This document shows positions 1-64,000 of a stretch of 64,000 bases of DNA, in pieces (position 1 is the first letter of the stretch; every line of letters starts with the position of its first letter). The DNA is from Martelella mediterranea (GTDB lineage: Bacteria; Pseudomonadota; Alphaproteobacteria; Rhizobiales; Rhizobiaceae). The translations under genes were made by a program, and so were the position numbers. The DNA is taken from NCBI GenBank assembly GCA_003001975.1, contig PVUG01000005.1:186001-250000 (forward strand). Reading direction: 5' to 3'. The notes under the pieces were generated by a model. It saw nothing but the letters and a program-made list of their open reading frames with translations. It searched no databases and was not told the DNA's origin.

Positions 1-90
1 GAAGTACACGCCCATTTCAGCCGCCTTCATGCCCCGCGTAGCAGAAAGCCAGTCGGACATGTAAAAGCGGACATATGGCATCTCGCTCAT
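1..90 (-). CDS. Phage DUF1376 (YdaU-like) protein, N-terminal 30 residues only
   Basis: The leftward frame begins MSEMPYVRFYMSDW and continues with a Thr-Arg-Gly-Met-Lys-Ala-Ala-Glu-Met-Gly-Val-Tyr-Phe stretch. That is the recognisable start of DUF1376/YdaU proteins found in the replication module of temperate phages; their biochemical role is not settled. The rest of the gene lies beyond the left edge of the window. It is the most distal gene seen in a leftward early-type operon (zinc-ribbon protein, two hypotheticals, Cro-like regulator), which fits a lambdoid prophage layout. Assignment rests on the N-terminal signature alone. Confidence 0.7.
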   Translation of the reverse strand, partial: MSEMPYVRFYMSDWLSATRGMKAAEMGVYF

Positions 91-115
91 GACAATGTCT
101 CCCTCATACGTGTGG

Positions 116-406
116 TCATCCCGTCGCCCTCCGGTGCGCCCGCCAGGGTGGCAGTTCCTGCAGCAGCTCATAGATGCCCTCGGCAATCGCCGCACATTTC
201 CGCTTTTGCGGCCACGACAATTCGCCCGCGCCATTGGCGTCGGACATGCGCCGTTGCGCGATGGCATAGGCACGGGCATCATCGGCAGAAATCCGCTCGT
301 TGCCGCAGCAAACCGGGCAACGGCGACGGCCACCGGCCAGATAGCCCTGCCCCGCACAATGCGGGCACAGGATTCTGGTAATCCTCACCACCCTCACAGC
401 TTGCAC
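116..406 (-). CDS. Small zinc-ribbon phage protein, hypothetical
   Basis: A 96-residue protein with two CxxC pairs near the N terminus (CPHC then CPVCC, about 18 residues apart), the pattern of a DnaJ-type or ribbon zinc finger, followed by an alpha-helical tail. Its start lies inside the end of the upstream gene (13-nt overlap at 394-406), which suggests translational coupling. It sits just upstream of the DUF1376 gene. Function is unknown; proteins like this are common in alphaproteobacterial prophage early regions. The zinc site is inferred from cysteine spacing only. Confidence 0.65.
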   Translation of the reverse strand: MQAVRVVRITRILCPHCAGQGYLAGGRRRCPVCCGNERISADDARAYAIAQRRMSDANGAGELSWPQKRKCAAIAEGIYELLQELPPWRAHRRATG

Positions 407-963
407 TCCCGAACGATCCGGTTCTGCTGAACGCCGATTTCTTCGGCACGGCGCTGCAGATCGAGTGCGGTGTTGCGCAGCTGCTTGCTCATCTCCGCAT
501 GGGCAGCCAGATCAGATCGGAGATTTTCATAGGCCGCCGACCATTCCGAAAACAGGCGCCGGTTCGCTGCCAGCTCTGGATTTTCGTTGGCAGGCCCGAA
601 CATGAAATCCCGCATTTCCGCGATCCATGCACGCGGCACGCCCAGATCCTGCGCCACGAGATCATCCGTCCATGGCGCGATATAACCCTCGTCATCGTAG
701 ACATCGGCAATCTTGTCCGCGACGATGCGCCGGTCCTCACGCTGCATCTGCGGTGGCGGTTCCGCCTTCTTGGCCGCCGTCGTTGCCGTTTTCGTCTTTC
801 GTGTCGCCATGGCTTCGGAACCTTTCATCGTTGTCAGGTCGACGCAGACAAACGGCCTGTCGTCGTAGTCATTGCCGCCGCAGCGGCTGCAAAAGGAAAA
901 GCCGCATACCGAAGTGATCCGGCAGCGGCTGGTGTCTCGCGGGTGTTGCGTTTCGATGGTCAT
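394..963 (-). CDS. Hypothetical phage early protein with Cys-rich N terminus
   Basis: The frame is open well upstream. ATG at 963 follows the stop of the preceding gene by one base (TGA-G-ATG) and gives 189 residues. ATG at 810 (MATRKTKTATTAAKK) would give 138 residues. The 963 start adds a segment with CGFSFCSRCGG, a possible zinc knuckle. The main part (after residue 51) has a Lys/Ala-rich leader and a helical, charged C terminus likely to form a coiled coil. No family is recognised. Tight packing on both sides supports a real gene; the start is uncertain. Confidence 0.55.
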   Translation of the reverse strand: MTIETQHPRDTSRCRITSVCGFSFCSRCGGNDYDDRPFVCVDLTTMKGSEAMATRKTKTATTAAKKAEPPPQMQREDRRIVADKIADVYDDEGYIAPWTDDLVAQDLGVPRAWIAEMRDFMFGPANENPELAANRRLFSEWSAAYENLRSDLAAHAEMSKQLRNTALDLQRRAEEIGVQQNRIVRECKL

Positions 964-964
964 C

Positions 965-1447
965 TCAGACTTCGCCTTCGCATCCATGCGTCTTGCTCTC
1001 CACGGCGTGGGCAACCCGCATGAAGTTCGCGTATTTTTCGAGGATTTCGGCCGCTTCGCGCGGATCGACCTTGCCATCGGCAACGGCCTGAATCATGGAC
1101 TGCGACAGCGCATGAAAGGCGTCCTGAAAAGCGCCGATATCGGCAATGCCAAGCCCGCCGCCGGCGCTGTCAGCCCCGTCATCGCGCACAAGCCGATACC
1201 CTTGCAGCCGCGCCATCTCGCCAACAATCACCGGCGCACCGGCTTCCATGTCGGCTTCCACCGCCACGTCGATTGCCATCACGTGCTGGGCTTTCCGGCT
1301 GGGGTCATGCGTCCAGCACTTGGAAAGCTGCCCCTGCGTCACCCGCGTGACATACTGAAACCGTTCCGGACCGCCGCCCTGCACAACAGAACGGCGGGAA
1401 GCCTCACGCAGGCCGTCGACAGCCTTCTGCGCCAGCAAACGCTGCAT
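965..1447 (-). CDS. Phage early regulatory-type protein, hypothetical
   Basis: About 160 residues. Residues 30-75 contain the pattern TRVTQGQLSKCW, then a Met-Ala-Ile-Asp-Val-Ala-Val-Glu-Ala-Asp stretch and a Gly-Tyr motif. I associate this layout with small regulatory proteins near replication genes in rhizobial prophages (loosely CII/CP76-like); that family link is tentative. ATG at 1447 overlaps the stop of the upstream 57-residue gene (TGATG); a GTG at 1450 is an alternative. It is followed one base later by the next gene, so all belong to one leftward operon behind the Cro-like gene. Confidence 0.55.
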   Translation of the reverse strand: MQRLLAQKAVDGLREASRRSVVQGGGPERFQYVTRVTQGQLSKCWTHDPSRKAQHVMAIDVAVEADMEAGAPVIVGEMARLQGYRLVRDDGADSAGGGLGIADIGAFQDAFHALSQSMIQAVADGKVDPREAAEILEKYANFMRVAHAVESKTHGCEGEV

Positions 1448-1620
1448 CACAGCACCTCATTGTGGGAATGATTTCGGGGTAAGCATTCACTGCTGATGTG
1501 CACGAAAATTGGGAAAAGAGGCACAGCGAAACTGCAGGGGAGCAGAGAAGAAACCAGTCCGTGCATCACAAAAACGGTAACTGCCGCACAAACCAAGACA
1601 AAAAGAAAGAGCGCCTTCAT
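1447..1620 (-). CDS. 57-residue putative membrane peptide in the phage early operon
   Basis: A short frame that begins MKALFLFVLVCAAVTVFVMH, one hydrophobic transmembrane-like segment, and ends HNEVL. Its ATG overlaps the stop of the Cro-like gene (ATGA, 1617-1620), and its TGA overlaps the ATG of the next gene (TGATG, 1445-1449). Perfect coupling at both ends is the main argument that it is translated. There is no recognisable family. It could be a small host-membrane-acting phage product, but that is only a guess from the hydrophobic N terminus. Confidence 0.55.
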   Translation of the reverse strand: MKALFLFVLVCAAVTVFVMHGLVSSLLPCSFAVPLFPIFVHISSECLPRNHSHNEVL

Positions 1621-1835
1621 GGTGTAGCCTCGGTAGCCACCCCCGGTCTTATCAACTCCGATAGTCCACGCTCATTCGCCAGCGCCTTCAAAAGACGCAA
1701 TGTCGGACCGCGCGCAGTTCCTCTCGCCTCCATACGCGAAACGCTGCATGCCGCGATCCCAAGCCAATCGGCCAATTGCGCTTGGGTCCAGCCAAGCTGC
1801 TGGCGAAGCGATTTGATGTCTATATTGCTATCCAT
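1617..1835 (-). CDS. Cro-like helix-turn-helix regulator
   Basis: A 72-residue HTH_3-type (Cro/C1) protein: LRQQLGWTQAQLADWLGI forms the first helix and turn, and the recognition helix lies around ACSVSRMEA. It is transcribed divergently from the CI-like repressor gene. Its promoter can be seen in the shared gap: a TTGACA box (minus strand, 1867-1872) and an AT-rich -10 near 1843-1849. Operator sites of the form TGC-N5-GCA flank the -35. ATG at 1835 is chosen because earlier starts would extend into the operator region. It most likely acts as the lytic-side repressor of a prophage switch. Confidence 0.75.
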   Translation of the reverse strand: MDSNIDIKSLRQQLGWTQAQLADWLGIAACSVSRMEARGTARGPTLRLLKALANERGLSELIRPGVATEATP

Positions 1836-1847
1836 AGAAGCAATTAA

Positions 1848-1905
1848 TGCGTTACGCACTAAAATATGTCAACGCGAAACGCATCATAAAAGCATGCAAA
1901 ATGCA
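1848..1905. promoter_or_regulatory. Divergent cro/cI operator region with three TGC-N5-GCA sites
   Basis: Three 11-bp palindromes: TGCGTTACGCA (1848-1858), CGCGAAACGCA (1873-1883, one half-site mismatch) and TGCAAAATGCA (1895-1905). Their centres are 25 and 22 bp apart, similar to the spacing of lambda OR1-OR3. A TTGACA -35 for the leftward gene (1867-1872, minus strand) sits between the first two, so binding would block the Cro-like promoter. The third site overlaps the repressor start and could mediate autoregulation. Sites are read directly from sequence; occupancy is inferred. Confidence 0.65.
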
Positions 1906-2524
1906 TCACATGACATTTGATGATCGCCCATCCCCTGCTATCCGCCTGCAACAGGCCCGCGAGCGTCGCGGCTTTAAGTCAGCAAAAGCCGCAGCAGAGT
2001 ACTTTGGCTGGTCTGTTGCAACATATATCCAGCACGAAAACGGTCAGCGCGGCCTCGTCAGGGCCGCGGCCCGATACGCCAAAGCATTCAGAATAAGCGA
2101 AGGTTGGCTGCTTACAGGAGATGGCGACGCTCCCGGACCTGCTATCCCTCTTGTTTCCTTGGTGAGCGCAGGAAAACTGGAGCAACCAAACGGCTACATT
2201 CCCTCCGACGAATTTGTCACGGTGCCGGCCGGCGGCTTACCGGCCGGCGACTGGATTGCTCTGCGTGTTGAGGGCGATTCCATGGATGATTACTCACCAC
2301 CAGGCTCCATCATCTTTGTTAATCGGCGCGAACGCGATCCGGTCGACGGCGGCTTCTATGTGGTATGCACGGATGATGGCGAGGCGACCTATAAGCGTTA
2401 TCGTGCAAACCCTGAGCGGCTAGAACCGCAATCCAGCAACAAGGCGCACGAGACGATCTTTCCACAAGGCTCCCTGACTATCATCGGCAGGGTGCGCAGA
2501 ACCATGCTCGATTTCCCTGCTTAA
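1901..2524 (+). CDS. CI/PrtR-type phage repressor with LexA-like (S24) peptidase domain
   Basis: A 207-residue protein. Residues 12-70 form an HTH domain (AAEYFGWSVATYIQHENG). The C-terminal S24 domain has an Ala90-Gly91 cleavage site (VSAGKL), the Ser127 nucleophile in EGDSMDD, and the Lys165 general base in EATYKRY, so RecA-stimulated self-cleavage is expected. ATG at 1910 is an alternative start. Genes of this type keep prophages or pyocin-like elements silent until DNA damage. The matching operators beside it and at the PrtN-like operon promoter (2919-2971) suggest one SOS-responsive switch. Confidence 0.85.
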   Translation: MHHMTFDDRPSPAIRLQQARERRGFKSAKAAAEYFGWSVATYIQHENGQRGLVRAAARYAKAFRISEGWLLTGDGDAPGPAIPLVSLVSAGKLEQPNGYIPSDEFVTVPAGGLPAGDWIALRVEGDSMDDYSPPGSIIFVNRRERDPVDGGFYVVCTDDGEATYKRYRANPERLEPQSSNKAHETIFPQGSLTIIGRVRRTMLDFPA

Positions 2525-2626
2525 GTCGGCGTATCACTCCCTTCTTAATTGCTAATCCAGTACACCCGGAGATTGCGCATTGGGTAGCGAAACACTAGCT
2601 TGCGCACGCAACTCAAGGGGATTCGC

Positions 2627-2860
2627 ATGTCTGCATTATTATTTGTTTTTGGTGCCATCTGGGTATGTGCGGGAATTTTGGTGGGCCTAACAGCTCCATC
2701 CGATATTCAGCTAACCATGGCAGCCGTACTCTTCACCGGTGCTTTGCTCTCATTCGGCCTTGCGGCCCTGCTCAGTCGTGCCAAAGCAAGTGCTGAAAGC
2801 CTTTCGCGCATAGAGCACTACCTTACCGGCAAGGAAGAAGAAGCACCTCAATCCGAGTGA
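2627..2860 (+). CDS. Small two-helix membrane protein, hypothetical
   Basis: 77 residues beginning MSALLFVFGAIWVC, with two predicted transmembrane segments (about residues 2-23 and 29-50) and a short charged C-terminal tail ending EEEAPQSE. AAGGGG lies eight bases before ATG 2627, which decides against the earlier in-frame start at 2600. It stands alone between the repressor gene and an intrinsic terminator. No family is recognised. Small membrane proteins in this position in prophages can be superinfection-exclusion factors, but nothing in the sequence proves this. Confidence 0.6.
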   Translation: MSALLFVFGAIWVCAGILVGLTAPSDIQLTMAAVLFTGALLSFGLAALLSRAKASAESLSRIEHYLTGKEEEAPQSE

Positions 2861-2881
2861 TCACCTAAGCTAATATCCGCT

Positions 2882-2911
2882 AAAGGCCTGCCATCGAGCA
2901 GGCCTTTTTTT
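2882..2911 (+). terminator. Intrinsic terminator after the small membrane protein gene
   Basis: The stem AAAGGCCTGC (2882-2891) pairs with GCAGGCCTTT (2898-2907) around a six-base loop and runs into a T tract ending at 2911. It separates the repressor-side transcript from the next promoter. Confidence 0.85.
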
Positions 2912-2918
2912 ATCGTAA

Positions 2919-2971
2919 AATAGTGCGTATTGCACTATTTTCTTGACATGAATAATGCAATACGCACTATT
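2919..2971 (+). promoter_or_regulatory. Operator-bracketed promoter of the PrtN-like operon
   Basis: A perfect 16-bp inverted repeat (arms 2919-2934 and 2956-2971) contains two copies of the repressor-type site: TGCGTATTGCA (2924-2934) and TGCAATACGCA (2956-2966). Between them lies a TTGACA -35 box (2943-2948). A poor -10 (ACTATT, 2966-2971) follows after 17 bp. Order and spacing (site, TTGACA, about 7 bp, site) closely match the Cro-like promoter at 1843-1883, so the same repressor probably binds here. Confidence 0.65.
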
Positions 2972-3030
2972 TGCGACCATGGCTAACGCCAGTTTTCTAC
3001 GTTGAAACAACCTAACTTTGGAGAACTGTT

Positions 3031-3177
3031 TTGATCACCATGGATCACCTTGTCGGCTTTTTCATCGGCGCATGTTCCGCCATCACGGCATATTCGATGA
3101 TTGGCGGCCTCGCCATGCACCGTTCTCTCAAGCGGACACAAGCTTTATCTTCCGGTCACCATCTAAGGAACAGGTGA
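3031..3177 (+). CDS. 48-residue putative membrane peptide, first gene of the PrtN-like operon
   Basis: The frame starts at TTG 3031, which lies seven bases after GGAG (3020-3023); ATG at 3040 is 16 bases from it and so less likely. The product has one hydrophobic stretch (HLVGFFIGACSAITAYSMIG) and a basic C terminus. Its TGA overlaps the ATG of the next gene (TGATG, 3175-3179). Position directly behind the repressor-controlled promoter and translational coupling support a real gene. No family is recognised. Confidence 0.5.
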   Translation: MITMDHLVGFFIGACSAITAYSMIGGLAMHRSLKRTQALSSGHHLRNR

Positions 3178-3725
3178 TGTCCACTCCCCTCTCCGCCAAG
3201 GATCACCTCGCTCGCATTCGCGAACTGGTTGCGAGCGCAGCGCCAGTTATTCAGATATCTTCTGACGTCGAGGGGCTCCATCTTGAAATACACGGCATGG
3301 AGCCATCAGAACCTGAGATTATCGGGACGATCCCGCTAGCGTGCCCCGCATCAAATCGCGAATTGCTGCTCAAGCATGTCGAGATACCGGCCGATCTGAT
3401 CCGCATGATTGACGCAGCGGCCAAGCTCGATAGAAGACGCCGGACCGAAATCGAACGCCTACAGATGGAGCTGGAGGCAAGAGGCGGCCGCCCGGCAAAG
3501 AACTATGCCGCCGAATGCGCCATAAAATGTAGCGAACCCGCCTTCAAGGCGTTCATGGAAGCCCGGCACGCCCTCGCACGGCCACTGACAGATGATCGCG
3601 TCGCCGCGCGCGTGCGCTCGGTCCTCGCCATTTCAAGTCGAACCGAGCTGAACACAAACAACAAAGCCGCCGCGCGCTGGCGCGGCATGGTGAAAAATTT
3701 CGAAAACTGGAGGAAACAGCAATGA
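3177..3725 (+). CDS. Hypothetical prophage protein of the PrtN-like operon
   Basis: 182 residues starting MSTPLSAKDHLARIR. The C-terminal half is basic and helical, with a conserved-looking core (KNYAAECAIKC, then an Arg-Pro-Leu-Thr-Asp-Asp segment). I know similar unnamed proteins from rhizobial prophages but no function. It overlaps the gene before (TGATG) and the gene after (ATGA at 3722-3725), so it belongs to the repressor-controlled three-gene operon. It may assist the PrtN-like activator or a phage replication step; this is inference from position only. Confidence 0.6.
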   Translation: MSTPLSAKDHLARIRELVASAAPVIQISSDVEGLHLEIHGMEPSEPEIIGTIPLACPASNRELLLKHVEIPADLIRMIDAAAKLDRRRRTEIERLQMELEARGGRPAKNYAAECAIKCSEPAFKAFMEARHALARPLTDDRVAARVRSVLAISSRTELNTNNKAAARWRGMVKNFENWRKQQ

Positions 3726-4012
3726 TTCCCGACAACACCTCCCCTCGCCCGAAAACCATTTTCTTTCTGATGATCCAGTACGAGGGCCGCGCGACAATCA
3801 CAGTCGAGCAAGTTTGCGAGGACTATTTTGCCCACCTCACCCCGGCGAAATTCCTTCGTAAGGTCTCACTCGGCGACATAGAAATACCCGTCACGCAGGC
3901 CGAGCCTTCTCAAAAATCTCAGAAGTATGTTCATATCAACGATCTGGCAGACTACATTGATCGCCAGCACGATATGGCGCTGAGGAACCATCATATGCTA
4001 CATCGAAAGTAA
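3722..4012 (+). CDS. PrtN-like pyocin/prophage activator
   Basis: 96 residues matching the layout of the pyocin activator PrtN family: KTIFFLMIQYEGRATITVEQ, then CEDYFAHLTPAKFLRKVSLG, then VHINDLADYIDRQ at the C terminus. In Pseudomonas, PrtN switches on pyocin or phage-tail genes and is itself repressed by PrtR, an S24-type repressor cleaved after DNA damage. Here a PrtR/CI-like repressor lies 1.2 kb upstream, and its operator type recurs at this operon's promoter. The target genes of this activator are not visible in the window. Confidence 0.8.
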   Translation: MIPDNTSPRPKTIFFLMIQYEGRATITVEQVCEDYFAHLTPAKFLRKVSLGDIEIPVTQAEPSQKSQKYVHINDLADYIDRQHDMALRNHHMLHRK

Positions 4013-4120
4013 GCCTGCGCATAAAAAGCGCCCATCCGACGACGAGCCTGGCCATCCTGCCATCTCTCTCCCTTCACATCATGCACTATCGCGAATGCAA
4101 ATCACTTCGGGAGTGTCACT

Positions 4121-5497
4121 GTGCCTGACCAATTTCTTCACGACAGAGACAACATCGGCTTGGAAGCGGAATGGGATACGCTTCAAGATTCGCTATCGGG
4201 ACCGCTGCGCCGCCGGTTAGCAGAAATCGTGCGCGCAGAGGCACCGCATCTGGCAAGGCAATTCTATTCGATTCTACAGAATGATGAGGATCTTTCGGCA
4301 ATGCTGCCCGACGAGCTCGTCAGAAACCGGTTGGTCCATACGTTGAAACAGTGGCTACTTGATTTGTTTCCTGAAGACCAAGCGCCTGACTTTCTCGAAA
4401 TGGTCGAAAAACAGCTCCGTGTCGGATCGGTTCACGCCCGCATCAATCTGCCTGTTCAGCACGTGAACAGGGCATGGCGCATGCTGGCCGAAGACCTGCA
4501 GCTTCGCATTCTAAAGGCCGCGCCGCCGCCCGAAGATCTGAAACTCATGCTGAGGGTCTCCGCCTCCACGCTCAATATTGCATTTGAAACAATGACGGCC
4601 GGATATGCGCGCGAGACGACACGCTCTGCGCGCAGCGAAGAGGCATATCGCTTGTTTTCGCTCGGACAGAACCTCACGCAGGAACGGGAAGCGCAGCGGG
4701 CCGCAATCGCCGAATGGACACAGACAATACTATTTTCGGTGGCTGCCGATTATGGAGAAGATCAGCGCACTCCGCTGTGGGAGTCGGAATTCGGCCTCTG
4801 GCTAATACATCGAGGGGGCATCATCTTCGAAGGCATGGCGGAGCTCGACCACGTCAAAGCGGCCATTTCAGAGATTGACAGCCGAATCCTTCCTGCGCTT
4901 CATCGCGGCCGGGATATTCACGGCGGGCTAGCCCTACTTCAGGCGAAGGTAAATGAGATCAAATCGCTGCTGGGTGAATGCTTCAATGCCGCCACTCGCA
5001 TCGAAGGTGGCCACGATCCGCAGACACGCATGCTGAACCGGCGCTTCATGGATACCGTGCTGACACGTGAAATCGGTTACTCCAGAAAGATGCGCAAAAA
5101 GCTGACGGTCATGATGATCGACCTCGATCACTTCAAACAGATCAATGACCGTTTCGGCCATGCCGGCGGCGACATAGCGCTACAGAAATGCGCCAAACTC
5201 GTGCTCGACATGATTCGCATCGGCGACTTTGCCTTCCGCTATGGCGGTGAAGAGTTCCTGATCGCGCTCGTCGAAACAGGCGAGGAAGAGGCCATGACCT
5301 TAGCTGAACGCCTCCGCACGAAAATTGCAAACACCAGCATCGAAGTATCCGAGGGTAAAAATATCAACATCACAGCATCAATCGGTATAGCCGAATTCAA
5401 AGGCCATCCTGACTATATGCAGCTCGTAAAATCCGCTGACGAGGCCCTGTATGGGGCCAAACAAAATGGCAGAAACTGCATCATCGCGTCAGCTTAA
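4121..5497 (+). CDS. Globin-coupled diguanylate cyclase (DosC/GcsDGC-like)
   Basis: 458 residues. Residues 15-165 form a protoglobin-type sensor with the probable haem-proximal His105 in VGSVHARINLPV, as in E. coli DosC (YddV). A middle helical domain follows (about 170-295). The C-terminal GGDEF domain has an intact GGEEF active loop (375-379) and an RxxD inhibitory site (366-369) five residues before it. It should make cyclic-di-GMP in response to bound oxygen or NO. GTG at 4121 is preceded by GGGAG at a good distance. It lies in the island rather than with the nitrate genes, and may be cargo. Confidence 0.88.
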   Translation: MPDQFLHDRDNIGLEAEWDTLQDSLSGPLRRRLAEIVRAEAPHLARQFYSILQNDEDLSAMLPDELVRNRLVHTLKQWLLDLFPEDQAPDFLEMVEKQLRVGSVHARINLPVQHVNRAWRMLAEDLQLRILKAAPPPEDLKLMLRVSASTLNIAFETMTAGYARETTRSARSEEAYRLFSLGQNLTQEREAQRAAIAEWTQTILFSVAADYGEDQRTPLWESEFGLWLIHRGGIIFEGMAELDHVKAAISEIDSRILPALHRGRDIHGGLALLQAKVNEIKSLLGECFNAATRIEGGHDPQTRMLNRRFMDTVLTREIGYSRKMRKKLTVMMIDLDHFKQINDRFGHAGGDIALQKCAKLVLDMIRIGDFAFRYGGEEFLIALVETGEEEAMTLAERLRTKIANTSIEVSEGKNINITASIGIAEFKGHPDYMQLVKSADEALYGAKQNGRNCIIASA

Positions 5498-5544
5498 GTG
5501 CGGGCAAGTGCCCCGTTCACCCCAAGAAAACCGCTCGGCGCGGA

Positions 5545-5694
5545 CTAAATCGGAAACAAACCAAGTCCCGCCGCACACAGCAGTAAAAAACCCGTGGCCG
5601 CAACCAGGCCACACAAGACCATCTGCTTCTTTGTCCAGGGTCGGCTTGCGTAATCATTGTCCGGGCCTGGGCTTTTATCCCATCCGCTAACCAT
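5545..5694 (-). CDS. 49-residue single-pass membrane protein, hypothetical
   Basis: The product has a polar N terminus (MVSGWDKSPGPDND) and one strong C-terminal transmembrane segment (MVLCGLVAATGFLLLCAAG). GAGAGGAG lies just upstream of ATG 5694, an excellent ribosome-binding site that favours this start over the longer open frame. It is convergent with the diguanylate cyclase gene, whose stop is about 50 bp away. Small proteins of this kind are common and unnamed in Rhizobiales; no function can be assigned. Confidence 0.6.
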   Translation of the reverse strand: MVSGWDKSPGPDNDYASRPWTKKQMVLCGLVAATGFLLLCAAGLGLFPI

Positions 5695-5809
5695 CGTCGG
5701 GCTCCTCTCTACAGAAAGCGGAATTCTAGCCGAGGTTGCAGTAAAAGACGAATCGGAAGACAAGCATTGGTAACGCCTCGTTGTACGAGGGCCCAATGGG
5801 AGGACAACT

Positions 5810-6631
5810 ATGTTTATCGAGGGCGAACTGTATTCACGGACAACAGACATCCATGCGCACTTTGGAGGGCAAAAACAGGGCGGAATATCAACTCCGTCGA
5901 AGCACCCCTTCATATTTATATTCACCGGTAAGGCTGGACAGCAGCACGGCTATGCCGACGGCTGGAAGGAAGAAGGTGTCTTCCTCTATACCGGCGAAGG
6001 CCAGATTGGCGATATGGCATTTATCCGCGGCAACGCCGCCATTCGAGATCACGACAGCAACGGAAAAGAGCTTCTGCTTTTTGAAGCGCTTGGAAAATCA
6101 AAACCCGTCCGTTTCTTGGGCCGCTTCGCTTGCCAATCTTGGGACATCTTTCGCGGCCCAGACACAGAGGGCAAGATTCGCGACTGTATACAGTTCCACC
6201 TCGTAAAGCTGGGCACCGACAGTGGCCCTTTGCCCAACGAAACGAAATATGAGATTGAGCCGCCCGCCGATACCCCCCTCGCCATCTTGCGAATGCGCGC
6301 GCTCGAAGCATCCAAGCCTGCGCAATCGAAACGCTGGTCGAATGCTAGACAAGCATACAGGCAGAGGAGCAAGGCAGTTCGCGACTATGTCTTGGCCAGA
6401 GCTGATGGCAAATGCGAACTAACCGGTGAACCGGCGCCATTCAAAACAGCGTCAGGCGCACCCTATCTCGAAGTACATCATATTCGCCGCCTCTCCGATG
6501 ACGGACCAGATGACCCACGCTACGTAGCAGCAGTGGACCCAACTATTCATAGAAGGATTCACTTTGGCGAGGACGGCAAACAGCTGAATGATTGTCTTGC
6601 TTTCCGATTAGGAGAAATCGAAGCTCGATGA
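5810..6631 (+). CDS. ScoMcrA-like SRA-HNH restriction endonuclease
   Basis: 273 residues. The N-terminal half carries the SRA-type core (GGQKQGGISTPSKHPFIFIF, then YTGEGQIGDM and AAIRDH), as in ScoMcrA-type enzymes that read modified DNA. The C-terminal HNH domain keeps LEVHHIRRLSDDGPDDP and HRRIHFG, so the catalytic histidines remain. Three of the four usual structural zinc cysteines are replaced: CELTGEPAPF has one Cys, and VDPTIHRR replaces the normal CPxCHRR. A type IV restriction role against modified phage DNA is likely. The gene stands alone beside other defence-type genes. Confidence 0.8.
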   Translation: MFIEGELYSRTTDIHAHFGGQKQGGISTPSKHPFIFIFTGKAGQQHGYADGWKEEGVFLYTGEGQIGDMAFIRGNAAIRDHDSNGKELLLFEALGKSKPVRFLGRFACQSWDIFRGPDTEGKIRDCIQFHLVKLGTDSGPLPNETKYEIEPPADTPLAILRMRALEASKPAQSKRWSNARQAYRQRSKAVRDYVLARADGKCELTGEPAPFKTASGAPYLEVHHIRRLSDDGPDDPRYVAAVDPTIHRRIHFGEDGKQLNDCLAFRLGEIEAR

Positions 6632-7077
6632 GGAAGCCGGCTTCCACTGCTCGAAACGCCAAGACTGGATGCCCACCTCAAGCCTGTCAGCAATGCCGGC
6701 CCGGTTCAGCCGGTCCGGAAAGCGCCTCCAAGTCGGAAGTTCCCGATATTGAGTTTGGCTCCGGGAACCAGTCATTCGCGGCGCGCTAGATAAATGGCCG
6801 ACAGGCAGGGAGAGCCGTCCCTCACTGGGCGTTTCCGTACCGCCTGCGAGCAAATGCCGAAGCGAATGGTCGCGAGGGATAAAAGTAAGTGTACTCTTAA
6901 TTTGACGTGATCTTCAGCCTTCAGCGACGGGACAGCGTGTCAGACCTTGAGAATATTGGCTGGGCAAGGCACTGAAACATGGACTATGGTCAACGTGAAG
7001 GCACCACCGAATTTCTCGGGCAGGAAGGCATTCTCATGAATAACAACTCAAAATGACATCAGCCTATTTGATAATCG
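6632..7077. other. 446-bp stretch without a recognised gene
   Basis: Short frames occur on both strands, but none has a convincing ribosome-binding site or family. A leftward frame at 6608-6853 (WRFEQWKPASS near its C terminus) looks protein-like but overlaps the HNH gene end and may be a remnant. The last 60 bp are AT-rich and probably hold the promoter of the next cassette. Confidence 0.4.
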
Positions 7078-7662
7078 GTGGGTCAATTGCTTTCAGATTT
7101 AGAAAAAATCGAATCTTATGTTCTCTCCAAACAGCGCTTCGACCAACTTGTCAGCTCACCAGGCGTCCATAACGTTATCCGTGCCATGATCGTTGCCGAA
7201 GATCGTCGCTATATATCCCATCACGGCATTGATGGTAGGGGAATGGGGAGAGCGCTATTCAGGTTTCTCTCGGAGCGAAAGGTCGAGGGTGCCAGCACAA
7301 TTGAGCAACAGTTCGTTCGTACGGCGCGTGGTCGATACGAGCTCACGATTTCCCGCAAATTCACAGAATGTCTTTTGGCCATTTTTGTTTCCGCGCGTCA
7401 CAGCAAGCTTATTATAGCGCTCTCTTATTTAGAGGCAGCCTACTTCGGATGGAATGCGAACGGAATCCATCAGGCCGCTCAGCGTTTGGGGGTTGACCTC
7501 GAGCACGTCACAAGGGCGGAAGCGGCCGCACTTGCAGCAATGCTAAAGGTTCCAATGCCCCGCTTTCCATCTACGCGCTATGTCGCGCGGCATGCTCAGC
7601 GTGTAGAGTATATTCTAACCAACTGGCAGGCGGTAGAAAAACGATATGGCTTCACTTTCTGA
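7078..7662 (+). CDS. Stand-alone GT51 peptidoglycan glycosyltransferase-like protein
   Basis: 194 residues that keep the main GT51 motifs of PBP1/MtgA enzymes: EDRRYISHHGID with the catalytic Glu, GASTIEQQFVRT (usual GGSTITQQ), RKFTECLLAI with the second Glu, and a SYLEAAYFG segment. Unlike MtgA it has no clear N-terminal membrane anchor. The start is non-ATG (GTG 7078 or TTG 7087; TAA lies just upstream at 7072). It overlaps the next gene by 17 bp. In this defence-rich island it may modify cell-wall precursors in an immune or toxin role; that is inference. Confidence 0.7.
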   Translation: MGQLLSDLEKIESYVLSKQRFDQLVSSPGVHNVIRAMIVAEDRRYISHHGIDGRGMGRALFRFLSERKVEGASTIEQQFVRTARGRYELTISRKFTECLLAIFVSARHSKLIIALSYLEAAYFGWNANGIHQAAQRLGVDLEHVTRAEAAALAAMLKVPMPRFPSTRYVARHAQRVEYILTNWQAVEKRYGFTF

Positions 7663-8332
7663 CTGGATTACACGGATGACTTCCAATTATCCCGATCCGA
7701 AATTATGGAAGGAACAAGGGGAGTTATCTAAGAAGGACGTCTTTCGTTTTGCCCGGCTCTGGCTGTGCGAAGGAATTCCCTATGCATTCCAGGAGAACGC
7801 TGCAGCATACGAGCTCGCGCGCGAGAACTTTGGAAAAGTTTTGGATGAGCACCCGAGAAATGTGAGTCTGACCGGCAGTGGCCGATTGGGATACTCTTTG
7901 GCCGGGCACAAATTCGGAACAGCCTACGACGCCAACACATCTGATGTGGACTTATTTCTGGTGTCTGAGACCTGGTTTGAGCGGATGAGAAAGGACGCGG
8001 AGCTTTTTATCAGCAGGTTTTCCGCAGGGCTCGCAGTTCCTAGAAACCATAGTGAGGAGAAATATTGGCCCGAAAATTGCGAACGCCTGAAGCAAAGCAT
8101 AGAAAAAGGATTCATCAACCAGCACTATATCCCGAATGTACCCAAATACCAAGCTGCGCAGTCCTGTTATAGAGCCTGTCGCGCTTTTCAAGTTACACTC
8201 GGCGAGAATATCAAGGCGACTGCACCGAAAAGAGTTAGCGTTAGGGTATACAAGGACTGGTCTAGTACAGAAAGTCAAATAGGCGGATCTCTAATATTTG
8301 CTCTGAAACAGACCGGTCACGAGCTAGGTTAA
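7646..8332 (+). CDS. Nucleotidyltransferase-like protein
   Basis: 228 residues. The central part has GSGRLGYSLAGHKFG followed by TSDVDLFLVSE, the Gly-Ser and Asp-x-Asp signature of the polymerase-beta-like nucleotidyltransferase fold. A helical N terminus (FRFARLWLCEGIPYAF) precedes it and a basic VRVYKDW segment follows. The spacing between GS and DVD is longer than in classic CD-NTases, so a cyclic-nucleotide signalling role cannot be assumed. It overlaps the GT51-like gene by 17 bp, so the two are translated together and probably work together. Confidence 0.65.
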   Translation: MASLSDWITRMTSNYPDPKLWKEQGELSKKDVFRFARLWLCEGIPYAFQENAAAYELARENFGKVLDEHPRNVSLTGSGRLGYSLAGHKFGTAYDANTSDVDLFLVSETWFERMRKDAELFISRFSAGLAVPRNHSEEKYWPENCERLKQSIEKGFINQHYIPNVPKYQAAQSCYRACRAFQVTLGENIKATAPKRVSVRVYKDWSSTESQIGGSLIFALKQTGHELG

Positions 8333-8366
8333 CACTAAAGCCAACACTTTTTTTGAGAGGCCGAAA

Positions 8367-9026
8367 ATTACTTGGAATGCAGAACAACGAACCTTTGCCC
8401 CCGCCTCGTGTCAGCGCGAGGAACCGTCGGATGAAATTCTGATCTTCGTCGTCGACGAAAGCTACGACCGCATTAATGAATATGTGGATTGGGACGACTA
8501 CGCTGATGAGTGGGCGGCAACAGAAGCGGCCAGCAAGATATTCCTTAGTCGCATCAGATCCGAGTTCGACGCCGACTTTGAGGAAGCGAACATTGGTCCC
8601 GGCGCAGACTTACCTGCGTTCGTCACGGTCATAGCCTCAAATGTCGTCCCGCTCATTCCATGGTTGATGGCGGTCTTCTTTTCCGGAAAGCCCATTGTCG
8701 ACAACATCGAAGCTTGGCGAACCATACTCAGCAAGATCAGACCGTTCTTCCGACGAACGATCGTTCTGAACCGGAATGGTGCGGCCGTCTTAGCGATGGA
8801 TGCAGTCTTCCAAGACATGGGCGGTATCCCTAAGAAGGTAGTCCTTCATGGATATAGGCCCGGCTCCAGGTACGACGACACCAAATTGGTTGCGCCGACT
8901 GAAATCAACGACCCGATACCCACGCTGAATCTGAGCATGGTAAAGCACGTTTTTCATATTGAGGCTGACGGGGTTTCATTCGTCGTTGCTGTCGACGGAT
9001 CCAAAGTGACCGCGAAGCGGGTCTAA
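8367..9026 (+). CDS. Hypothetical protein of the GT51/nucleotidyltransferase cassette, unusual start
   Basis: The coding frame is open from 8328, just after the previous stop, and reads as real protein (EPSDEILIFVVDESYDRINE) well before the first conventional start, GTG 8484. No ATG, GTG or TTG occurs in frame before that. GAGAGG (8355-8360) lies six bases upstream of ATT 8367, so an ATT start giving 219 residues is possible; a lost ATG is the alternative. One hydrophobic stretch (VVPLIPWLMAVFF) is seen. No family is recognised. It follows the nucleotidyltransferase gene by about 35 bp. Confidence 0.5.
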   Translation: MTWNAEQRTFAPASCQREEPSDEILIFVVDESYDRINEYVDWDDYADEWAATEAASKIFLSRIRSEFDADFEEANIGPGADLPAFVTVIASNVVPLIPWLMAVFFSGKPIVDNIEAWRTILSKIRPFFRRTIVLNRNGAAVLAMDAVFQDMGGIPKKVVLHGYRPGSRYDDTKLVAPTEINDPIPTLNLSMVKHVFHIEADGVSFVVAVDGSKVTAKRV

Positions 9027-9082
9027 TTTCGAACGCTGCGCGGTCCGGGTGGCTATGGTCGCGCTGCAAAGCAGGTTGAAGA

Positions 9083-9916
9083 TTGGTGTTCGAGAAACTC
9101 AAACAATGGCGCTTTGAGGCCAAGGCACGGAAGCGTATAAAACAATACGACCGGAAGTACAGAAAGGCGCTGCCCTTTTCGGAACGTCCGGAGCACTTGC
9201 CTGTCGAAAAAACCTTTGACGCGTTCGTTGCTGAGTTTGGCGGACAAAAGATTTCAGATTTAATCGAAAACAAGGCCCAAATGCCACTGAACGCTGACTA
9301 TCTATTTGAAAATCATAACGTTATTGCCGAGCTTAAGACGTTGGAAGGTATCTTCTCGGGCCCTGGCGCTATCAAGCAGTTGACGCAAGCATACATCGAT
9401 ACAGGCTGTACCGGATCGGACGTAATGGGGCTGCTTTTTCGAGATGAACCTGTGCCAAAAGCAGTGGCAAGACTAGTCCAAAAGCGGATTCGGCGTTCCA
9501 TAGAACAACGAATAAAGCAGGCCCGCAAGCAACTCCGAAAATCAAAAGCAGAGTTCGGCAATGACGATACCAAAATGCTGATTCTGATCGCTATGGATCA
9601 ACAGCCGTTGTTCGGGCACAGAACTATGCTCCTCAACTTAGCGAAGGTCATGGGCGACAACTACGCGGACGCACATACCGATGGTGTTGTATACCTCAAT
9701 CCGAACATGCCCACGAAGATCGGCCCCGACAGCATGGAGTTCTCTGGTTGGTATCCGTTCTATCGCGACGACGATGTAAACGACGAACTAAGCGATTTCG
9801 TTAACCTGCTCGGGAATAGGTGGCTGAAATACTACGGAAAACAAATAGGCGAAACGAACCCGGTCTTGCAACTCGCGTCCGTCGATGAAATGAGCGCAGC
9901 GCTTGAGCGCTTCTAG
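9083..9916 (+). CDS. Hypothetical protein, possible PD-(D/E)xK-like motif
   Basis: 277 residues, very basic in the first 35 (FEAKARKRIKQYDRKYRK) and again at about 135-155. The segment NADYLFENHNVIAELKTLE resembles a PD-(D/E)xK nuclease core (Asp, then Glu-x-Lys), but this is weak evidence. Starts are TTG 9083 or GTG 9086, with AGG nearby. It is the last rightward gene of the four-gene cassette, 56 bp after the previous stop. No family is recognised with confidence. Confidence 0.5.
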   Translation: MVFEKLKQWRFEAKARKRIKQYDRKYRKALPFSERPEHLPVEKTFDAFVAEFGGQKISDLIENKAQMPLNADYLFENHNVIAELKTLEGIFSGPGAIKQLTQAYIDTGCTGSDVMGLLFRDEPVPKAVARLVQKRIRRSIEQRIKQARKQLRKSKAEFGNDDTKMLILIAMDQQPLFGHRTMLLNLAKVMGDNYADAHTDGVVYLNPNMPTKIGPDSMEFSGWYPFYRDDDVNDELSDFVNLLGNRWLKYYGKQIGETNPVLQLASVDEMSAALERF

Positions 9917-10269
9917 GTATGGCTGCTTTGTGGATTGCAGTTGCAGCATTGGGGTAGTCCATCGAACGACAACTCAGGGCCGAAAGCGACTGTGCGGCTA
10001 CGACGCATGAACGTCCGCTGTCCTGATCATCGGTGCGAAACCCGTCAGTCCCTTCAAGGCCCCTTTCGGTCGTAGAAGCCGTCACGCTCGCTTCCCGAAA
10101 ACGGACATCGCTCACGGTGTCGTCATGTCGCGTGTGAGCCAATAGCGGCGATTTTCATAGTTACTAGAGCCAACAGCGACGAACAGGTCCGCATGGTGAC
10201 GGCGATGCACTGCACACTGAATTCGCGACCGAACCGACTAACCAGTACCGATTAGCCCGATTCACCTTC
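9917..10269. other. 353-bp intergenic stretch between convergent modules
   Basis: This is the space between the rightward four-gene cassette and the leftward Lamassu-like pair. Frames on both strands are open over about 100 codons but have skewed composition and no ribosome-binding site. The text resembles non-coding remnant sequence that I associate with dispersed copies in rhizobial genomes, but I cannot verify this. Confidence 0.3.
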
Positions 10270-11967
10270 TCACTTCTGCCCGATCAACTCTGCATACATA
10301 GCGTCTATGAATGGCCTCACTTTAGAATTTACACCTTGAAAGGCCTCGGACCGCAACAAGCGGTATGGCTCATCCAGTTTGATCACCTTGTCGAACGGGA
10401 AGTCCGTGTGGGTTTCAACTCCCAGGATCACCTGCATATCGGAGGGTAAAACTTCCGAGATGTATCGGATCATTATGGGCAGGTTGGTTGCGTCCTGACC
10501 TTGTTGCTGGGGAGAATCGATGACGACAGGCACCGAAAATGATCCGTACTCACTTAGGGAGGTCTTCCACAGTGCCGCGTAATAGGCCAGAACGGACCTT
10601 GGTCCACCGCTTCCGGAAATTCGTGGGCGGCTGTTCAACCTGAGCTTTTTCGTGTCTATGACCGGCATGTTCAGTGCGCCGAGAGCTGACGCATAGGCCT
10701 GACGGAAGGTGGACAAGATTGCCGCGGACCTTTGTCTGCTGGCTAAAGCATCCAGCCGAGTTTCCAAACTATGGATTTTAACGACAAGCTTACCGATCTT
10801 ATCTTCAAGGTCCGCGAGTTCCAACTCGAATGCAGCGAAGGCGGTTTCCGCGCCCATGCCCCTCACAACATCTTCAAATTTCAACTCTCCGCGCCGCGTC
10901 TCGAGGATTCCTGAAATTCGCGCATAGTTGGCGTCCAACTCGCTGAGGCAGGCCTTCGACTTCGCCATTATCTCGTTCGCTTTACGCGAATCGTCTTTGA
11001 GCTGGACTACAAGACTCCGAAGCACGCGGGCATCTTCGGAATATCTCAAAATATCCATGAATGTCTTGTCGTGCTCGGCATGGCAGACCGGACAAACTAA
11101 GACCTCATGCGGTTCCATCCTTAGGAACTCTGCGTCTCGGTCGTAGTGCGCAAGCGCTTGTTCCGCCATCTTGGTCTGAAGGGTCAAACTTTCGGCAGTC
11201 TCACGTTCACGGACCAGGGTATTCCTTAGCTTCTCTTGCTCTGCATTGAGCTCAGTGATCTCTTGCGTCAAACGTGCGACGTCTTGATCGAAAACTTCTG
11301 GCACTGTCTTAGGGCCATCGAGTCGGACCGTTTTGCCGAAGCGGTCCTTAATGTTTCGGATTATCTTTTCCTCCCCGCGAAATCCGACAAGTTCCTTTTG
11401 AAAGACAAGCTTTTCCGAGTTAAGCTCATAATACTCTGGCGGCTTTACGCCAGCGAAATAATCAAGAACTGACTCGACAGCCTTTTGGTATTGCTGGAGA
11501 TTTCGAAACGTCGACCAATCCGACAGCCAGCTCCCGTCCTGGTTGACGTAAAACGGCAAGAAAAATGTCCGAGCGTCGCCCGTTACCGACTTTGACTGTT
11601 TGTCCGTCAGGACCAGATTGAAGCCGAGAAGCTCGGCAAACCTTTGACCCCAATCAGTCGCGTTGGCGAACGCGAACTCAAGCTTCCCCCCCGCGCTGAA
11701 CAGCGCGCGATGATTTTGCTGCTGGACCACATGATAGATGGCCTCGTCGACGGAAAACTCTACTAGTGTCGTCGTATCCTTGCTCCACTGGTCCAGTTCT
11801 CCAGCCGGATAAGCTCCCAACGCGATGAAGAGCGATTTAATCAGGCTCGACTTTCCCGTGTGGTTCATCCCCACCAAGAGCGTCTTCTTCGGACTGAAGC
11901 TCTCTGCTCTGGCTCTTTGCTCGCTGTCCGAGAGCAGCGATATGCTTCTGAATCTGAAGTTTTTCAT
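10270..11967 (-). CDS. SMC/Rad50-like zinc-hook ATPase, LmuB-like (Lamassu-type defence)
   Basis: 565 residues. Walker A is GMNHTGKSS (33-41). A long coiled coil (about 200-290 and 310-410) is interrupted by a CPVC zinc hook near residue 292, and the Walker B region is VPVVIDSPQQQGQD near the C terminus. That is the layout of the SMC-like LmuB of Lamassu systems, which senses foreign DNA and activates the partner nuclease. The partner gene ends 33 bp upstream. A third subunit (LmuC) is absent, as in two-gene variants. GajA-like nuclease domains are not seen. Confidence 0.7.
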   Translation of the reverse strand: MKNFRFRSISLLSDSEQRARAESFSPKKTLLVGMNHTGKSSLIKSLFIALGAYPAGELDQWSKDTTTLVEFSVDEAIYHVVQQQNHRALFSAGGKLEFAFANATDWGQRFAELLGFNLVLTDKQSKSVTGDARTFFLPFYVNQDGSWLSDWSTFRNLQQYQKAVESVLDYFAGVKPPEYYELNSEKLVFQKELVGFRGEEKIIRNIKDRFGKTVRLDGPKTVPEVFDQDVARLTQEITELNAEQEKLRNTLVRERETAESLTLQTKMAEQALAHYDRDAEFLRMEPHEVLVCPVCHAEHDKTFMDILRYSEDARVLRSLVVQLKDDSRKANEIMAKSKACLSELDANYARISGILETRRGELKFEDVVRGMGAETAFAAFELELADLEDKIGKLVVKIHSLETRLDALASRQRSAAILSTFRQAYASALGALNMPVIDTKKLRLNSRPRISGSGGPRSVLAYYAALWKTSLSEYGSFSVPVVIDSPQQQGQDATNLPIMIRYISEVLPSDMQVILGVETHTDFPFDKVIKLDEPYRLLRSEAFQGVNSKVRPFIDAMYAELIGQK

Positions 11968-12000
11968 ACGATTTTGTCCGTAGGCTTCTGACGAGCCGGG

Positions 12001-13152
12001 CTAGCTCGGGTCCACGCATTTCTCTATCGCTTTCAACAGGAAGTGGGCTTGTAACTCATGCAGTTTGACCCCGGAGTGTTCCGCTCGTAGATGAGCAAGA
12101 GCCATGTCGAACATAGACACGAGACTTGGACCCATCGGGTTAGCGGCGAGCCAAGTATCACAGCTCTCGGAGATTTCAATGTCCATCGGCAGCGGCGACC
12201 CGATTAGCTTGCGGGTATAGATGCCAGAGAAGGCAGTCCTTATCTGAGTCTTCTCCCAGAACGTCAGGCTGTCCCTCAACTCTACAAGCCATTCATTGAG
12301 ATGAAAGTCGACGTCTGTGGTCTGCTGAAGGTCCCCGAGCGCGTGATTCAGCTCGTAGAAACTGAAACCGTGTCTTGACTTCATCTCCTCGATCGTAGTC
12401 GCCTTAACTGTATTTGTGCCAAGCGGACCGAGTTTGGCCAAGAGGCTTTCAACGAACGACCGTGCCTGTCCTGCATGCTTCGGACTCGTTTTGTCCAGGA
12501 ACTTGTGAACGATGCCGATGGTGTAGGTCTGAGCATCGTCTACTGGTATGTCGACTCTTTCTAAAAGCACCTTCGATAGGTCTGATCTCGGGTGCCCCGG
12601 CTTCTGGACACTGTCAAGCGCAGACTGCAACAAATCAGTGAAATGCGGAGGGAGGGCAGATATCGCGACAGGGAGGGACGTAGCCGCGTTGCCGCCCGAA
12701 CCGAGTTTGAGATCGCACCCCGCGTTGGAGATAAACCGTCCCGACGCGCTCAGTGTCTTAAGGCCCGCGAGCGATCCGAAAAGCTTTCCGATCGGGCTAT
12801 CGGATATGCTGTCGAGGGGCTTCGTCTTTTTCTTCCGCGTTGCGTTCTTCGAGGGTTCATAGGGAACATGCAAATGTGTGAGCGACGCCCAGGTCCACTC
12901 GTTTCGGTCTTTCTTCTTAACCTGAAAAACCTCTATCGACGCAGGGCTTGTTGATGAATCCAGGACCGCGACGTCTTGGATGGCTTCGAACAGGAAAAGG
13001 AAATCAACCGCGTCGCTATCTTTCAAAGCGAACATTTTGACAATCGCCCAGTTCTTCTGGAACTCTATCCCCTTCTGGTTGTGACTACCTCCGGTTTCGA
13101 CGGCAAGTGGATCGGACAACGCGAGTACGATCTCTTGCAATGCTGCGTTCAA
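12001..13152 (-). CDS. Cap4/DUF4297-type dsDNA nuclease, LmuA-like (Lamassu-type effector)
   Basis: 383 residues. The N terminus has the Cap4 (DUF4297) nuclease pattern: GIEFQKNWAIVKMF, then Glu56 in FLFLFEAIQDV, and IEVFQVKKKD with the Gln77-x-Lys79 catalytic pair. The C-terminal two-thirds is unassigned and helical and probably contacts the ATPase. In Lamassu and DdmABC systems this effector degrades DNA once the SMC partner detects phage or plasmid. It is the first gene of a leftward two-gene operon. CBASS Cap4 also carries this domain, but no CD-NTase is adjacent. Confidence 0.72.
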   Translation of the reverse strand: MNAALQEIVLALSDPLAVETGGSHNQKGIEFQKNWAIVKMFALKDSDAVDFLFLFEAIQDVAVLDSSTSPASIEVFQVKKKDRNEWTWASLTHLHVPYEPSKNATRKKKTKPLDSISDSPIGKLFGSLAGLKTLSASGRFISNAGCDLKLGSGGNAATSLPVAISALPPHFTDLLQSALDSVQKPGHPRSDLSKVLLERVDIPVDDAQTYTIGIVHKFLDKTSPKHAGQARSFVESLLAKLGPLGTNTVKATTIEEMKSRHGFSFYELNHALGDLQQTTDVDFHLNEWLVELRDSLTFWEKTQIRTAFSGIYTRKLIGSPLPMDIEISESCDTWLAANPMGPSLVSMFDMALAHLRAEHSGVKLHELQAHFLLKAIEKCVDPS

Positions 13153-13657
13153 CTGTTCCGTCCCCCTGATTTAATGCAACCTAAAACTATAAGTGATCGG
13201 GCGTCAAGAAATAGGCGCAGAGCATTGCCGAATACTGTAAATCTGCCTGCCACTCGTCCGCAATGGGTAAAACTTGGACAGCAGCGCCAGATGTTTAGAT
13301 GTCCGCTTTCGCCGTTCGGTTCTTCGTATCGGACAGCCTCCTCCCGGCTCCTTTTCAGTTATCCCGATCTCATCTTTCCAGCGAACAGCCTGGATCTGCA
13401 AGAGGAACAAACAAAGAACAAAAGAGCTTTTTCGCTACACATCTCGCTACAAAAAAAATAACTATCTAAAAAATATGGCTAATTTCCACCGAATATCCAA
13501 TCGATCATGGGTGCAACGGCAAAGCGGGACGCCGCTGGAAATTCTTGTTTTTTAGTTTTTTCAGCCACTTAGAAGAACCTGATAACTCGTCTTATTCCAG
13601 CTCACTATGCTCCGAATCCACTGATCTTAATACTGGATTTGGTCCAGGGGACCAAAT
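13153..13657. other. 505-bp AT-rich gap at the island edge
   Basis: No gene is supported. It contains the upstream region of the Lamassu-like operon, A- and T-runs around 13430-13560, and a GGTCC-aggg-GACC palindrome near 13641 just before the integrase remnant. Base composition is clearly lower in GC than the flanking chromosome. No tRNA that might have served as an attachment site was found. Confidence 0.4.
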
Positions 13658-13920
13658 ATGGAGATCACCATGGGCTCGATCAGAACACGCAAACGAAAAG
13701 ATGGCAGCAACAGCTACCTTTCGCGTGCGAGTGATGCGCGAGGGCTCCGTCTATCATGAAACAAAGACCTTTGACAGACGCCCAGCTGCAGCCGCATGGA
13801 TAAAGAAACGCGAGAAAGAGCTGGCCAGACCTGGTGCGCTGGACGAGTTAAGTGCGCAAGCCCCACCACTGTCCAAAGCCATCGAGCGCTATACCGAAGA
13901 AGCGGTCAAAGAAATCGGAG
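13658..13920 (+). pseudogene. Truncated and frameshifted tyrosine integrase (N-terminal part)
   Basis: ATG 13670 begins GSIRTRKRKDGSNSYLS, the Arm-type N terminus of phage tyrosine recombinases. The frame then breaks: the continuation (RVRVMREGSVYHETKTFDRR, then WIKKREKELARPGA) is in another frame, so at least one indel lies near 13720-13735. Homology-like sequence stops after AVKEIG at about 13919. The core-binding and catalytic domains are missing. An intact copy would be about 350-400 residues. This is the remnant of the island's integrase and explains why the element is probably immobile. Confidence 0.75.
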
Positions 13921-13961
13921 CGGCACAAATACGCGACGGGTCCATTCGAGGGGATGTTCAT

Positions 13962-14120
13962 CTAGGCGCCGCGCAGGACGATCAGCGGATCGCCCTTTCC
14001 GGAGACCTCGTAATACATCGTCATACCGTTGACCGCGACGCGATCGCCTGGCGGCTCGCCTTCGGCCAATGCCGGGGCGGCGACCGCGAGCAATGCGGTC
14101 AGAATGACCATTCGGAACAT
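13962..14120 (-). pseudogene. N-terminal remnant of a secreted alpha/beta hydrolase
   Basis: ATG 14120 follows GGGAGAGA and begins a signal peptide (MFRMVILTALLAVAAPALA), then NGMTMYYEVSGKGDPLIVL, the start of an alpha/beta hydrolase. The expected HG-x-Y oxyanion motif reads RGA followed by TAG (13962-13964), and the next five codons (MNIPS) still look like the family. The rest of the gene is gone and the sequence passes into the integrase fragment. It is a broken last gene of the VOC-containing cluster. Confidence 0.65.
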
Positions 14121-14152
14121 GCTTGTCTCTCCCTGCTTGAGCTAACCTCCGT

Positions 14153-14575
14153 TCAGGCGGAGCCCTTGCCGCCCTCGAAATTGAGCATCCACGGCGTGCC
14201 GTATCTGTCGGTGAACATGGCGAAGCGCTCGGCCCAGAAGGTTTCGCCGGGCGCCATCTCGACACTTTCCGCATTTTCTGCAAGCGCCTTGTGGATGCGG
14301 TCGAATTCCCCGCGCGAGGACGGCGCGATCGATACGCGGAAGCCGGCGGGCTTCCTGTACATTTCGGCCGGGGCGTCCGAGGCCATGATCGTGGCACTGC
14401 CCAAAGTCATGGCCATGTTCATCACCAGATCGTCGCCGCCGGGCATCCGATGTTCCGGGTCGGCCGCGTCACCGTTGCGGAAAACGCCGCCGATCTCGCC
14501 GCCGAGCACCTCGGCATAATGGGTCATCGCCTCGAAGCAGTTGCCCTTGAAGAAAAGGTAGATTGTCGGTTCCAT
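14153..14575 (-). CDS. VOC/PhnB-like glyoxalase-fold protein
   Basis: 140 residues beginning MEPTIYLFFKGNCFEAMTHY, then an ADPEHRMPGGDDLVMNM block and a C-terminal AMFTDRYGTPWMLNF. These mark the PhnB/YjdN branch of the VOC (glyoxalase/dioxygenase) superfamily. Substrates of this branch are mostly unknown; it is often a small cytosolic enzyme induced with stress genes. AGGAG lies before the ATG. It follows the NTF2-like gene by 18 bp, in a leftward cluster with DUF899 and a TetR regulator. Confidence 0.85.
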   Translation of the reverse strand: MEPTIYLFFKGNCFEAMTHYAEVLGGEIGGVFRNGDAADPEHRMPGGDDLVMNMAMTLGSATIMASDAPAEMYRKPAGFRVSIAPSSRGEFDRIHKALAENAESVEMAPGETFWAERFAMFTDRYGTPWMLNFEGGKGSA

Positions 14576-14593
14576 CGGATAGCTCTCCTTCGT

Positions 14594-14953
14594 TTATCCA
14601 AATCCGTAGCTGTGAATTTCGGCGATTGTTGTGGCCTTCACGCTTGTGAATTCAACAACGTGGCAAAAGCGACGTGTGCGTCCATCGGCGAGGACCGACA
14701 CACCGTTCGCAGCGCCTGCCTTTCCGTGCGATATCGAATGATCCACAATAATCGAATCCGCAGGCAGGACCTCGTCCAAGGCGCAGCGAAGCGATGCCGC
14801 CCCTTTCAATTTGCTGCCATCGGCGCGATGCCAGACCGTACTGTCGGTGACAGCACTTTCTGGAAGGTCTCCGGTTTCAATAGCAACGGCAATATCCTGC
14901 ACGATCCGGTTCTTTGGCGAGTTTCCGCAATCTCGGCTGTCATTAATTTTCAT
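14594..14953 (-). CDS. NTF2-like (SnoaL-type) small protein
   Basis: 119 residues with the pattern CGNSPKNRIVQDIAVAIETGD at the start and HVVEFTSVKATTIAEIHSYG at the end, typical of stand-alone NTF2/SnoaL-fold proteins in Rhizobiales. Such proteins bind small ligands or catalyse isomerisations, but the substrate here is unknown. It sits between the DUF899 and VOC genes on the same strand and is probably co-transcribed with at least the VOC gene. Confidence 0.75.
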   Translation of the reverse strand: MKINDSRDCGNSPKNRIVQDIAVAIETGDLPESAVTDSTVWHRADGSKLKGAASLRCALDEVLPADSIIVDHSISHGKAGAANGVSVLADGRTRRFCHVVEFTSVKATTIAEIHSYGFG

Positions 14954-15116
14954 CTGCCTGCCTCCCGAAAGTTTCGGTTCCGCTGCAACCGGACCGATTG
15001 GTCTGACAACAACAACGCTTTCAGTCGTTCATACTGCATCGCCCGCTCGGAAGAAGGTTTGCTGTGCTTCGAATGGCAGACCTATGGAGCCAGCGTTCAA
15101 CCGTTGGAAACCTGTC

Positions 15117-15806
15117 TCAGTCATACGCGTCGTGCCTCCGCCACCACTGGTACGGCCTGGTCTGCGGCGTGCCTTCAGGCGCGTCCTCCCAGTCTTCCTG
15201 CCGGCCGAGAGGCGTCAGATCGAGCAATGTCCAGACCGTGCCGAGTGTCTCGACCCCGCGACCGGTCGTGTAGTAGGTGCGGTAGATGTCCGCGCCATCG
15301 CGGTAGAAAACGTTGAGGCCGAACCCCGAAGATACGTCGAAGTCGGCGTTGAAGCTGTCCCGTGTTTCGTACCAGGGCATGAACCAGCCCATGCGCTTGC
15401 GGAACGCCTCTATCTCGCCAATCGGCGCTTTCGAGACGAAGACGAGCGCGGTGTTGCGGGCGCGAAGATGGGAGAGATGCGGGATCTGGTCGGCCACCAT
15501 GCAGCAGCCTTCGCACGGGCTTGGATCTGCGGGCTTCAGCATATGATGATAGACAATGAGTTGCGGACGGCCGTCGAACAGATCGGCCAGAGTGCCGGTG
15601 CCTTCCGGGCCGGTGAAGGCATAGTCGCCATCGACTTTCGCCCACGGCATGCGCCGCCGCCTTGCGGCCAGGCGGTCCTGAGCACGGGTCAGGTCCTTTT
15701 CCGCATTGCGCAAGTCCACGAGTTCGTTGCGCCAGACATCCGGAGATACCGTTCGGCGGCCAATTCCGGAGATCGCCTTCGTTACATGGTCTGGGTTTTC
15801 AGTCAT
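15117..15806 (-). CDS. DUF899 thioredoxin-fold protein
   Basis: 229 residues. The DUF899 signature is clear: WRNELVDLRNAEKDLTRAQD, then LFDGRPQLIVYHHML, CEGCCMVADQIPHL and the WEDAPEG tail. The family has a thioredoxin-like fold; CEGCC could be redox-active, though no reaction is established. ATG 15806 follows GAGGAGGATC, which selects it over an earlier start at 15839. It lies 14 bp after the TetR gene on the same strand, so it is the likely direct target of that regulator. Confidence 0.88.
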   Translation of the reverse strand: MTENPDHVTKAISGIGRRTVSPDVWRNELVDLRNAEKDLTRAQDRLAARRRRMPWAKVDGDYAFTGPEGTGTLADLFDGRPQLIVYHHMLKPADPSPCEGCCMVADQIPHLSHLRARNTALVFVSKAPIGEIEAFRKRMGWFMPWYETRDSFNADFDVSSGFGLNVFYRDGADIYRTYYTTGRGVETLGTVWTLLDLTPLGRQEDWEDAPEGTPQTRPYQWWRRHDAYD

Positions 15807-15819
15807 GTAATGATCCTCC

Positions 15820-16452
15820 TCAGGAATTCGACGCACCAATCTTCGATGGTCCCTCGAACAGAAGTACCAGATAGCGTTTCAGGTGATCGACGCTGTCGCG
15901 CGCGATGGCGCGGTCGCCCGTTGCCTTGGCCAATATGAATGCGCCCTGCAGCACGGCCTGGGTGTGTGCGGCCAGGCTGGCGGGCGTCCAGTCGGCCACA
16001 ATCCCGCGCGCCTTCATCGCAGCCTCGATGTCGGGCTCAAGTGTGGCCGCATGCCCGAAAATGCTTGCCGCACAGGCATCGCGGATCGCCGGGTTCGACC
16101 CATAGACTTCCTGCGTCATGGTGCCGACGAGACAGGTGAACTCGGCGAGATCGCCTTCGATGATGGTCTTGCGAAACTCGATGTAGCCGATCAACCGGTC
16201 GTAGGGATCGTCATGATCGTGATAAGGGGCGCTGGCAAAGAATGCGCCGGTTGTCGCCGACCAGTGCTCCGCCGTCGCGACACCGAGTTCGTCCTTGCTC
16301 TTGAAGTGATGAAAGAAAGCGCCCTTGGTCACGCCAGCGGCAGCACAAAGCCCGTCGACGGTGGTGGCCGTATAGCCCTTCGCGCGTATCAGCGACATCG
16401 CCGCATCGAGCAGCTTGGATCGCGCATCCGGTTTGGCAGTATCTTCTGGCAT
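15820..16452 (-). CDS. TetR/AcrR family repressor
   Basis: 210 residues. The N-terminal HTH reads SKLLDAAMSLIRAKGYTATTVDGLCAAAGVTKGAFFHHFKSKDEL, described here in its two halves: helix 1-2 up to AKGY and the recognition part GVTKGAFFHHF. The C-terminal part is a helical ligand-binding domain of unknown specificity. It heads a leftward cluster with DUF899, NTF2-like and VOC genes. A TetR-type palindrome is present 27-40 bp upstream, so autoregulation of the cluster is likely. Confidence 0.88.
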   Translation of the reverse strand: MPEDTAKPDARSKLLDAAMSLIRAKGYTATTVDGLCAAAGVTKGAFFHHFKSKDELGVATAEHWSATTGAFFASAPYHDHDDPYDRLIGYIEFRKTIIEGDLAEFTCLVGTMTQEVYGSNPAIRDACAASIFGHAATLEPDIEAAMKARGIVADWTPASLAAHTQAVLQGAFILAKATGDRAIARDSVDHLKRYLVLLFEGPSKIGASNS

Positions 16453-16478
16453 GCGCCAACTCCTCCTCTAATAGACAT

Positions 16479-16492
16479 ACCAACCAGTCGGT
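16479..16492. promoter_or_regulatory. Probable TetR operator upstream of the TetR gene
   Basis: On the minus strand the site reads ACCGACTGGTTGGT, two mismatches from the symmetrical ACCGACCGGTCGGT pattern seen for several TetR repressors. It is 27 bp before the TetR start codon. Confidence 0.5.
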
Positions 16493-16495
16493 TTT

Positions 16496-17146
16496 CTGTC
16501 AAGTTCGGTGCCCGTTTCCGGGCAAAGTGGCTTACGATCGATACGAAGATTGACTTGAGAACTTTGTGTGAACGACACCAGCCTTGCTCAGACCGATCGG
16601 GCGGCGCTTCAGGCTTCAAGTGTCAAACCACGGCCTTCGTGATCGCATTCCCTGCTTGAGACTCCTAAGGGGACGGCGGCGTCCGGTGCATTGTCGGCGC
16701 CGCTCAAGGGCCTCACTTGCAATGCGGGAATGCAAAACGCCGCCGTATTGAGGAGAAGGCCGAAGCGGTCACACATGATTTCAAACACTTCAGGAATGCA
16801 GGCTTGCGACGCTACCTCACCCCGACCTGATGCCGCCAACGGGAATTGCTCGAACCTGGCCAGTCTCACTGAGATAGGACGCGAAAAACGTGTTGTCGTT
16901 GCGGAGACCGGTGAACGACAATGTGCATCCGTCCGAAACCTCGGACAGATGCGTTGCCGCACCGGCCGGCCGGTATGTCTCCCGCAGCCAACCCTGTCGT
17001 CCCTCCGATGCCTTCATCATGATGAGAACAGGGTCCGTGAACTGTGGATCGCCAGTGTGAAAATGACCGGCCTGCCTTCCGACAGCCAGGAATAGGCCGT
17101 ACCTACACTGGCACCCCAGACGCCCGCTCTTTCCGCCAGGCCAGTC
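16496..17146. other. 650-bp stretch without a recognised gene
   Basis: Overlapping short frames exist on both strands (for example leftward 16817-17020 and 17017-17202), and their joint reading suggests a decayed leftward gene with frameshifts. None matches a family I recognise, and none has a good ribosome-binding site. Confidence 0.35.
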
Positions 17147-17977
17147 CTAACCATCCCTGTCCGCAGACAGCGCAATATCGCGCTGCGAGCGCACGGTCTC
17201 AAGCCGCCCGGCCAGCGCTTTGGAGATGGACTCGTAAGCGATGCTGCCTAGTGTGAGGCGCAGCGCCGGTGCCTTGTCGTCGGCAGCGGAAATCATGGCC
17301 GCCACCGTGCGCACGGCGTCGCCCTTGATCTCGAAGTTTCCGCTGTCGACCGCGCGCCGCACTGCCCCGGCCGGGGTGTCCTCGTAGACTGCCATCGGTT
17401 CCGGGCGGACCAGATTGGCGGCGAAGCTGGTTCCGGTCGGGCCGGGCTCGGCGATGATGAAGTCGATCCCGAAGGGGGCAACCTCCTGGGCCACGGACTC
17501 GATGAAGCCTTCAATGCCCCATTTGGTCGCGTGATACAGGCTGAAATTGGGATAGGCGATCTGACCGCCTTCCGAGGAAACCTGAATGATACGTCCGCCG
17601 CCCTGACCTCGCAGATGCGGTAGCACCGCCCGGATGACCTGGATCGATCCCGTCAGATTGGTAGCGATCTGATGCTCGATCTGTTCGTCGGTAAGTTCTT
17701 CCCCGGCGCCGAACAGCCCGTAGGCGGCATTGCTGACAACGACATCAATCCGTCCGGCCTTTGCAAAGGCCTCATCCATCGCGCGGCGCGTCCCGGCGAC
17801 ATCGGTGACATCCATCGTGACGACGGTGAGGTTTTCGCCATGCTGTCGTGCGAGATCGTCAAGCGCGTCCAGGCGTCGCACCGTGGCTACTACGCGATCG
17901 CCGCGCGCCAACAATTGTGCCGCCATCTCCCGGCCTAGCCCCGAGGATGCGCCGGTAATCAACCATATCTTGCTCAT
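17147..17977 (-). CDS. Short-chain dehydrogenase/reductase
   Basis: 276 residues with a classical SDR layout: cofactor motif TGASSGLG (8-15), NAA-type motif SNAAYG (82-87), catalytic Ser135 in QVSSEGG and the Tyr148-x3-Lys152 pair in YHATK. An Arg at 34-35 after the second strand favours NADP(H). Substrate unknown. It is divergent from a LysR regulator gene 97 bp away, the usual arrangement for a regulated oxidoreductase. Confidence 0.9.
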   Translation of the reverse strand: MSKIWLITGASSGLGREMAAQLLARGDRVVATVRRLDALDDLARQHGENLTVVTMDVTDVAGTRRAMDEAFAKAGRIDVVVSNAAYGLFGAGEELTDEQIEHQIATNLTGSIQVIRAVLPHLRGQGGGRIIQVSSEGGQIAYPNFSLYHATKWGIEGFIESVAQEVAPFGIDFIIAEPGPTGTSFAANLVRPEPMAVYEDTPAGAVRRAVDSGNFEIKGDAVRTVAAMISAADDKAPALRLTLGSIAYESISKALAGRLETVRSQRDIALSADRDG

Positions 17978-18074
17978 ATCAGTCTCCTTTCATGAGAACG
18001 GCCATGATGTAGTACGGGATGATTGGTGCTATAAGAGCGCCATTTCTGTATGAAAAGGTGAAGGAAATTCACGA

Positions 18075-18995
18075 ATGGAAAAGCCATCCCTAGCCGATCT
18101 GGAGGCCTTTGCGCTGGTTGCCGCCGAGCGGAGTTTCCGCCGCGCCGCCGATCTGACGGGAGTTTCGCGCTCTGCGCTCAGTCACCGCATGAAGAAGCTG
18201 GAACAGCAAATGGGGGTGCGGCTTTTGAACCGAACCACCCGCAGCGTTTCGCCGACAGGCGCCGGCTTGCGGCTGCTGCAACGGATCGAACCGGTGCTGC
18301 AAAACCTCAACGCCGCGATCGACACGCTCGCCGATGAGCGCGGCACGCCCAGCGGAACATTGCGCATCAACGCGGACAAGGGAGCCGCCCGGATGATGCT
18401 GGACCGGATCATCCCGACCTATCTGGACAAATATCCTGATGTTGCGCTCGATCTGGTCTGCGACGGGCGGCTCGTCGATATTGTCGAACAGGGGTTCGAT
18501 GCGGGCGTCCGGCTCGCCGAGGCGGTTCCGCAGGACATGATCGCGGTGCGCCTGAGCGATCGCTTCCGGTTTCTCGCCGTTGCCGCGCCAGACTATGTGA
18601 ACCGGTTCGGCATGCCTGCTGTGCCCGATGATCTGCAAAACCATCGCTCGATCCGCCAGCGTCTGCCGAGTGGAAAGCGTTATCGATGGGAATTCGAGAA
18701 ACGCGGGCAGGAAATCGCGTTCGATCCCCCGGGATCTCTGACGCTGAACGACAATGACCTGATCGTCGAGGCTGCTATCCGCGGTCTGGGCATCGCCTAT
18801 GTGCCCGAAACCACGGTGCACGATCACCTCGCCGCGGGCCGTCTGATCGCCGTTCTCGAAGACTGGTGCCCGCCAGACTCGGGCCTGATGCTCTATTATC
18901 CCGGCCATCGCCATGTCCCCGCAGCGCTGCGGGCGCTGATCGACCTGGTGAAGGCGCCGCCACCCCGGGTCGATGCCAGGTCTGACGGCAGTTGA
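18075..18995 (+). CDS. LysR-family transcriptional regulator
   Basis: 306 residues. The N-terminal winged HTH is FALVAAERSFRRAADLTGVS followed by RSALSHRMKKLEQQMGVRLLNR. The rest is a LysR substrate-binding domain ending with PAALRALIDLV. It is transcribed away from the SDR gene and most likely controls it. The closest type is the CrgA/PA-like group that regulates neighbouring oxidoreductases. Confidence 0.9.
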   Translation: MEKPSLADLEAFALVAAERSFRRAADLTGVSRSALSHRMKKLEQQMGVRLLNRTTRSVSPTGAGLRLLQRIEPVLQNLNAAIDTLADERGTPSGTLRINADKGAARMMLDRIIPTYLDKYPDVALDLVCDGRLVDIVEQGFDAGVRLAEAVPQDMIAVRLSDRFRFLAVAAPDYVNRFGMPAVPDDLQNHRSIRQRLPSGKRYRWEFEKRGQEIAFDPPGSLTLNDNDLIVEAAIRGLGIAYVPETTVHDHLAAGRLIAVLEDWCPPDSGLMLYYPGHRHVPAALRALIDLVKAPPPRVDARSDGS

Positions 18996-19064
18996 CGCTT
19001 GCTACTCGCGGGATTTGCCTACCTTGCCGCAATCACCATCTGGCTGCGATGAATGTCGATCGTC

Positions 19065-20546
19065 CTAGCGCGACAATGCGGAAAAGGCCTGTGCACCGTG
19101 CATAGGCTTGTGAAAGACAGCCTGCGTCTCATCTATCACCTCCGTCATGGCCGGCTTCTGCGTGAAGACCCGGCCAACACCAAACAGAACGGGGTTATCA
19201 TAGCCGATTTCCGCCATGCCCTTGCCCAGGCCGGCAAGCGAGCCATGCCAGAGTTTTTCATCCGGGCGGCTGATATTGGCGGCGATCAGGACCGGGGTTT
19301 CGAGCGGCAGGCCTTCCTTTATCAGCCGCGTGCTGATCTCGCCGGCGGTGCGCCCGCCCATGTAGAACACCGTGGTCGTCGTGGGATCGGCAATGGCGCG
19401 CCAATCGATTTCCGCCGGCAGCGCACCCTTTTTCGAATGTCCGGTGACGAAACGCACCGACTGGGCGCAGTCGCGGTGGGTGAGCGTGGTGGTAGTGCCG
19501 GCGGCAAGCGCACTTGCGGCGGTGATGCCCGGGATCACGGAAACAGGGATGCCCGCATCTCGCAATGCGGCAATTTCCTCGCCGGACCGCCCAAAGACCG
19601 AGGGGTCGCCCGATTTCAGCCGCACGACACGCTTTCCCGCCTGCGCCAGATCGAGCATCATGCGGTTGATATCCTCCTGCCGGCAGCTTTCCCGTCCACC
19701 GCGTTTTCCCACCAGCATGCGCTTTGCTTCTCGTCGCGCCAGTTCGAGGATGTCCGGCGAGATCAGGTCGTCGAACAGGATGACATCGGCCGATTGCAGC
19801 GCCCGCATGGCCTTCAGCGTCAGGAGCTCGGGATCGCCCGGCCCGGCTCCCACAAGCGTGACGCTGCCGGTCTGCGGCGCGGTCGCGATCTGTGTCGCCC
19901 GCGTCATGAGCCGTTCCGCCGAACCCTCGTCGGGTCGGCCCGAAAAACTCAGATCGACAAAATGCTCCCAGAAGGTCCGACGCGCGCCGCCCGGTTTCAG
20001 CCGCGCGCCAATGGCATCGCGCAGGGAGGCGGCAAGGCCTGCCCATTCGGCAAGCGCCTTCGGCAGCAGCGTTTCGATCCGTCGCCGGATCGCCTGTCCC
20101 AAGATGGGCGCGGCACCGTCTGTGGAAATGCCGACGACGACCGGCGAGCGGTTGACGATCGAGCCGAACTGGAAGCTGCAGAAGGCCGGCTTGTCGATGA
20201 CGTTGAAGGGCACGCCCTCGGCTCTCGCGCGGGCGGCGAAGGCTTCAGCCGCGGCATCGCCGTCGCAATCCGCCAGCGCCAGGCTGAGATCGCGCCATTC
20301 CGCCACCTGCCAGTTAGCGCTGTGAAGGCGAACCCGGCCAGCTTCCTGCAGCGCCAGCAATTCGTCGCAGGCCGTTTCGCCGCCGAGACAGACTGTCACG
20401 TCGGCGCCGGCAGCGGCCAGAAGCTCGGCCTTCCAGGCCGCCGCTTCGCTGGCCCCGGCGACCAGCACCGGCCGGCCTTTCAACCGAAAGAACAGCGGCA
20501 AGACAGCCAGTTCCTCCATGCGGGCGGGGGCGCGTGCGTCAGCCAT
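19065..20546 (-). CDS. cysG: Siroheme synthase (multifunctional CysG)
   Basis: 493 residues. The N-terminal part (about 1-200) is the precorrin-2 dehydrogenase/ferrochelatase (Met8-like) domain, with SIVNRSPVVVGISTDGAAP. The C-terminal SUMT domain (from about 225) starts VTLVGAGPGDPELLTLKA and contains VVRLKSGDPSVFGR and PGITAASA. It makes siroheme for the nitrite reductase encoded just upstream. The first glycine motif is unusual (VAGASEAAAWK rather than GGGxVA). It is the last gene of the nrtABC-nirBD operon; nirD ends 12 bp before it. Confidence 0.95.
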   Translation of the reverse strand: MADARAPARMEELAVLPLFFRLKGRPVLVAGASEAAAWKAELLAAAGADVTVCLGGETACDELLALQEAGRVRLHSANWQVAEWRDLSLALADCDGDAAAEAFAARARAEGVPFNVIDKPAFCSFQFGSIVNRSPVVVGISTDGAAPILGQAIRRRIETLLPKALAEWAGLAASLRDAIGARLKPGGARRTFWEHFVDLSFSGRPDEGSAERLMTRATQIATAPQTGSVTLVGAGPGDPELLTLKAMRALQSADVILFDDLISPDILELARREAKRMLVGKRGGRESCRQEDINRMMLDLAQAGKRVVRLKSGDPSVFGRSGEEIAALRDAGIPVSVIPGITAASALAAGTTTTLTHRDCAQSVRFVTGHSKKGALPAEIDWRAIADPTTTTVFYMGGRTAGEISTRLIKEGLPLETPVLIAANISRPDEKLWHGSLAGLGKGMAEIGYDNPVLFGVGRVFTQKPAMTEVIDETQAVFHKPMHGAQAFSALSR

Positions 20547-20558
20547 CGATCCGCCTCG

Positions 20559-20894
20559 CTATTCGGCCGCGAGCGGCAAAGCGGAGAGGGCTATGGAAAG
20601 CTGTCCGTCGTCCACCCTGACGGGATAGGTCCGCACCTCGCCTTCATCGGCGCCGAGTGCCTCGCCGCTTTCCAGGGAGATGACCATGTTATGCAAGGGG
20701 CAGGTCACGGCCCTGCCATGCACCAGACCTTGCGACAACGGCCCGCCCTTGTGCGGGCAGCGGTCATTCATGGCAAAGACGTCATCCTCGGCAGTGCGGA
20801 AGACCGCGATCCGCCCGAAAGCCGTGTTGATGCAGCGCGCGCCGCGTTGCGGGATGTCGTCAATATGACCGATGGCGATGAAATCACTGCTCAT
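20559..20894 (-). CDS. nirD: Assimilatory nitrite reductase small subunit (Rieske-type)
   Basis: 111 residues with a Rieske-like fold and a complete Cys-x-His / Cys-x2-His ligand set (RCPHKGGPLSQG and CPLHNMV), so it may bind a [2Fe-2S] cluster, unlike E. coli NirD which has lost these residues. It partners NirB in reducing nitrite to ammonium with NAD(P)H in the cytoplasm. It starts 10 bp after nirB and is in the same leftward operon. Confidence 0.93.
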   Translation of the reverse strand: MSSDFIAIGHIDDIPQRGARCINTAFGRIAVFRTAEDDVFAMNDRCPHKGGPLSQGLVHGRAVTCPLHNMVISLESGEALGADEGEVRTYPVRVDDGQLSIALSALPLAAE

Positions 20895-20904
20895 GATGGG
20901 CTCC

Positions 20905-23352
20905 TCATTCCGCCGGCTCGGGATGTCCGACCACGGCCATCGGCTTGAACTCGTGCTTGTCCTTGCCGGAGACGCGCTCCGACCACGGGTCGACCTGGGC
21001 GTATTTCTGGCTTTCTACGAAGCGGTCGAAATAGGCCTTGCGCTTTCCGGCATCGTCCATGATCTGGGCGCGGACTTCGTCATAGCCGATGCGTTTTGCC
21101 CATTTGTAGATGCGCTCCAGATAGCGCGCCTGTTCGCGGTACATCTGGGTGAGTGCCACGATATGCTCCAGCACCTCGTCCTCGGTCTTCACCATACCGA
21201 GCACCTCGGTGCCCCGGATTTCGAGCCCGGCCGCACCAGCGAAATGGATTTCGAAGCCACTGTCGACGCAGATCACGCCGATATCCTTGCAGGTTGCCTC
21301 GGCGCAGTTGCGCGGACAGCCGGAAACGGCGAGCTTGAGTTTGGCCGGCGTCCACGAGCCCCACATGAATTTCTCGAGCCTTATGCCGAGGCCGGTCGAA
21401 TCCTGCGTGCCGAAGCGACACCAGTCGTTGCCGACACAGGTCTTCACCGTGCGCAGGCCCTTGGCATAGGCCTGACCGGAGACGAAGCCCGCCTTGCCGA
21501 GATCGGCCCAGACCGCCGGCAGGTCCTCTTTCTTCACGCCCAGCATGTCGATACGCTGGCCGCCGGTGCATTTGACGGTGGGTATCTCGTATTTGTCGAC
21601 GACATCGGCAATCGCGCGCAGCTCCTTCGACGAGGTGACACCGCCCCACATGCGCGGCACCACCGAATAGGTGCCGTCCTTCTGGATATTGGCGTGAACG
21701 CGCTCGTTGATGAAGCGCGACTGATAGTCATCGGCATATTCGCCGGGCCAGTCGCAGACGAGATAGTAATTGAGCGCCGGACGGCACTTGGCGCAGCCAC
21801 AGGAGGTTTTCCATTCCAGTTCCTGCATCACGGCGGGAATGGTCTTCAGTCCCTTGGCGCGGATCAGGCGGCGGACATCGTCATGGCCGAGATCGGTGCA
21901 GCCGCAGACCGGCTGGACGGCCGCGGGGTTATAGGCATCCCCCAGCGTCAGCGCCATCAGCTGTTCGACCAGCCCGGTGCAGGTGCCGCACGACGCCGAG
22001 GCCTTGGTGTGGGCGCGGACATCGTCGAGCGAGGTCAGGCCCTTGTCCTTGATCTTCGAGACGATCTTGCCCTTGCAGATGCCGTTGCAGCCGCAGATTT
22101 CCGCATCATCGGCAAGGGCGGCCACGGCAGCCATCGGGTCAGCGCCGCCACCGCCCTGATAGGTCTGGCCGTAGATCAGCGTCTCGCGCATTTCGGAGAC
22201 GTCCGTCCCGCGCTTCAGCATGTCGAAATACCAGGCGCCATCGGCGGTATCGCCGTAAAGCACGGCGCCGATCACGCGGTTATCTTGCAGGATCACACGC
22301 TTGTAGACGCCGCGCGTGGCATCGCGCAGCACCACTTCCTCACGGTCAGGCCCCTCGGCGAAATCGCCGGCGGAAAACAGCTTGATGCCGGTGACCTTCA
22401 GCTTGGTGTTGACATGCGAGCCCTTGTATTCCGCCGTACCGCCTGCAAGCCGGTCGGCGAGCACGCCCGCACTCTCATAAAGCGGCGCGACCAGACCGTA
22501 GCAGGTGCCGCGATGCTCGGCGCATTCGCCGAGCGCGAAGATCGAAGGATCGGAGGTCGCCATGCCGTCATCGACGACGATGCCGCGATTGACCTCAAGT
22601 CCGGCATCCTTTGCAAGCCCCGCCGCCGGGCGGATGCCGACCGCCATCACCACCATGTCGGCGGAGATGATGCGGCCGTCTTCCAATTCGACGCCCTCGA
22701 CCCTGCCGTCTCCAAGGATCCGTTTGGTGTTGGCCTTGGTGATGATCTCGATGCCGCGATCGTCGAGTGCCTTTTCCAGGAGATAGGCCGCCGCCGGGTC
22801 GAGCTGGCGCTCCATGATCGTGTCCATCAGGTGCAGCACGGTGACGCTCATGCCGCGTTGCTTCAGCCCGTAGGCCGCCTCAAGCCCCAGAAGCCCGCCG
22901 CCGATGACGACCGCATGGCCCTGCCCCTCGGCAATCTTCAGCATCTTCTCAACATCGTCGAGGTCGCGATAGGCGAGAACGCCGGGCAGATCATGCCCCG
23001 GCACCGGGATGATGAAGGGCGAGGACCCGGTCGCGATCACCAGCCGGTCATAGGGTGCGGTGACGCCATTTTCGGCGGTGACGGTCTTCGCCTCGCGGTC
23101 GATCTTCGCGACCTTCGCGCCGCGATGCAGCGTCACGCCGTTCGCCTCATACCAGTCATCGCCATGGATGATGATGTCTTCATAGGTCTTTTCGCCCGAA
23201 AGCACGGGCGACAGCATGATGCGGTCGTAATTCACCCGCGGCTCGGCGTTGAAGATGGCGACGTCATAGAGACCGGGGGCGCGCTCGAACAGGTCTTCGA
23301 GCATGCGGCCGGGGGCCATGCCGTTTCCGATGATGACGAGTTTCTGGGCCAT
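20905..23352 (-). CDS. nirB: Assimilatory nitrite reductase large subunit, NAD(P)H
   Basis: 815 residues. Domain order: FAD/NAD(P)-binding module (IIGNGMAPGRM at the start and VVIGGGLLGLEAA near 145), BFD-like [2Fe-2S] domains (CGCNGICKG, CGTCTGL, CGCAKCRPAL), and the sirohaem/[4Fe-4S] reductase part with TCVGNDWCRFGTQDS and GCPRNCAEA. It performs the six-electron reduction of nitrite to ammonium in the cytoplasm. It lies between the nitrate transporter ATPase gene and nirD, so transport and reduction are co-expressed. Confidence 0.96.
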   Translation of the reverse strand: MAQKLVIIGNGMAPGRMLEDLFERAPGLYDVAIFNAEPRVNYDRIMLSPVLSGEKTYEDIIIHGDDWYEANGVTLHRGAKVAKIDREAKTVTAENGVTAPYDRLVIATGSSPFIIPVPGHDLPGVLAYRDLDDVEKMLKIAEGQGHAVVIGGGLLGLEAAYGLKQRGMSVTVLHLMDTIMERQLDPAAAYLLEKALDDRGIEIITKANTKRILGDGRVEGVELEDGRIISADMVVMAVGIRPAAGLAKDAGLEVNRGIVVDDGMATSDPSIFALGECAEHRGTCYGLVAPLYESAGVLADRLAGGTAEYKGSHVNTKLKVTGIKLFSAGDFAEGPDREEVVLRDATRGVYKRVILQDNRVIGAVLYGDTADGAWYFDMLKRGTDVSEMRETLIYGQTYQGGGGADPMAAVAALADDAEICGCNGICKGKIVSKIKDKGLTSLDDVRAHTKASASCGTCTGLVEQLMALTLGDAYNPAAVQPVCGCTDLGHDDVRRLIRAKGLKTIPAVMQELEWKTSCGCAKCRPALNYYLVCDWPGEYADDYQSRFINERVHANIQKDGTYSVVPRMWGGVTSSKELRAIADVVDKYEIPTVKCTGGQRIDMLGVKKEDLPAVWADLGKAGFVSGQAYAKGLRTVKTCVGNDWCRFGTQDSTGLGIRLEKFMWGSWTPAKLKLAVSGCPRNCAEATCKDIGVICVDSGFEIHFAGAAGLEIRGTEVLGMVKTEDEVLEHIVALTQMYREQARYLERIYKWAKRIGYDEVRAQIMDDAGKRKAYFDRFVESQKYAQVDPWSERVSGKDKHEFKPMAVVGHPEPAE

Positions 23353-23357
23353 GATAT

Positions 23358-25124
23358 CTACTCCGCTGCGACGCGTTTGTTGCAGGTCTGCCGGCTGATG
23401 CGCTGGTCGCGCTTCTGCCTGATAGCGGCGAGTTGGTCTTCGGCCGGCTCCGCCCCACCCTCATAGGCTTCGAGAAATTCCAGCAGTTCTTCGCGGTAGG
23501 CGTAATAATCCGGGTGGTCGAGCAGTGCTTTTCGCGAGCGCGGGCGCGGCAGGTCGACCTCCATGATGTTGCCGATGCGGGCATTCGGCCCGTTCGACAT
23601 CATCACCACCCGGTCGGCCAGCAGGATCGCCTCGTCGACATCGTGGGTGACGCAGATGGCGGTCACCTTGGTGCGCGACCAGACCTCCATCAGCACCTCC
23701 TGCAGCTCCCAGCGTGTCAGGCTGTCGAGCATGCCGAAGGGTTCGTCGAGCAGTAAGAGCTTCGGCGACAGCGCGAAGGCGCGGGCAATGCCGACGCGCT
23801 GCTTCATGCCGTTCGACATGTCGGCCGCCGGCCGGTGCATGGCATCGCCAAGGCCGACACGCTCGAGATAATATTCGACGATATCGCGGCGTTCGGCGGG
23901 GCTTGCCTTCGGATAGACCCGGTCAACGCCGAGCGCGACATTCTCGCGCGCCGTCAGCCATGGCATCAGCGAGGGGGCCTGAAACACCACGGCGCGATCC
24001 GGCCCGGCGCCGGAAATCTCGCGGCCATCGAGAATAATGCCGCCGGCATTGATCGGGTTCAGCCCCGCCGCCATGGAGAGCACCGTCGATTTTCCGCAGC
24101 CGGAATGGCCGATCACGGAAATGAACTCGCCCTTCTTCATCTTCAGGTCGAAGCCGTCGACAACCGTCAGCGGGCCCTTCGGCGTCGGATAGATCTTGGT
24201 GACGTTGGAGAATTCGACATAGCCGCTCTCGATGGCCGACTGCGCCTTTTCGCGATAGGCGGCGGGCAGCGGCTTCGAGGTCGAGTTGATGGTGATCGGG
24301 ACGACATTGGGAAGCGCCTCGACACGGCTCGTTTCCGGTTTGGCGCTGAGGCCGACATCCATCAGATATTCGGTGATCGACGCGCGCAGGCGGATGAAAT
24401 CGGGATCGGAGTTCATCGCCGCACGCTCGCGCGGCCGGGTAATATTCACATCGAAGGAGGGACCGAAGGTGGCGTTGGGACCGGGGGTCAGCGACACGAT
24501 CCGGTCTGCCAGGAGAATGGCCTCATCGACATCATTGGTGACGAGAATAATCGTCTTCTTCTCCTTCTCGGAGATATCGGCAAGCTCGTCCTGCAGCTTG
24601 GCGCGGGTCAGCGCATCGAGGGCGGACAGCGGCTCGTCGAGCAGCAGCACGTCGGGCTGCATGGCGAGCGCGCGGGCGACAGAGACACGCTGGCGCATGC
24701 CGCCTGACAGTTCCGACGGCTTGCGGTCGCGGGCATGTTTCAGGCCGACCATCGCCACATACCAGTCGACGAGCGCGGCCCGCTCCTTTGCCGATTTGTC
24801 CTGATGCACGGCATCGACGGCAAGCCGCACATTGGCCTCCACCGAAAACCAGGGCATCAGCGCATAGTTCTGGAACACGATGCCGCGCTTCGGCGACGGG
24901 CCTTCGACCTTTTCGCCGCGAAACAGGATTTCGCCGCTGTCCGGTTTTTCGAGACCGGCGAGCATCGACATCAGCGTCGTCTTGCCCGCACCGGAAAAGC
25001 CGAGGATCGCAATGAATTCGCCTTCCTGCACATCGAGCGAGATATCGGAAAGGACAGGGTTGCGCTTGAGGCCTTCGCCAAAGCCCTTTTCGACGTTTCT
25101 GAGCTGAAGAATGGGTTTCATCAT
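23358..25124 (-). CDS. Nitrate ABC transporter, tandem ATP-binding protein
   Basis: 588 residues with two complete ABC domains. The first (about 5-260) has GFSGAGKTT, signature LSGGMRQR and [11 protein letters not shown]. The second (about 297-545) has GHSGCGKST, signature MSNGMKQR and [11 protein letters not shown]. This corresponds to the NrtC and NrtD ATPases joined in one chain, without the solute-binding domain found at the C terminus of cyanobacterial NrtC. It drives import of nitrate (or nitrite) through NrtB. GGAGGG precedes a double ATG. The operon neighbours are nrtB upstream and nirB downstream. Confidence 0.92.
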
Positions 25125-25131
25125 GCCCTCC

Positions 25132-26208
25132 TTAGCGGTTCGCCGAATAGGTGAAGGCGGTCTGCAGCGCGAACATCACCCGGTCGAGGAAGAAGCCTAT
25201 CAGGCCGATGGTGATCACCGCGACCATGATGCGGGCAAGCGAATCCGACGAACCGTTCTGGAACTCGTCCCAGACGAATTTGCCGAGGCCGGGGTTCTGC
25301 GCCAGCATTTCCGCGGCAATCAGCACCATCCAGCCCACACCGAGCGAAAGCCGCATGCCGGTGAAGATCAGCGGCAGCGAGGATGGCAGGACCAGCTTGC
25401 GGATCGTCGTCCAGGTGGAAAGTTGCAGCACCTTGCCGACATTGACGAGATCGCGGTCGATCGAGGCGACGCCAAGGGCGGTGTTGATGATCGTCGGCCA
25501 GATGGAACAGAGCGTCACCGTGACGGCGGAAATCACCATGGATTTCGGCAGGAGATCGCTCGGGTTCTGGTAAAGGGCTGCCACCACCATGGTGACGATC
25601 GGCAGCCAGGCGAGCGGCGAGACCGGCTTGAACAGCTGGATCAGCGGATTGATCGCACCCTCGAAGGTTTTCGACAACCCGCAGGCAATGCCGACGGGAA
25701 CCGCGATCACCGTGCCAATGAAGAAGCCGAGCGCCACCGTCATCAGCGAGGTCCAGATCTGGTCGAAATAGGTCGGCTTGCCGGTATAGGGCCGCACCTT
25801 GACGCGGTCGGCATAGCCCTCGGCGATCAGCATCTGGTTGCGCTCGTCCTGCCGGGCGTAAAATTCCTCGGCCTTCTGCCGCTCGGCGAAATGATCGTCC
25901 GTCAGCACCTCGGCCTGATGGAACACCGCCGCCGGGCCGGGAATGGCGCCGAGCGAGGTCTCGACCTTCGGCGCGAAATAGGCCCAGGCCGCGAGGAAGG
26001 CGAGGATACCGATGAGCGGCACCAGCAGCATCTGCTTCAGATCCGCCCATTGCTCCGAAGGCGTGTCGCCGGCGGCAAGCTTCAGCAGCGGCACGACGAA
26101 GCCGAGGCCGAAGGGGCCGAGCACCTTACCCGCCCGGTTGATCCGGGCGATGCGCCGTTCACGCCGCACCGCAATCTCGGGATCGATCATGTCTGTCGCG
26201 ATCGTCAT
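25132..26208 (-). CDS. nrtB: Nitrate ABC transporter permease
   Basis: 358 residues. A long N-terminal extension (about 1-150, with one or two membrane helices) precedes the BPD_transp_1 core, which contains [15 protein letters not shown] and the EAA-like loop [20 protein letters not shown]. This matches the NrtB/NasE group of nitrate permeases in the inner membrane. It ends 8 bp before the ATPase gene. Confidence 0.93.
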
Positions 26209-26241
26209 GATGTCTCTGCCTTCCGTTGGTTTCAGCGGTGC

Positions 26242-27615
26242 TCAGCGGCCGGCGATCTTGTTGCCGTCCACGATCTCGTCGCCCTTCAGGCCGATCGGGA
26301 AGCTGTCGAGATAGGCGTTCGGATGGCGACCGTCATAGGTCACGCCGTCGATGAATTCGCTGGTGGCTGGCTTGTAGCCGTCGGTGTCGAAGGGGAAGTC
26401 GGCTTCCGTGGCATGGCCCTCGTCGATCAGCTGCCGGGCGGCTTCCAGGTAGATGTCGGGGCGGTAGACCTCGCTTGCGACATTGGCATACCAGTCATCG
26501 GCCTTCGGCTCGGCGATCTGACCCCAGCGACGCATCTGGGTGAGATACCAGATGGCGTCGGAATAATAGGGATAGGTGGCATAGTGGCGGAAGAAGACGT
26601 TGAAGTCTGCGGCCGGGCGCGTGTCGCCCTTTTCATACTCGAACGTGCCGGTCATCGAATTGGCGATCACCTCGGCATCGGCCCCGACATATTCCGGCCG
26701 CGACAGGATCTCGACCGCCTCTTCGCGGTTGGCATTGTCGTTCTCGTCCAGCCACATGGCGGCGCGGATCAGCGCCTTGGTCAGCCCCAGCGTCGTCTGC
26801 GGGTATTTCTGCGTGAATTCCTCGGTCAGGCCGAACACCTTTTCCGGATTGTTCTTCCAGATATCGTAATCGGTGACGACCGGCACGCCGATGCCCTTGA
26901 ACACGGCCGCCTGGTTCCACGGCTCGCCGACGCAATAGCCCTCGATCGTGCCCGCCTCCATCGTCGCCGGCATCTGCGGCGGCGGGGTGACGGAAAGCAG
27001 CGCATCGGCCTGGATCTGGCCGGAAATATCGCCGGGCGAATAATAGCCGGGATTGATGCCGCCGGCCGCCAGCCAGTAGCGCAACTCGTAATTATGGGTG
27101 GAGACCGGGAAGACCATACCCATCTTGAACGGTTTGCCCTCGGCCCGGTAGGCCTCGACCACCGGCTTCAGCGCATCGGCCTTGATCGGGTGTTGCGGGT
27201 TGCCATCGCGACCTGCAGGAATGTTCTCCTTCATCTGGTCCCAGACCGCATTGGAAACCGTGATCGCATTGCCGTTCAGATCCATCGAGAACGGCGTGAC
27301 GATATGCGCCTCGGTGCCATAGCCGATGGTGGCCGCCAGCGGCTGGCCGGCCAGCATATGCGCGCCGTCGAGCTCGCCGGTGATCACCCGGTCGAGCAGG
27401 ACCTTCCAGTTCGCCTGCGCCTCGAGCGTCACGTAGAGGCCCTCATCCTCGAAGAAATGCATCTCCTTGGCGATCGCCAGCGGCGCCATGTCCGTCAGCT
27501 TGATGAAGCCGATGGTGAGTTCGTCCTTCTCCGGAAACAGCATTTCGGCATGGGCGCCCGCGGCCGTGACGGCGAACGAACAGAGCATGGTGACGGAGCA
27601 AAGGAAATGGCGCAT
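26242..27615 (-). CDS. nrtA: Nitrate-binding protein of the ABC transporter
   Basis: 457 residues. A signal peptide ([23 protein letters not shown]) targets it to the periplasm. The mature part follows the NrtA/CmpA pattern: [35 protein letters not shown], and [14 protein letters not shown]. It binds nitrate and delivers it to NrtB. CTGGAGG precedes the ATG. The gene is preceded by an attenuator-like leader (27653-27733), so expression probably depends on NasT antitermination. Confidence 0.94.
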
Positions 27616-27652
27616 GGCGTCCTCCAGATGGATCGGGAATGTCGGAAAAACG

Positions 27653-27733
27653 AAAAAAGCCGCCTAACGGTCCTCGGGCCAGTTCTGGCTCGAATGCGTT
27701 GGCGGCGTTGCCTGGCACCCTCCATTGGGCGCC
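27653..27733 (-). promoter_or_regulatory. NasT-type antitermination leader of the nrt-nir operon
   Basis: On the minus strand a hairpin GGCGCCC / GGGTGCC encloses the hexaloop AATGGA (27714-27733), with A at loop position 1 and G at position 4, the ANTAR-target pattern. It is followed by an intrinsic terminator: GCCGCC-AACG (27697-27706) pairs with CGTT-A-GGCGGC (27659-27668), then six T (27653-27658). Inside the terminator loop a second hairpin GCC-AGAACT-GGC forms another hexaloop (A1 kept, A instead of G at 4). nrtA starts 38 bases later. Confidence 0.8.
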
Positions 27734-27894
27734 GAATTCTTGAGACTTATGGAAACACACTATGTCGCTTCAGACAAGCGGCATCAGCAGATTTTTGCAT
27801 AAAAAATATCTTCAGCAGAATATTGCCTATATTTTATGCACTTGCATTCGAGAAGAGCATACTGAGGTCTCGGCTAAATAAACCCCACCCTACC

Positions 27895-28220
27895 CATACC
27901 GTGTCATCCTCGGGCTTGACCCGAGGATCCAGGCCGTACGGAAAACGGCAGAAAACGTTCATGAATTCAATCGATTGAATCGCCTGGATGCTCGGGTCAA
28001 GCCCGAGCATGACGCAGGTGGAGGGGTAGAATGGCCAGCAAGGAAACACGACAGATGGCTAAACCGGACAACAGTGGGCTTGTCCCAAGGATCTAACCAC
28101 AGTTCCGCACGAACGGCGTAGGCATTTCATAATAGACTGTATTCAAACAGACTTTTTATCCGACTAGCCTGTCGCATTGAGACGTGCCTAGATGCTCGGG
28201 GCAGGCCCAAGCATGAAGAC
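27895..28220. repeat. RIME-like palindromic repeats between nasS and nrtA
   Basis: CCTCGGGCTTGACCCGAGG (27909-27927) is a near-perfect palindrome. A second, inverted element (CTGGATGCTCGGGTCAAG, then CCCGAGCATGACG) occurs at 27982-28014. A degenerate third and fourth copy lie near 28067-28095 and 28188-28215 (GATGCTCGGGGCAGGCCC). Such mosaics are typical of the small palindromic intergenic elements of Rhizobiaceae. The whole nasS-nrtA gap of about 640 bp otherwise holds only the nrtA leader and promoter. Confidence 0.75.
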
Positions 28221-28252
28221 GAAGTGTGGCGCGGGCTTTGTCAGCAGCGTGC

Positions 28253-29473
28253 TCAGATCGCCGCCCTCTGCTGTGCGATATAGGCGCCCACCTGATCGGG
28301 GTCGAATATCTGCCCGTCGAAAAAGCCATCGGGGCCGAGAATGAGGCCACCGGCGCTCGCCCCCACGGGCGTCGGCACCTTGAGCGCGCCTTCCACCTTC
28401 AGGCTTGCGCCCGGCAGCGGTGTATGCAGTGGCTGCAACGCCTTGCGATAAATGTCCGGCCGATAGCTCTTTTTCGCGATCTCGGCATTTTCGGCGGAAT
28501 GATCGCAAAGCCCCCAGCGCACGAGTTGGCTGTAGAACCAGAGCGCATGGCTCTGCCAGGGGAAGGTCGCGGCCTTGGCGGAGGTCAGGAAGAAATCCTC
28601 GACCGCGCGGTCCGCCGTTTCGCTGATCGCGACCGTGCCGGAAAGCAGCGGCTGCAGCACCGCGGCATCGACATTGAGGTGATGCGGTTCGGAGAGGATT
28701 GCCGCCAGTTCGCCATGGTTTTCGGGCCTGGCCGACCATGCCGACGCCCGGTAGAGGCTGCGCAGCAGCGCCGCCACGGTCTCCTCGTTTTGGACGGCAA
28801 AATCGGCCGGCAGGGCCAGCACCTTCTCCGGGCTGGACCGCCAGATCTTCGCCTTGACGGTGACGATCCGCGCCGCGCCGCGCCGCGCGGCGATCGTGTT
28901 CCACGGCTCGCCGGCGCAATAGCCATCGATCCGCCCGGCCTCGATCGCGTCCGGCATGAAGGGCGGTGGCAGCACCACGATTTCGATATCGCGGTCGGGA
29001 TCGATGCCATTGGCCGCGAGCCAGTAGCGCAGTTCGAGATTGTGCCCGGAAAACACGTAGACAACGCCGAAGCGAAGCGGCGGCAGGCCCTTCGAGCGAC
29101 GTGACGCGATCACCCGCTTCAGTGCGGCCCCCGCTCTGGCGGGATCGAGGTCGCTTTCATCGCCCTCCGCTTCCATCGCCGCGCCAAGGGCCGCCGACAC
29201 CGTCACCGCATTGCCGCCAAGCCCGAGCGCGATCGGCGCCACAAGTTTCGGCGACAGCGGAAACAGGCCGAGATTAGCCGCGATCGGCATCGGCGCCAGC
29301 ACATGAGCGGCCTGCAGGCTGCCGACGGCCAGCCGGTCGCGGATCGCGCTCCACGAGGTTTCGCGCGTCAGGCGGACATCCAGCCCCTCCTCGACGAAAA
29401 ACCCTCTCGCCTCGGCGGCCAGAACGATGGCGCTGTCGAGGAGCGGCACAAATCCGATTGAAAGGTCCTGCAT
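28253..29473 (-). CDS. nasS: Nitrate sensor NasS (NrtA-like, cytoplasmic)
   Basis: 406 residues related to NrtA but without a signal peptide, as expected for NasS: it starts MQDLSIGFVPLLDSAIVLA, with LQAAHVLAPMPIAANLG and IDGYCAGEPWNTIA. In the known mechanism NasS sequesters NasT and releases it when nitrate or nitrite binds. Here it lies 2 bp after nasT, so the pair is co-translated at a fixed ratio. The gene order nasT-nasS is the reverse of the more common nasS-nasT. Confidence 0.92.
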   Translation of the reverse strand: MQDLSIGFVPLLDSAIVLAAEARGFFVEEGLDVRLTRETSWSAIRDRLAVGSLQAAHVLAPMPIAANLGLFPLSPKLVAPIALGLGGNAVTVSAALGAAMEAEGDESDLDPARAGAALKRVIASRRSKGLPPLRFGVVYVFSGHNLELRYWLAANGIDPDRDIEIVVLPPPFMPDAIEAGRIDGYCAGEPWNTIAARRGAARIVTVKAKIWRSSPEKVLALPADFAVQNEETVAALLRSLYRASAWSARPENHGELAAILSEPHHLNVDAAVLQPLLSGTVAISETADRAVEDFFLTSAKAATFPWQSHALWFYSQLVRWGLCDHSAENAEIAKKSYRPDIYRKALQPLHTPLPGASLKVEGALKVPTPVGASAGGLILGPDGFFDGQIFDPDQVGAYIAQQRAAI

Positions 29474-29475
29474 CT

Positions 29476-30066
29476 CTATCTCTCCAGCATCTCGAACGTC
29501 ATGATCAGGCTCTGTGCCACGTCGACAATCTTGCGGTTCTGGTCCATCGCCGTGCGCCGCAGCAGCGCATAGGCCTTTTCCTCGTCCATGCCGCGCGATT
29601 TCATCAGCAAGGCCTTGGCGCGGTCGACAACCTTGCGGTTTTCAAGCTGGCTCTTCGCCGCCTCCAGCTCCTGCGCCATACGCGAAAACGCGTTGAAACG
29701 GGAAATCGCCATGTCGAGGATGGGCTTCACCCGCTCCTGTTTCAGCCCGTCAACGACGTAAGCCGAAACCCCTGCATCAACTGCCGCATGGATCATGTCG
29801 GTATCGGATCGGTCGACGAACATGGCGATCGGCTTCTTCACCGACCGCGACAGCAGGAACAGACTTTCGAGCATATCGCGGTTGGGGTTTTCGATATCGA
29901 TCACGATCACGTCCGGCGCCTGCCGTTCGATGATACGGGCGACGCCGACCAGTTCCTCCACGACGGTGACATTCCGGTGGCCGGCCTTGAGCAGGCCCTC
30001 CTTGATAATGGCGGCGCGGATCGCGTTTTCATCGATGACAAGGATCGCCAGATCGCTGTTATTCAT
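29476..30066 (-). CDS. nasT: ANTAR-type antiterminator NasT
   Basis: 196 residues. The N-terminal receiver-like domain reads LAILVIDENAIRAAIIKEGLL. The C-terminal ANTAR RNA-binding domain contains KVVDRAKALLMKSRGMDEEKAYALLRR, here cited as its two parts KVVDRAKALLMKSRGM and DEEKAYALLRRTAM. It binds paired hexaloop hairpins in leader RNA and prevents terminator formation. Two such leaders are seen nearby, before nrtA and before nasA. It lies 30 bp after the nasA fusion gene on the same strand. Confidence 0.94.
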   Translation of the reverse strand: MNNSDLAILVIDENAIRAAIIKEGLLKAGHRNVTVVEELVGVARIIERQAPDVIVIDIENPNRDMLESLFLLSRSVKKPIAMFVDRSDTDMIHAAVDAGVSAYVVDGLKQERVKPILDMAISRFNAFSRMAQELEAAKSQLENRKVVDRAKALLMKSRGMDEEKAYALLRRTAMDQNRKIVDVAQSLIMTFEMLER

Positions 30067-30096
30067 TGTTAGGTCAGGACCTTCCGCATCAAACCT

Positions 30097-33000
30097 TCAA
30101 TAGACGTCACGCATATAACGTTTTTCCCGTGCGAGCATGTCAACGTAGCGCTCCGCCGCCTCGCGCGATAGACCGCCATGCGTCGCGGCAATGGCCTTGA
30201 GCGCGGCATCAACATCTTTCGCCATCCGGCTGGCATCGCCGCAGACATAGAAATAGGCGCCATCCTGCAGCCACTCCCAGAGCTTTCGCCCCTGTTCGAC
30301 CATCCGGTTCTGGACATAAATCTTCTCAGGCTGGTCCCGCGAAAAGGCCGCATCGAACCGTCCCAGAAAGCCGTTCTTCTGCCAGCGTTCCATCTCGTCG
30401 CGATAGTAGAATCCGCTTTCCCGGTTCTGCTCTCCGAAGAACAACCAGTTCGAGCCATTCGCGCCTTCCGCTTCGCGATCCTGCAGAAATGCACGGAAGG
30501 GGGCAATGCCTGTGCCCGGACCAACCATGATCGCAGGCGCGGCAGGATCGGCGGGCGGACGGAAATGCGCCTGTTTCTTCACCGAGATTCCGATCGGGAC
30601 ACCGCCTGCCCTGTCCGCCAGAAAGGACGAGGCAACGCCCTTGCGAGCGCGGCCATGGCGAGCATGGCGCAACACCGAGACGGTCAGGTGGATTTCGTCC
30701 GGCTTGACCTTCGGGCTTGAGGCGATGGAGTAAAGCCGCGGCTTGAGCTTTTTCAGATGCGAGCAGAATTCCTGTCCATCCGCCGGCTTCGGCGCCATGG
30801 CCAGGATATCGGCAATCTGCCGGCCCCAGAGCCAGTCATTGATAGTTTTCCGATCAGCCTCGCCAGCCAGCCTCTTCAGCGTTTCATGCCCGCTGTACTG
30901 CGCCCACCATGTGAGAAATTCATGCGTTGGTCGGGCAACCTCGAAGTGATCGCGCAAGGCCTCGCCAATGCCGATGTCGTGTCCGTTCAAGCCGGAAATC
31001 GGCTTGTCGGCCGGAAGTTGCAGATAGGACAGGATTTCATCGACCAGTTCCGGACAGTTGCGCGGCATGATGGAGAGCGCATCGCCCGCCTCGTAAGGCA
31101 TCGGCTCGTCGGTCCGGAATCCGAACTGACGCACCTCCTTTGCACTACCCTCACCGCTCAACAGCCGGTTGGAGCTGAGTCGGGCGGAAATGGTTTGCCG
31201 GGTGTTTCTTGCCGTCGTATGCGCCGCAGTGCCCGACGAAGGCGCTTCCTTTGTTCCAGCCCCGGACAGGACGGACAGTGCAGCGGCAACCGCGTCTCCT
31301 TCCTCGCCCGCATCCAGCGTGCGACAATCAGCCAGGCGCTGCGCGCCAAGACTTTCAAGCCGTGCATCGAGCTTTCGGCCAAAGCCGCAAAACTGGTCGT
31401 AGGAACTGTCGCCAAGCGCGATCACCGCATAGGAGAGCCCTTCGATCTGCTCCGCCTTTGACAGCGCGGACCAGAAGCCGACCGCATGATCGGGAGGATC
31501 GCCATCGCCGCAAGTGCTGACGATGAAAATCGCCATATTCTCGGTCTCAAGATCATCCATGCCGATGTCATCGAGCGAACGCGGCTCGGCACTGAACCCC
31601 TTCTCGCCAAGCGCATCGCAAACCTCGGAAGCCAGCATTTCCGCCGTGCCTGTTTGAGAGGCGTAGAAGACGCCGACTTTCTGACCCGTCTTTGTTTCAT
31701 CCGAGTTCCCTTCAGCAGCAAAAACCCCGGCCATCAGGCCTTCCACCATGGCCCTTGCTTCGGCCGGAATCGGCGCCTCCGTCGGAAGCACCGGCGCTGC
31801 TCGCCCCTCCCATTGCCCGGTATTCAAACCAAGAAGAAAACCACCGAGCCATTGGCGCGCCGTGTCGTCCAGTTTCGGCAGGGAATCTGCATCAACGCCC
31901 AGCTTGACACCGGCTGCGGCAAGCGCCGGGCTCAACCGGTCCACTGCCGCCGACTCCGGGAGAGCCGGCTTTTCCGGCTCTTTTGACGCCGCGACGCGTG
32001 CGAGAGAGACCGCCGTTACCTTGAACTCCGGCTGGAGCGATATCGGATCGACGGCATTGCCGGTGACGGCATTGACCGCCAATTGCTCGCCGAACAGATC
32101 ATTCCAATGGAAGGGCGCGAACACAACGCCGGGCGCTACCCTGTCGGTGACCAGCGCCGGCAGCACCGCTTCGCCGTGGCGTGAGGTCAGCGCGACCCGA
32201 TCGTTCTCGCCGATTTCAAGCGCAGCCGCATCGGACAGGTTGATCTCGACGAACGGCGCGGAATTGAGCTTGTTCAGCCGGGCGACCTTGCCGGTCTTGG
32301 TCATGGTGTGCCACTGGTGCTGAAGCCTGCCAGTGTTGAGAATGAAGGGATAATCGTCACCCGGCAATTCCCCCGGTCCGGCATGGGCGCGCGGCCAGAA
32401 TTTCGCCCGGCCGCTTTCGGTGGCGAACCTCAGTCCCGCGTCAGGTACGCGGTAGCGGATCGGATTGCGCGTGGCTTCTCCACTCTCAGATGCCGGCCAC
32501 TGGATGCAGCCCTCGCGCAGACGTTCATGCGTGACGCCGGAAATGTCATAACCGGTCGCGGGATTGGAAAACTGTCGGATTTCGTCGAATACGTCTGCCG
32601 CGCGCTCATAGCTGAAGGCATCTTCATAGCCCATGGCGCAAGCCACTTTCGCGATGATCTGCCAGTCCGGCAGAGCCTCGCCCGGCGCCCTCGCTGCCGC
32701 CGCTGTCAGCGCCATATTGCGCTCGGAATTGACCATGACACCGTCGGCTTCGAAGGAGACCGCCGCCGGCAAAAGGACATCGGCATAGGGCGTGGTCTCG
32801 GTTTCGGCAAAGGCATCCTGCACCGCCACGAATTCGGCGCTCTCTAGCGCTGCCGTCACCGTCCTGCGGTTGACGACGCTGGCCGCCGGATTGGTGCAGA
32901 TGATCCAGACGGCCTTGATTGCGCCAGCCTTCATCGCCTCGAACATGGCAATGGTGCCGGTTCCTTCCTCGGCGCGGATGCTACCGGGCGCAATGCCCCA

Positions 33001-34098
33001 GCGATCTTCGCAAAACCGCCGGTCGGCATCCGCCAGTGCTGAGCGCTGCCCCGGAAGCCCCGGTCCCATATAGCCCATCTCGCGCCCGCCCATGGCATTC
33101 GGCTGGCCGGTCAGCGAGAATGGCCCGCTGCCGGGACGACAGATCTTTCCAGTGGCAAGATGTAGGTTGCAGATCGCATTGGTGTTGAACGTGCCCTGAA
33201 CCGACTGATTGAGCCCCATGGTCCACAACGTCATAAACTCGTCAGCGGCCAGCACGAGCTCGGCGGCGGCCTTGATGCTCTCGACCGTCAGGCCGGTAAT
33301 CGCCGCCACGCGTTCCGGCGGATAGTCGGCGAGAAAGGCTGGCATATCGGCCCAGCCGTCGGTATGAGCCTCGATAAAGGCTTGATCGATGCCGCCGGCC
33401 TCGACAATCAGGTGCAGGATGCCGTTGAGGAGCGCGAGATCGGTTCCGGGTTTCGGCGCGAGATACAAATCAGCCTTTTCTGCGGTGGCTGTGCGGCGTG
33501 GATCGATGACAATCAGCTTCGCGCCCTGCTTGACCCGGTCCATCATCCTTAGAAACAGGATCGGGTGGCAGTCGGCCATGTTCGAGCCAATCACCAAAAA
33601 CAGATCGGCCTTCTCGATATCGTCATAGGACCCCGGCGGGGCATCCGCGCCCAGAGACAACTTGTAGCCGGAACCCGCGCTGGCCATGCAAAGCCGTGAA
33701 TTGGACTCGATATGGCGCGTGCGTAAAAACCCCTTGGCGAGTTTGTTGGCGAGATACTGCGCCTCCATCGACATCTGACCGGAGACATAAAGCGCAACCG
33801 CGTCCGGCCCGTGTTCATCGGCAATGGAGCGCAGCCTTCTGGCCGTTTCGGCAATCGCCGCATCGACGGCTACGGCTTCCGGCGCAACGCCCTCACCCCG
33901 GACGAGCGCGTGTTCGAGGCGGCCAGGCGCAGCAATCGCCTCATGCGCGGTCTTGCCCTTGGTGCAGAGCCGCCCGCGATTGGCCGGATGGTCCCTGTCG
34001 CCCGAAAGCCGGACGATCCGACTATCCTCGACGTCGAGCACGACACCGCAGCCGACGCCGCAATAGGGGCATACGCTTTTGACCGTCTCTACAGCCAT
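30097..34098 (-). CDS. nasA: Assimilatory nitrate reductase fused to a CysJ-like flavoprotein
   Basis: About 1333 residues. The N-terminal 730 or so form a NasA/NarB molybdopterin reductase with a [4Fe-4S] motif ([10 protein letters not shown], then GRLCTKGK). The C-terminal part is sulfite-reductase-alpha-like: flavodoxin domain ([20 protein letters not shown] near 806), FAD domain ([10 protein letters not shown]) and NADPH domain ([29 protein letters not shown]). It should pass electrons from NADPH through FMN/FAD to the molybdenum site without a separate NasC or ferredoxin. ATG 34098 is chosen because GGAGG lies six bases upstream; ATG 34104 abuts it. Confidence 0.93.
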
Positions 34099-34210
34099 CG
34101 CCATCCTCCGTTCTTGAGAATGCTACGGCTTGATAGGGCATGGAAATGACGCGCAGAATTGATCATCCGCCGGGGTGGCATCGGCTTTCCTCGCTGTCTA
34201 AGATGAAAAC

Positions 34211-34299
34211 AAAAAAGCCGCGGCATCGTTCGAAGCGTTCCCTTTCAGGAAACGGTTCTCAGATCCGCAGCTTTGCGATGGAATGCCCGCCATTGGACA
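34211..34299 (-). promoter_or_regulatory. NasT-type antitermination leader of nasA
   Basis: On the minus strand TGTCC / GGGCA encloses the hexaloop AATGGC (34284-34299), with A1 and G4. An intrinsic terminator follows: AAGCTGCGG (34265-34273) pairs over nine bases with CCGCGGCTT (34215-34223), and the T run ends at 34211. A nested hairpin (GTTTCC / GGGAAC) lies in the loop. The architecture parallels the nrtA leader and nasA begins about 110 bases downstream. Confidence 0.72.
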
Positions 34300-34382
34300 T
34301 TGATGCATCAACGATAGTCCGACACGCGGCGACTTTCAAGCCCGACTGAAGCATCGGGACATCACACGGAGGAAACAGCGCG

Positions 34383-34910
34383 ATGCCGGTAAAGATCAAA
34401 CGGGTCTACGACGAACCCGACAACGCGGACGGCCTGCGCATTCTCGTTGACCGACTCTGGCCGCGCGGCCTTGCAAAAGACAAGGCCCGCGTTGACCTCT
34501 GGGCAAAGGATGTCGCTCCGTCAAACGAATTGCGCAAATGGTTCGCGCACCGGGAGGACCGGTGGGCGGCGTTTCAGCAGCGCTATCGCGCGGAGCTTGC
34601 GGAAAACGCCGCACTTGATGAGCTGTGCGCTGAAAGCGAGAAAAACACCGTCACATTGCTGTATGGCGCTCGCGACCACCGCATCAACCATGCGCGCGTG
34701 CTGGCGGCCGTTATCACGGAAAGAAGCTGTCGTCGAGACGAGGTGGATCGGCCGGAAGAGATCGCGGTGGAAGTCTCCTCGCCGCCCTGTTTTCTGCACG
34801 AGCTCGACGCGTCCTGGCGCGGAACAGAAGACGGGGACGACACCGGCGCGCCCTTAGATCACGAGACTGATGGCAAGCCTTCGACCTCCAGGTCCGGCCG
34901 CTCTCGATAG
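34383..34910 (+). CDS. DUF488 (YeaO-like) protein with a C-terminal extension
   Basis: 175 residues. The first 115 match DUF488: IKRVYDEPDNADGLRILVDR, then LWPRGLAKDKA, WFAHREDRWAAFQQRY and TLLYGARDHRINHA. The family is usually about 115-125 residues, so the last 55 (from about 34725) are an extra, low-complexity, acidic-to-basic tail that may reflect a frameshift past the old stop. Function of DUF488 is unknown. GGAGG precedes the ATG. The gene converges on the DUF6522 gene, four bases from its stop. Confidence 0.8.
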   Translation: MPVKIKRVYDEPDNADGLRILVDRLWPRGLAKDKARVDLWAKDVAPSNELRKWFAHREDRWAAFQQRYRAELAENAALDELCAESEKNTVTLLYGARDHRINHARVLAAVITERSCRRDEVDRPEEIAVEVSSPPCFLHELDASWRGTEDGDDTGAPLDHETDGKPSTSRSGRSR

Positions 34911-34913
34911 CGC

Positions 34914-35204
34914 TTACGGCGAACGCCCGCCAGACGAGACGATGCTGAACTCGTCGCCTGCGATCATGCCATCCTGACGCACGGTCAGTCGCCAGCGGCG
35001 GTTGCCAATGCGAAAGGAGAGACGCCAGCACCCTGCGTCTTCGCCGTCACCTTGCTCCACCGAAGATCGCACCAGCCCGCGCGCCGTCATCGCGTGCAGC
35101 TCGTCGACACTGATACCGAAGCGACGGGCAAGCCTCTCCGCGCTGATTTCGAACTGGCCGTCCGCATTGCGCTCGATGAACGCCTCCGTTTCCCGCGCAT
35201 TCAT
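34914..35204 (-). CDS. DUF6522-family small protein
   Basis: 96 residues with FEISAERLARRFGISVDELH, a helical N terminus, and a beta-rich C terminus (CWRLSFRIGNRRWRLTVRQ) that fit the DUF6522 family. These proteins often accompany denitrification and nitrate-respiration genes; the role is unknown. ATGA overlap with the truncated haemoglobin gene (35201-35204) shows they are co-translated. It is the last gene of the long leftward nar block. Confidence 0.75.
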   Translation of the reverse strand: MNARETEAFIERNADGQFEISAERLARRFGISVDELHAMTARGLVRSSVEQGDGEDAGCWRLSFRIGNRRWRLTVRQDGMIAGDEFSIVSSGGRSP

Positions 35205-35704
35205 AATAGCTCTCCGTTTCCCACGTGTTTTGCCGTTCGGGCAAGATCAGTGCGCGCAATCGGGCACAGCCCGGTCGTGTCCTCACCTCGATGAAAGCCG
35301 ATCGCCAACCGGAAGGAATGGGCAATGCGCAAGGCCCGATCGAGAAACAGTGCCGCAATTTCTTTCGGACAGAACGCGCCGACGGTTTCGGCAAAAAGCT
35401 GCAGCCAACGCTCGAAATGCCGCTTTTCGAGCTCGGGGATTGCAAGATGCGGCGGCAGCGGCCGCCCCTGATAACGCGACGTGCGCAACAGCGTCGCCGA
35501 CCAGAAATCACACATCCGCTCAAGATGGCGCGGCCAGTCATCGGCGGCGATGCGGCTGGTGAACACCGGCCCGAGAAGTTGATCCGCGCGGATCCGGTCG
35601 TAAAAGCCATGCACTACGGCCCGGATCATCGCCTCGTCCAGAACCTCGGGAAGCGGCTTGCCATCGATGATCACCGTGCGCTCCGGCGCGGATCGTCCTC
35701 TCAT
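35201..35704 (-). CDS. Group III truncated haemoglobin
   Basis: 167 residues. The globin core includes AVVHGFYDRIRADQLLGPVF, WPRHLERMCDFWSATLLRTSRYQG and HFERWLQLFAETV, the typical pattern of group III (trHbP-type) truncated globins. These bind O2 or NO; in nitrate-respiring bacteria an NO-detoxifying or electron-transfer role is plausible. ATG 35704 is preceded by AAGGAG, which selects it over an earlier start at 35731. It lies 29 bp after mog. Confidence 0.88.
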   Translation of the reverse strand: MRGRSAPERTVIIDGKPLPEVLDEAMIRAVVHGFYDRIRADQLLGPVFTSRIAADDWPRHLERMCDFWSATLLRTSRYQGRPLPPHLAIPELEKRHFERWLQLFAETVGAFCPKEIAALFLDRALRIAHSFRLAIGFHRGEDTTGLCPIARTDLARTAKHVGNGELL

Positions 35705-35733
35705 GTCTGAAACTCCTTCTCGAATGCCCAATT

Positions 35734-36255
35734 TCAGCCCGGCGGGCGGTGCGCCTTGATCCTTGCCGGATCCGTCTCGATCCGGCCCGCCCCGATCAGA
35801 TCGAGGCAGTAGGGAATCGCCGGGAAGACCGCGTCAAGACATATCCGGATCGAAGCCGGGCGGCCCGGCAGGTTGACGATCAGGCTCTTTTCCCGCACAC
35901 CGGCGGTCTGGCGTGAGAGAATGGCGGTCGGCGCCTGTTCGAGGCTGATGCGCCGCATCAGTTCTCCAAAACCCGGCAGCTCCTTTGCGATCACCGCCTG
36001 CATGGCTTCCGGCGTCTCATCGCGCGGCGCCGGTCCCGTGCCGCCGGTGGTCAGGATGAGGTCGGCCTGCACATTGTCGCACAGGTCCGTCAGCGTTTCA
36101 CGCACGGAAGCGGCTCCATCCGGTATGATGACGCGGTTCAGGGTATAGGGCGACGTGATGGTTTCAGCCAGCCAGGTCTCAATCATGGCGCCGCTTTGAT
36201 CTTCATATTCACCGCGGCTGGCGCGGTCGGAAATGGTCAGTGCGACAATCAGCAT
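35734..36255 (-). CDS. mog: Molybdopterin adenylyltransferase (Mog/MoaB-like)
   Basis: 173 residues beginning MLIVALTISDRASRGEYEDQ, with the MPT-binding loop LTTGGTGPAPRDETPEAM and the NLPGRPASIRICLDAV tail. It adenylylates molybdopterin before molybdate insertion, so it serves the nitrate reductases. GGAGGA precedes ATG 36255. It directly follows moaA (one-base gap) inside the nar block, giving the respiratory operon its own cofactor genes. Confidence 0.9.
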   Translation of the reverse strand: MLIVALTISDRASRGEYEDQSGAMIETWLAETITSPYTLNRVIIPDGAASVRETLTDLCDNVQADLILTTGGTGPAPRDETPEAMQAVIAKELPGFGELMRRISLEQAPTAILSRQTAGVREKSLIVNLPGRPASIRICLDAVFPAIPYCLDLIGAGRIETDPARIKAHRPPG

Positions 36256-36256
36256 C

Positions 36257-37285
36257 TTATCCTCCAAGCACGGACATCGTCCGCGCGATGCCATCGATGT
36301 GGGTATTCGTAATTGAAAACGCGTGCCCCTCAGGCTTCAGGGCCACAGCACGCGAAATCAGTGCGTCGACCGGCCGATCATCGGCGCTCGCCCGCAAGGC
36401 CTCCCTGAGGCCGATCCGGCCTTCATTACCCATGCAGGTATAAAGATCGCCGGTGGCACTGACCCGCAGGCGGTTGCACGCGGTACAGAAATCGCAGGAA
36501 AGCGGCGTAATGAACCCCAAGATGCTGCCCGTTTCCCTGACCCTCACATAGCGCGCCGGACCGCCGCTGCTCACGGCAAGCGGCTCAAGCGTCCAGCGCT
36601 TCGAAAGCGTCTCACGCAGATTCGACAGCGACAGAAAGCTCTCCCGGCGATCATGCCGGCCCTCGCCGAGCGGCATTTCCTCGATCAGCGTCAGGTCCAT
36701 ACCCCGGCAATGGGCGAAGCGGATCAGGTCATCTACCTCATTCTCGAAGGGACCGCGCATGGCAACCGCATTGATCTTGACCTTCAGGCCCGCCGCCTGC
36801 GCCGCCTCGATGCCGGCAAAGACGCGTTCAATCCGGCCCCAGCGGGTGATCGCGCTGTAGCGCCCGGGATCGAGCGTGTCGAGCGACACATTCACCCGGC
36901 GCACGCCATGGACAAAAAGCGTCTCCGCGTAGCGATCCAGCAGCGTGCCATTGGTCGTCAGCGTCAGTTCGTCGAGCGCGCCACGCTCCAGTTCCGCGCC
37001 AAGCATGGTGAACAGCGACATGATGTTCTTGCGCACCAGCGGTTCACCGCCGGTGATCCTGATCTTGCGCACCCCGCGCGCCATGAAGATCTGGGAAAGC
37101 CGGTAGAGTTCCTCGAGATCGAGAATGTCGCGGCGCGGCAGAAACGTCATGTTCTCGGACATGCAATAGGTGCAGCGCAGGTCGCAGCGATCCGTTACCG
37201 AAAGCCGAAGATAGGTCGCCGTCCGGCCGAAACCGTCGACGAGCGGGCGCGGCACGGCCTGCCCTATCGCGTGTTCATGCTGCAT
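36257..37285 (-). CDS. moaA: GTP 3',8-cyclase, molybdenum cofactor biosynthesis
   Basis: 342 residues. The radical-SAM motif is CDLRCTYC, the SAM-binding GGE motif is [10 protein letters not shown], and the C-terminal cluster cysteines lie in [22 protein letters not shown] (given as [11 protein letters not shown] and YTCM). MoaA makes the first pterin intermediate of the molybdenum cofactor. The usual C-terminal GG dipeptide is present (SVLGG). ATG 37285 overlaps the end of the upstream DUF2478 gene by 11 bp. Confidence 0.94.
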
Positions 37286-37838
37286 CACGCACCCGCCTTG
37301 CCTCACCAATGGCTTCACAGCTCCATTGCAGGACGGCATCGGTTTCAGGCGGCAAAGGCTCTGACAGACCGCCTGAGAATTCATGCCAGCCATCGAGATA
37401 GGGTTGCTTCACCGATGTCAGGATCGGCACGCCTGCCACGAAGGCAGCCTCGAAAACCGAGCGCAGCCCGCCGCCCTGCTCTTCCCCTTTGCCGAAACGG
37501 TTCAGAACAAGGAGGTCCGGCTCGGTGCTAATCCGCGTCTCGGCGAAAACGGCAGCTTGCGAAAGCGCGTTGAAATCCAGCCTGCAGCCGCGCGCATGTG
37601 CGCCGAGCGCCTGCATGATCTGCCAGCGTTTGCCGGTGGCGATGTCTTCCAGATCGACCGCGCCGCAGCACTGGCCCTCATCCTTTTCTGCATGCTGAAC
37701 AAAGCCTTCGACCCGATATCCCTTTGCGCGCAACCGACGCGCGACAGCTTCCAGAATCCGGTCGGCGGCATCATCCTGCATGAACGGGATGAAGGCGAGC
37801 GATCTGTTTTCAGATATCGCAGTTTCCATGTTCGCCAT
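37275..37838 (-). CDS. DUF2478 protein, molybdenum-operon associated
   Basis: 187 residues beginning [20 protein letters not shown]. It has [20 protein letters not shown], a block [12 protein letters not shown], and [23 protein letters not shown]2478 proteins resemble NTPases of the THEP1 type but lack an obvious P-loop; they often sit in molybdate or molybdoenzyme operons. A role in cofactor handling is inferred from position between the parvulin and moaA genes. An ATG at 37829 is an alternative start. Confidence 0.8.
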
Positions 37839-37854
37839 CACAAAGCCCTTTCCC

Positions 37855-38760
37855 TTACTGCACCAGCGGCCCGTCGGCGCCGCCGATCTCGATGCCCTCG
37901 ATGGCGGCTTCCGCCGCCAGAACCGCGATGAACTGTTGCACCGCCTTCGACCAGGCCGCAGCTTCCAGCCAGGCGGCAATGCGCGGCCTGACCGCATCGA
38001 ACGGCAATTGCTCCCCCTCGATGCGCCGATCCATGCGGATGATGTGGAAACCGTAGCGGGTTTCAACCGGTGAACCGGTCACCTCCCCCTCCGGCAACCG
38101 CATCAGCACCGCCTCGAATTCCGGCACCGTGCTGCCCGGCGAAAGCTGGCCGAGATTGCCACCCTGTTGCGCCGACGGACAGGCCGAACGCGCCCGGGCC
38201 AGTTCGGCGAAGTGAACCGCGCCGGCTTCCATATCCGCGATCATCTGCTCCGCCTCGGCACGCGCCTGCCGCCGGGCCGCCTCGTCAGCCGGATCTGCGG
38301 CGAGCAGGATATGGCTTGCCTCGAAGATCGGCTCCGAGCGAAAACGTGCCCGGTTGTTTTCATAAAACCGGCGACATTCCGCATCACCGGCAGAAGGTGC
38401 GCCGACCGTCGTTTCGATAAGATGCCGGATCGCGGCATCCTCGGCAGTTTCTTTTCTGCCGTCGGCGGTTGTCTCCGGTGTGCCTATCACTTGCTGCTCG
38501 GCTGCCTTTTGCAGCAACAGTTCGCGGATGACGAGCGCTTCCGCCGCAGCCTTCAGCGCCGCTCCCGGATTGTCGGCCGGGTGGTTCTGAGCCTCGGCGA
38601 GAATGGCGCTTTCGGCAATCGTGACGCCGTTGACGGAGATTTGAGAAAAGACCGGACGTGCCTTGGGCGGGACTTTCGCATCGACGGCCTGGTAGCCGCT
38701 GCCCGGTTCGGGCCCGTCGTCGTAAGACTTCGGCTGTTGTGGCGTGAAGAGATTGACCAT
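37855..38760 (-). CDS. Parvulin-type peptidyl-prolyl isomerase of the nar operon
   Basis: 301 residues. The parvulin core carries FEASHILLAADPADEAARRQ, CPSAQQGGNLGQLSPGSTVP and VETRYGFHIIRM. The N terminus is helical (SurA/NifM-like chaperone part). No signal peptide is seen, so it probably acts in the cytoplasm. Such isomerases are known in nar operons and may help NarG/NarH maturation. It starts 6 bp after narI. Confidence 0.9.
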   Translation of the reverse strand: MVNLFTPQQPKSYDDGPEPGSGYQAVDAKVPPKARPVFSQISVNGVTIAESAILAEAQNHPADNPGAALKAAAEALVIRELLLQKAAEQQVIGTPETTADGRKETAEDAAIRHLIETTVGAPSAGDAECRRFYENNRARFRSEPIFEASHILLAADPADEAARRQARAEAEQMIADMEAGAVHFAELARARSACPSAQQGGNLGQLSPGSTVPEFEAVLMRLPEGEVTGSPVETRYGFHIIRMDRRIEGEQLPFDAVRPRIAAWLEAAAWSKAVQQFIAVLAAEAAIEGIEIGGADGPLVQ

Positions 38761-38766
38761 TATTCC

Positions 38767-39486
38767 TCACTCCGCCGGTTTGCCGTTGACACGTGATCCG
38801 TCACCCTTCTGCCGGGCAACCTGATAGCCGGGACGCCAGATGTAGCGCACCGGAACGCTCAGCATGTGCACCAGCCGGGTGAACGGGAAGACGAGCAATA
38901 TGGTGAGGCCAAGGAAAATATGCGCCTTGAAGATCCACGCGGCATCGGCGACGTAGGACGAGGCCGCGAAATTGAAGGTGAAGATGCCCTGCGCCCAGCT
39001 CATGAATTTCACCATTTCATGGCCGTCGAGATGGTGCAGCGAAACCGGGATTGTGCCGAGACCGAGCAAAAGCTGCAGCCAGAGCAGAATTATGATCATC
39101 GTGTCGCTGAAAGTCGAAGCGGCCCTCACCCGCGCATCGAACAAGCGGCGATGGACAAGCAGCGTTGCGCCGACAATGCCCATCACCCCGGCAATGCCGC
39201 CGGCGACAACGGCCAGTATCTGCTTGGCGCCGTGGCCGATACCGAGCGCATCGAAGATCCAGATCGGCGTCAACAGGCCGACAACGTGGCCGGCGAAAAT
39301 GACCAGCACGCCGACGTGAAACAGCACCGAACCCCAGATGAGCTGTTTTCGCCGCAGCAATTGCGACGAGCCCGAGCGCCAGGAATAGGGCTCGCGATCA
39401 TAGCGGATGACGGTCCCGAGGATCAGCACCGTGAGCGCGATATAGGGGTAGATGCCGAAAACGAGGGTGTTGAGATAGGCTGACAT
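38767..39486 (-). CDS. narI: Respiratory nitrate reductase gamma subunit (cytochrome b)
   Basis: 239 residues with five membrane helices. Haem-ligating histidines lie in FHVGVLVIFAGHVVGLLTP and near the C terminus in FKAHIFLGLTILLVFPFTRLVH (cited as AHIFLG and RLVH). It passes electrons from quinol to NarH. AGGAG lies before ATG 39486, which is favoured over longer upstream frames. It follows narJ by about 10 bp. Confidence 0.95.
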   Translation of the reverse strand: MSAYLNTLVFGIYPYIALTVLILGTVIRYDREPYSWRSGSSQLLRRKQLIWGSVLFHVGVLVIFAGHVVGLLTPIWIFDALGIGHGAKQILAVVAGGIAGVMGIVGATLLVHRRLFDARVRAASTFSDTMIIILLWLQLLLGLGTIPVSLHHLDGHEMVKFMSWAQGIFTFNFAASSYVADAAWIFKAHIFLGLTILLVFPFTRLVHMLSVPVRYIWRPGYQVARQKGDGSRVNGKPAE

Positions 39487-39496
39487 GGTCTGTCTC

Positions 39497-40201
39497 CTAG
39501 TTCGAAACGGAACCGGCGACATCGCCGGGTTGACGCTCTGCCGCGCGCATGCGGGTTCGAAGCCGGTCCGGCCCGCAGGCGCCCTCTCCGGCATTGCCGC
39601 CGAAGGTGACGGCTTCTTCTTCCCAGATGCGGTCAAGCGCCTTGAGGTCGTCGGGATCGTCTTCGGGTGCGGCCATCAGCTCCTTCAGAAGCTTCTGGTC
39701 AGCCTCAGCCGATGACAGCAGGGAGAGCGCGGCAAAGGCCGAGGCATAGACGGATTCCCGCTTCCCCAGCCGCTCGCCGATGGCCTCTGTGATGTGCGCC
39801 GTCTGGCCGAGCAGGTCTTCCGCCTCAGCTCTGGGGCGGGTGGAGAGAAACTCGAGGAACAGCGGCAGATAGTCCGGCAGTTCCTTGGCGTCGATCTCGA
39901 AACCGCCCGTCTCGTAAAGCGCCATCAGATCGACCATGGCCTGGCCGCGATCCCGGCTTTCGCCATGGACATGCTCGAAGAGATGCAGCGACAGCGAGCG
40001 GGTGCGGTCGAAGAGATGGACATAGCGTTCCTGGGCCTCGTAGAGATCGCGGCCCGCAAGATCGTCGATCAGCCTGCCGAGCGCCACGGCCTCCGGCACC
40101 GCGGAGGAGGCCAGCGCCGCCTTCAGTTCCGGCAGGCCGTCAAGCAGTTCCTGCTCCGGGTAGGACAGAAGCAGAGAGGTGATTTTCAGCGCGATATTCA
40201 T
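39497..40201 (-). CDS. narJ: Nitrate reductase molybdenum cofactor assembly chaperone
   Basis: 234 residues, TorD-like all-helical. RYVHLFDRTRSLSLHLFEHV and HGESRDRGQAMVDLMALYE are the NarJ signatures. It loads the cofactor into NarG and releases the mature complex. Its ATG overlaps the narH stop. The last 40 residues are poorly conserved and may be flexible. Confidence 0.94.
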   Translation of the reverse strand: MNIALKITSLLLSYPEQELLDGLPELKAALASSAVPEAVALGRLIDDLAGRDLYEAQERYVHLFDRTRSLSLHLFEHVHGESRDRGQAMVDLMALYETGGFEIDAKELPDYLPLFLEFLSTRPRAEAEDLLGQTAHITEAIGERLGKRESVYASAFAALSLLSSAEADQKLLKELMAAPEDDPDDLKALDRIWEEEAVTFGGNAGEGACGPDRLRTRMRAAERQPGDVAGSVSN

Positions 40202-41739
40202 CAGACCTGCTCCTTGAAGATATCGGTTGGCGTTTGCACCACCTTGCGGCGTCCGGCGCCGAAGAGTTCGGTGTCGCTGTTGCCGCCCGAGCAGCCATTG
40301 CCGAAGGAGAAACCGCAGGAGCCGCGCACATCGTAAGCGTCCTCGGAAACCTCGCGGTGCGTGGTCGGGATGACGAAACGGTCCTCGTAATTGGCAATCG
40401 CCATCACGTGGTACATGTCCTCGATCATCTGGCCGGTGAGGCCGACGCGTTCGGCAATCGCGTTGTCATCGACGCCGTCGACGGTTTTCGAACGCATATA
40501 GGCGCGCATGGCGAGCATGCGTTCCAGCGCGTTCACCACCGGCTCCTCCTTGCCAGCCGTCAAAAGGTTGGCGAGGTAGCGCACCGGGATGCGCAGCGAT
40601 TTAACGTCCGGCATGTCGCCATCGAGACCGAGCTTGCCGGCTTCGGCGGCGGACTGCACCGGCGAAAGCGGCGGCACATACCAGACCATCGGCAGCGTGC
40701 GGTATTCCGGGTGCAACGGGAAGGCCACTTTCCAGTCGATCGCCATCTTGTAGACCGGCGAGTTTCTCGCCGCCTTCAGCCAGTCTTCTGGCACGCCGTC
40801 CTTGCGGGCCTGCTCGATGACGGCCGGGTCGTTCGGATCGAGGAACACCTTGAGCTGTTCTTCATAAAGATCCTGCTCGTTCGCCGTCGACGCGGCTTCC
40901 GAAATCCGGTCGGCATCGTAGAGAATGACGCCGAGATAGCGGATGCGGCCGACGCAGGTTTCCGAACAGACCGTCGGCTGTCCGGCCTCGATGCGCGGAT
41001 AGCAGAAGATGCACTTTTCCGATTTTCCGGTATTCCAGTTGTAGTAGATTTTCTTGTAGGGGCAGCCGGACACGCACATGCGCCAGCCGCGGCATTTTTC
41101 CTGGTCGATCAGGACGATGCCGTCATCCTCGCGCTTGTAGATCGCGCCGGACGGACAGGCGGCGACGCAGGTCGGGTTCAGACAGTGCTCGCAAAGGCGC
41201 GGTAAATACATCATGAACGTGTTTTCGAACTGGCCGTAGATTTCCTTCTCGATCCCTTCGAAATTCACGTCCTTGGAGCGCTTCTCGAATTCGCCGCCGA
41301 GGATTTCCTCCCAGTTCGGACCCCATTCGATCTTTTCCATCCGCTTGCCGGTCAGCTTCGAGCGCGGCCGTGCCGTTGGCATGGTCTTGCTTTCGCCGGC
41401 GGTCTGGAGATGGCCGTAGTCAAAATCGAAGGGTTCGTAATAATCGTCGATTTCCGGCAGGTCGGGATTGGCGAAGATCTTGGCGAGGACGCGCCATTTG
41501 GCGCCCATCTTCGGCTCGATCCGGCCGTTCTTCTTGCGGACCCAGCCGCCATTCCACTTCTTCTGGTTTTCCCATTCCTTGGGAAAGCCGATCCCCGGCT
41601 TGGTCTCGACGTTGTTGAACCAGGCGTATTCAACGCCCTCGCGGTTCGTCCAGACATTCTTGCAGGTAACGGAGCAGGTGTGGCACCCGATGCATTTATC
41701 GAGATTGAGCACCATGCCGATCTGTGCGCGGACCTTCAT
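40201..41739 (-). CDS. narH: Respiratory nitrate reductase beta subunit
   Basis: 512 residues with the four Fe-S binding regions of NarH: CIGCHTCSVTCK, CEHCLNPTCVAACPSGAI, CRGWRMCVSGCPYKK (the Trp replacing one Cys gives the [3Fe-4S] cluster), and CIFCYPRIEAGQPTVC. It relays electrons from NarI to NarG on the cytoplasmic face of the membrane. It overlaps narG by four bases (ATGA, 41736-41739). Confidence 0.96.
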   Translation of the reverse strand: MKVRAQIGMVLNLDKCIGCHTCSVTCKNVWTNREGVEYAWFNNVETKPGIGFPKEWENQKKWNGGWVRKKNGRIEPKMGAKWRVLAKIFANPDLPEIDDYYEPFDFDYGHLQTAGESKTMPTARPRSKLTGKRMEKIEWGPNWEEILGGEFEKRSKDVNFEGIEKEIYGQFENTFMMYLPRLCEHCLNPTCVAACPSGAIYKREDDGIVLIDQEKCRGWRMCVSGCPYKKIYYNWNTGKSEKCIFCYPRIEAGQPTVCSETCVGRIRYLGVILYDADRISEAASTANEQDLYEEQLKVFLDPNDPAVIEQARKDGVPEDWLKAARNSPVYKMAIDWKVAFPLHPEYRTLPMVWYVPPLSPVQSAAEAGKLGLDGDMPDVKSLRIPVRYLANLLTAGKEEPVVNALERMLAMRAYMRSKTVDGVDDNAIAERVGLTGQMIEDMYHVMAIANYEDRFVIPTTHREVSEDAYDVRGSCGFSFGNGCSGGNSDTELFGAGRRKVVQTPTDIFKEQV

Positions 41740-44700
41740 TCTGCGGCCTCCTTTCCTGCAAGGCTTGGGGTCTCGTCCATCCAGTCGACACTTTCGAGCT
41801 TGCGGACGACGACGAATTCATCGCGGTTGGCGCCAACGGTTCCGTAGTAGTTGAAACCGTAGGACTGATGGGCGTAGCCGCCGATCATGTGGGTGGGCTT
41901 CGGGATCACGCGGGTGACGGAGTTGTGAATGCCGCCGCGCTGGCCGGTCAGCGGCGAACCGGGCGTGTTCACGATCTTCTCCTGCGCGTGGTACATGAAG
42001 ATCGTGCCGTCCTTCATGCGCTGCGAGACCACAGCGCGGGCGACCAATGCGCCATTGGCGTTGTAGACCTCCACCCAGTCATTATCGACAATGCCGGCGC
42101 GAGCGGCATCCGGCTCCGAGATCCACACCACCGGACCGCCGCGGTTGAGCGTCAGCATCAGCAGGTTGTCGGTATAAGTGGAGTGGATGCCCCATTTCTG
42201 GTGCGGCGTGATGAAATTCAGCACCAGATGCGGCTGGCCGTCGAGACGCGCCTCGATCGCCGGCGTCACGGTTCCGGTATCGATCGGCGGGCGGTAGACG
42301 CAGAAGGCCTCGCCGAAAGCCCGCATCCAAAGATGGTCCTGATAGAGCTGCTGACGCCCGGAGAGCGTGCGCCACGGGATCAGCTCGTGGACATTGGTGT
42401 AGCAGGCATTGTAGCAGACCTTCTCCGATTCCAGCCCCGACCATGTCGGCGAGGAGATGATCTTGCGCGGCTGGGCGACGATATCGCGGAAGCGGATTTT
42501 TTCGTCTTCCTTCGGAAGGGCAAGATGGGTGTGGTCGCGCCCGGTGATGGCCGAGAGCGCTTCCCATGCCTTGACCGCGACCTCGCCATTGGTTTCCGGC
42601 GCCAGCGACAGGATCACCTCGGTGGCATCGATATCGGTCTCGATCTTCGGGCGCCCCTTCGAGGCCCCCTCTTCCGTCACCGTGCCATTGAGTTTGCCGA
42701 GCAGGCCGACCTCATGCTCGGTGTTCCAGGAAATCCCCTTGCCGCCATTGCCGAGCTTGTCGAGAAGCGGGCCGACGGAGGTGAAGCGCTTGTAGAGATT
42801 GGGGTAATCCCGCTCGACCACCGCGACTGTCGGCATGGTCTTGCCCGGCACCGGATCGGTCTCGCCTTGTCTCCAGTCCTTGACGTCGAAGGGCTGGGCC
42901 AGTTCGCCGGGGGTGTCGTGCAGGGTCGGCACAAGGACAACGTCCTTTTCCACGCCCAGCACTTCCGGCGCAACGTCGGAAAACTTCCTGGCGATGCCCT
43001 TGAAGATTTCCCAGTCCGAGCGCGACTGCCATGCCGGATCGGCCGCACTCGTCAGCGGATGGATGAAGGGATGCATGTCGGAGGTGTTGAGATCGTTCTT
43101 CTCGTACCATGTCGCCGTCGGCAGCACGATGTCGGAATAGACACAGGTGGTCGACATGCGGAAGTCGAGGGTGACCAGCAGATCGAGCTTTCCTTCCGGC
43201 GCCTCGTCATGCCAGACGGCTTCCTTGACCTCCTGACGGCCCTCCTCGCCCAGATCCTTGCCGAGCAGGCCGTGGGACGTGCCGAGCAGGTGCTTGAGGA
43301 AATATTCGTGCCCCTTGCCCGACGAGCCGAGCAGGTTGGAGCGCCAGACGAACATGTTGCGCGGCCAGTTCTCCTCCGCATCCGGGTCCTCGCAGGACAT
43401 AGAAAGCGTTCCGGTTTTCAGCGCTTCGGCGACATAATCGGCAGGCTTTTGGCCCGAGGCTTCCGCCGCGCGCGCCACTTCCAGCGGGTTCGTGCGCAGT
43501 TGCGGGGCTGAAGGCAGCCAGCCCATCCGTTCGGCGCGGATATTGTAATCGATCAACGTCGCGTCCCACGGGCCTTCAGGCGCGGTCGGAGACAGAAGTT
43601 CGTCGACCTTCACCGTCTCGTAGCGCCACTGGTCGGTGTGGGCGTAGAAGAACGAGGTCGAGTTCATGTGGCGCGGCGGGCGCTGCCAGTCGAGCCCGAA
43701 GGCAAGCGGCAGCCAGCCGGTCTGCGGTCGCAGTTTTTCCTGACCGACATAATGGCTCCAGCCGCCGCCGGATTGACCGATACAGCCGCACATCACCAGC
43801 ATGTTGATGATGCCGCGATAGTTCATGTCCATGTGGTACCAGTGGTTCAGACCGGCGCCGAGAATCACCATGGAGCGGCCATTGGTCTTTTCGGCGTTGC
43901 CCGCAAAGGCGCGAGCGGTGGCGATGATCTGCTCGCGCGGCACGCCGGTGATCTTTTCCGCCCATGCCGGCGTATAGGGCGTTCCATCATCAAACGAGCT
44001 CGCGACATTGTCACCGCCGAAGCTGCGGTCGAGGCCGTAATTGGCAACGAACAGATCGAAGACGGTGGCGACCACCGCCTCGCCCTCTGCGAGCGCCACG
44101 CGGCGGACCGGCACCTTGCGCGCCAGAACGCTGTCGTGGTCCGTGCCCTCGAAATAGTCGTGGGCCCGGCTGCCGAAATAGGGGAAGGCGACGTCTTCGA
44201 CGCCGTCATGCTTTTCGGCAAGGCTCATCACCAGATCGATGTCACTGCCCGCGCCATCCTTCTGCTCGAGATTCCACTTGCCCTTTTCGCCCCAGCGATA
44301 CCCCGCCGACCCGCGCGGCGCGACAACATCGCCGGTCTTCGCGTCGAAGCCGACCGTCTTCCATTCGGGATTGTTCCCCTCGCCGAGACCATCCCTGAAA
44401 TCGGAGGCGCGAAGGAAGCGTTCCGGCACGAAGCGGCCGTCTTTCTTCACCAGCCGCACCAGCATCGGCATGTCGGTGTAGCGGCGACAGTAGTCGTCGA
44501 AATAGCCGACCGTCCGGTCGAGGTGGTATTCGCGCAGGATCACGTGGCCGAGCGCCATCGCAAGCGCCGCGTCGGTTCCCTGTTTGGGGTGCAGCCAGAG
44601 ATCGGAAAACTTTGCCGCTTCCGAATAATCCGGCGACACGACGACCGACTTCGTGCCCTTGTAGCGCACTTCCGTATAGAAGTGTGCGTCCGGCGTGCGT

Positions 44701-45479
44701 GTCTGCGGCACGTTGGAGCCCCAGAGCATCAGGAAGCCGGCATTGTACCAGTCGGCCGATTCCGGCACGTCGGTCTGCTCGCCCCAGGTCATCGGCGAGG
44801 CCGGCGGCAGGTCGCAATACCAGTCGTAAAACGACATGCAGGTGCCGCCGAGCAGCGACAGGTAGCGGGACCCGGCCGCGTAAGAGACCATCGACATCGC
44901 CGGGATCGGCGAAAATCCGATGACGCGGTCGGGCCCCCACCTCTTCGCGGTATAGGCATTCGCCGCCGCGATGAGCTCGTTGACCTCGTCCCAGGTGGCG
45001 CGCACGAAGCCGCCGAGGCCGCGCACCTTGATGTATTCGGCGCGCTTTGCCGGATCGTCCTGAATGGCGCGCCAGGCGACGACCGGGCTCTTGTCGGCGC
45101 GCTCCTTGCGCCAGAGCTTCAGGAGCCGTGCCCGGATCAGCGGGTATTTCACCCGGTTTGCCGAATACATATACCAGCTATAGCTGGCGCCACGCGAACA
45201 GCCGCGCGGCTCGTGGTTGGGCATATCCGGCCTTGTGCGCGGATAGTCGGTCTGCTGGGTTTCCCAGGTTACGATCCCGCCCTTGACGTAAATCTTCCAC
45301 GAACAGGAGCCCGTGCAATTCACCCCATGGGTGGAGCGCACGATCTTGTCGTGCTGCCAGCGCTTGCGATAGGCGTCTTCCCAGTCGCGGTTTTCATTGG
45401 TGGTCACGCCGTGGCCATCGGAGAATGTGCCGACATTCTTGCGCGCCAGAAAGTTGAGGCGGTCGAGGAGAAGAGACAT
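41736..45479 (-). CDS. narG: Respiratory nitrate reductase alpha subunit (Mo-bisMGD)
   Basis: 1247 residues. The N terminus has the NarG FS0 cluster ligands: HGVNCTGSCSW (His and two Cys) and GCSRGASYSW (last Cys). Later blocks such as AMSMVSYAAGSRYLSLLGG and YNAGFLMLWGSNVPQTRTPD are typical of the catalytic subunit of membrane-bound cytoplasm-facing nitrate reductase. No Tat signal is visible, consistent with the cytoplasmic orientation. It is part of the narKGHJI operon, 25 bp after narK. Confidence 0.97.
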   Translation of the reverse strand: MSLLLDRLNFLARKNVGTFSDGHGVTTNENRDWEDAYRKRWQHDKIVRSTHGVNCTGSCSWKIYVKGGIVTWETQQTDYPRTRPDMPNHEPRGCSRGASYSWYMYSANRVKYPLIRARLLKLWRKERADKSPVVAWRAIQDDPAKRAEYIKVRGLGGFVRATWDEVNELIAAANAYTAKRWGPDRVIGFSPIPAMSMVSYAAGSRYLSLLGGTCMSFYDWYCDLPPASPMTWGEQTDVPESADWYNAGFLMLWGSNVPQTRTPDAHFYTEVRYKGTKSVVVSPDYSEAAKFSDLWLHPKQGTDAALAMALGHVILREYHLDRTVGYFDDYCRRYTDMPMLVRLVKKDGRFVPERFLRASDFRDGLGEGNNPEWKTVGFDAKTGDVVAPRGSAGYRWGEKGKWNLEQKDGAGSDIDLVMSLAEKHDGVEDVAFPYFGSRAHDYFEGTDHDSVLARKVPVRRVALAEGEAVVATVFDLFVANYGLDRSFGGDNVASSFDDGTPYTPAWAEKITGVPREQIIATARAFAGNAEKTNGRSMVILGAGLNHWYHMDMNYRGIINMLVMCGCIGQSGGGWSHYVGQEKLRPQTGWLPLAFGLDWQRPPRHMNSTSFFYAHTDQWRYETVKVDELLSPTAPEGPWDATLIDYNIRAERMGWLPSAPQLRTNPLEVARAAEASGQKPADYVAEALKTGTLSMSCEDPDAEENWPRNMFVWRSNLLGSSGKGHEYFLKHLLGTSHGLLGKDLGEEGRQEVKEAVWHDEAPEGKLDLLVTLDFRMSTTCVYSDIVLPTATWYEKNDLNTSDMHPFIHPLTSAADPAWQSRSDWEIFKGIARKFSDVAPEVLGVEKDVVLVPTLHDTPGELAQPFDVKDWRQGETDPVPGKTMPTVAVVERDYPNLYKRFTSVGPLLDKLGNGGKGISWNTEHEVGLLGKLNGTVTEEGASKGRPKIETDIDATEVILSLAPETNGEVAVKAWEALSAITGRDHTHLALPKEDEKIRFRDIVAQPRKIISSPTWSGLESEKVCYNACYTNVHELIPWRTLSGRQQLYQDHLWMRAFGEAFCVYRPPIDTGTVTPAIEARLDGQPHLVLNFITPHQKWGIHSTYTDNLLMLTLNRGGPVVWISEPDAARAGIVDNDWVEVYNANGALVARAVVSQRMKDGTIFMYHAQEKIVNTPGSPLTGQRGGIHNSVTRVIPKPTHMIGGYAHQSYGFNYYGTVGANRDEFVVVRKLESVDWMDETPSLAGKEAAE

Positions 45480-45503
45480 GATCCGTTCCTTTGTTTCGGG
45501 CGA

Positions 45504-48179
45504 TCAGCAGGGCACCGACGCATTGCGGCGGGTGTAGTAGAAGAAGGTCAACAGGGCGCAGAGCACGTAGAAGATGCCGAAGCCCCACAGCGCCATGTCC
45601 GGTCCGCCGGTCATCGAGATCGAGGTGCCGTAGGATTTCGGGATGAAGAATGCGCCATAGGCGGCGATCGCCGATGTGAAGGCAATGATCGCCGCGCTCT
45701 CGCGGTCCGTCTGCTTCTGCAGAGCACCCGCATCCAGTTCCGGCATCAGCCGCGGTACTTCCTGGCGCATGATCGCGGGGATCATCTGGAAGGTCGACGC
45801 ATTGCCGACGCCGGTGAGGAAGAACAGCGCCATGAAACAGGCGAAGAAGGCCCAGAAATTGCCGCCCTCACCGCCATGTGGCAGGAATTGCAGCACGCCG
45901 ACCACAGCGACGAACATGCCGACGAAGGTCCAGAAGGTCACCCGTCCGCCGCCGAAGCGATCCGAAATCCAGCCGGTGCCCGCACGGCTCAGCGCGCCGA
46001 CCAGCGGGCCGAGGAAAGCGTAGGACAGAGCATTGACCTCGGGGAACTGGGTTTTCATCAAGAGCGGGAAACCCGCCGAATAGCCGATGAACGAGCCGAA
46101 TGTGCCGGTATAGAGAATGCACATGATCCAGTTGTGGAAGCGCGAGAAGATCACCGCCTGATCGGCAAAGGAGGCCTTGGCCGATGCAATGTCGTTCATG
46201 CCGAAATAGGCGGCGATGGTGGCGGCGATGATGAACGGCACCCAAACGAAGCCGGCATTCTGCAGCCACAGCCGCCCGCCATCCGACAGCACCTGCGGTT
46301 CGCCGCCGAGCGCGCCGAAGACCCCCATGGTGATGACGACCGGCACGAGGAACTGCATGACCGAGACCCCGAGATTGCCGAGGCCGGCATTCATGGCGAG
46401 CGCATTGCCCTTTTCGGCCTTCGGGAAGAAAAAGCTGATATTGGCCATGGACGAGGCGAAGTTGCCGCCGCCGAGACCGCACAGAAGCGCCAGAACCAGG
46501 AAGATCAGATAAGGCGTTTCCGGGTTCTGCACGGCATAGCCGATGCCCATGGCCGGCAGCAGCAGCGAGGCAGTGGAAAGCGTTGTCCACAGCCGGCCGC
46601 CGAAGATCGGCACCATGAAGGAGTAGAAGATCCTGAGCGTGGCGCCCGAAAGCCCCGGCAGCGCCGCCAGCCAGAACAGCTGGGCATCGGTGAACTCGAA
46701 GCCGATTGCCGGAAGCCGCGCGACCACGACCGACCAGACCATCCACACCGAAAAGGCCAGAAGCAGCGCGGGAATGGAAATCCACAGATTGCGCTTGGCG
46801 ATCTTCCGTCCGGTCTGTTCCCAGAAGGTCTGGTCTTCAGGGTTCCATTCCGTCAGCGTCGCTGCGGACGTCTTCGGCGTCATGCCTTCGAATTCCGGCA
46901 GTTCCGGCAGGGTGTCGGTCGTCGTCCGGTTGCGGCGCTCCATCTGACGGATGGAGAGATGCATCCAGGTCAAAGCGACGAGCACCAGCAGGAACAGGAA
47001 GGCGAAGCAGGTGGTGTAGACCCCGGTCAGATCCAGCAGCGTGCCGAACACGATCGGCAGAACAAAGCCGCCCAGCCCGCCGATCATGCCGACGAGACCG
47101 CCGACCGAGCCGACATTGTCGGGATAGTAGACCGGAATATGCTTGTAGACCGCCGCCTTGCCGAGGCTCATGAAGAAGCCGAGACAGAAGATCATCAGCA
47201 CGAAGGCGCCGAAGCTCATCGCGGTCGAGAAGATGATGTCGCCGCCCTTGGCGTGGATCGTGTAGCTGGTCGGCGGATAGGACAGCATGAACAGCAGCAG
47301 CAGCGCAAAGCCGAAGGTCCAGTACATCACCGAGCGCGCGCCGTACCGGTCCGCCAGATGACCGCCATAGGCGCGGAACAGGCTGGCCGAGAGCGAAAAC
47401 GCGGCTGCCGCCATGCCCGCGGTGCGGATATCGACGCCGTAGACATCGACGAGGTAATGCGGCAGCCACAGCGCCAGCGCGACGAAGGCGCCGAAGACAA
47501 AGAAATAATAGAGCGAGAAGCGCCAGACCTGCAGATTCTTCAGCGGCGCCAGCTGGGCTGCGACCGTGCCGGCCTTCGCACCGGTGCGGCGGCGCGCTTC
47601 GAACACCGGATCATGTTTGGAGAACACGAAGAAGATGACGGCAATGGCTGCCAGAGCAAAGGCCCAGACATTGGCGACCGCCTGCCAGCCGAAGGCGACC
47701 ATGACGAAGGGCGCGCCGAATTTCGTTACTGCCGCGCCGACATTGCCGGCGCCGAAAATGCCGAGCGCCGTGCCCTGCTTTTCCGGCGGATACCAGTGCG
47801 ACACATAGGTGACGCCGACGGCGAAGGAACCGCCGGCAAGACCGACGCCAAGGGCGGCGAGCAGAAACAACGGATAGGTCGTGGCGCTGGTCAAGAGCCA
47901 TGTTGCTGCCGCGGCCAGCAGCATCTGCAACGGAAATACCAGCCGCCCGCCATATTGCTCGGTCCAGATGCCGAGCATCAGCCGCGACAGCGAGCCGGTG
48001 AGAACCGGCGTCGCCACCAGAATGCCGAACTGGGTTTCGGAAAGGCCGAGTTCGCTTTTGATCTCGACCCCGATGATGGCGAAAATCGTCCAGACCGCGA
48101 AGCAGACCGTGAACGCCACCGTGCTGAGACAGAGCGCCCGACGCTGGTCAATGCGTGAAACACCGTCAATTGCAGACAT
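45504..48179 (-). CDS. narK: Double-domain nitrate/nitrite transporter (NarK1-NarK2 fusion)
   Basis: 891 residues with two major-facilitator halves, each of about 12 helices, joined near residue 430. The first half (FAVWTIFAIIGVEIKSELGL) resembles NarK1 (nitrate/proton symport) and the second (AFSVWMVWSVVVARLPAIGF) NarK2 (nitrate/nitrite antiport). Known examples in Paracoccus work in this fused form. ATG 48179 is preceded by AGGGGG and selected over a start 36 bp upstream. A perfect FNR-type box lies 83 bp upstream. Confidence 0.95.
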   Translation of the reverse strand: MSAIDGVSRIDQRRALCLSTVAFTVCFAVWTIFAIIGVEIKSELGLSETQFGILVATPVLTGSLSRLMLGIWTEQYGGRLVFPLQMLLAAAATWLLTSATTYPLFLLAALGVGLAGGSFAVGVTYVSHWYPPEKQGTALGIFGAGNVGAAVTKFGAPFVMVAFGWQAVANVWAFALAAIAVIFFVFSKHDPVFEARRRTGAKAGTVAAQLAPLKNLQVWRFSLYYFFVFGAFVALALWLPHYLVDVYGVDIRTAGMAAAAFSLSASLFRAYGGHLADRYGARSVMYWTFGFALLLLFMLSYPPTSYTIHAKGGDIIFSTAMSFGAFVLMIFCLGFFMSLGKAAVYKHIPVYYPDNVGSVGGLVGMIGGLGGFVLPIVFGTLLDLTGVYTTCFAFLFLLVLVALTWMHLSIRQMERRNRTTTDTLPELPEFEGMTPKTSAATLTEWNPEDQTFWEQTGRKIAKRNLWISIPALLLAFSVWMVWSVVVARLPAIGFEFTDAQLFWLAALPGLSGATLRIFYSFMVPIFGGRLWTTLSTASLLLPAMGIGYAVQNPETPYLIFLVLALLCGLGGGNFASSMANISFFFPKAEKGNALAMNAGLGNLGVSVMQFLVPVVITMGVFGALGGEPQVLSDGGRLWLQNAGFVWVPFIIAATIAAYFGMNDIASAKASFADQAVIFSRFHNWIMCILYTGTFGSFIGYSAGFPLLMKTQFPEVNALSYAFLGPLVGALSRAGTGWISDRFGGGRVTFWTFVGMFVAVVGVLQFLPHGGEGGNFWAFFACFMALFFLTGVGNASTFQMIPAIMRQEVPRLMPELDAGALQKQTDRESAAIIAFTSAIAAYGAFFIPKSYGTSISMTGGPDMALWGFGIFYVLCALLTFFYYTRRNASVPC

Positions 48180-48261
48180 GAAATGCCCCCTAAGCTCGAG
48201 CGGAAACCCGCTCATTCACAAATTGTGCCAGAGAGCTAGAAGGCTTTGCAGCCCCGCGAAG

Positions 48262-48275
48262 TTGACCTAAGTCAA
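48262..48275. promoter_or_regulatory. FNR/NarR-type box upstream of narK
   Basis: TTGACCTAAGTCAA is a perfect TTGAY-N4-RTCAA site. It lies 83 bp before the narK start codon and 147 bp before the divergent regulator gene, a position that would suit activation of narK at -41.5 with a transcription start near 48227. Confidence 0.85.
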
Positions 48276-48421
48276 GGTTGACCGGTGTGGCGGCATAAAC
48301 AAGAATTGCGCGTAAAATTGCCTTCCCACGCTGAAATCATCGTCAAATCGGGCTGTTGCAGACGCCTGCCCGTGCTGCTAAATTTATCAATTGAGGACAC
48401 GAAAAAAATCAAGGCTAAGTG

Positions 48422-49123
48422 ATGCGTTCTTCCGATTTGCCCCAGGTGCGGGCGCTGGGACTGTTCAACAGCATGGGCGAGGAAAATTTCGAGGCGCTGA
48501 TGCAGGCGGCCTATCTCCAGACCTTTCCGCCGCAGCTCGATCTCGTGCATGAAGGCGATCCGGCAGATTTCCTCTATGTCGTCATCGAAGGCTGCGTCGA
48601 GCTTTACGCCAACGCCAACCGCCGCGAGGCGACCATGGCGATGGTGCATCCGGTCAGCGCCTTCATTCTGGCGGCCGTGCTGAAGGATGCCGTCTACCTG
48701 ATGTCGGCGCGTACACGGGCGCGCTCGAAAATCCTGCTGATCCCCTCGGAAAATGTCCGCTCGATCTTCGAGCTTGACGACGCCTTCGCCCGGGCCATGG
48801 TGCTGGAGATGGCCGGCAGCTACCGTTATGTCATCAAGGAGCACAAGGGGCTCAAACTGCGCAGTTCCGTTGAACGGCTGGCGAACTCGCTTCTCCGGCA
48901 AGACCATCAATTCGGCAATGGCACCGGCGAATTCGAGCTGCCCTACGACAAGCGCACGCTGGCCTCGCTGCTCGGCATGACCCCGGAAAACCTGTCGCGC
49001 GCTTTCAATACGCTGAAACCCTACGGCGTTGAGGTCGACGGAACGAAAATCCGGCTTTCCGACATCACGTCCCTGAAAACACTCGCCAAACCGACGCCAC
49101 TGATCGACGATCCGAAGACCTGA
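48422..49123 (+). CDS. Crp/Fnr-family regulator, NarR/DNR-like
   Basis: 233 residues with a cNMP-like effector domain (VHEGDPADFLYVVIEGCVEL) and a C-terminal HTH (TLASLLGMTPENLSRAFNTL). It lacks the N-terminal cysteine cluster of FNR, so it probably senses something other than oxygen, such as nitrite or NO as NarR and DNR do. It is divergent from narK, with an FNR-type box between them. ATG 48422 or the overlapping GTG 48419 can start it. Confidence 0.85.
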   Translation: MRSSDLPQVRALGLFNSMGEENFEALMQAAYLQTFPPQLDLVHEGDPADFLYVVIEGCVELYANANRREATMAMVHPVSAFILAAVLKDAVYLMSARTRARSKILLIPSENVRSIFELDDAFARAMVLEMAGSYRYVIKEHKGLKLRSSVERLANSLLRQDHQFGNGTGEFELPYDKRTLASLLGMTPENLSRAFNTLKPYGVEVDGTKIRLSDITSLKTLAKPTPLIDDPKT

Positions 49124-49201
49124 CATCCTCAGATCCGATCGTCTTTGACGGGGCGCGACATATTCGCCGCCTGCTCGAAGCTGAATTGACCTTCGGATTA
49201 A

Positions 49202-49224
49202 AAGATGAATATTAAATATATCTT
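49202..49224. promoter_or_regulatory. NsrR-type box upstream of nnrS
   Basis: AAGATGAATAT and AAATATATCTT flank a single T, a 23-bp near-palindrome close to the NsrR consensus (AAGATGCATTT, N, AAATGCATCTT). It lies 61 bp before the nnrS start. NsrR-like genes are encoded 2 kb and 4.5 kb away. Confidence 0.8.
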
Positions 49225-49284
49225 TTTAATCATGGCACGGACAGGCATGCAGCTGCCCGGCCGATACGACTCTCGAGATCAACG

Positions 49285-50478
49285 ATGACGACAATGGCAA
49301 GACAGCGCGCATGGCAAGGGCCGGCGATTTTCAGCTATGGTTTCAGACCCTTCTTCTTTTTCGGCGCGCTTGACGCCGCACTGCTGATCGCGCTCTGGGT
49401 GCCGTGGTATCTGGGGTTCATCCAGGTGCCGAGCATGTTCACACCTGTCTCATGGCACGTCCACGAACTGCTTTACGGCTATGTCCCCGCCATCATCGCG
49501 GGCTTTCTTCTGACAGCCGTTCCCAACTGGACGGGACGCCTGCCGGTGGTCGGCTGGCCGCTTGCTGGCCTGTTCGGTCTGTGGCTTGGCGCACGCGTCG
49601 TTGTCGCCTTTTCGGCTTGGCTGCCCCCGGCATTCGTCTATCTTGCCGCTCTGGCTCTTCCCCTGGCACTGATCGGATTTCTGGCGCGGGAAATTCTGGC
49701 GGGCCGCAACTGGCGAAACCTGAAGGTGGTCGTGGTCCTGTCGCTGTTCACGGCAACGCAGTTCCTGTTCTATTACGAGAACATCCGCTACGGCACGTCG
49801 GTCTATGCCGAACGCGCCGCCATTGCCCTCGTCATCATGCTGATCCAGATCATCGGCGGCCGGGTTGTTCCGAGTTTCACCCGGAACTGGCTCAAGAAAG
49901 AGGGTTCTCCGGTGCTTCCGCCTTCTTTCGGCCCGTTCGATCGGTTTGTGATGGTGATGAGCGCTGCCGGTCTCTGCGCCTGGGTCGTGCTTCCGGCATT
50001 TGCCATCGAAGAGCCGGTCCTGGGCCTCCTGCTGATAGCCATCGGCTTCCTCAACATTGCACGGCAATGGCGCTGGCGACCGCTGAAAACCCTGGCCGAA
50101 CCGCTTGTTTTCATTCTTCATCTTGCGTTCCTGCCGGTCAGCCTGGGCTTCGTGTTCGCCGGCTATGCAACGTTTTCGGGTAGTGTGGGCGCTGAAAGCG
50201 CTGCGATACACTGCTGGACCGTCGGCGCCATCGGCGGCATGACGCTTGCGATCATGACCCGCGCCAGCCGCGGTCACACCGGCCATTCGCTGACGGCACC
50301 GCCGGCAACAGCGGCAATCTATCTGGCCATCACGGTCGCGCTGGTCCTGCGCCTTGCAGCCGCATTCAACCCGGCCTGGACTTTTTCGCTGATGCCCCTT
50401 GCCGCATTGGCATGGGTTCTCGCCTTTGCAGGCTTCTGCGTGATCTACGGACCAATGCTGTTTACCGCTCGCAGCTGA
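49285..50478 (+). CDS. nnrS: NnrS-family haem-copper membrane protein
   Basis: 397 residues with about 12 membrane helices. Family motifs include YGFRPFFFFGALDAALLIAL, WHVHELLYGYVPAIIAGFLL and GRVVPSFTRNW, with the histidine pair WHVHE expected to bind haem or copper. NnrS protects cells against NO and is regulated with denitrification genes. The ATG follows an NsrR-type box. It is convergent with nnrU, 21 bp apart. Confidence 0.93.
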   Translation: MTTMARQRAWQGPAIFSYGFRPFFFFGALDAALLIALWVPWYLGFIQVPSMFTPVSWHVHELLYGYVPAIIAGFLLTAVPNWTGRLPVVGWPLAGLFGLWLGARVVVAFSAWLPPAFVYLAALALPLALIGFLAREILAGRNWRNLKVVVVLSLFTATQFLFYYENIRYGTSVYAERAAIALVIMLIQIIGGRVVPSFTRNWLKKEGSPVLPPSFGPFDRFVMVMSAAGLCAWVVLPAFAIEEPVLGLLLIAIGFLNIARQWRWRPLKTLAEPLVFILHLAFLPVSLGFVFAGYATFSGSVGAESAAIHCWTVGAIGGMTLAIMTRASRGHTGHSLTAPPATAAIYLAITVALVLRLAAAFNPAWTFSLMPLAALAWVLAFAGFCVIYGPMLFTARS

Positions 50479-50499
50479 GCGGCAGCCCCAAAAAAAACG

Positions 50500-51189
50500 T
50501 CAGAGCCAGGCCAGCGGGTCGACGCCGATCAGCAGGCGGTGGCCCTGCAACAGGAACCAGACATAGCCGGCAAGGCCAAGGCAGGACCAGAGCCAGAAAT
50601 TCCCGTCCGCCCGCAGATGCGTGCGTCCTCCAAGGATTGCCCGGAAAGGCACGACCGAAGTCTGCGCGCAAACGGCAGCCCATTCGGTATCGCCGAGCCG
50701 GCGTCGCGTTCGACGGTCGAGCACCGGCATTCCTACGAGGGCGAGCAGCCCCATGCCGCCAAACAGGATCAGCGATACCACATCCCCGTTCGGAGGAATG
50801 TGCGCGAGCGACCAGATCAGAAAACCGACCAGCACCGGGTGGCGGGTTATGGCGGTGATCGAGCCTTGTGAGCCCGTCTCACCGCTGCGCCGGAAGGTGA
50901 TCGAAAACCGGTTCTGCGCCGCGAGCCCCGCGCCAATGAACCAGAAGGCGAACGGCATCGCGATCACCGGAACGAGGGCCTGCCACGGCACGGGATACCA
51001 GAGATAAATCAATGGCGCCTGCCGGGCGGCGACAATGATCCAGACCAGAAGCAGGGTCGACAGGAAAGAATAGAGGGTGAGGTAGACACGGCGCCCCAGC
51101 AGGGCAATCAGCCGTGCCCGCACGGGCGGCGCCGGCGGGATCACATGGGCCAACAGGAAAGCGAAAATCGCGAGCAGAAAATTCAGCAT
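50500..51189 (-). CDS. nnrU: NnrU-family membrane protein
   Basis: 229 residues with about six membrane helices. It contains the NnrU-type blocks LLGRRVYLTLYSFLSTLLLV and TAITRHPVLVGFLIWSLAHIPP, ending GHRLLIGVDPLAWL. NnrU is needed for nitrite/NO metabolism in Rhodobacter, and the family is related to isoprenylcysteine methyltransferase-like membrane proteins. It is divergent from the first NsrR-like gene and convergent with nnrS. Confidence 0.92.
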   Translation of the reverse strand: MLNFLLAIFAFLLAHVIPPAPPVRARLIALLGRRVYLTLYSFLSTLLLVWIIVAARQAPLIYLWYPVPWQALVPVIAMPFAFWFIGAGLAAQNRFSITFRRSGETGSQGSITAITRHPVLVGFLIWSLAHIPPNGDVVSLILFGGMGLLALVGMPVLDRRTRRRLGDTEWAAVCAQTSVVPFRAILGGRTHLRADGNFWLWSCLGLAGYVWFLLQGHRLLIGVDPLAWL

Positions 51190-51217
51190 GTCTTGGTCCC
51201 GTCCCCCGACGAAAAAT

Positions 51218-51240
51218 AAGATTCATTTCCGATATATGAT
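51218..51240. promoter_or_regulatory. Possible NsrR half-box between nnrU and an nsrR-like gene
   Basis: AAGATTCATTT (51218-51228) matches ten of eleven positions of an NsrR half-site; the other half is poor. It lies between divergent starts (51189 and 51319). A weak candidate, listed because of context. Confidence 0.35.
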
Positions 51241-51318
51241 AATACAGGCAACAGAAAAAATGCCCGGACGCGGAATGTCCTATGCGTTCCGCTGCCGCTG
51301 TATCCACGGAGTGCGCCG

Positions 51319-51762
51319 ATGCGTCTGACAACCTTTTCCGATTATGCGCTGCGCGTACTGATGTATGCGGCATCGGCCGGCGACCGTCTGATCACGATCG
51401 AAGAGACATCGGCCGCCTATTCGATCTCGAAGACACATCTGATGAAGGTCGTGAATGTGCTGACCAGAAACGGATACCTTGTGAGTATTCGCGGTCGCTC
51501 CGGCGGTTTCCGTCTGGCACTGCCGCCCGAGCGGATCAATCTCGGCGCGGTGATCCGCGCAACGGAGGCCGATTTCGCGCTGGTCGAATGCTTTGCGACC
51601 GGAAATCAGTGCGTGGTCACGAAAACCTGCAAGCTGCCGGCAATCCTGAACGAAGCGCTCACATCCTTCCTGAGCGTCTTCGACCACTACACGCTCGCCG
51701 ATGTCGTCCTGTCGCCTCCGGTCTTCGGGACGGGTTCACCCGTTGGGCCCTCTCCGTCATAA
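51319..51762 (+). CDS. nsrR: Rrf2-family NO-responsive repressor, NsrR-like (first copy)
   Basis: 147 residues: an N-terminal winged helix (MRLTTFSDYALRVLMYAAS, ISKTHLMKVVNVLTRNGYL) and three cluster cysteines at 91, 98 and 104 (VECFATGNQCVVTKTC), the NsrR pattern for an NO-sensitive Fe-S cluster. The C terminus is about 15 residues longer than the second copy. It lies near nnrS and nnrU and likely represses them until NO arrives. There is a second NsrR-like gene 1.6 kb away, so roles may be divided. Confidence 0.88.
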   Translation: MRLTTFSDYALRVLMYAASAGDRLITIEETSAAYSISKTHLMKVVNVLTRNGYLVSIRGRSGGFRLALPPERINLGAVIRATEADFALVECFATGNQCVVTKTCKLPAILNEALTSFLSVFDHYTLADVVLSPPVFGTGSPVGPSPS

Positions 51763-51872
51763 GGCGATACGACAGGACGGCTTTAAGATCCGTCTCGCCG
51801 CCTCGCGGGCGCAGAGGGAAGAAGGCGAGAGCACCGCCCTCGCCTCCTCAATGGCCAACGTGTGGACGCGCA

Positions 51873-53330
51873 TCACTCGCTTTCAATGCCACGCTGACGA
51901 AGCCATGCGCGCATGGCGTCGATCTCCTTCTGCTGCTCGGCAATGATATGCTGTGCCAGCGCCATATTGGTGCGATCGGTCCCGGCGGCAAGCTGGATGC
52001 GGGCCATGTCGATCGCGCCCTGGTGATGCGGTATCATGCCGAGCACGAAGGCCACGTCGGGATCGTCATGACGCAAGCCGTCCATCATCTCTTCATGCAT
52101 CCCCATCATCGACTGTTCGTAGGCTTCGGTCACCGTCAGGGTGCCAGTTTCCGGAGCGTCTGCCCCCTGCTCGCCATCGGCTCCGTTGATATCCGCCAAA
52201 GCGATCGGTCCGTGCGGATACTCGAGCGAGAAGGTGTGGGTTGCCATCTCGGTCTGCTCGGTGCGCAGCTCGGCCATGGTCTGTGCGTCCGCACCGAAGA
52301 AGGCGGCATGAAGGCCCCAATAAGCGGTTACGAAGAGCACCAGTGCCGAAGCAAGGCCAAGCGGGACGCCGATGAGCGAACGCCTGATCCAGCCCCAGAA
52401 ATGCAGATCCCGGTTGTGATCAGCCGCGATGGCGACGATAATGGCCATGATCAGCGCATGACCGATGAGGTCGATCCGACCGAACGGGAAGACGGCGGCA
52501 TTGAAGATCACGAAAAGCGCGACGGCCGAAAGCCTGCGGATGAGCGGCGTCGCCAGCAGGCCGAACCCCATGGTGAATTCCGCAATACCGGCCATCGGAA
52601 TGAACATGTCGCGCGGGATGCCGAAGGTCAGGAACGGCTTTTCGACCACCAGCGGATAGAACCATTCCGGATAGGCGAATTTTTCGAGGCTCGACCACAT
52701 CAGCGCGATGGCGACGCCCCAGCGCAGCAGCTCGAAACGATGCGCGCGCCATTCGGGCCGGTTCGAACTCTCGAGCACCAGATAGCCCGCGACCGCGACG
52801 CCGAGCGCCAGGTAATCGAGCAGATGGAAGAATTCATAGTCACGCAGTGCAAGCACCCACAGGAAGATGATGCCCGCCGCGGAAAACGGCATGGTCTTGC
52901 GCGACACGATACCGGCGGCGATCAGGAGCTGCAGCCAGCTGACCCATTCGGCAGGCGTCTGCAGGTCTGGCGTCAGATAAACGCCGCCGACCGCAAAGAT
53001 CGCCACGAAAAAGCCGGCGACCACGATACGGATAAAGGCATCGAGACGCTGCCAGAGCGGATCGGTCACCCGGTCCATGGCATCCAGCGTGGCCGCACCG
53101 GCCGCACTGCGTTCGATCACTCGTGCGGCGATGAAGAAAATCAGGACCAGGGCTATCCCGGTCCAGAAATACGGATCGCTCAGCGTGCGCGTGATCGGCG
53201 ACGGCGCAGCATCAACGATATAGGGAGCGAACCACTTCACATGGGCCGAGGCCGAAAGCGGGGCGAGTGCTGCCCCCATACCGAGGAGACCTGCAAGGAT
53301 CCGGTTCGTTCGTTGGTTGAAGGAAAACAT
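51873..53330 (-). CDS. Membrane (DoxX-like) protein fused to a DUF305 domain
   Basis: 485 residues. A signal peptide (about 1-28, ending SASA) leads to a segment of about ten membrane helices resembling DoxX-type proteins. The C-terminal 90 residues are a DUF305 domain with the histidine motif GMIPHHQGAIDMA (His at about 435-436), a four-helix metal-binding fold. It follows an NsrR-like gene by 16 bp on the same strand, with AAAGGAGG before its ATG. A role in NO or metal stress is inferred from this operon. The fusion itself is unusual. Confidence 0.78.
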   Translation of the reverse strand: MFSFNQRTNRILAGLLGMGAALAPLSASAHVKWFAPYIVDAAPSPITRTLSDPYFWTGIALVLIFFIAARVIERSAAGAATLDAMDRVTDPLWQRLDAFIRIVVAGFFVAIFAVGGVYLTPDLQTPAEWVSWLQLLIAAGIVSRKTMPFSAAGIIFLWVLALRDYEFFHLLDYLALGVAVAGYLVLESSNRPEWRAHRFELLRWGVAIALMWSSLEKFAYPEWFYPLVVEKPFLTFGIPRDMFIPMAGIAEFTMGFGLLATPLIRRLSAVALFVIFNAAVFPFGRIDLIGHALIMAIIVAIAADHNRDLHFWGWIRRSLIGVPLGLASALVLFVTAYWGLHAAFFGADAQTMAELRTEQTEMATHTFSLEYPHGPIALADINGADGEQGADAPETGTLTVTEAYEQSMMGMHEEMMDGLRHDDPDVAFVLGMIPHHQGAIDMARIQLAAGTDRTNMALAQHIIAEQQKEIDAMRAWLRQRGIESE

Positions 53331-53346
53331 GAGGTGCCTCCTTTAG

Positions 53347-53766
53347 TCAGGCAATTGCCGGCCTCAGTGCCGGCAGGGCAATGTCGGCGAGCGTCTTGCG
53401 ATCACACTCGGCCAGAAAGGCCGCTTCAGCAGCGGCAAGTGTATGCTTGAGACGGCAGACCGGCGTGACGCTGCAATCACCGGCCGGTGAAAAGCACTCG
53501 ACGAGAAACTGATCCTCCTCGAGAAGCCGAATGATCTCGCCAAGTCCGATCTCGGAAGTCGGACGCGCAAGGATCGCCCCACCACCTGATCCTCTGCGGG
53601 TATCGACAATGCCGTGATGGGCAAGCCGCTGCATGATCTTGTTGAGGTGGTTGCGGGAGACCTTGAACTCCTCGGCAATCTCGGCCGTCGAGAACACCCG
53701 CTCCGGCTCACTTGCCATCCGCATGAGGGCGCGAAGCCCGTAATCCGTAAAACTCGTTAATCGCAT
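53347..53766 (-). CDS. nsrR: Rrf2-family NO-responsive repressor, NsrR-like (second copy)
   Basis: 139 residues beginning MRLTSFTDYGLRALMRMASE, with recognition-helix region VSRNHLNKIMQRLAHHGIV and cluster cysteines at 91, 98 and 104 (VECFSPAGDCSVTPVC). It is the more typical NsrR of the two. An 18-bp inverted repeat lies directly upstream, so it is probably autoregulated together with the downstream DoxX-DUF305 gene. Confidence 0.9.
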   Translation of the reverse strand: MRLTSFTDYGLRALMRMASEPERVFSTAEIAEEFKVSRNHLNKIMQRLAHHGIVDTRRGSGGGAILARPTSEIGLGEIIRLLEEDQFLVECFSPAGDCSVTPVCRLKHTLAAAEAAFLAECDRKTLADIALPALRPAIA

Positions 53767-53771
53767 GATCC

Positions 53772-53818
53772 GCCATAAGCTTTAATTGGCATTTAAAATA
53801 CCAATTAAAGCTTATGGC
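53772..53818. promoter_or_regulatory. Long palindromic operator of the nsrR/DUF305 operon
   Basis: Perfect 18-bp arms (GCCATAAGCTTTAATTGG at 53772-53789 and its inverse at 53801-53818) flank CATTTAAAATA. The centre, GGCATTTAAAATACC, is close to the NsrR core (GCATTT-N-AAATGC). It begins six bases upstream of the regulator's start codon and also faces the cupin remnant. Confidence 0.75.
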
Positions 53819-53870
53819 ATCTGCTTGCAACAGCGAACTTCACCATGGTGGACAATTCCAGGCCAGATAG

Positions 53871-54110
53871 TTCAGGGAAAGCGACGAGGCGGAAAACGTA
53901 CTCACCAATATGCGGAGAGACCGGTCCGCCGCCTTAAAGTCGCATGTCGAGGTTGACGGGAATGGCCATCTGCTGTCGGAAGGCTCGGCGATCTTCATCC
54001 CCGGCAACCTCCCCCACGCTATGCACACGACACCAACAGCACGACTGCTCTTCATATTCGCTGCCGACAGCTATGATGAGGCGCACTATGTCTATCTGGA
54101 TGTTTCCTGA
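53871..54110 (+). pseudogene. Truncated cupin-domain protein
   Basis: The open frame begins after a stop at about 53868 and ends at 54110. It carries the C-terminal half of a cupin barrel: HVEVDGNGHLLSEGSAIFIP, then GNLPHAMHTT and LLFIFAADSYDEAHYVYLD. The first beta strands with the HxH metal ligands, normally about 50 residues earlier, are missing, and only an internal ATG (53910) is available. It is probably a remnant. Confidence 0.55.
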
Positions 54111-54382
54111 CCGGTTGCATGCCGGGGGCGAATAAATTCTCCAACACAACACTTGCCGCCCACTCCAGCCATCACAGCAATATTCTCTCCATTTGCACCC
54201 TAAACTATTTCCCGCGCAATCAGCATGCAGGTCAGTGGTTCGCCGTGGTGAGTGCAGCGGCCCGCGCAACAGTCGACGCGTTCTCTGAGTTGCTGCGGCG
54301 AGCCTGCTTCTCCTCGCGGCGCTGCAACGGAAGGGTGCGTGCCGACGCATCTGTTCAAGACGATCAGATTGGTGAGATGAAA

Positions 54383-55447
54383 CTATTGCCAGGAATTGCT
54401 GTCGGACATCATGGACCAGACCGTAACGAAAAGCGCGGCGATCAGCGGACCGACGACAAAACCGTTTATCCCCATGAGCGCGATACCGCCGAGTGTCGAC
54501 ACCAGGATAAGATAGTCCGGCATTCGGGCGCCCTTGCCGACGAGAGGCGGCCTGAGCAGGTTGTCGACGAGGCTGATGACCAGTATTCCCGTTGCAAGCA
54601 GAATGAGCCCTTTGATGATTTCCCCTGAAAGCAGGAGATAGCCGGCAGCGGGCACCCAGACTGCGGCAGCGCCAATCACCGGAAGCAGCGACAGAAACGC
54701 CATCACGACACCCCAGAGCAGCGCGCCGTCCATTCCCAGAAGCCAGAAGACGACTCCGCCGATCATGCCCTGAACAAGAGCGATCACGACATTGCCCCTG
54801 ACTGTCGCGGTGATGACCTGGGAGAATTTGTCGAGAAACTGCTCTGTCTGATGCGGAGTGAGCGGACTGGCCTTTCTGACCGTCGCCGACAAGGCTGTAC
54901 CGTCGCGCAGCAGAAAAAACAGGATATAGAGCAGAACCCCGCCATTGGCGATCATCCGGACCGCGCTCTGGCCGATTCCGAGGGCCTGCGGCGCCGCCCA
55001 TTGCGTAGCCTCCACCAGCGCCGCGTTCAGGCGATCCTGCAATTCCTCCAGAGAACCGATACGGATGAAGTCAACTACTTTCAACACATAGGGCGGCGCC
55101 CTCGCGCGGACGCTTTCGAAGGTTGAAGCCAGATCGATATCATGCATGGACATCCAGCGATAAAATCGCGCAGCTTCCCGCGCAACGGCAATGAAGATCA
55201 GGGCTGACGGAATGAGGACGACGCAGATGCAGACAAACAGACCGATGCTGGCTGCAATATTCCTGCGCGGCTGCAGGCGGGCCGTGATCACATTCTGAAA
55301 AGGATGGAACAGGATTGCAAGCACCACCGCCCACAGGATCGCTCCATAGAAGGGGCGCATCAGCCAAATGAAAGCACCCGACGCTATCACAGTCAGGATC
55401 ACAAAACTCACCTGTTGAAGCTGCCTTTGCTGCATCGCGCCGCCCAT
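54383..55447 (-). CDS. AI-2E/PerM-family transporter
   Basis: 354 residues with about eight membrane helices. Family blocks are WAVVLAILFHPFQNVITARL, ALVQGMIGGVVFWLLGMDGA and LRPPLVGKGARMPDYLILVS. Members such as TqsA and PerM export signalling or other small molecules or act as ion antiporters; the substrate here is unknown. The start may be ATG 55447 or 55435. It is not clearly linked to neighbours. Confidence 0.87.
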   Translation of the reverse strand: MGGAMQQRQLQQVSFVILTVIASGAFIWLMRPFYGAILWAVVLAILFHPFQNVITARLQPRRNIAASIGLFVCICVVLIPSALIFIAVAREAARFYRWMSMHDIDLASTFESVRARAPPYVLKVVDFIRIGSLEELQDRLNAALVEATQWAAPQALGIGQSAVRMIANGGVLLYILFFLLRDGTALSATVRKASPLTPHQTEQFLDKFSQVITATVRGNVVIALVQGMIGGVVFWLLGMDGALLWGVVMAFLSLLPVIGAAAVWVPAAGYLLLSGEIIKGLILLATGILVISLVDNLLRPPLVGKGARMPDYLILVSTLGGIALMGINGFVVGPLIAALFVTVWSMMSDSNSWQ

Positions 55448-55763
55448 CGCCGATCGTGGGTTGTCACTGGGGTATTTCAGTAGACATGCTACCAGAGAAC
55501 GAATGGGAATTTGGATATTTTGTCAGGCATCATGTCCTGCTGCTTTAGCAATATCTTTTCGATCCCACAGGCGACAGCAGCCTTGTCCCTTACCGCTTCG
55601 CACTGCAGATCAAGGCGCTGCTCCGGCATGGGGTGGTCGAGGACCAATCATGATCGCGGCTACAAGCCAGGCCAGCAGTCGCTGGAAAGCAATGAGCTGC
55701 GCCGACTGGCCTTCACGTCGGCCCAGGCTTTGCAGCTATCGCATCAACGGCGCCGGGAGCCGC
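55448..55763. other. 316-bp stretch without a recognised gene
   Basis: Short frames on both strands have no family match. A rightward reading around 55560-55650 (DPTGDSSLVPYRFALQIKAL) looks protein-like but has no start or partner and may be a gene remnant. Confidence 0.35.
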
Positions 55764-58394
55764 TCAGTCGCGACGGCGGGCGGCGATCGCCAGCCGGGCC
55801 TGGCCGAAAAGAAGCGGCAGAAGGCTTGCGGCCGCCGCCAGCGCCAATCCCCCCATGCCGGGCGCGGAAAGCCTCAGGACTGACGAAAGCTCCGGGAGCC
55901 AGAGTGCTGCGCCGATCAGCAGCAGGCAGAGCGCAAGGGCGCCCCAGATGAAGGGGTTCCGCGTCACATCGTTTGCAATCAGCCGCGTGCCGGGAGCGCG
56001 GACGTTGAAGACGTTCCACAGTTGCGCGAGCGCCAGCGTCAGGAAGGCAACGGTCACGGCCTGATCCACGGAGAGCCCCAGCATGTACGGCGCCAGCATG
56101 AACGCGGCCAGCGTTGCGATGGTCTGCGCTACGCCCAGACCTGCGATCCATAACCAGTCGGACCGGCCAACGATGGGTTCGGACGGATCGCGCGGCCGGC
56201 GCTGCATCTCGCGTCCGTCGCCCTGCCCCAGCCCCAGCGCGAAGGCGGGAAACACATCCGTCACGAGATTCAGATACAGAATTTGCAGCGGCAGCAACGG
56301 CGCCGGCAGCCCTGCGCCCACGGCAAGTGCCACGACCAGAACCTCGGCGAGATTGCACGACATCAGGTAGACGATGAATTTGCGGATGTTTCCGAAGATT
56401 ACCCGGCCGAGGCGGATCGCCTCGACGATCGTGGCGAAGTCATCGTCTTTCAGCACCATGTCCGCCGCCTCGCGGGCCACCTGTGTGCCCCGTAGGCCCA
56501 TGGCGATCCCGATATCGGCTTTCTTCAGGGCCGGCGCATCGTTGACCCCGTCGCCGGTCATCGCGACGACCTGCCCATCCTGCTGGTGGAAATCGACGAG
56601 CGTCAGCTTTGTCTCGGGCGCGATGCGGGCAAACACCTCGGCAGCGCGCAGCCGCGCCCGGCCGTCCTCCGCCGTTCCGCTCGGATCAAGACCGTCCAGT
56701 TCGTGCCCTTCGATCACGGTCGAGCCGTCTTGGCCGATACCGGCGTCGGATGCGATCCGCGACGCCGTCGCGGCATGATCCCCCGTGATCATGACAACCC
56801 GCACGCCTGCTTGCCGACAGGCGGCAATGGCCGGCGGAACATTGGCGCGAAGCGGATCGGCGAAGCAGACCAGTCCGATCAGCGTCAGCCCGTCATAGGG
56901 TTCCGCTTCGGCATCGCTCTCGATCTTCATTGCGAGCCCCAGCGTGCGCAACCCCTCGCCTGCCACGCGGGCATTGCGCCGGTTCCAATCCGACTTCTCC
57001 GCTTCGCTCAGATTGCGTGGTCCGTCGGGGCCGAGAACCTGCCCGCAGGCATTGATGACCGCCTCGGGGGCGCCCTTGACTGCAAAGAAGGCGCCGTCGG
57101 GTTCTGTGTGAACGGTCGCCATCATCCGCCGCGCGGGTTCGAAGGCGTGGTAGGCGAGCCGCTCCTCCGACAGCGCCAGCCCGGCAGCGTCGGCAGTCCT
57201 GAGCAAGGCCAGCTCCATCGGATCGCCCGTGCCGCCTTCGGGCCCGTGTTCCAGTTCTCCGGTCGTGCAGTGCGCACCGGTTTTCAAGGCAAGCCGCACG
57301 ACCGCATCATCTGCATCGGGCGGAAATTCGCCATCCTCCAGCAGGACGCGGACAACGGTCATCCGGTTTTCGGTGAGTGTGCCGGTCTTGTCGGTCAGGA
57401 TGAGCGTCGTTGCCCCCAGCGTTTCGACCGCCGAAAGACGCCGGATGAGGGCATTTCTTCGGGCCATCCGCCACATGCCGCGCGCCAGCGACAGCGTCGC
57501 CACCACCGGCAGCCCTTCGGGAATCGCCGCCACCGCAAGCGCAACGCCGGTCTGCACCATATCGGCCAGCGCATGGCCGCGCAGAACCCCGGCCAGCGCC
57601 GTGCCCGCGGCAAGTATCACCGTCAGCCAGATCAGGACCCGGCCCAGCCGCTCCAGGCGAACCTCCAGCGGCGAGGATTGGGCCTCCGCCGTCTCGACCA
57701 GTTTGCTGATCCGCCCCAGTTCCGTCGCCATGCCGGTTGCGGCGACGATGGCCTCGCCCGCCCCTTGCGTTATCGCCGTGCCCTTGAAGACCATCGGTGT
57801 GCGTTCGGCGAGAATTGTCTGTTCGGCAACAGGCCCGGGGCTCTTGACCACCGGCGCGGCCTCCCCGGTCAGCACGGACTCGTCGGCCTCCAGATGCGAG
57901 GCTTCGGTCAGACGAAGATCCGCCGTCACCACGTCACCGCCTTCCAGGAGTACCACATCGCCGGGAACAAGATCGCGGGCGTCGACCATCCGGATGAGGC
58001 CGTCCCTGCGCACGCGGGTGCGTACTTCGGCGATTTTAAACAGCGCCTCCATCGAGCGGGCCGCTCTCAGTTCGGTGAAGAACCCGATCGCGCTGTTCAG
58101 CAGCAGGACAATTGCGATGGCGACTGCCTCGGCGTGGTCGCCCAGCATCAGCGATACCATCGCCGCGGCGGCAAGCAACCATACGATCACGCTTCGAAAC
58201 TGGTGAAGCAGGATCGCCACCGCACTTCTCGGCTTCTGACGGCGCAGCCGGTTCGCACCGTGGGACTTGAGCCGTCGCGCGGCCTCGGCCTGTGACAAGC
58301 CTGTTTCGGGCGTGACCGCCAGCCGTCGGGCAAGCGCGGCTGCCGAAAGCCCGTGCGGCGCATCGGAGAGCGTCAGGTTCGGTGATTGCCCCAT
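55764..58394 (-). CDS. P-type cation-transporting ATPase (P2A-like)
   Basis: 876 residues. It has the N-terminal cation-ATPase motif (GLSQAEAARRLKSHGANRL), the actuator loop VLTGEAAP, PEGLP in membrane helix 4 (AVAAIPEGLPVVATLSLARG), the phosphorylation motif DKTGTLTENRM with Asp near residue 335, and MTGDGVNDAPALKKADIG. PEGLP points to the Ca2+/Mn2+ or related P2 ATPases; substrate is not certain. It is divergent from an alcohol dehydrogenase gene with an FNR-like box in the gap, like the low-oxygen-induced ATPases of other alphaproteobacteria. Confidence 0.92.
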   Translation of the reverse strand: MGQSPNLTLSDAPHGLSAAALARRLAVTPETGLSQAEAARRLKSHGANRLRRQKPRSAVAILLHQFRSVIVWLLAAAAMVSLMLGDHAEAVAIAIVLLLNSAIGFFTELRAARSMEALFKIAEVRTRVRRDGLIRMVDARDLVPGDVVLLEGGDVVTADLRLTEASHLEADESVLTGEAAPVVKSPGPVAEQTILAERTPMVFKGTAITQGAGEAIVAATGMATELGRISKLVETAEAQSSPLEVRLERLGRVLIWLTVILAAGTALAGVLRGHALADMVQTGVALAVAAIPEGLPVVATLSLARGMWRMARRNALIRRLSAVETLGATTLILTDKTGTLTENRMTVVRVLLEDGEFPPDADDAVVRLALKTGAHCTTGELEHGPEGGTGDPMELALLRTADAAGLALSEERLAYHAFEPARRMMATVHTEPDGAFFAVKGAPEAVINACGQVLGPDGPRNLSEAEKSDWNRRNARVAGEGLRTLGLAMKIESDAEAEPYDGLTLIGLVCFADPLRANVPPAIAACRQAGVRVVMITGDHAATASRIASDAGIGQDGSTVIEGHELDGLDPSGTAEDGRARLRAAEVFARIAPETKLTLVDFHQQDGQVVAMTGDGVNDAPALKKADIGIAMGLRGTQVAREAADMVLKDDDFATIVEAIRLGRVIFGNIRKFIVYLMSCNLAEVLVVALAVGAGLPAPLLPLQILYLNLVTDVFPAFALGLGQGDGREMQRRPRDPSEPIVGRSDWLWIAGLGVAQTIATLAAFMLAPYMLGLSVDQAVTVAFLTLALAQLWNVFNVRAPGTRLIANDVTRNPFIWGALALCLLLIGAALWLPELSSVLRLSAPGMGGLALAAAASLLPLLFGQARLAIAARRRD

Positions 58395-58521
58395 CAGGTC
58401 CGGGCTCCCAGGTTTTGATCAGTCATAAGCCGGATACTCCCCCCTCACAAGATCACGCGCCTTCCGCCATCCCCTGCACTTTCATCTGCCGGATTATCGC
58501 CGGACCGCAAAGAAACCGGCA

Positions 58522-58535
58522 TTGACGAGAGTCAT
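58522..58535. promoter_or_regulatory. FNR-like box between the P-type ATPase and ADH genes
   Basis: TTGACGAGAGTCAT matches TTGAC-N4-GTCAA with one end mismatch. It lies about midway between the divergent starts (58394 and 58666), so it could act on either. Confidence 0.6.
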
Positions 58536-58665
58536 TGTATCGTGCCGCGAACCTGACAAAATGCGCGATGCGATTGGGCGCGCATCCGGACAAGACAGGA
58601 ACGCCAATCCTGTTTCCGCGAATGACCTTGTCCGCGCGGACCAGAGAACGGAGGCACAAGATATC

Positions 58666-59649
58666 ATGCGAGCGATGGTCCTGGAGAAGCCGAACGCCCC
58701 GCTGATCCCGCGCGATCTGCCAATTCCGGCCCCGGGGCCGGGCGAGGTGCGGTTGAAGGTCGAGGCCTGCGGCGTTTGCCGCACCGATCTGCATATCCTC
58801 GATGGAGAACTGTCCGAACCGGCCCTGCCGCTGGTGCCCGGGCACGAAATCGTTGGGCGCGTGGACGCGCTTGGCGCGGGGATCGAAACTCCGGCACTGG
58901 GCCAGCGGGTCGGGGTGCCTTGGCTTGGCCGGACCTGCGGGACCTGTCCGCATTGCCGCGCACATCGCGAAAACCTTTGCGACGCGCCGGAATTCACGGG
59001 CTATACCCGCGATGGCGGCTATGCCGAATACTGTATTGCCGACGCCGCCTATCTCTTTCCTCTGCCCGACGATGCGGACCCCGTGCGGCTGGCGCCGCTG
59101 CTGTGTGCGGGACTGATCGGATACCGCACGCTGAAACTCGCCGGCCCCGCCGACCTTATCGGGCTGTATGGCTTCGGGGCAGCGGCACATATCCTGTGCC
59201 AGCTTTGCGTTTGGCAGGGCAAGAAGGTCTATGCCTTCACGCGGCCCGGCGACGAGACGGCGCAGGCCTTCGCCCGCCGCCTGGGCGCTGTCTGGGCAGG
59301 CTCGTCCGACGACACCCCGCCCGAACCGCTGGACGCCGCGCTGATCTTCGCGCCGGTCGGCGCGCTCATCCCAAAGGCGCTGAAGGCCGTGCGCAAGGGC
59401 GGCAGCGTCGTTTCGGGCGGCATCCATATGAGTGACATTCCCGCCTTTCCCTATGCCGATCTCTGGCATGAACGGATCATCCGTTCGGTAGCGAATTTAA
59501 CCCGTGCCGATGGCGACGAATTTCTGCCGCTGGCCGTTGAGGCCGGTATTGAGACCGAAACCACGATCTATCCCTTGGAACAGGCCAATCGCGCGCTGGA
59601 AAATCTTCGCTCCGGGCAGTTGACCGGCGCCGCGGTGCTGGTCCCGTGA
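58666..59649 (+). CDS. Zinc-dependent alcohol dehydrogenase
   Basis: 327 residues. Catalytic zinc ligands are Cys35/38 region (CGVCRTDLH), His60-Glu61 (VPGHEI); structural zinc ligands are Cys91, 94, 97 and 105 (CGTCPHCRAHRENLC). A Rossmann loop GLYGFGAAAHI follows. It is like the AdhA/YjgB group that oxidises or reduces small alcohols and aldehydes. ATG 58666 is preceded by GGAGG at 12 bases. It is upstream of the PEP synthase gene and may form a fermentation-type set with it. Confidence 0.9.
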   Translation: MRAMVLEKPNAPLIPRDLPIPAPGPGEVRLKVEACGVCRTDLHILDGELSEPALPLVPGHEIVGRVDALGAGIETPALGQRVGVPWLGRTCGTCPHCRAHRENLCDAPEFTGYTRDGGYAEYCIADAAYLFPLPDDADPVRLAPLLCAGLIGYRTLKLAGPADLIGLYGFGAAAHILCQLCVWQGKKVYAFTRPGDETAQAFARRLGAVWAGSSDDTPPEPLDAALIFAPVGALIPKALKAVRKGGSVVSGGIHMSDIPAFPYADLWHERIIRSVANLTRADGDEFLPLAVEAGIETETTIYPLEQANRALENLRSGQLTGAAVLVP

Positions 59650-59775
59650 TGGCGGCCCGGCTCTCGACGGCCACAAGCTCCCCCTTCGGCCACTGCATCA
59701 TCGGCCCCGTGACGTCCGCGTCCGGAACACGCGAAAGCGCCAGTGCCTCGGACCCGTTCCTCCGGCCCAGACATA

Positions 59776-59789
59776 TTGACTAATATCAA
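59776..59789. promoter_or_regulatory. FNR-type box upstream of the PEP synthase gene
   Basis: TTGACTAATATCAA is a perfect TTGAY-N4-RTCAA site. Its centre is about 65 bp before the start codon at 59847, which would place a -41.5 transcription start near 59824. Confidence 0.8.
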
Positions 59790-59846
59790 TGACGGCTGAC
59801 AGCACGACTGACAGGCTGCGCCCCGATCTGGATGTGGGAGAGGAAT

Positions 59847-62276
59847 GTGGCAGAGCATCTGATCTGGTACGAAAAACTGCGCCGTGGCGATGTTGCGGTC
59901 GTGGGCGGAAAGAATGCCTCATTGGGCGAGATGATCTCGACCCTCGGGGCCAAGGGTATTCGCGTGCCGCAGGGTTTTGCGACGACGGCCGACGCCTATC
60001 GGGGCTTCATTGAAGCCAACGGTCTGGAACAAGTCATCGCGGAACGCGTCAAAGCCCTCGAGGAAGGTCGCACAACGCTCCATGAGGCCGGTACGGCGGT
60101 CCGCACCGCAATAATTGCCGGCGAATGGCCGAAAGAAACGGCCGAAGCGATCCGCGCCGCCTATCGGGAACTGGCGACACGCAGCGGCCGCACCGAACCG
60201 TCAGTGGCCGTCAGGTCTTCCGCCACGGCTGAGGACCTGCCGGATGCAAGCTTTGCGGGACAGCAGGAGACTTTCCTCAACGTCGCGGGCGAGGCAGCGT
60301 TGCTCGATGCCTGCCGCCGGTGCTACGCGTCGCTGTTTACCGACCGGGCAATCGCCTACCGCCGGATCCAGGGTTACGGCCAGACCGAGATCGCGCTGTC
60401 GGTTGGCGTCCAGCTCATGGTGCGCTCCGACATCGGCAGCTCAGGCGTCATGTTTTCGATCGACACGGAGACCGGCTGCGACCGTTTCGTGCTGATAAAC
60501 GGCGCATGGGGGCTGGGTGAAAACGTTGTACAGGGCGCGGTGGATCCGGACGAATTCCAGGTCTTCAAGCCGTTTCTGGACGATGCAGGGCGGCTGCCAA
60601 TCGTGGCCAAGACGCTGGGTGCGAAAAAAATCAAGATGATCTACGGCGGGAGAAGTGAAGCGGCGACGCGAAATGTGCCGACCGCACTGGTTGAACGCGA
60701 GCGCTTCACGCTGAGCGACGAAGAGGTCGTGGAACTGGCCCGCTATGCGAAAACCATCGAGACGCATTACGGCGTCGCGATGGACATGGAATGGGCCAAG
60801 GACGGCGAGACCGGCGAGCTGTTCATCGTTCAGGCGCGCCCCGAAACGGTGCAGTCGCGCAAGGCCGGCGCGGTTTTTCAGTCGTTTGACGTCATACCCG
60901 CCGGCAATCTGCTGGTAGAGGGCCTCAGTGTCGGCAACGCGGCGGCGACGGGCCGGGTCTGCCTGATCCGCTCGGCGGACGAGATCGATCGCTTCGTCGA
61001 TGGGTCGGTACTCGTCACCTCGACAACCGACCCCGACTGGGTGCCGATCATGAAGCGCGCCGCGGCCATCGTCACCGATCATGGCGGACGCACCTCGCAC
61101 GCCGCCATCGTCAGTCGTGAACTGGGGCTTCCGGCAGTTGTCGGCACCGGCGATGCAACCCGTCTGTTGCATGACGGTCAGGATGTCACCGTCTCCTGCG
61201 CCCAGGGTGAGACGGGGGCTGTTTTTGACGGGCTCGGGCAGGTCGACGTCAGCGACATTTCGCTTGAGGACGTGCCAGAGACGCGAACCGGCGTGATGCT
61301 GAACGTCGCCAATCCGTCGGCTGCGGTCCGGTGGTGGCGGCTTCCGGCCGACGGCGTCGGACTGGCGCGAATGGAATTTCTGGTCAGCAACGAAATCAAG
61401 GTGCACCCTCTGGCCTTGCTGAACCCGGAGAAGGTGACCGACGCCGATGAGCGCCATGCCATCGACCGGCTGATACGGGGATATCCGGATGGGCGCAGCT
61501 ACTTCACGCAGCGCCTCGCCATTGGCCTGGCCAGGATCGCCGCCGTCTGGCACCCGAAACCGGTGATCGTCCGGCTGAGCGACTTTAAGTCGAACGAGTA
61601 TGCCGACCTTCTGGGCGGCCGCCACTTCGAGCCTCGGGAAGAAAATCCGATGATCGGCCTGCGGGGGGCGTCGCGCTACTATTCGGCATTCTACCGCGAC
61701 GCGTTTGCGCTGGAGTGCGCCGCTCTGAAGGCGCTGAGGGACGACATGGGCTTCACCAACGTCATCGTCATGGTTCCCTTCTGCCGTTCACCCGAGGAGG
61801 CCGACAAGGTGCTGGAGATCATGGCCGAGAACGGGCTCCGGCGCGGAGAAAACGGTCTCCAAGTCTATGTGATGACCGAGATTCCGTCGAACGTAATCCG
61901 GGCCGGAGAGTTCGCCGAGCGGTTCGACGGGTTCTCGATCGGGTCGAATGACCTGACCCAGCTCACGCTGGGCGTCGACCGCGACAGCGAGGCGCTGGCC
62001 GAGGTCTTCCGCGAGCGCGACCCGGCGGTGCTCTGGATGATCGAAACCGCCATTCTGCGCGCGCGTGAGTCCGGACGAAAGATCGGGCTGTGCGGACAGG
62101 CGCCCAGCAATGATCCCGAATTCGCGCGGCTGCTGGTCAAGGCCGGGATCGATACGATCTCCGTGACGCCGGACAGCTTTCTGGACGTCAAACGCAATGT
62201 CGCGCTGGCGGAAAAGGAGATGGAAGCCGCACACGAGCGTGCGCCGAACCAAAGCGCGACGCCTCCCACGGATTGA
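59847..62276 (+). CDS. ppsA: Phosphoenolpyruvate synthase
   Basis: 809 residues. The N-terminal ATP-grasp domain begins VVGGKNASLGEMISTLGAKG; the swivelling domain has the phosphohistidine motif GGRTSHAAIVSREL (His about 418); the C-terminal PEP-binding domain ends with the catalytic Cys near 749 (GLCGQAPSN). It converts pyruvate, ATP and water to PEP, AMP and phosphate. GTG 59847 follows GGGAGAGG and is preferred over ATG 59832, which would place the ribosome site inside the gene. A perfect FNR-type box precedes it. Confidence 0.93.
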   Translation: MAEHLIWYEKLRRGDVAVVGGKNASLGEMISTLGAKGIRVPQGFATTADAYRGFIEANGLEQVIAERVKALEEGRTTLHEAGTAVRTAIIAGEWPKETAEAIRAAYRELATRSGRTEPSVAVRSSATAEDLPDASFAGQQETFLNVAGEAALLDACRRCYASLFTDRAIAYRRIQGYGQTEIALSVGVQLMVRSDIGSSGVMFSIDTETGCDRFVLINGAWGLGENVVQGAVDPDEFQVFKPFLDDAGRLPIVAKTLGAKKIKMIYGGRSEAATRNVPTALVERERFTLSDEEVVELARYAKTIETHYGVAMDMEWAKDGETGELFIVQARPETVQSRKAGAVFQSFDVIPAGNLLVEGLSVGNAAATGRVCLIRSADEIDRFVDGSVLVTSTTDPDWVPIMKRAAAIVTDHGGRTSHAAIVSRELGLPAVVGTGDATRLLHDGQDVTVSCAQGETGAVFDGLGQVDVSDISLEDVPETRTGVMLNVANPSAAVRWWRLPADGVGLARMEFLVSNEIKVHPLALLNPEKVTDADERHAIDRLIRGYPDGRSYFTQRLAIGLARIAAVWHPKPVIVRLSDFKSNEYADLLGGRHFEPREENPMIGLRGASRYYSAFYRDAFALECAALKALRDDMGFTNVIVMVPFCRSPEEADKVLEIMAENGLRRGENGLQVYVMTEIPSNVIRAGEFAERFDGFSIGSNDLTQLTLGVDRDSEALAEVFRERDPAVLWMIETAILRARESGRKIGLCGQAPSNDPEFARLLVKAGIDTISVTPDSFLDVKRNVALAEKEMEAAHERAPNQSATPPTD

Positions 62277-62367
62277 GGCCGTTTTCTGCCTTCCCGTAGG
62301 CGGCCTCATCCATCAGGAGAATTCCCCTCTTGGGGAAGGCGCAAGCGAGCCGGAGGCAAGGATTCGT

Positions 62368-63027
62368 ATGTTTGCGGACAGGCATGAGGCCGGTGAGGCG
62401 TTGCTGAAGCGCCTTTCACCGCTCGATCCCGAAAACACCGTGGTCCTGGCGCTTCCGCGCGGCGGCCTGCCGGTCGCTGACGTGATCGCCGAGGCCCTCG
62501 CCTTGCCGCTCGACATCGCGCTTGCCCGCAAGGTCGGCGTTCCGGGGCAGCCGGAATACGCCGTTGCGGCCGTGACCGACGGGACCAGCCCGCGGATCAC
62601 CATCAACGAGGATGTGGCGCGCGTGACCGAACTCCACGACGCAGATATCCGAAGACTCGCCGAGCGCGAACTGCCCGAACTGCGACGCCGCCGGGACATC
62701 TATCTCAAGGGGCGGCCACCCCTGCCGCTTGCCGGCAAGACCGTCGTGGTGGTCGATGACGGGATCGCGACGGGCGCGACCATGCGTGCCGCCCTTCGAA
62801 TGGTCCGCGACGCAGGTCCCGCGCACGTGATCGCGGCCCTTCCGGTAGGCCCGGCGGAAACAATAGCGGAACTTCGGCAGGACTGCGACGAGGTGATCTG
62901 TCTCGATTGCCCCGCCTCATTCCGGGCGGTCGGGCTGCATTATCGCAATTTCGATCAAGTGACGGACGCAACGGTGTCCGAGATCATCGAGCGCCATGCG
63001 CACCGGCGCACATCCCCGGTGACGTAA
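62368..63027 (+). CDS. Phosphoribosyltransferase-fold protein
   Basis: 219 residues. It has VVLALPRGGLPVADVIAEAL at the start, the PRPP-binding loop VVVVDDGIATGATMRAALR and a C-terminal GLHYRNFDQVTDATVSEII. Such stand-alone PRTases are common next to low-oxygen-induced genes in alphaproteobacteria, but the acceptor base is not known. ATG 62368 follows AAGGA at a short distance. It lies 91 bp after ppsA on the same strand and may share its transcript. Confidence 0.85.
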   Translation: MFADRHEAGEALLKRLSPLDPENTVVLALPRGGLPVADVIAEALALPLDIALARKVGVPGQPEYAVAAVTDGTSPRITINEDVARVTELHDADIRRLAERELPELRRRRDIYLKGRPPLPLAGKTVVVVDDGIATGATMRAALRMVRDAGPAHVIAALPVGPAETIAELRQDCDEVICLDCPASFRAVGLHYRNFDQVTDATVSEIIERHAHRRTSPVT

Positions 63028-63220
63028 CCGGACAGATGCAGCCTCGCCGGGCCGGGCTCATACACCGCGTCGCGGATCATTCGAGAAGCGGCCGCGGATC
63101 GCTCGGGAGTTCATGAGAGGACACTCGGCGCGAGACATGCGCATTCATCACCGGAGCACCCGGGACGCGCCGCCGGCAACCGCCCCGAAAGGCGTTGCAT
63201 TGGCGGCCATCGACATGGTC

Positions 63221-63973
63221 TCAGCGATCAATACGCCTTGCGCTCAACAGATCCTTCAGCGTGGCAACAATCTCGAGTTCGTCCTCGTCGGCCGCTCTCG
63301 CCAGGGCCTCGACGTCACGGATCAGAATGCGGTCGGGTTCGAGGATGTCGATATAACGTTGATCGCTGAGCGAATGCAGGGCGCGGGAGATCGATTCGGG
63401 CCGTGTGCCGAGAAGATGGGCCAGATCGATCCGGCTGATCGGTATCGTGACCTCGATCCCTCCGGTCCCCGGTTTCAGAAGAACATGACTCACGCCGCGA
63501 AACCGCGAGCACATCAAGAGCAGGAATCCGGAAACCCGGCCGACGACCTTCTGGTTCGACAGAATAATCATCCATTCCCGCGCCCGATCGAGTTCGTTGA
63601 TGATGTTCAGAAGGACAGCCCGCTCGAGGTCTGGCGACCGTGTCAGCAGCGCCTCGAATGCCGCCCGGGGGAAGGAGCAAAACTCCACATCCGTCGCAGC
63701 CTCGATGGAAAACTCCAGCGGACCGTCGAAAACCCTGCCGAACATATCTCCCGCGACCAGAAGCCCGACGATATGCCGACGGCCGTCGGTCAGCGTTTTT
63801 TCCATGCGCAGAATGCCCGACAAGACGAAACCGATGAAATTGGTGGGCTCATCCTCGTGCAAGACAACCTGCCCCGCGCTAACGCATTTTGCGCGACACA
63901 TCGCATTCAATGCTTCCCGTGTTTCAGGTCGAATTTCCTTCAACACCAATGATTTGGCCAAAACGCGGAGCAT
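63221..63973 (-). CDS. Crp/Fnr-family regulator, FnrL/FixK-like
   Basis: 250 residues. The effector domain shows HEDEPTNFIGFVLSGILRME and GDMFGR, and the HTH is ISRIDLAHLLGTRPESISRA with a following LHSLSDQRYIDI. Cysteines are present as AMCRAKC (25 and 29) and EFC, but the usual FNR N-terminal cluster motif (CxxC before residue 20) is missing, so a complete oxygen-sensing [4Fe-4S] site is doubtful. It is a candidate to bind the FNR-type boxes near the ADH and ppsA genes. Confidence 0.85.
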   Translation of the reverse strand: MLRVLAKSLVLKEIRPETREALNAMCRAKCVSAGQVVLHEDEPTNFIGFVLSGILRMEKTLTDGRRHIVGLLVAGDMFGRVFDGPLEFSIEAATDVEFCSFPRAAFEALLTRSPDLERAVLLNIINELDRAREWMIILSNQKVVGRVSGFLLLMCSRFRGVSHVLLKPGTGGIEVTIPISRIDLAHLLGTRPESISRALHSLSDQRYIDILEPDRILIRDVEALARAADEDELEIVATLKDLLSARRIDR

Positions 63974-64000
63974 CTCTCCTCACTTGATCTCTCTGCCACG

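What the first reader, a model, noticed from the sequence alone, without database searches (positions are those of the whole stretch)
7078..9916. Unfamiliar four-gene cassette: GT51 transglycosylase, nucleotidyltransferase-like protein and two unknowns
A soluble-looking GT51 domain with both catalytic Glu motifs overlaps, by 17 bp, a protein with a GS...DVD nucleotidyltransferase motif, followed by two unknown genes. It sits in a decayed island between an SRA-HNH nuclease and a Lamassu-like pair. I know no described system with this composition. It could be a new defence or toxin system acting on cell-wall precursors or nucleotides.
Basis: partly seen in the sequence, partly recalled or inferred. 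Interest (0 to 1): 0.75.

Follow-up and report, generated by a model that had tools for sequence, protein, structure and literature searches.

The report
Mobile cell-wall polymerase plus nucleotidyltransferase pair
Two neighbouring genes, one for a cell-wall polymerase that appears to lack its membrane anchor and one for an undescribed nucleotidyltransferase-like protein, occur together in distant bacteria and in prophages, and they look like an unrecognised defence or toxin-antitoxin unit.

Summary
The unit is a small GT51 peptidoglycan polymerase (7078-7662) overlapping by 17 bp an NTase-like gene (7646-8332). I found the pair in nine further loci: five gammaproteobacteria, Cohnella (Bacillota), an Aliarcobacter plasmid (Campylobacterota) and two phage contigs. 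The genes overlap in 9 of 10 and lie 25 bp apart in one. The GT51s form one clade (100/99, nine tested) and keep both catalytic Glu; 9 of 10 clearly lack an N-terminal membrane helix, Cohnella is ambiguous. The window NTase has no Pfam or NCBIfam match; 9 of 10 relatives outside the GT51-linked group sit directly upstream of a DUF262 gene. The pair lies near known defence genes in the three loci scanned, beside the integrase or late end of two prophages and, in two loci, before an attC-like site. ORF3 and ORF4 occur in none of the other pair loci searched for them. Best reading, untested at the bench: the NTase restrains a cytosolic GT51 that, once released, ties up lipid II and stops wall synthesis. 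No library or paper I searched describes the pair.

The parts
7078..7662 (+). Small GT51 peptidoglycan glycosyltransferase gene (proposed effector); catalytic Glu codons at 7198-7200 (E41) and 7366-7368 (E97)
7646..8332 (+). NTase-like gene of an undescribed family (proposed regulator/antitoxin); GS codons 7874-7879, DVD codons 7943-7951
   Evidence: GS and SDxD invariant in 13 of 13 relatives; no Pfam match at E<=1, only a chance-level NCBIfam match (Mip 0.055); PHROG 32008 of unknown function 3.3e-8; model pLDDT 84
7646..7662 (+). 17-bp coding overlap of the two genes (8-17 bp in the first 8 loci)
8484..9026 (+). ORF3: neighbour, not part of the unit; open frame without ATG back to the NTase stop, perhaps 5'-truncated
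   Evidence: relative on a Paracoccus plasmid with no pair annotated nearby; absent from the other pair loci held and from 150 relatives
9083..9916 (+). ORF4: neighbour, not part of the unit; unknown
   Evidence: no relative on plasmids, in 150 relatives or in the other loci held
5810..6631 (+). Context only: SRA-HNH type IV restriction-like gene
   Evidence: PADLOC mREase_IV 1.9e-13
10270..11967 (-). Context only: Lamassu LmuB
   Evidence: PADLOC 2.4e-234
12001..13152 (-). Context only: Lamassu LmuA (Cap4-type nuclease domain)
   Evidence: PADLOC 3.6e-133, Pfam PF14130 9.1e-15

Best explanation
It is a mobile two-gene immune or toxin-antitoxin unit. SHOWN by computation: a GT51 peptidoglycan polymerase, in 9 of 10 loci without any N-terminal membrane segment, and an NTase-like protein occur and evolve together, usually as overlapping genes, near defence genes, beside the integrase or late end of prophages and in cassette-like settings. 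INFERRED: the NTase keeps the GT51 inactive in healthy cells, either by nucleotidylating it (as MntA does HepT) or by making an inhibitory nucleotide (as CloB does for CloA). Phage infection lifts the restraint. The released GT51, on the cytoplasmic face of the membrane, binds or polymerises lipid II before it is flipped out, which traps the undecaprenyl carrier and stops wall synthesis, so the infected cell stops growing or dies before phage release.
For: Ten loci with the pair: window; Aliarcobacter plasmid; five gammaproteobacteria; Cohnella; P2-like prophage end; temperate-phage contig with the pair next to the integrase. Overlap in 9 of 10. Nine GT51s form one clade, 100/99, against 22 ordinary GT51s; GT51 and NTase pairwise identities correlate r 0.96 over nine loci, 2 of 5000 permutations as high. 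dN/dS 0.085-0.238 (GT51) and 0.041-0.173 (NTase, 8 of 10 comparisons; 2 saturated). Catalytic residues kept, so catalysis seems to matter. Over the whole open frame before the catalytic motif, best 19-residue hydropathy is at most 1.10 in 9 of 10, against at least 1.83 in 22 of 22 ordinary ones. Known defence genes nearby in all three loci scanned: window, Aliarcobacter (bSEFIR, PDC-S21, Hp1-3, DrmC-like), Alkalimonas (NsnA-like, PDC-M68B, HEPN). The NTase family swaps partners: a DUF262 gene directly downstream in 9 of 10 relatives outside the GT51-linked group, once after a C5 methyltransferase, as a regulator might. Analogues: Clover, where inactivating the NTase makes the operon toxic (PMC12265719, section 2 and passages read), and HepT/MntA (PMC7641770, passages read).
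Confidence: 0.4

Rival explanations
1. CBASS-like logic with the opposite sign: the NTase senses infection and makes a nucleotide signal that switches the GT51 on.
For: Aliarcobacter NTase weakly matches a CBASS cyclase model (E 0.0054); partner swapping is also expected of a signal maker with varied effectors.
Against: The GT51 is a bare domain of about 190 aa with no extra ligand-binding domain; the window NTase has no cyclase match; hhalign with the plasmid's own CBASS NTase aligns 58 columns around the GS and DxD motifs with probability 14% (single-comparison E 0.0019).
Confidence: 0.15
2. The NTase is the toxin or effector (modifying tRNA or another target) and the GT51 is its sensor or antitoxin, for example reporting lipid II or wall damage.
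For: GS...DxD invariant 13 of 13; NTase has the lower dN in most gammaproteobacterial comparisons; AbiEii/MenA-type NTases are known toxins (recalled).
Against: The GT51 keeps its catalytic residues, more than a sensor needs; NTase active site lacks a conserved third acid on the last strand.
Confidence: 0.14
3. Envelope-modifying or antimicrobial-resistance cargo: the pair changes cell-wall synthesis or inactivates a wall-targeting compound (lysogenic conversion or an aadA-like cassette).
For: attC-like site directly after the pair in two loci; beside the late end or integrase of two prophages; AadA among the weak structural matches; a possible hydrophobic N-terminus in Cohnella.
Against: No N-terminal membrane segment in 9 of 10; defence-gene neighbours in the three loci scanned; DUF262 partners elsewhere.
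Confidence: 0.15
4. The reader's four-gene cassette acts as one system.
For: The four genes lie on one strand within 2.9 kb.
Against: ORF3 and ORF4 absent from the other pair loci held; ORF3 relative occurs without the pair annotated; gaps of 151 and 56 bp and no ATG in ORF3 before 8484.
Confidence: 0.02
5. An ordinary MtgA-type housekeeping transglycosylase next to an unrelated gene by chance.
For: GT51 fold and motifs.
Against: TIGR02070 68.8 bits against a 182.65 cut-off; separate clade; the same partner in 10 loci; each of the seven genomes examined has other GT51s.
Confidence: 0.01

Closest known systems
GT51 peptidoglycan glycosyltransferases (MtgA, class A PBPs)
   Different: No N-terminal membrane segment in 9 of 10, Cohnella unclear; YFGW and mostly QxVRT where the ordinary ones mostly have YFGxGAYG-like and [KR]N; below NCBI's MtgA cut-off; always with an NTase gene in the loci found
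Clover (CloA dNTPase + CloB NTase; PMC12265719, section 2 and passages read)
   Same: Two-gene unit of an enzyme and an NTase in defence islands; model of an NTase restraining a harmful enzyme
   Different: Partner is GT51, not an HD dNTPase; no conserved third acid seen of [D/E]h[D/E]..h[D/E]h; function untested
HEPN-MNT type VII toxin-antitoxin (HepT/MntA; PMC7641770, passages read)
   Same: Adjacent genes, a GS...DxD protein next to a putative toxin
   Different: No HEPN; 21 residues between GS and DxD instead of 10; about 220 aa; no PF01909 match for the window protein
CBASS CD-NTase systems
   Same: GS...DxD protein beside an effector-like enzyme
   Different: No cyclase match for the window NTase; no known Cap effector; bare catalytic domain as partner
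NTase-DUF262 (GmrSD_N) gene pairs seen here
   Same: Same NTase family (E 5e-4 to 4e-14 from GT51-linked queries; G1118 only with a mixed profile)
   Different: Partner and gene order differ (NTase first); NTases lie outside the GT51-linked clade

Membership tests
GT51 glycosyltransferase domain | PF00912 match over the gathering score and GT51 fold | tested here: met
GT51 glycosyltransferase domain | Two catalytic Glu | tested here: met
   E41 and E97 invariant in 8 of 8; both motifs present in L077 and L085
Monofunctional MtgA | NCBI equivalog TIGR02070 cut-off | tested here: not met
   68.8 bits against 182.65
Monofunctional MtgA / class A PBP | N-terminal membrane anchor | tested here: not met
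   window 0.75; 9 of 10 at most 1.10 over the whole frame, Cohnella 1.16-1.76 depending on the start; 22 of 22 ordinary GT51s at least 1.83. Hydropathy only, no dedicated predictor
HEPN-MNT (type VII TA) | HEPN toxin as partner | tested here: not met
   partner is GT51
HEPN-MNT (type VII TA) | MNT of PF01909 with GSX10DXD | tested here: not met
   no PF01909 match for the window NTase; Aliarcobacter 16.3 bits, under 21; 21 residues between GS and DxD in the window
HEPN-MNT (type VII TA) | NTase modifies the partner protein | not testable with these tools
   needs biochemistry
Clover | HD dNTPase partner | tested here: not met
   partner is GT51
Clover / CBASS / Hailong NTases | third acid of [D/E]h[D/E]..h[D/E]h | tested here: inconclusive
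   no conserved acid on the last strand (residues 197-202); E42, E56, D/E117 and E137 lie elsewhere
Pol-beta nucleotidyltransferase superfamily | fold | tested here: inconclusive
CBASS | CD-NTase plus known effector | tested here: inconclusive
   no PADLOC cyclase hit for the window, Aliarcobacter 0.0054, hhalign probability 14%
Integron gene cassette | attC site directly downstream | tested here: inconclusive
   attC-like motif spacing plus matching hairpin in 2 of 8 loci (Crenothrix, Alkalimonas); none in the window; stable hairpins without the motif also follow the pair in 3 other loci; integrase over cut-off in 4 of 6 genomes (0 of 14 controls), not on the pair's contig
Anti-phage defence system | protects against phage | not testable with these tools
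   needs phage challenge

The most novel reading that the evidence does not exclude
A new class of bacterial immunity or toxin-antitoxin unit whose weapon is a peptidoglycan polymerase placed on the wrong side of the membrane: a cytosolic GT51 that consumes lipid II before flipping, held in check by an NTase of an undescribed family that elsewhere is paired with GmrSD-type restriction domains.
Probability: 0.33. Interest if true: 0.92.

Novelty: categorically new. Interest (0 to 1): 0.77.

Why it matters
I know of no defence or toxin-antitoxin system that uses a cell-wall polymerase, and the searches listed below found none. If the pair works as proposed, it shows that lipid II can be attacked from inside the cell as an immune strategy, gives a genetic handle on cytosolic lipid II and its flipping, and adds an NTase family that goes with exchangeable partners (GT51, DUF262). 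The unit is about 1.25 kb, so it can be tested directly.

Tried and rejected

Searches without result: NTase in GenBank phages, none; single-protein scan of genome contigs, none; A1, A2, the GT51 pattern and a single GT51 in viral contigs, none. The pair is rare: apart from the query genomes no new pair in 200 relatives, 397 Pseudomonadota, 320 of the Pseudomonas-MAG class, 347 of the Cohnella phylum, 196 of the Alkalimonas order and 197 of the Cohnella order; the samples overlap in part. No DNA match in E. coli.

Pattern hits rejected: of 8 stretches, L018 is an ordinary 850-aa PBP and L019 gave no spanning ORF and no NTase. The pattern itself was too strict: it cannot match L077 (YFGWG). Of 423 plasmid records with a GT51 match (60 listed) I looked at three besides Aliarcobacter: H65 is a large PBP, H39 a 246-aa transglycosylase with no NTase annotated beside it, H8 has no annotation. 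Of the four GT51 loci one repeats L077; the other three score 50-96 bits with my GT51 profile, like ordinary ones, against 167 or more for pair members, and show no NTase, but two of them lie at the end of the stored DNA. L083 was spurious.

Rows dropped: of 30 GT51 places, 7 are pair members; of the other 23, 5 (L060, L065, L066, L068, L069) were left out of tree and hydropathy table because they scored weakly or not at all with my profile; 4 ordinary GT51s from other loci (L009, L010, L011, L018) were added, giving 22. L085 was found after the trees and is in none of them.

attC: in the Aeromonadaceae MAG the TAAC...GTTA spacing fits but the fold does not (z 0.9); the Pseudomonas and Cellvibrionales MAGs, window, Aliarcobacter and Cohnella lack the motif downstream. 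Against the reading: stable hairpins without the motif also follow the pair in Cohnella (z -3.9), Pseudomonas (-3.3) and Cellvibrionales (-2.8), so the z-score alone is not diagnostic.

Structure: no solved structure is clearly like the NTase, in PDB or the viral library; this does not show that the fold is new.

Literature: searches listed no paper that I could see describing a GT51-NTase pair; several listings were capped (for example 15 of 273, 10 of 75). I read passages of PMC12839542, PMC12409362, PMC3710099 and PMC7641770, and section 2 plus passages of PMC12265719; of the rest I saw listings only. Only open-licence papers are held; Nicastro 2023 was not held.
Full report
1. What is in the window. 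Gene A (7078-7662, 194 aa) and gene B (7646-8332, 228 aa) lie on the + strand and overlap by 17 bp. Gene A matches Pfam Transgly/GT51 (1.4e-33). Gene B matches no Pfam family at E 1 and only a chance-level NCBIfam model; PHROG 32008, of unknown function, gives 3.3e-8. On the left is an SRA-HNH type IV restriction-like gene and on the right a Lamassu pair on the other strand, both recognised by PADLOC. The stretch from 5 to 14 kb has lower G+C (0.50-0.55) than the window to the right of it (0.58-0.68). Further left are an S24 repressor and a PrtN-like gene, which suggests a decayed phage-derived island.

2. The pair is conserved. tblastn of gene B against 72,556 plasmids gave one record, Aliarcobacter cryaerophilus pM830MA (35% identity, 92% covered). 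There too it follows, with a 14-bp overlap, a small GT51 gene annotated as biosynthetic peptidoglycan transglycosylase. From the two GT51s I made a DNA pattern (STIxxQxxR[TSA], about 37-46 residues, YFGW) that matched 2 of the 11 loci then held, the window's own and Aliarcobacter, and is not expected by chance in the window. In the collection of 84,980 genomes it gave 8 stretches. Five gammaproteobacterial ones (Aeromonadaceae MAG, Crenothrix MAG, Cellvibrionales MAG, Alkalimonas collagenimarina, Pseudomonas MAG) hold the pair with a 14-bp overlap, and Cohnella fermenti (Bacillota) holds it with an 8-bp overlap. L018 is an ordinary PBP and L019 has no pair.

3. Two phage contigs. A profile of seven NTases found IMGVR_UViG_3300013000_000077: phage minor-tail, P2 GpU and GpD genes, then a 179-aa ORF, GT51, NTase (25-bp gap), a short ORF and a UDG-family gene. 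A later scan found IMGVR_UViG_3300036446_000028: a tyrosine integrase whose end overlaps the GT51 start by 4 bp, the pair, a serine recombinase and an S24 repressor. Its GT51 is 48% and its NTase 40% identical to the window's, the closest relatives I compared. Its NTase start is uncertain; all four candidate starts lie inside the GT51 gene. In total: ten loci, nine with overlap.

5. The two genes evolve together. Pairwise identities of GT51 and NTase over nine loci (36 pairs) correlate at 0.96; 2 of 5000 label permutations reach this. Five of the nine are close relatives, which helps the correlation, and the deep order of the two trees is not well resolved. Within those five, dN/dS is 0.085-0.238 for GT51 and 0.041-0.173 for NTase where dS is finite (2 of 10 NTase comparisons were saturated), so both genes are under purifying selection. 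DNA similarity among the five stops within about 40 bp of the unit's ends in 9 of 10 comparisons; Crenothrix and Alkalimonas also share about 110 bp downstream, the attC-like site.

7. Where it lives. The Aliarcobacter stretch holds PADLOC matches to bSEFIR (1.4e-83), PDC-S21 (4.9e-118), Hp1-Hp3, a DrmC-like PLD protein and a DUF4365 protein; the plasmid also carries annotated CBASS and RnlAB genes about 21-26 kb away. In Alkalimonas, within about 7 kb downstream, are an NsnA-like DUF262 protein (2.1e-69), a RiboL-PSP HEPN (Pfam) and a PDC-M68B match. I scanned only these two neighbourhoods and the window against PADLOC. The other seven were read as ORF lists, two of them with a Pfam scan (part was cut from view); several lie beside what look like housekeeping genes. 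There is no matched control for enrichment. In Crenothrix and Alkalimonas an attC-like hairpin directly follows the unit (bottom-strand z -5.4 and -3.4; -6.0 and -2.4 with other boundaries); other loci have hairpins of similar stability without the attC motif. Integron integrases over the cut-off occur in 4 of 6 genomes examined and 0 of 14 controls, on other contigs than the pair.

8. Genes 3 and 4. ORF3 has a relative on a Paracoccus plasmid (44%) with no pair annotated nearby, and a partial one on a Rhizobium plasmid. ORF4 had no relative on plasmids. Neither has one in 150 related genomes or in the other pair loci held; the two phage contigs came later and were not searched for them. They are best seen as neighbours.

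9. Mechanism. A GT51 with intact active-site residues but no anchor or export signal would meet lipid II only on the cytoplasmic face, where it is made (established biology). Polymerising or holding it there would block wall synthesis. An enzyme that harmful needs restraint, and the NTase is the constant partner. Restraint by an NTase is known in two forms: AMP transfer to the toxin (HepT/MntA, PMC7641770, passages read) and an inhibitory nucleotide (Clover, PMC12265719, section 2 and passages read, which also names Hailong and MISS/Panoptes as systems with inhibitory signals). The exchange of GT51 for DUF262 fits a regulator better than a co-substrate enzyme. Steps shown: conservation, fold, lack of an anchor in 9 of 10, context. 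Steps inferred: toxicity, restraint, phage trigger, lipid II as target.

10. Known or not. The pair fails defining features of HEPN-MNT (no HEPN, other motif spacing, no PF01909 match for the window), Clover (no dNTPase) and MtgA (cut-off, anchor). It may work like the first two. The window NTase has no useful match in Pfam, NCBIfam or PADLOC 2.0.0 and only an uncharacterised PHROG, and the ten literature searches named under Tried and rejected showed no description, with several listings capped. Newer defence catalogues and closed-access papers were not available, so prior description cannot be excluded.

Noticed in passing
L005, L006, L007, L008, L033, L071, L072, L080, L082: NTase-like genes directly upstream of a DUF262 gene in 9 of 10 relatives outside the GT51-linked group, in one case after a C5 methyltransferase; possibly a separate undescribed restriction or toxin-antitoxin unit.
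   Followed up: partly
L003 / L076 (Aliarcobacter cryaerophilus pM830MA): Plasmid with many defence genes: annotated CBASS and RnlAB, PADLOC matches to bSEFIR, PDC-S21, Hp1-Hp3 and DrmC-like.
   Followed up: partly
L030:10337-10450 and L027:1566-1680: attC-like hairpins directly after the pair; no integron integrase over the cut-off on those contigs (possible isolated cassettes).
   Followed up: partly
window 1617-4012 and about 13656-13950: Phage-type regulators (HTH, S24 repressor, PrtN-like) to the left and a short frame that looks like an integrase N-terminus (recalled resemblance, no Pfam hit) to the right, suggesting a decayed integrated element around the defence genes.
   Followed up: partly
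window 4121-5497: Protoglobin-GGDEF (DosC-like, globin-coupled) diguanylate cyclase close to the defence genes.
   Followed up: no
window 9083-9916: ORF4 has a NADY...ELKT stretch that recalls PD-(D/E)XK nucleases (resemblance from memory; no Pfam or PADLOC match).
   Followed up: no
L031:10316-10939 (Cohnella): Its GT51 has a 13-residue hydrophobic run near the N-terminus, so the family may hold both cytosolic and membrane-associated forms.
   Followed up: partly
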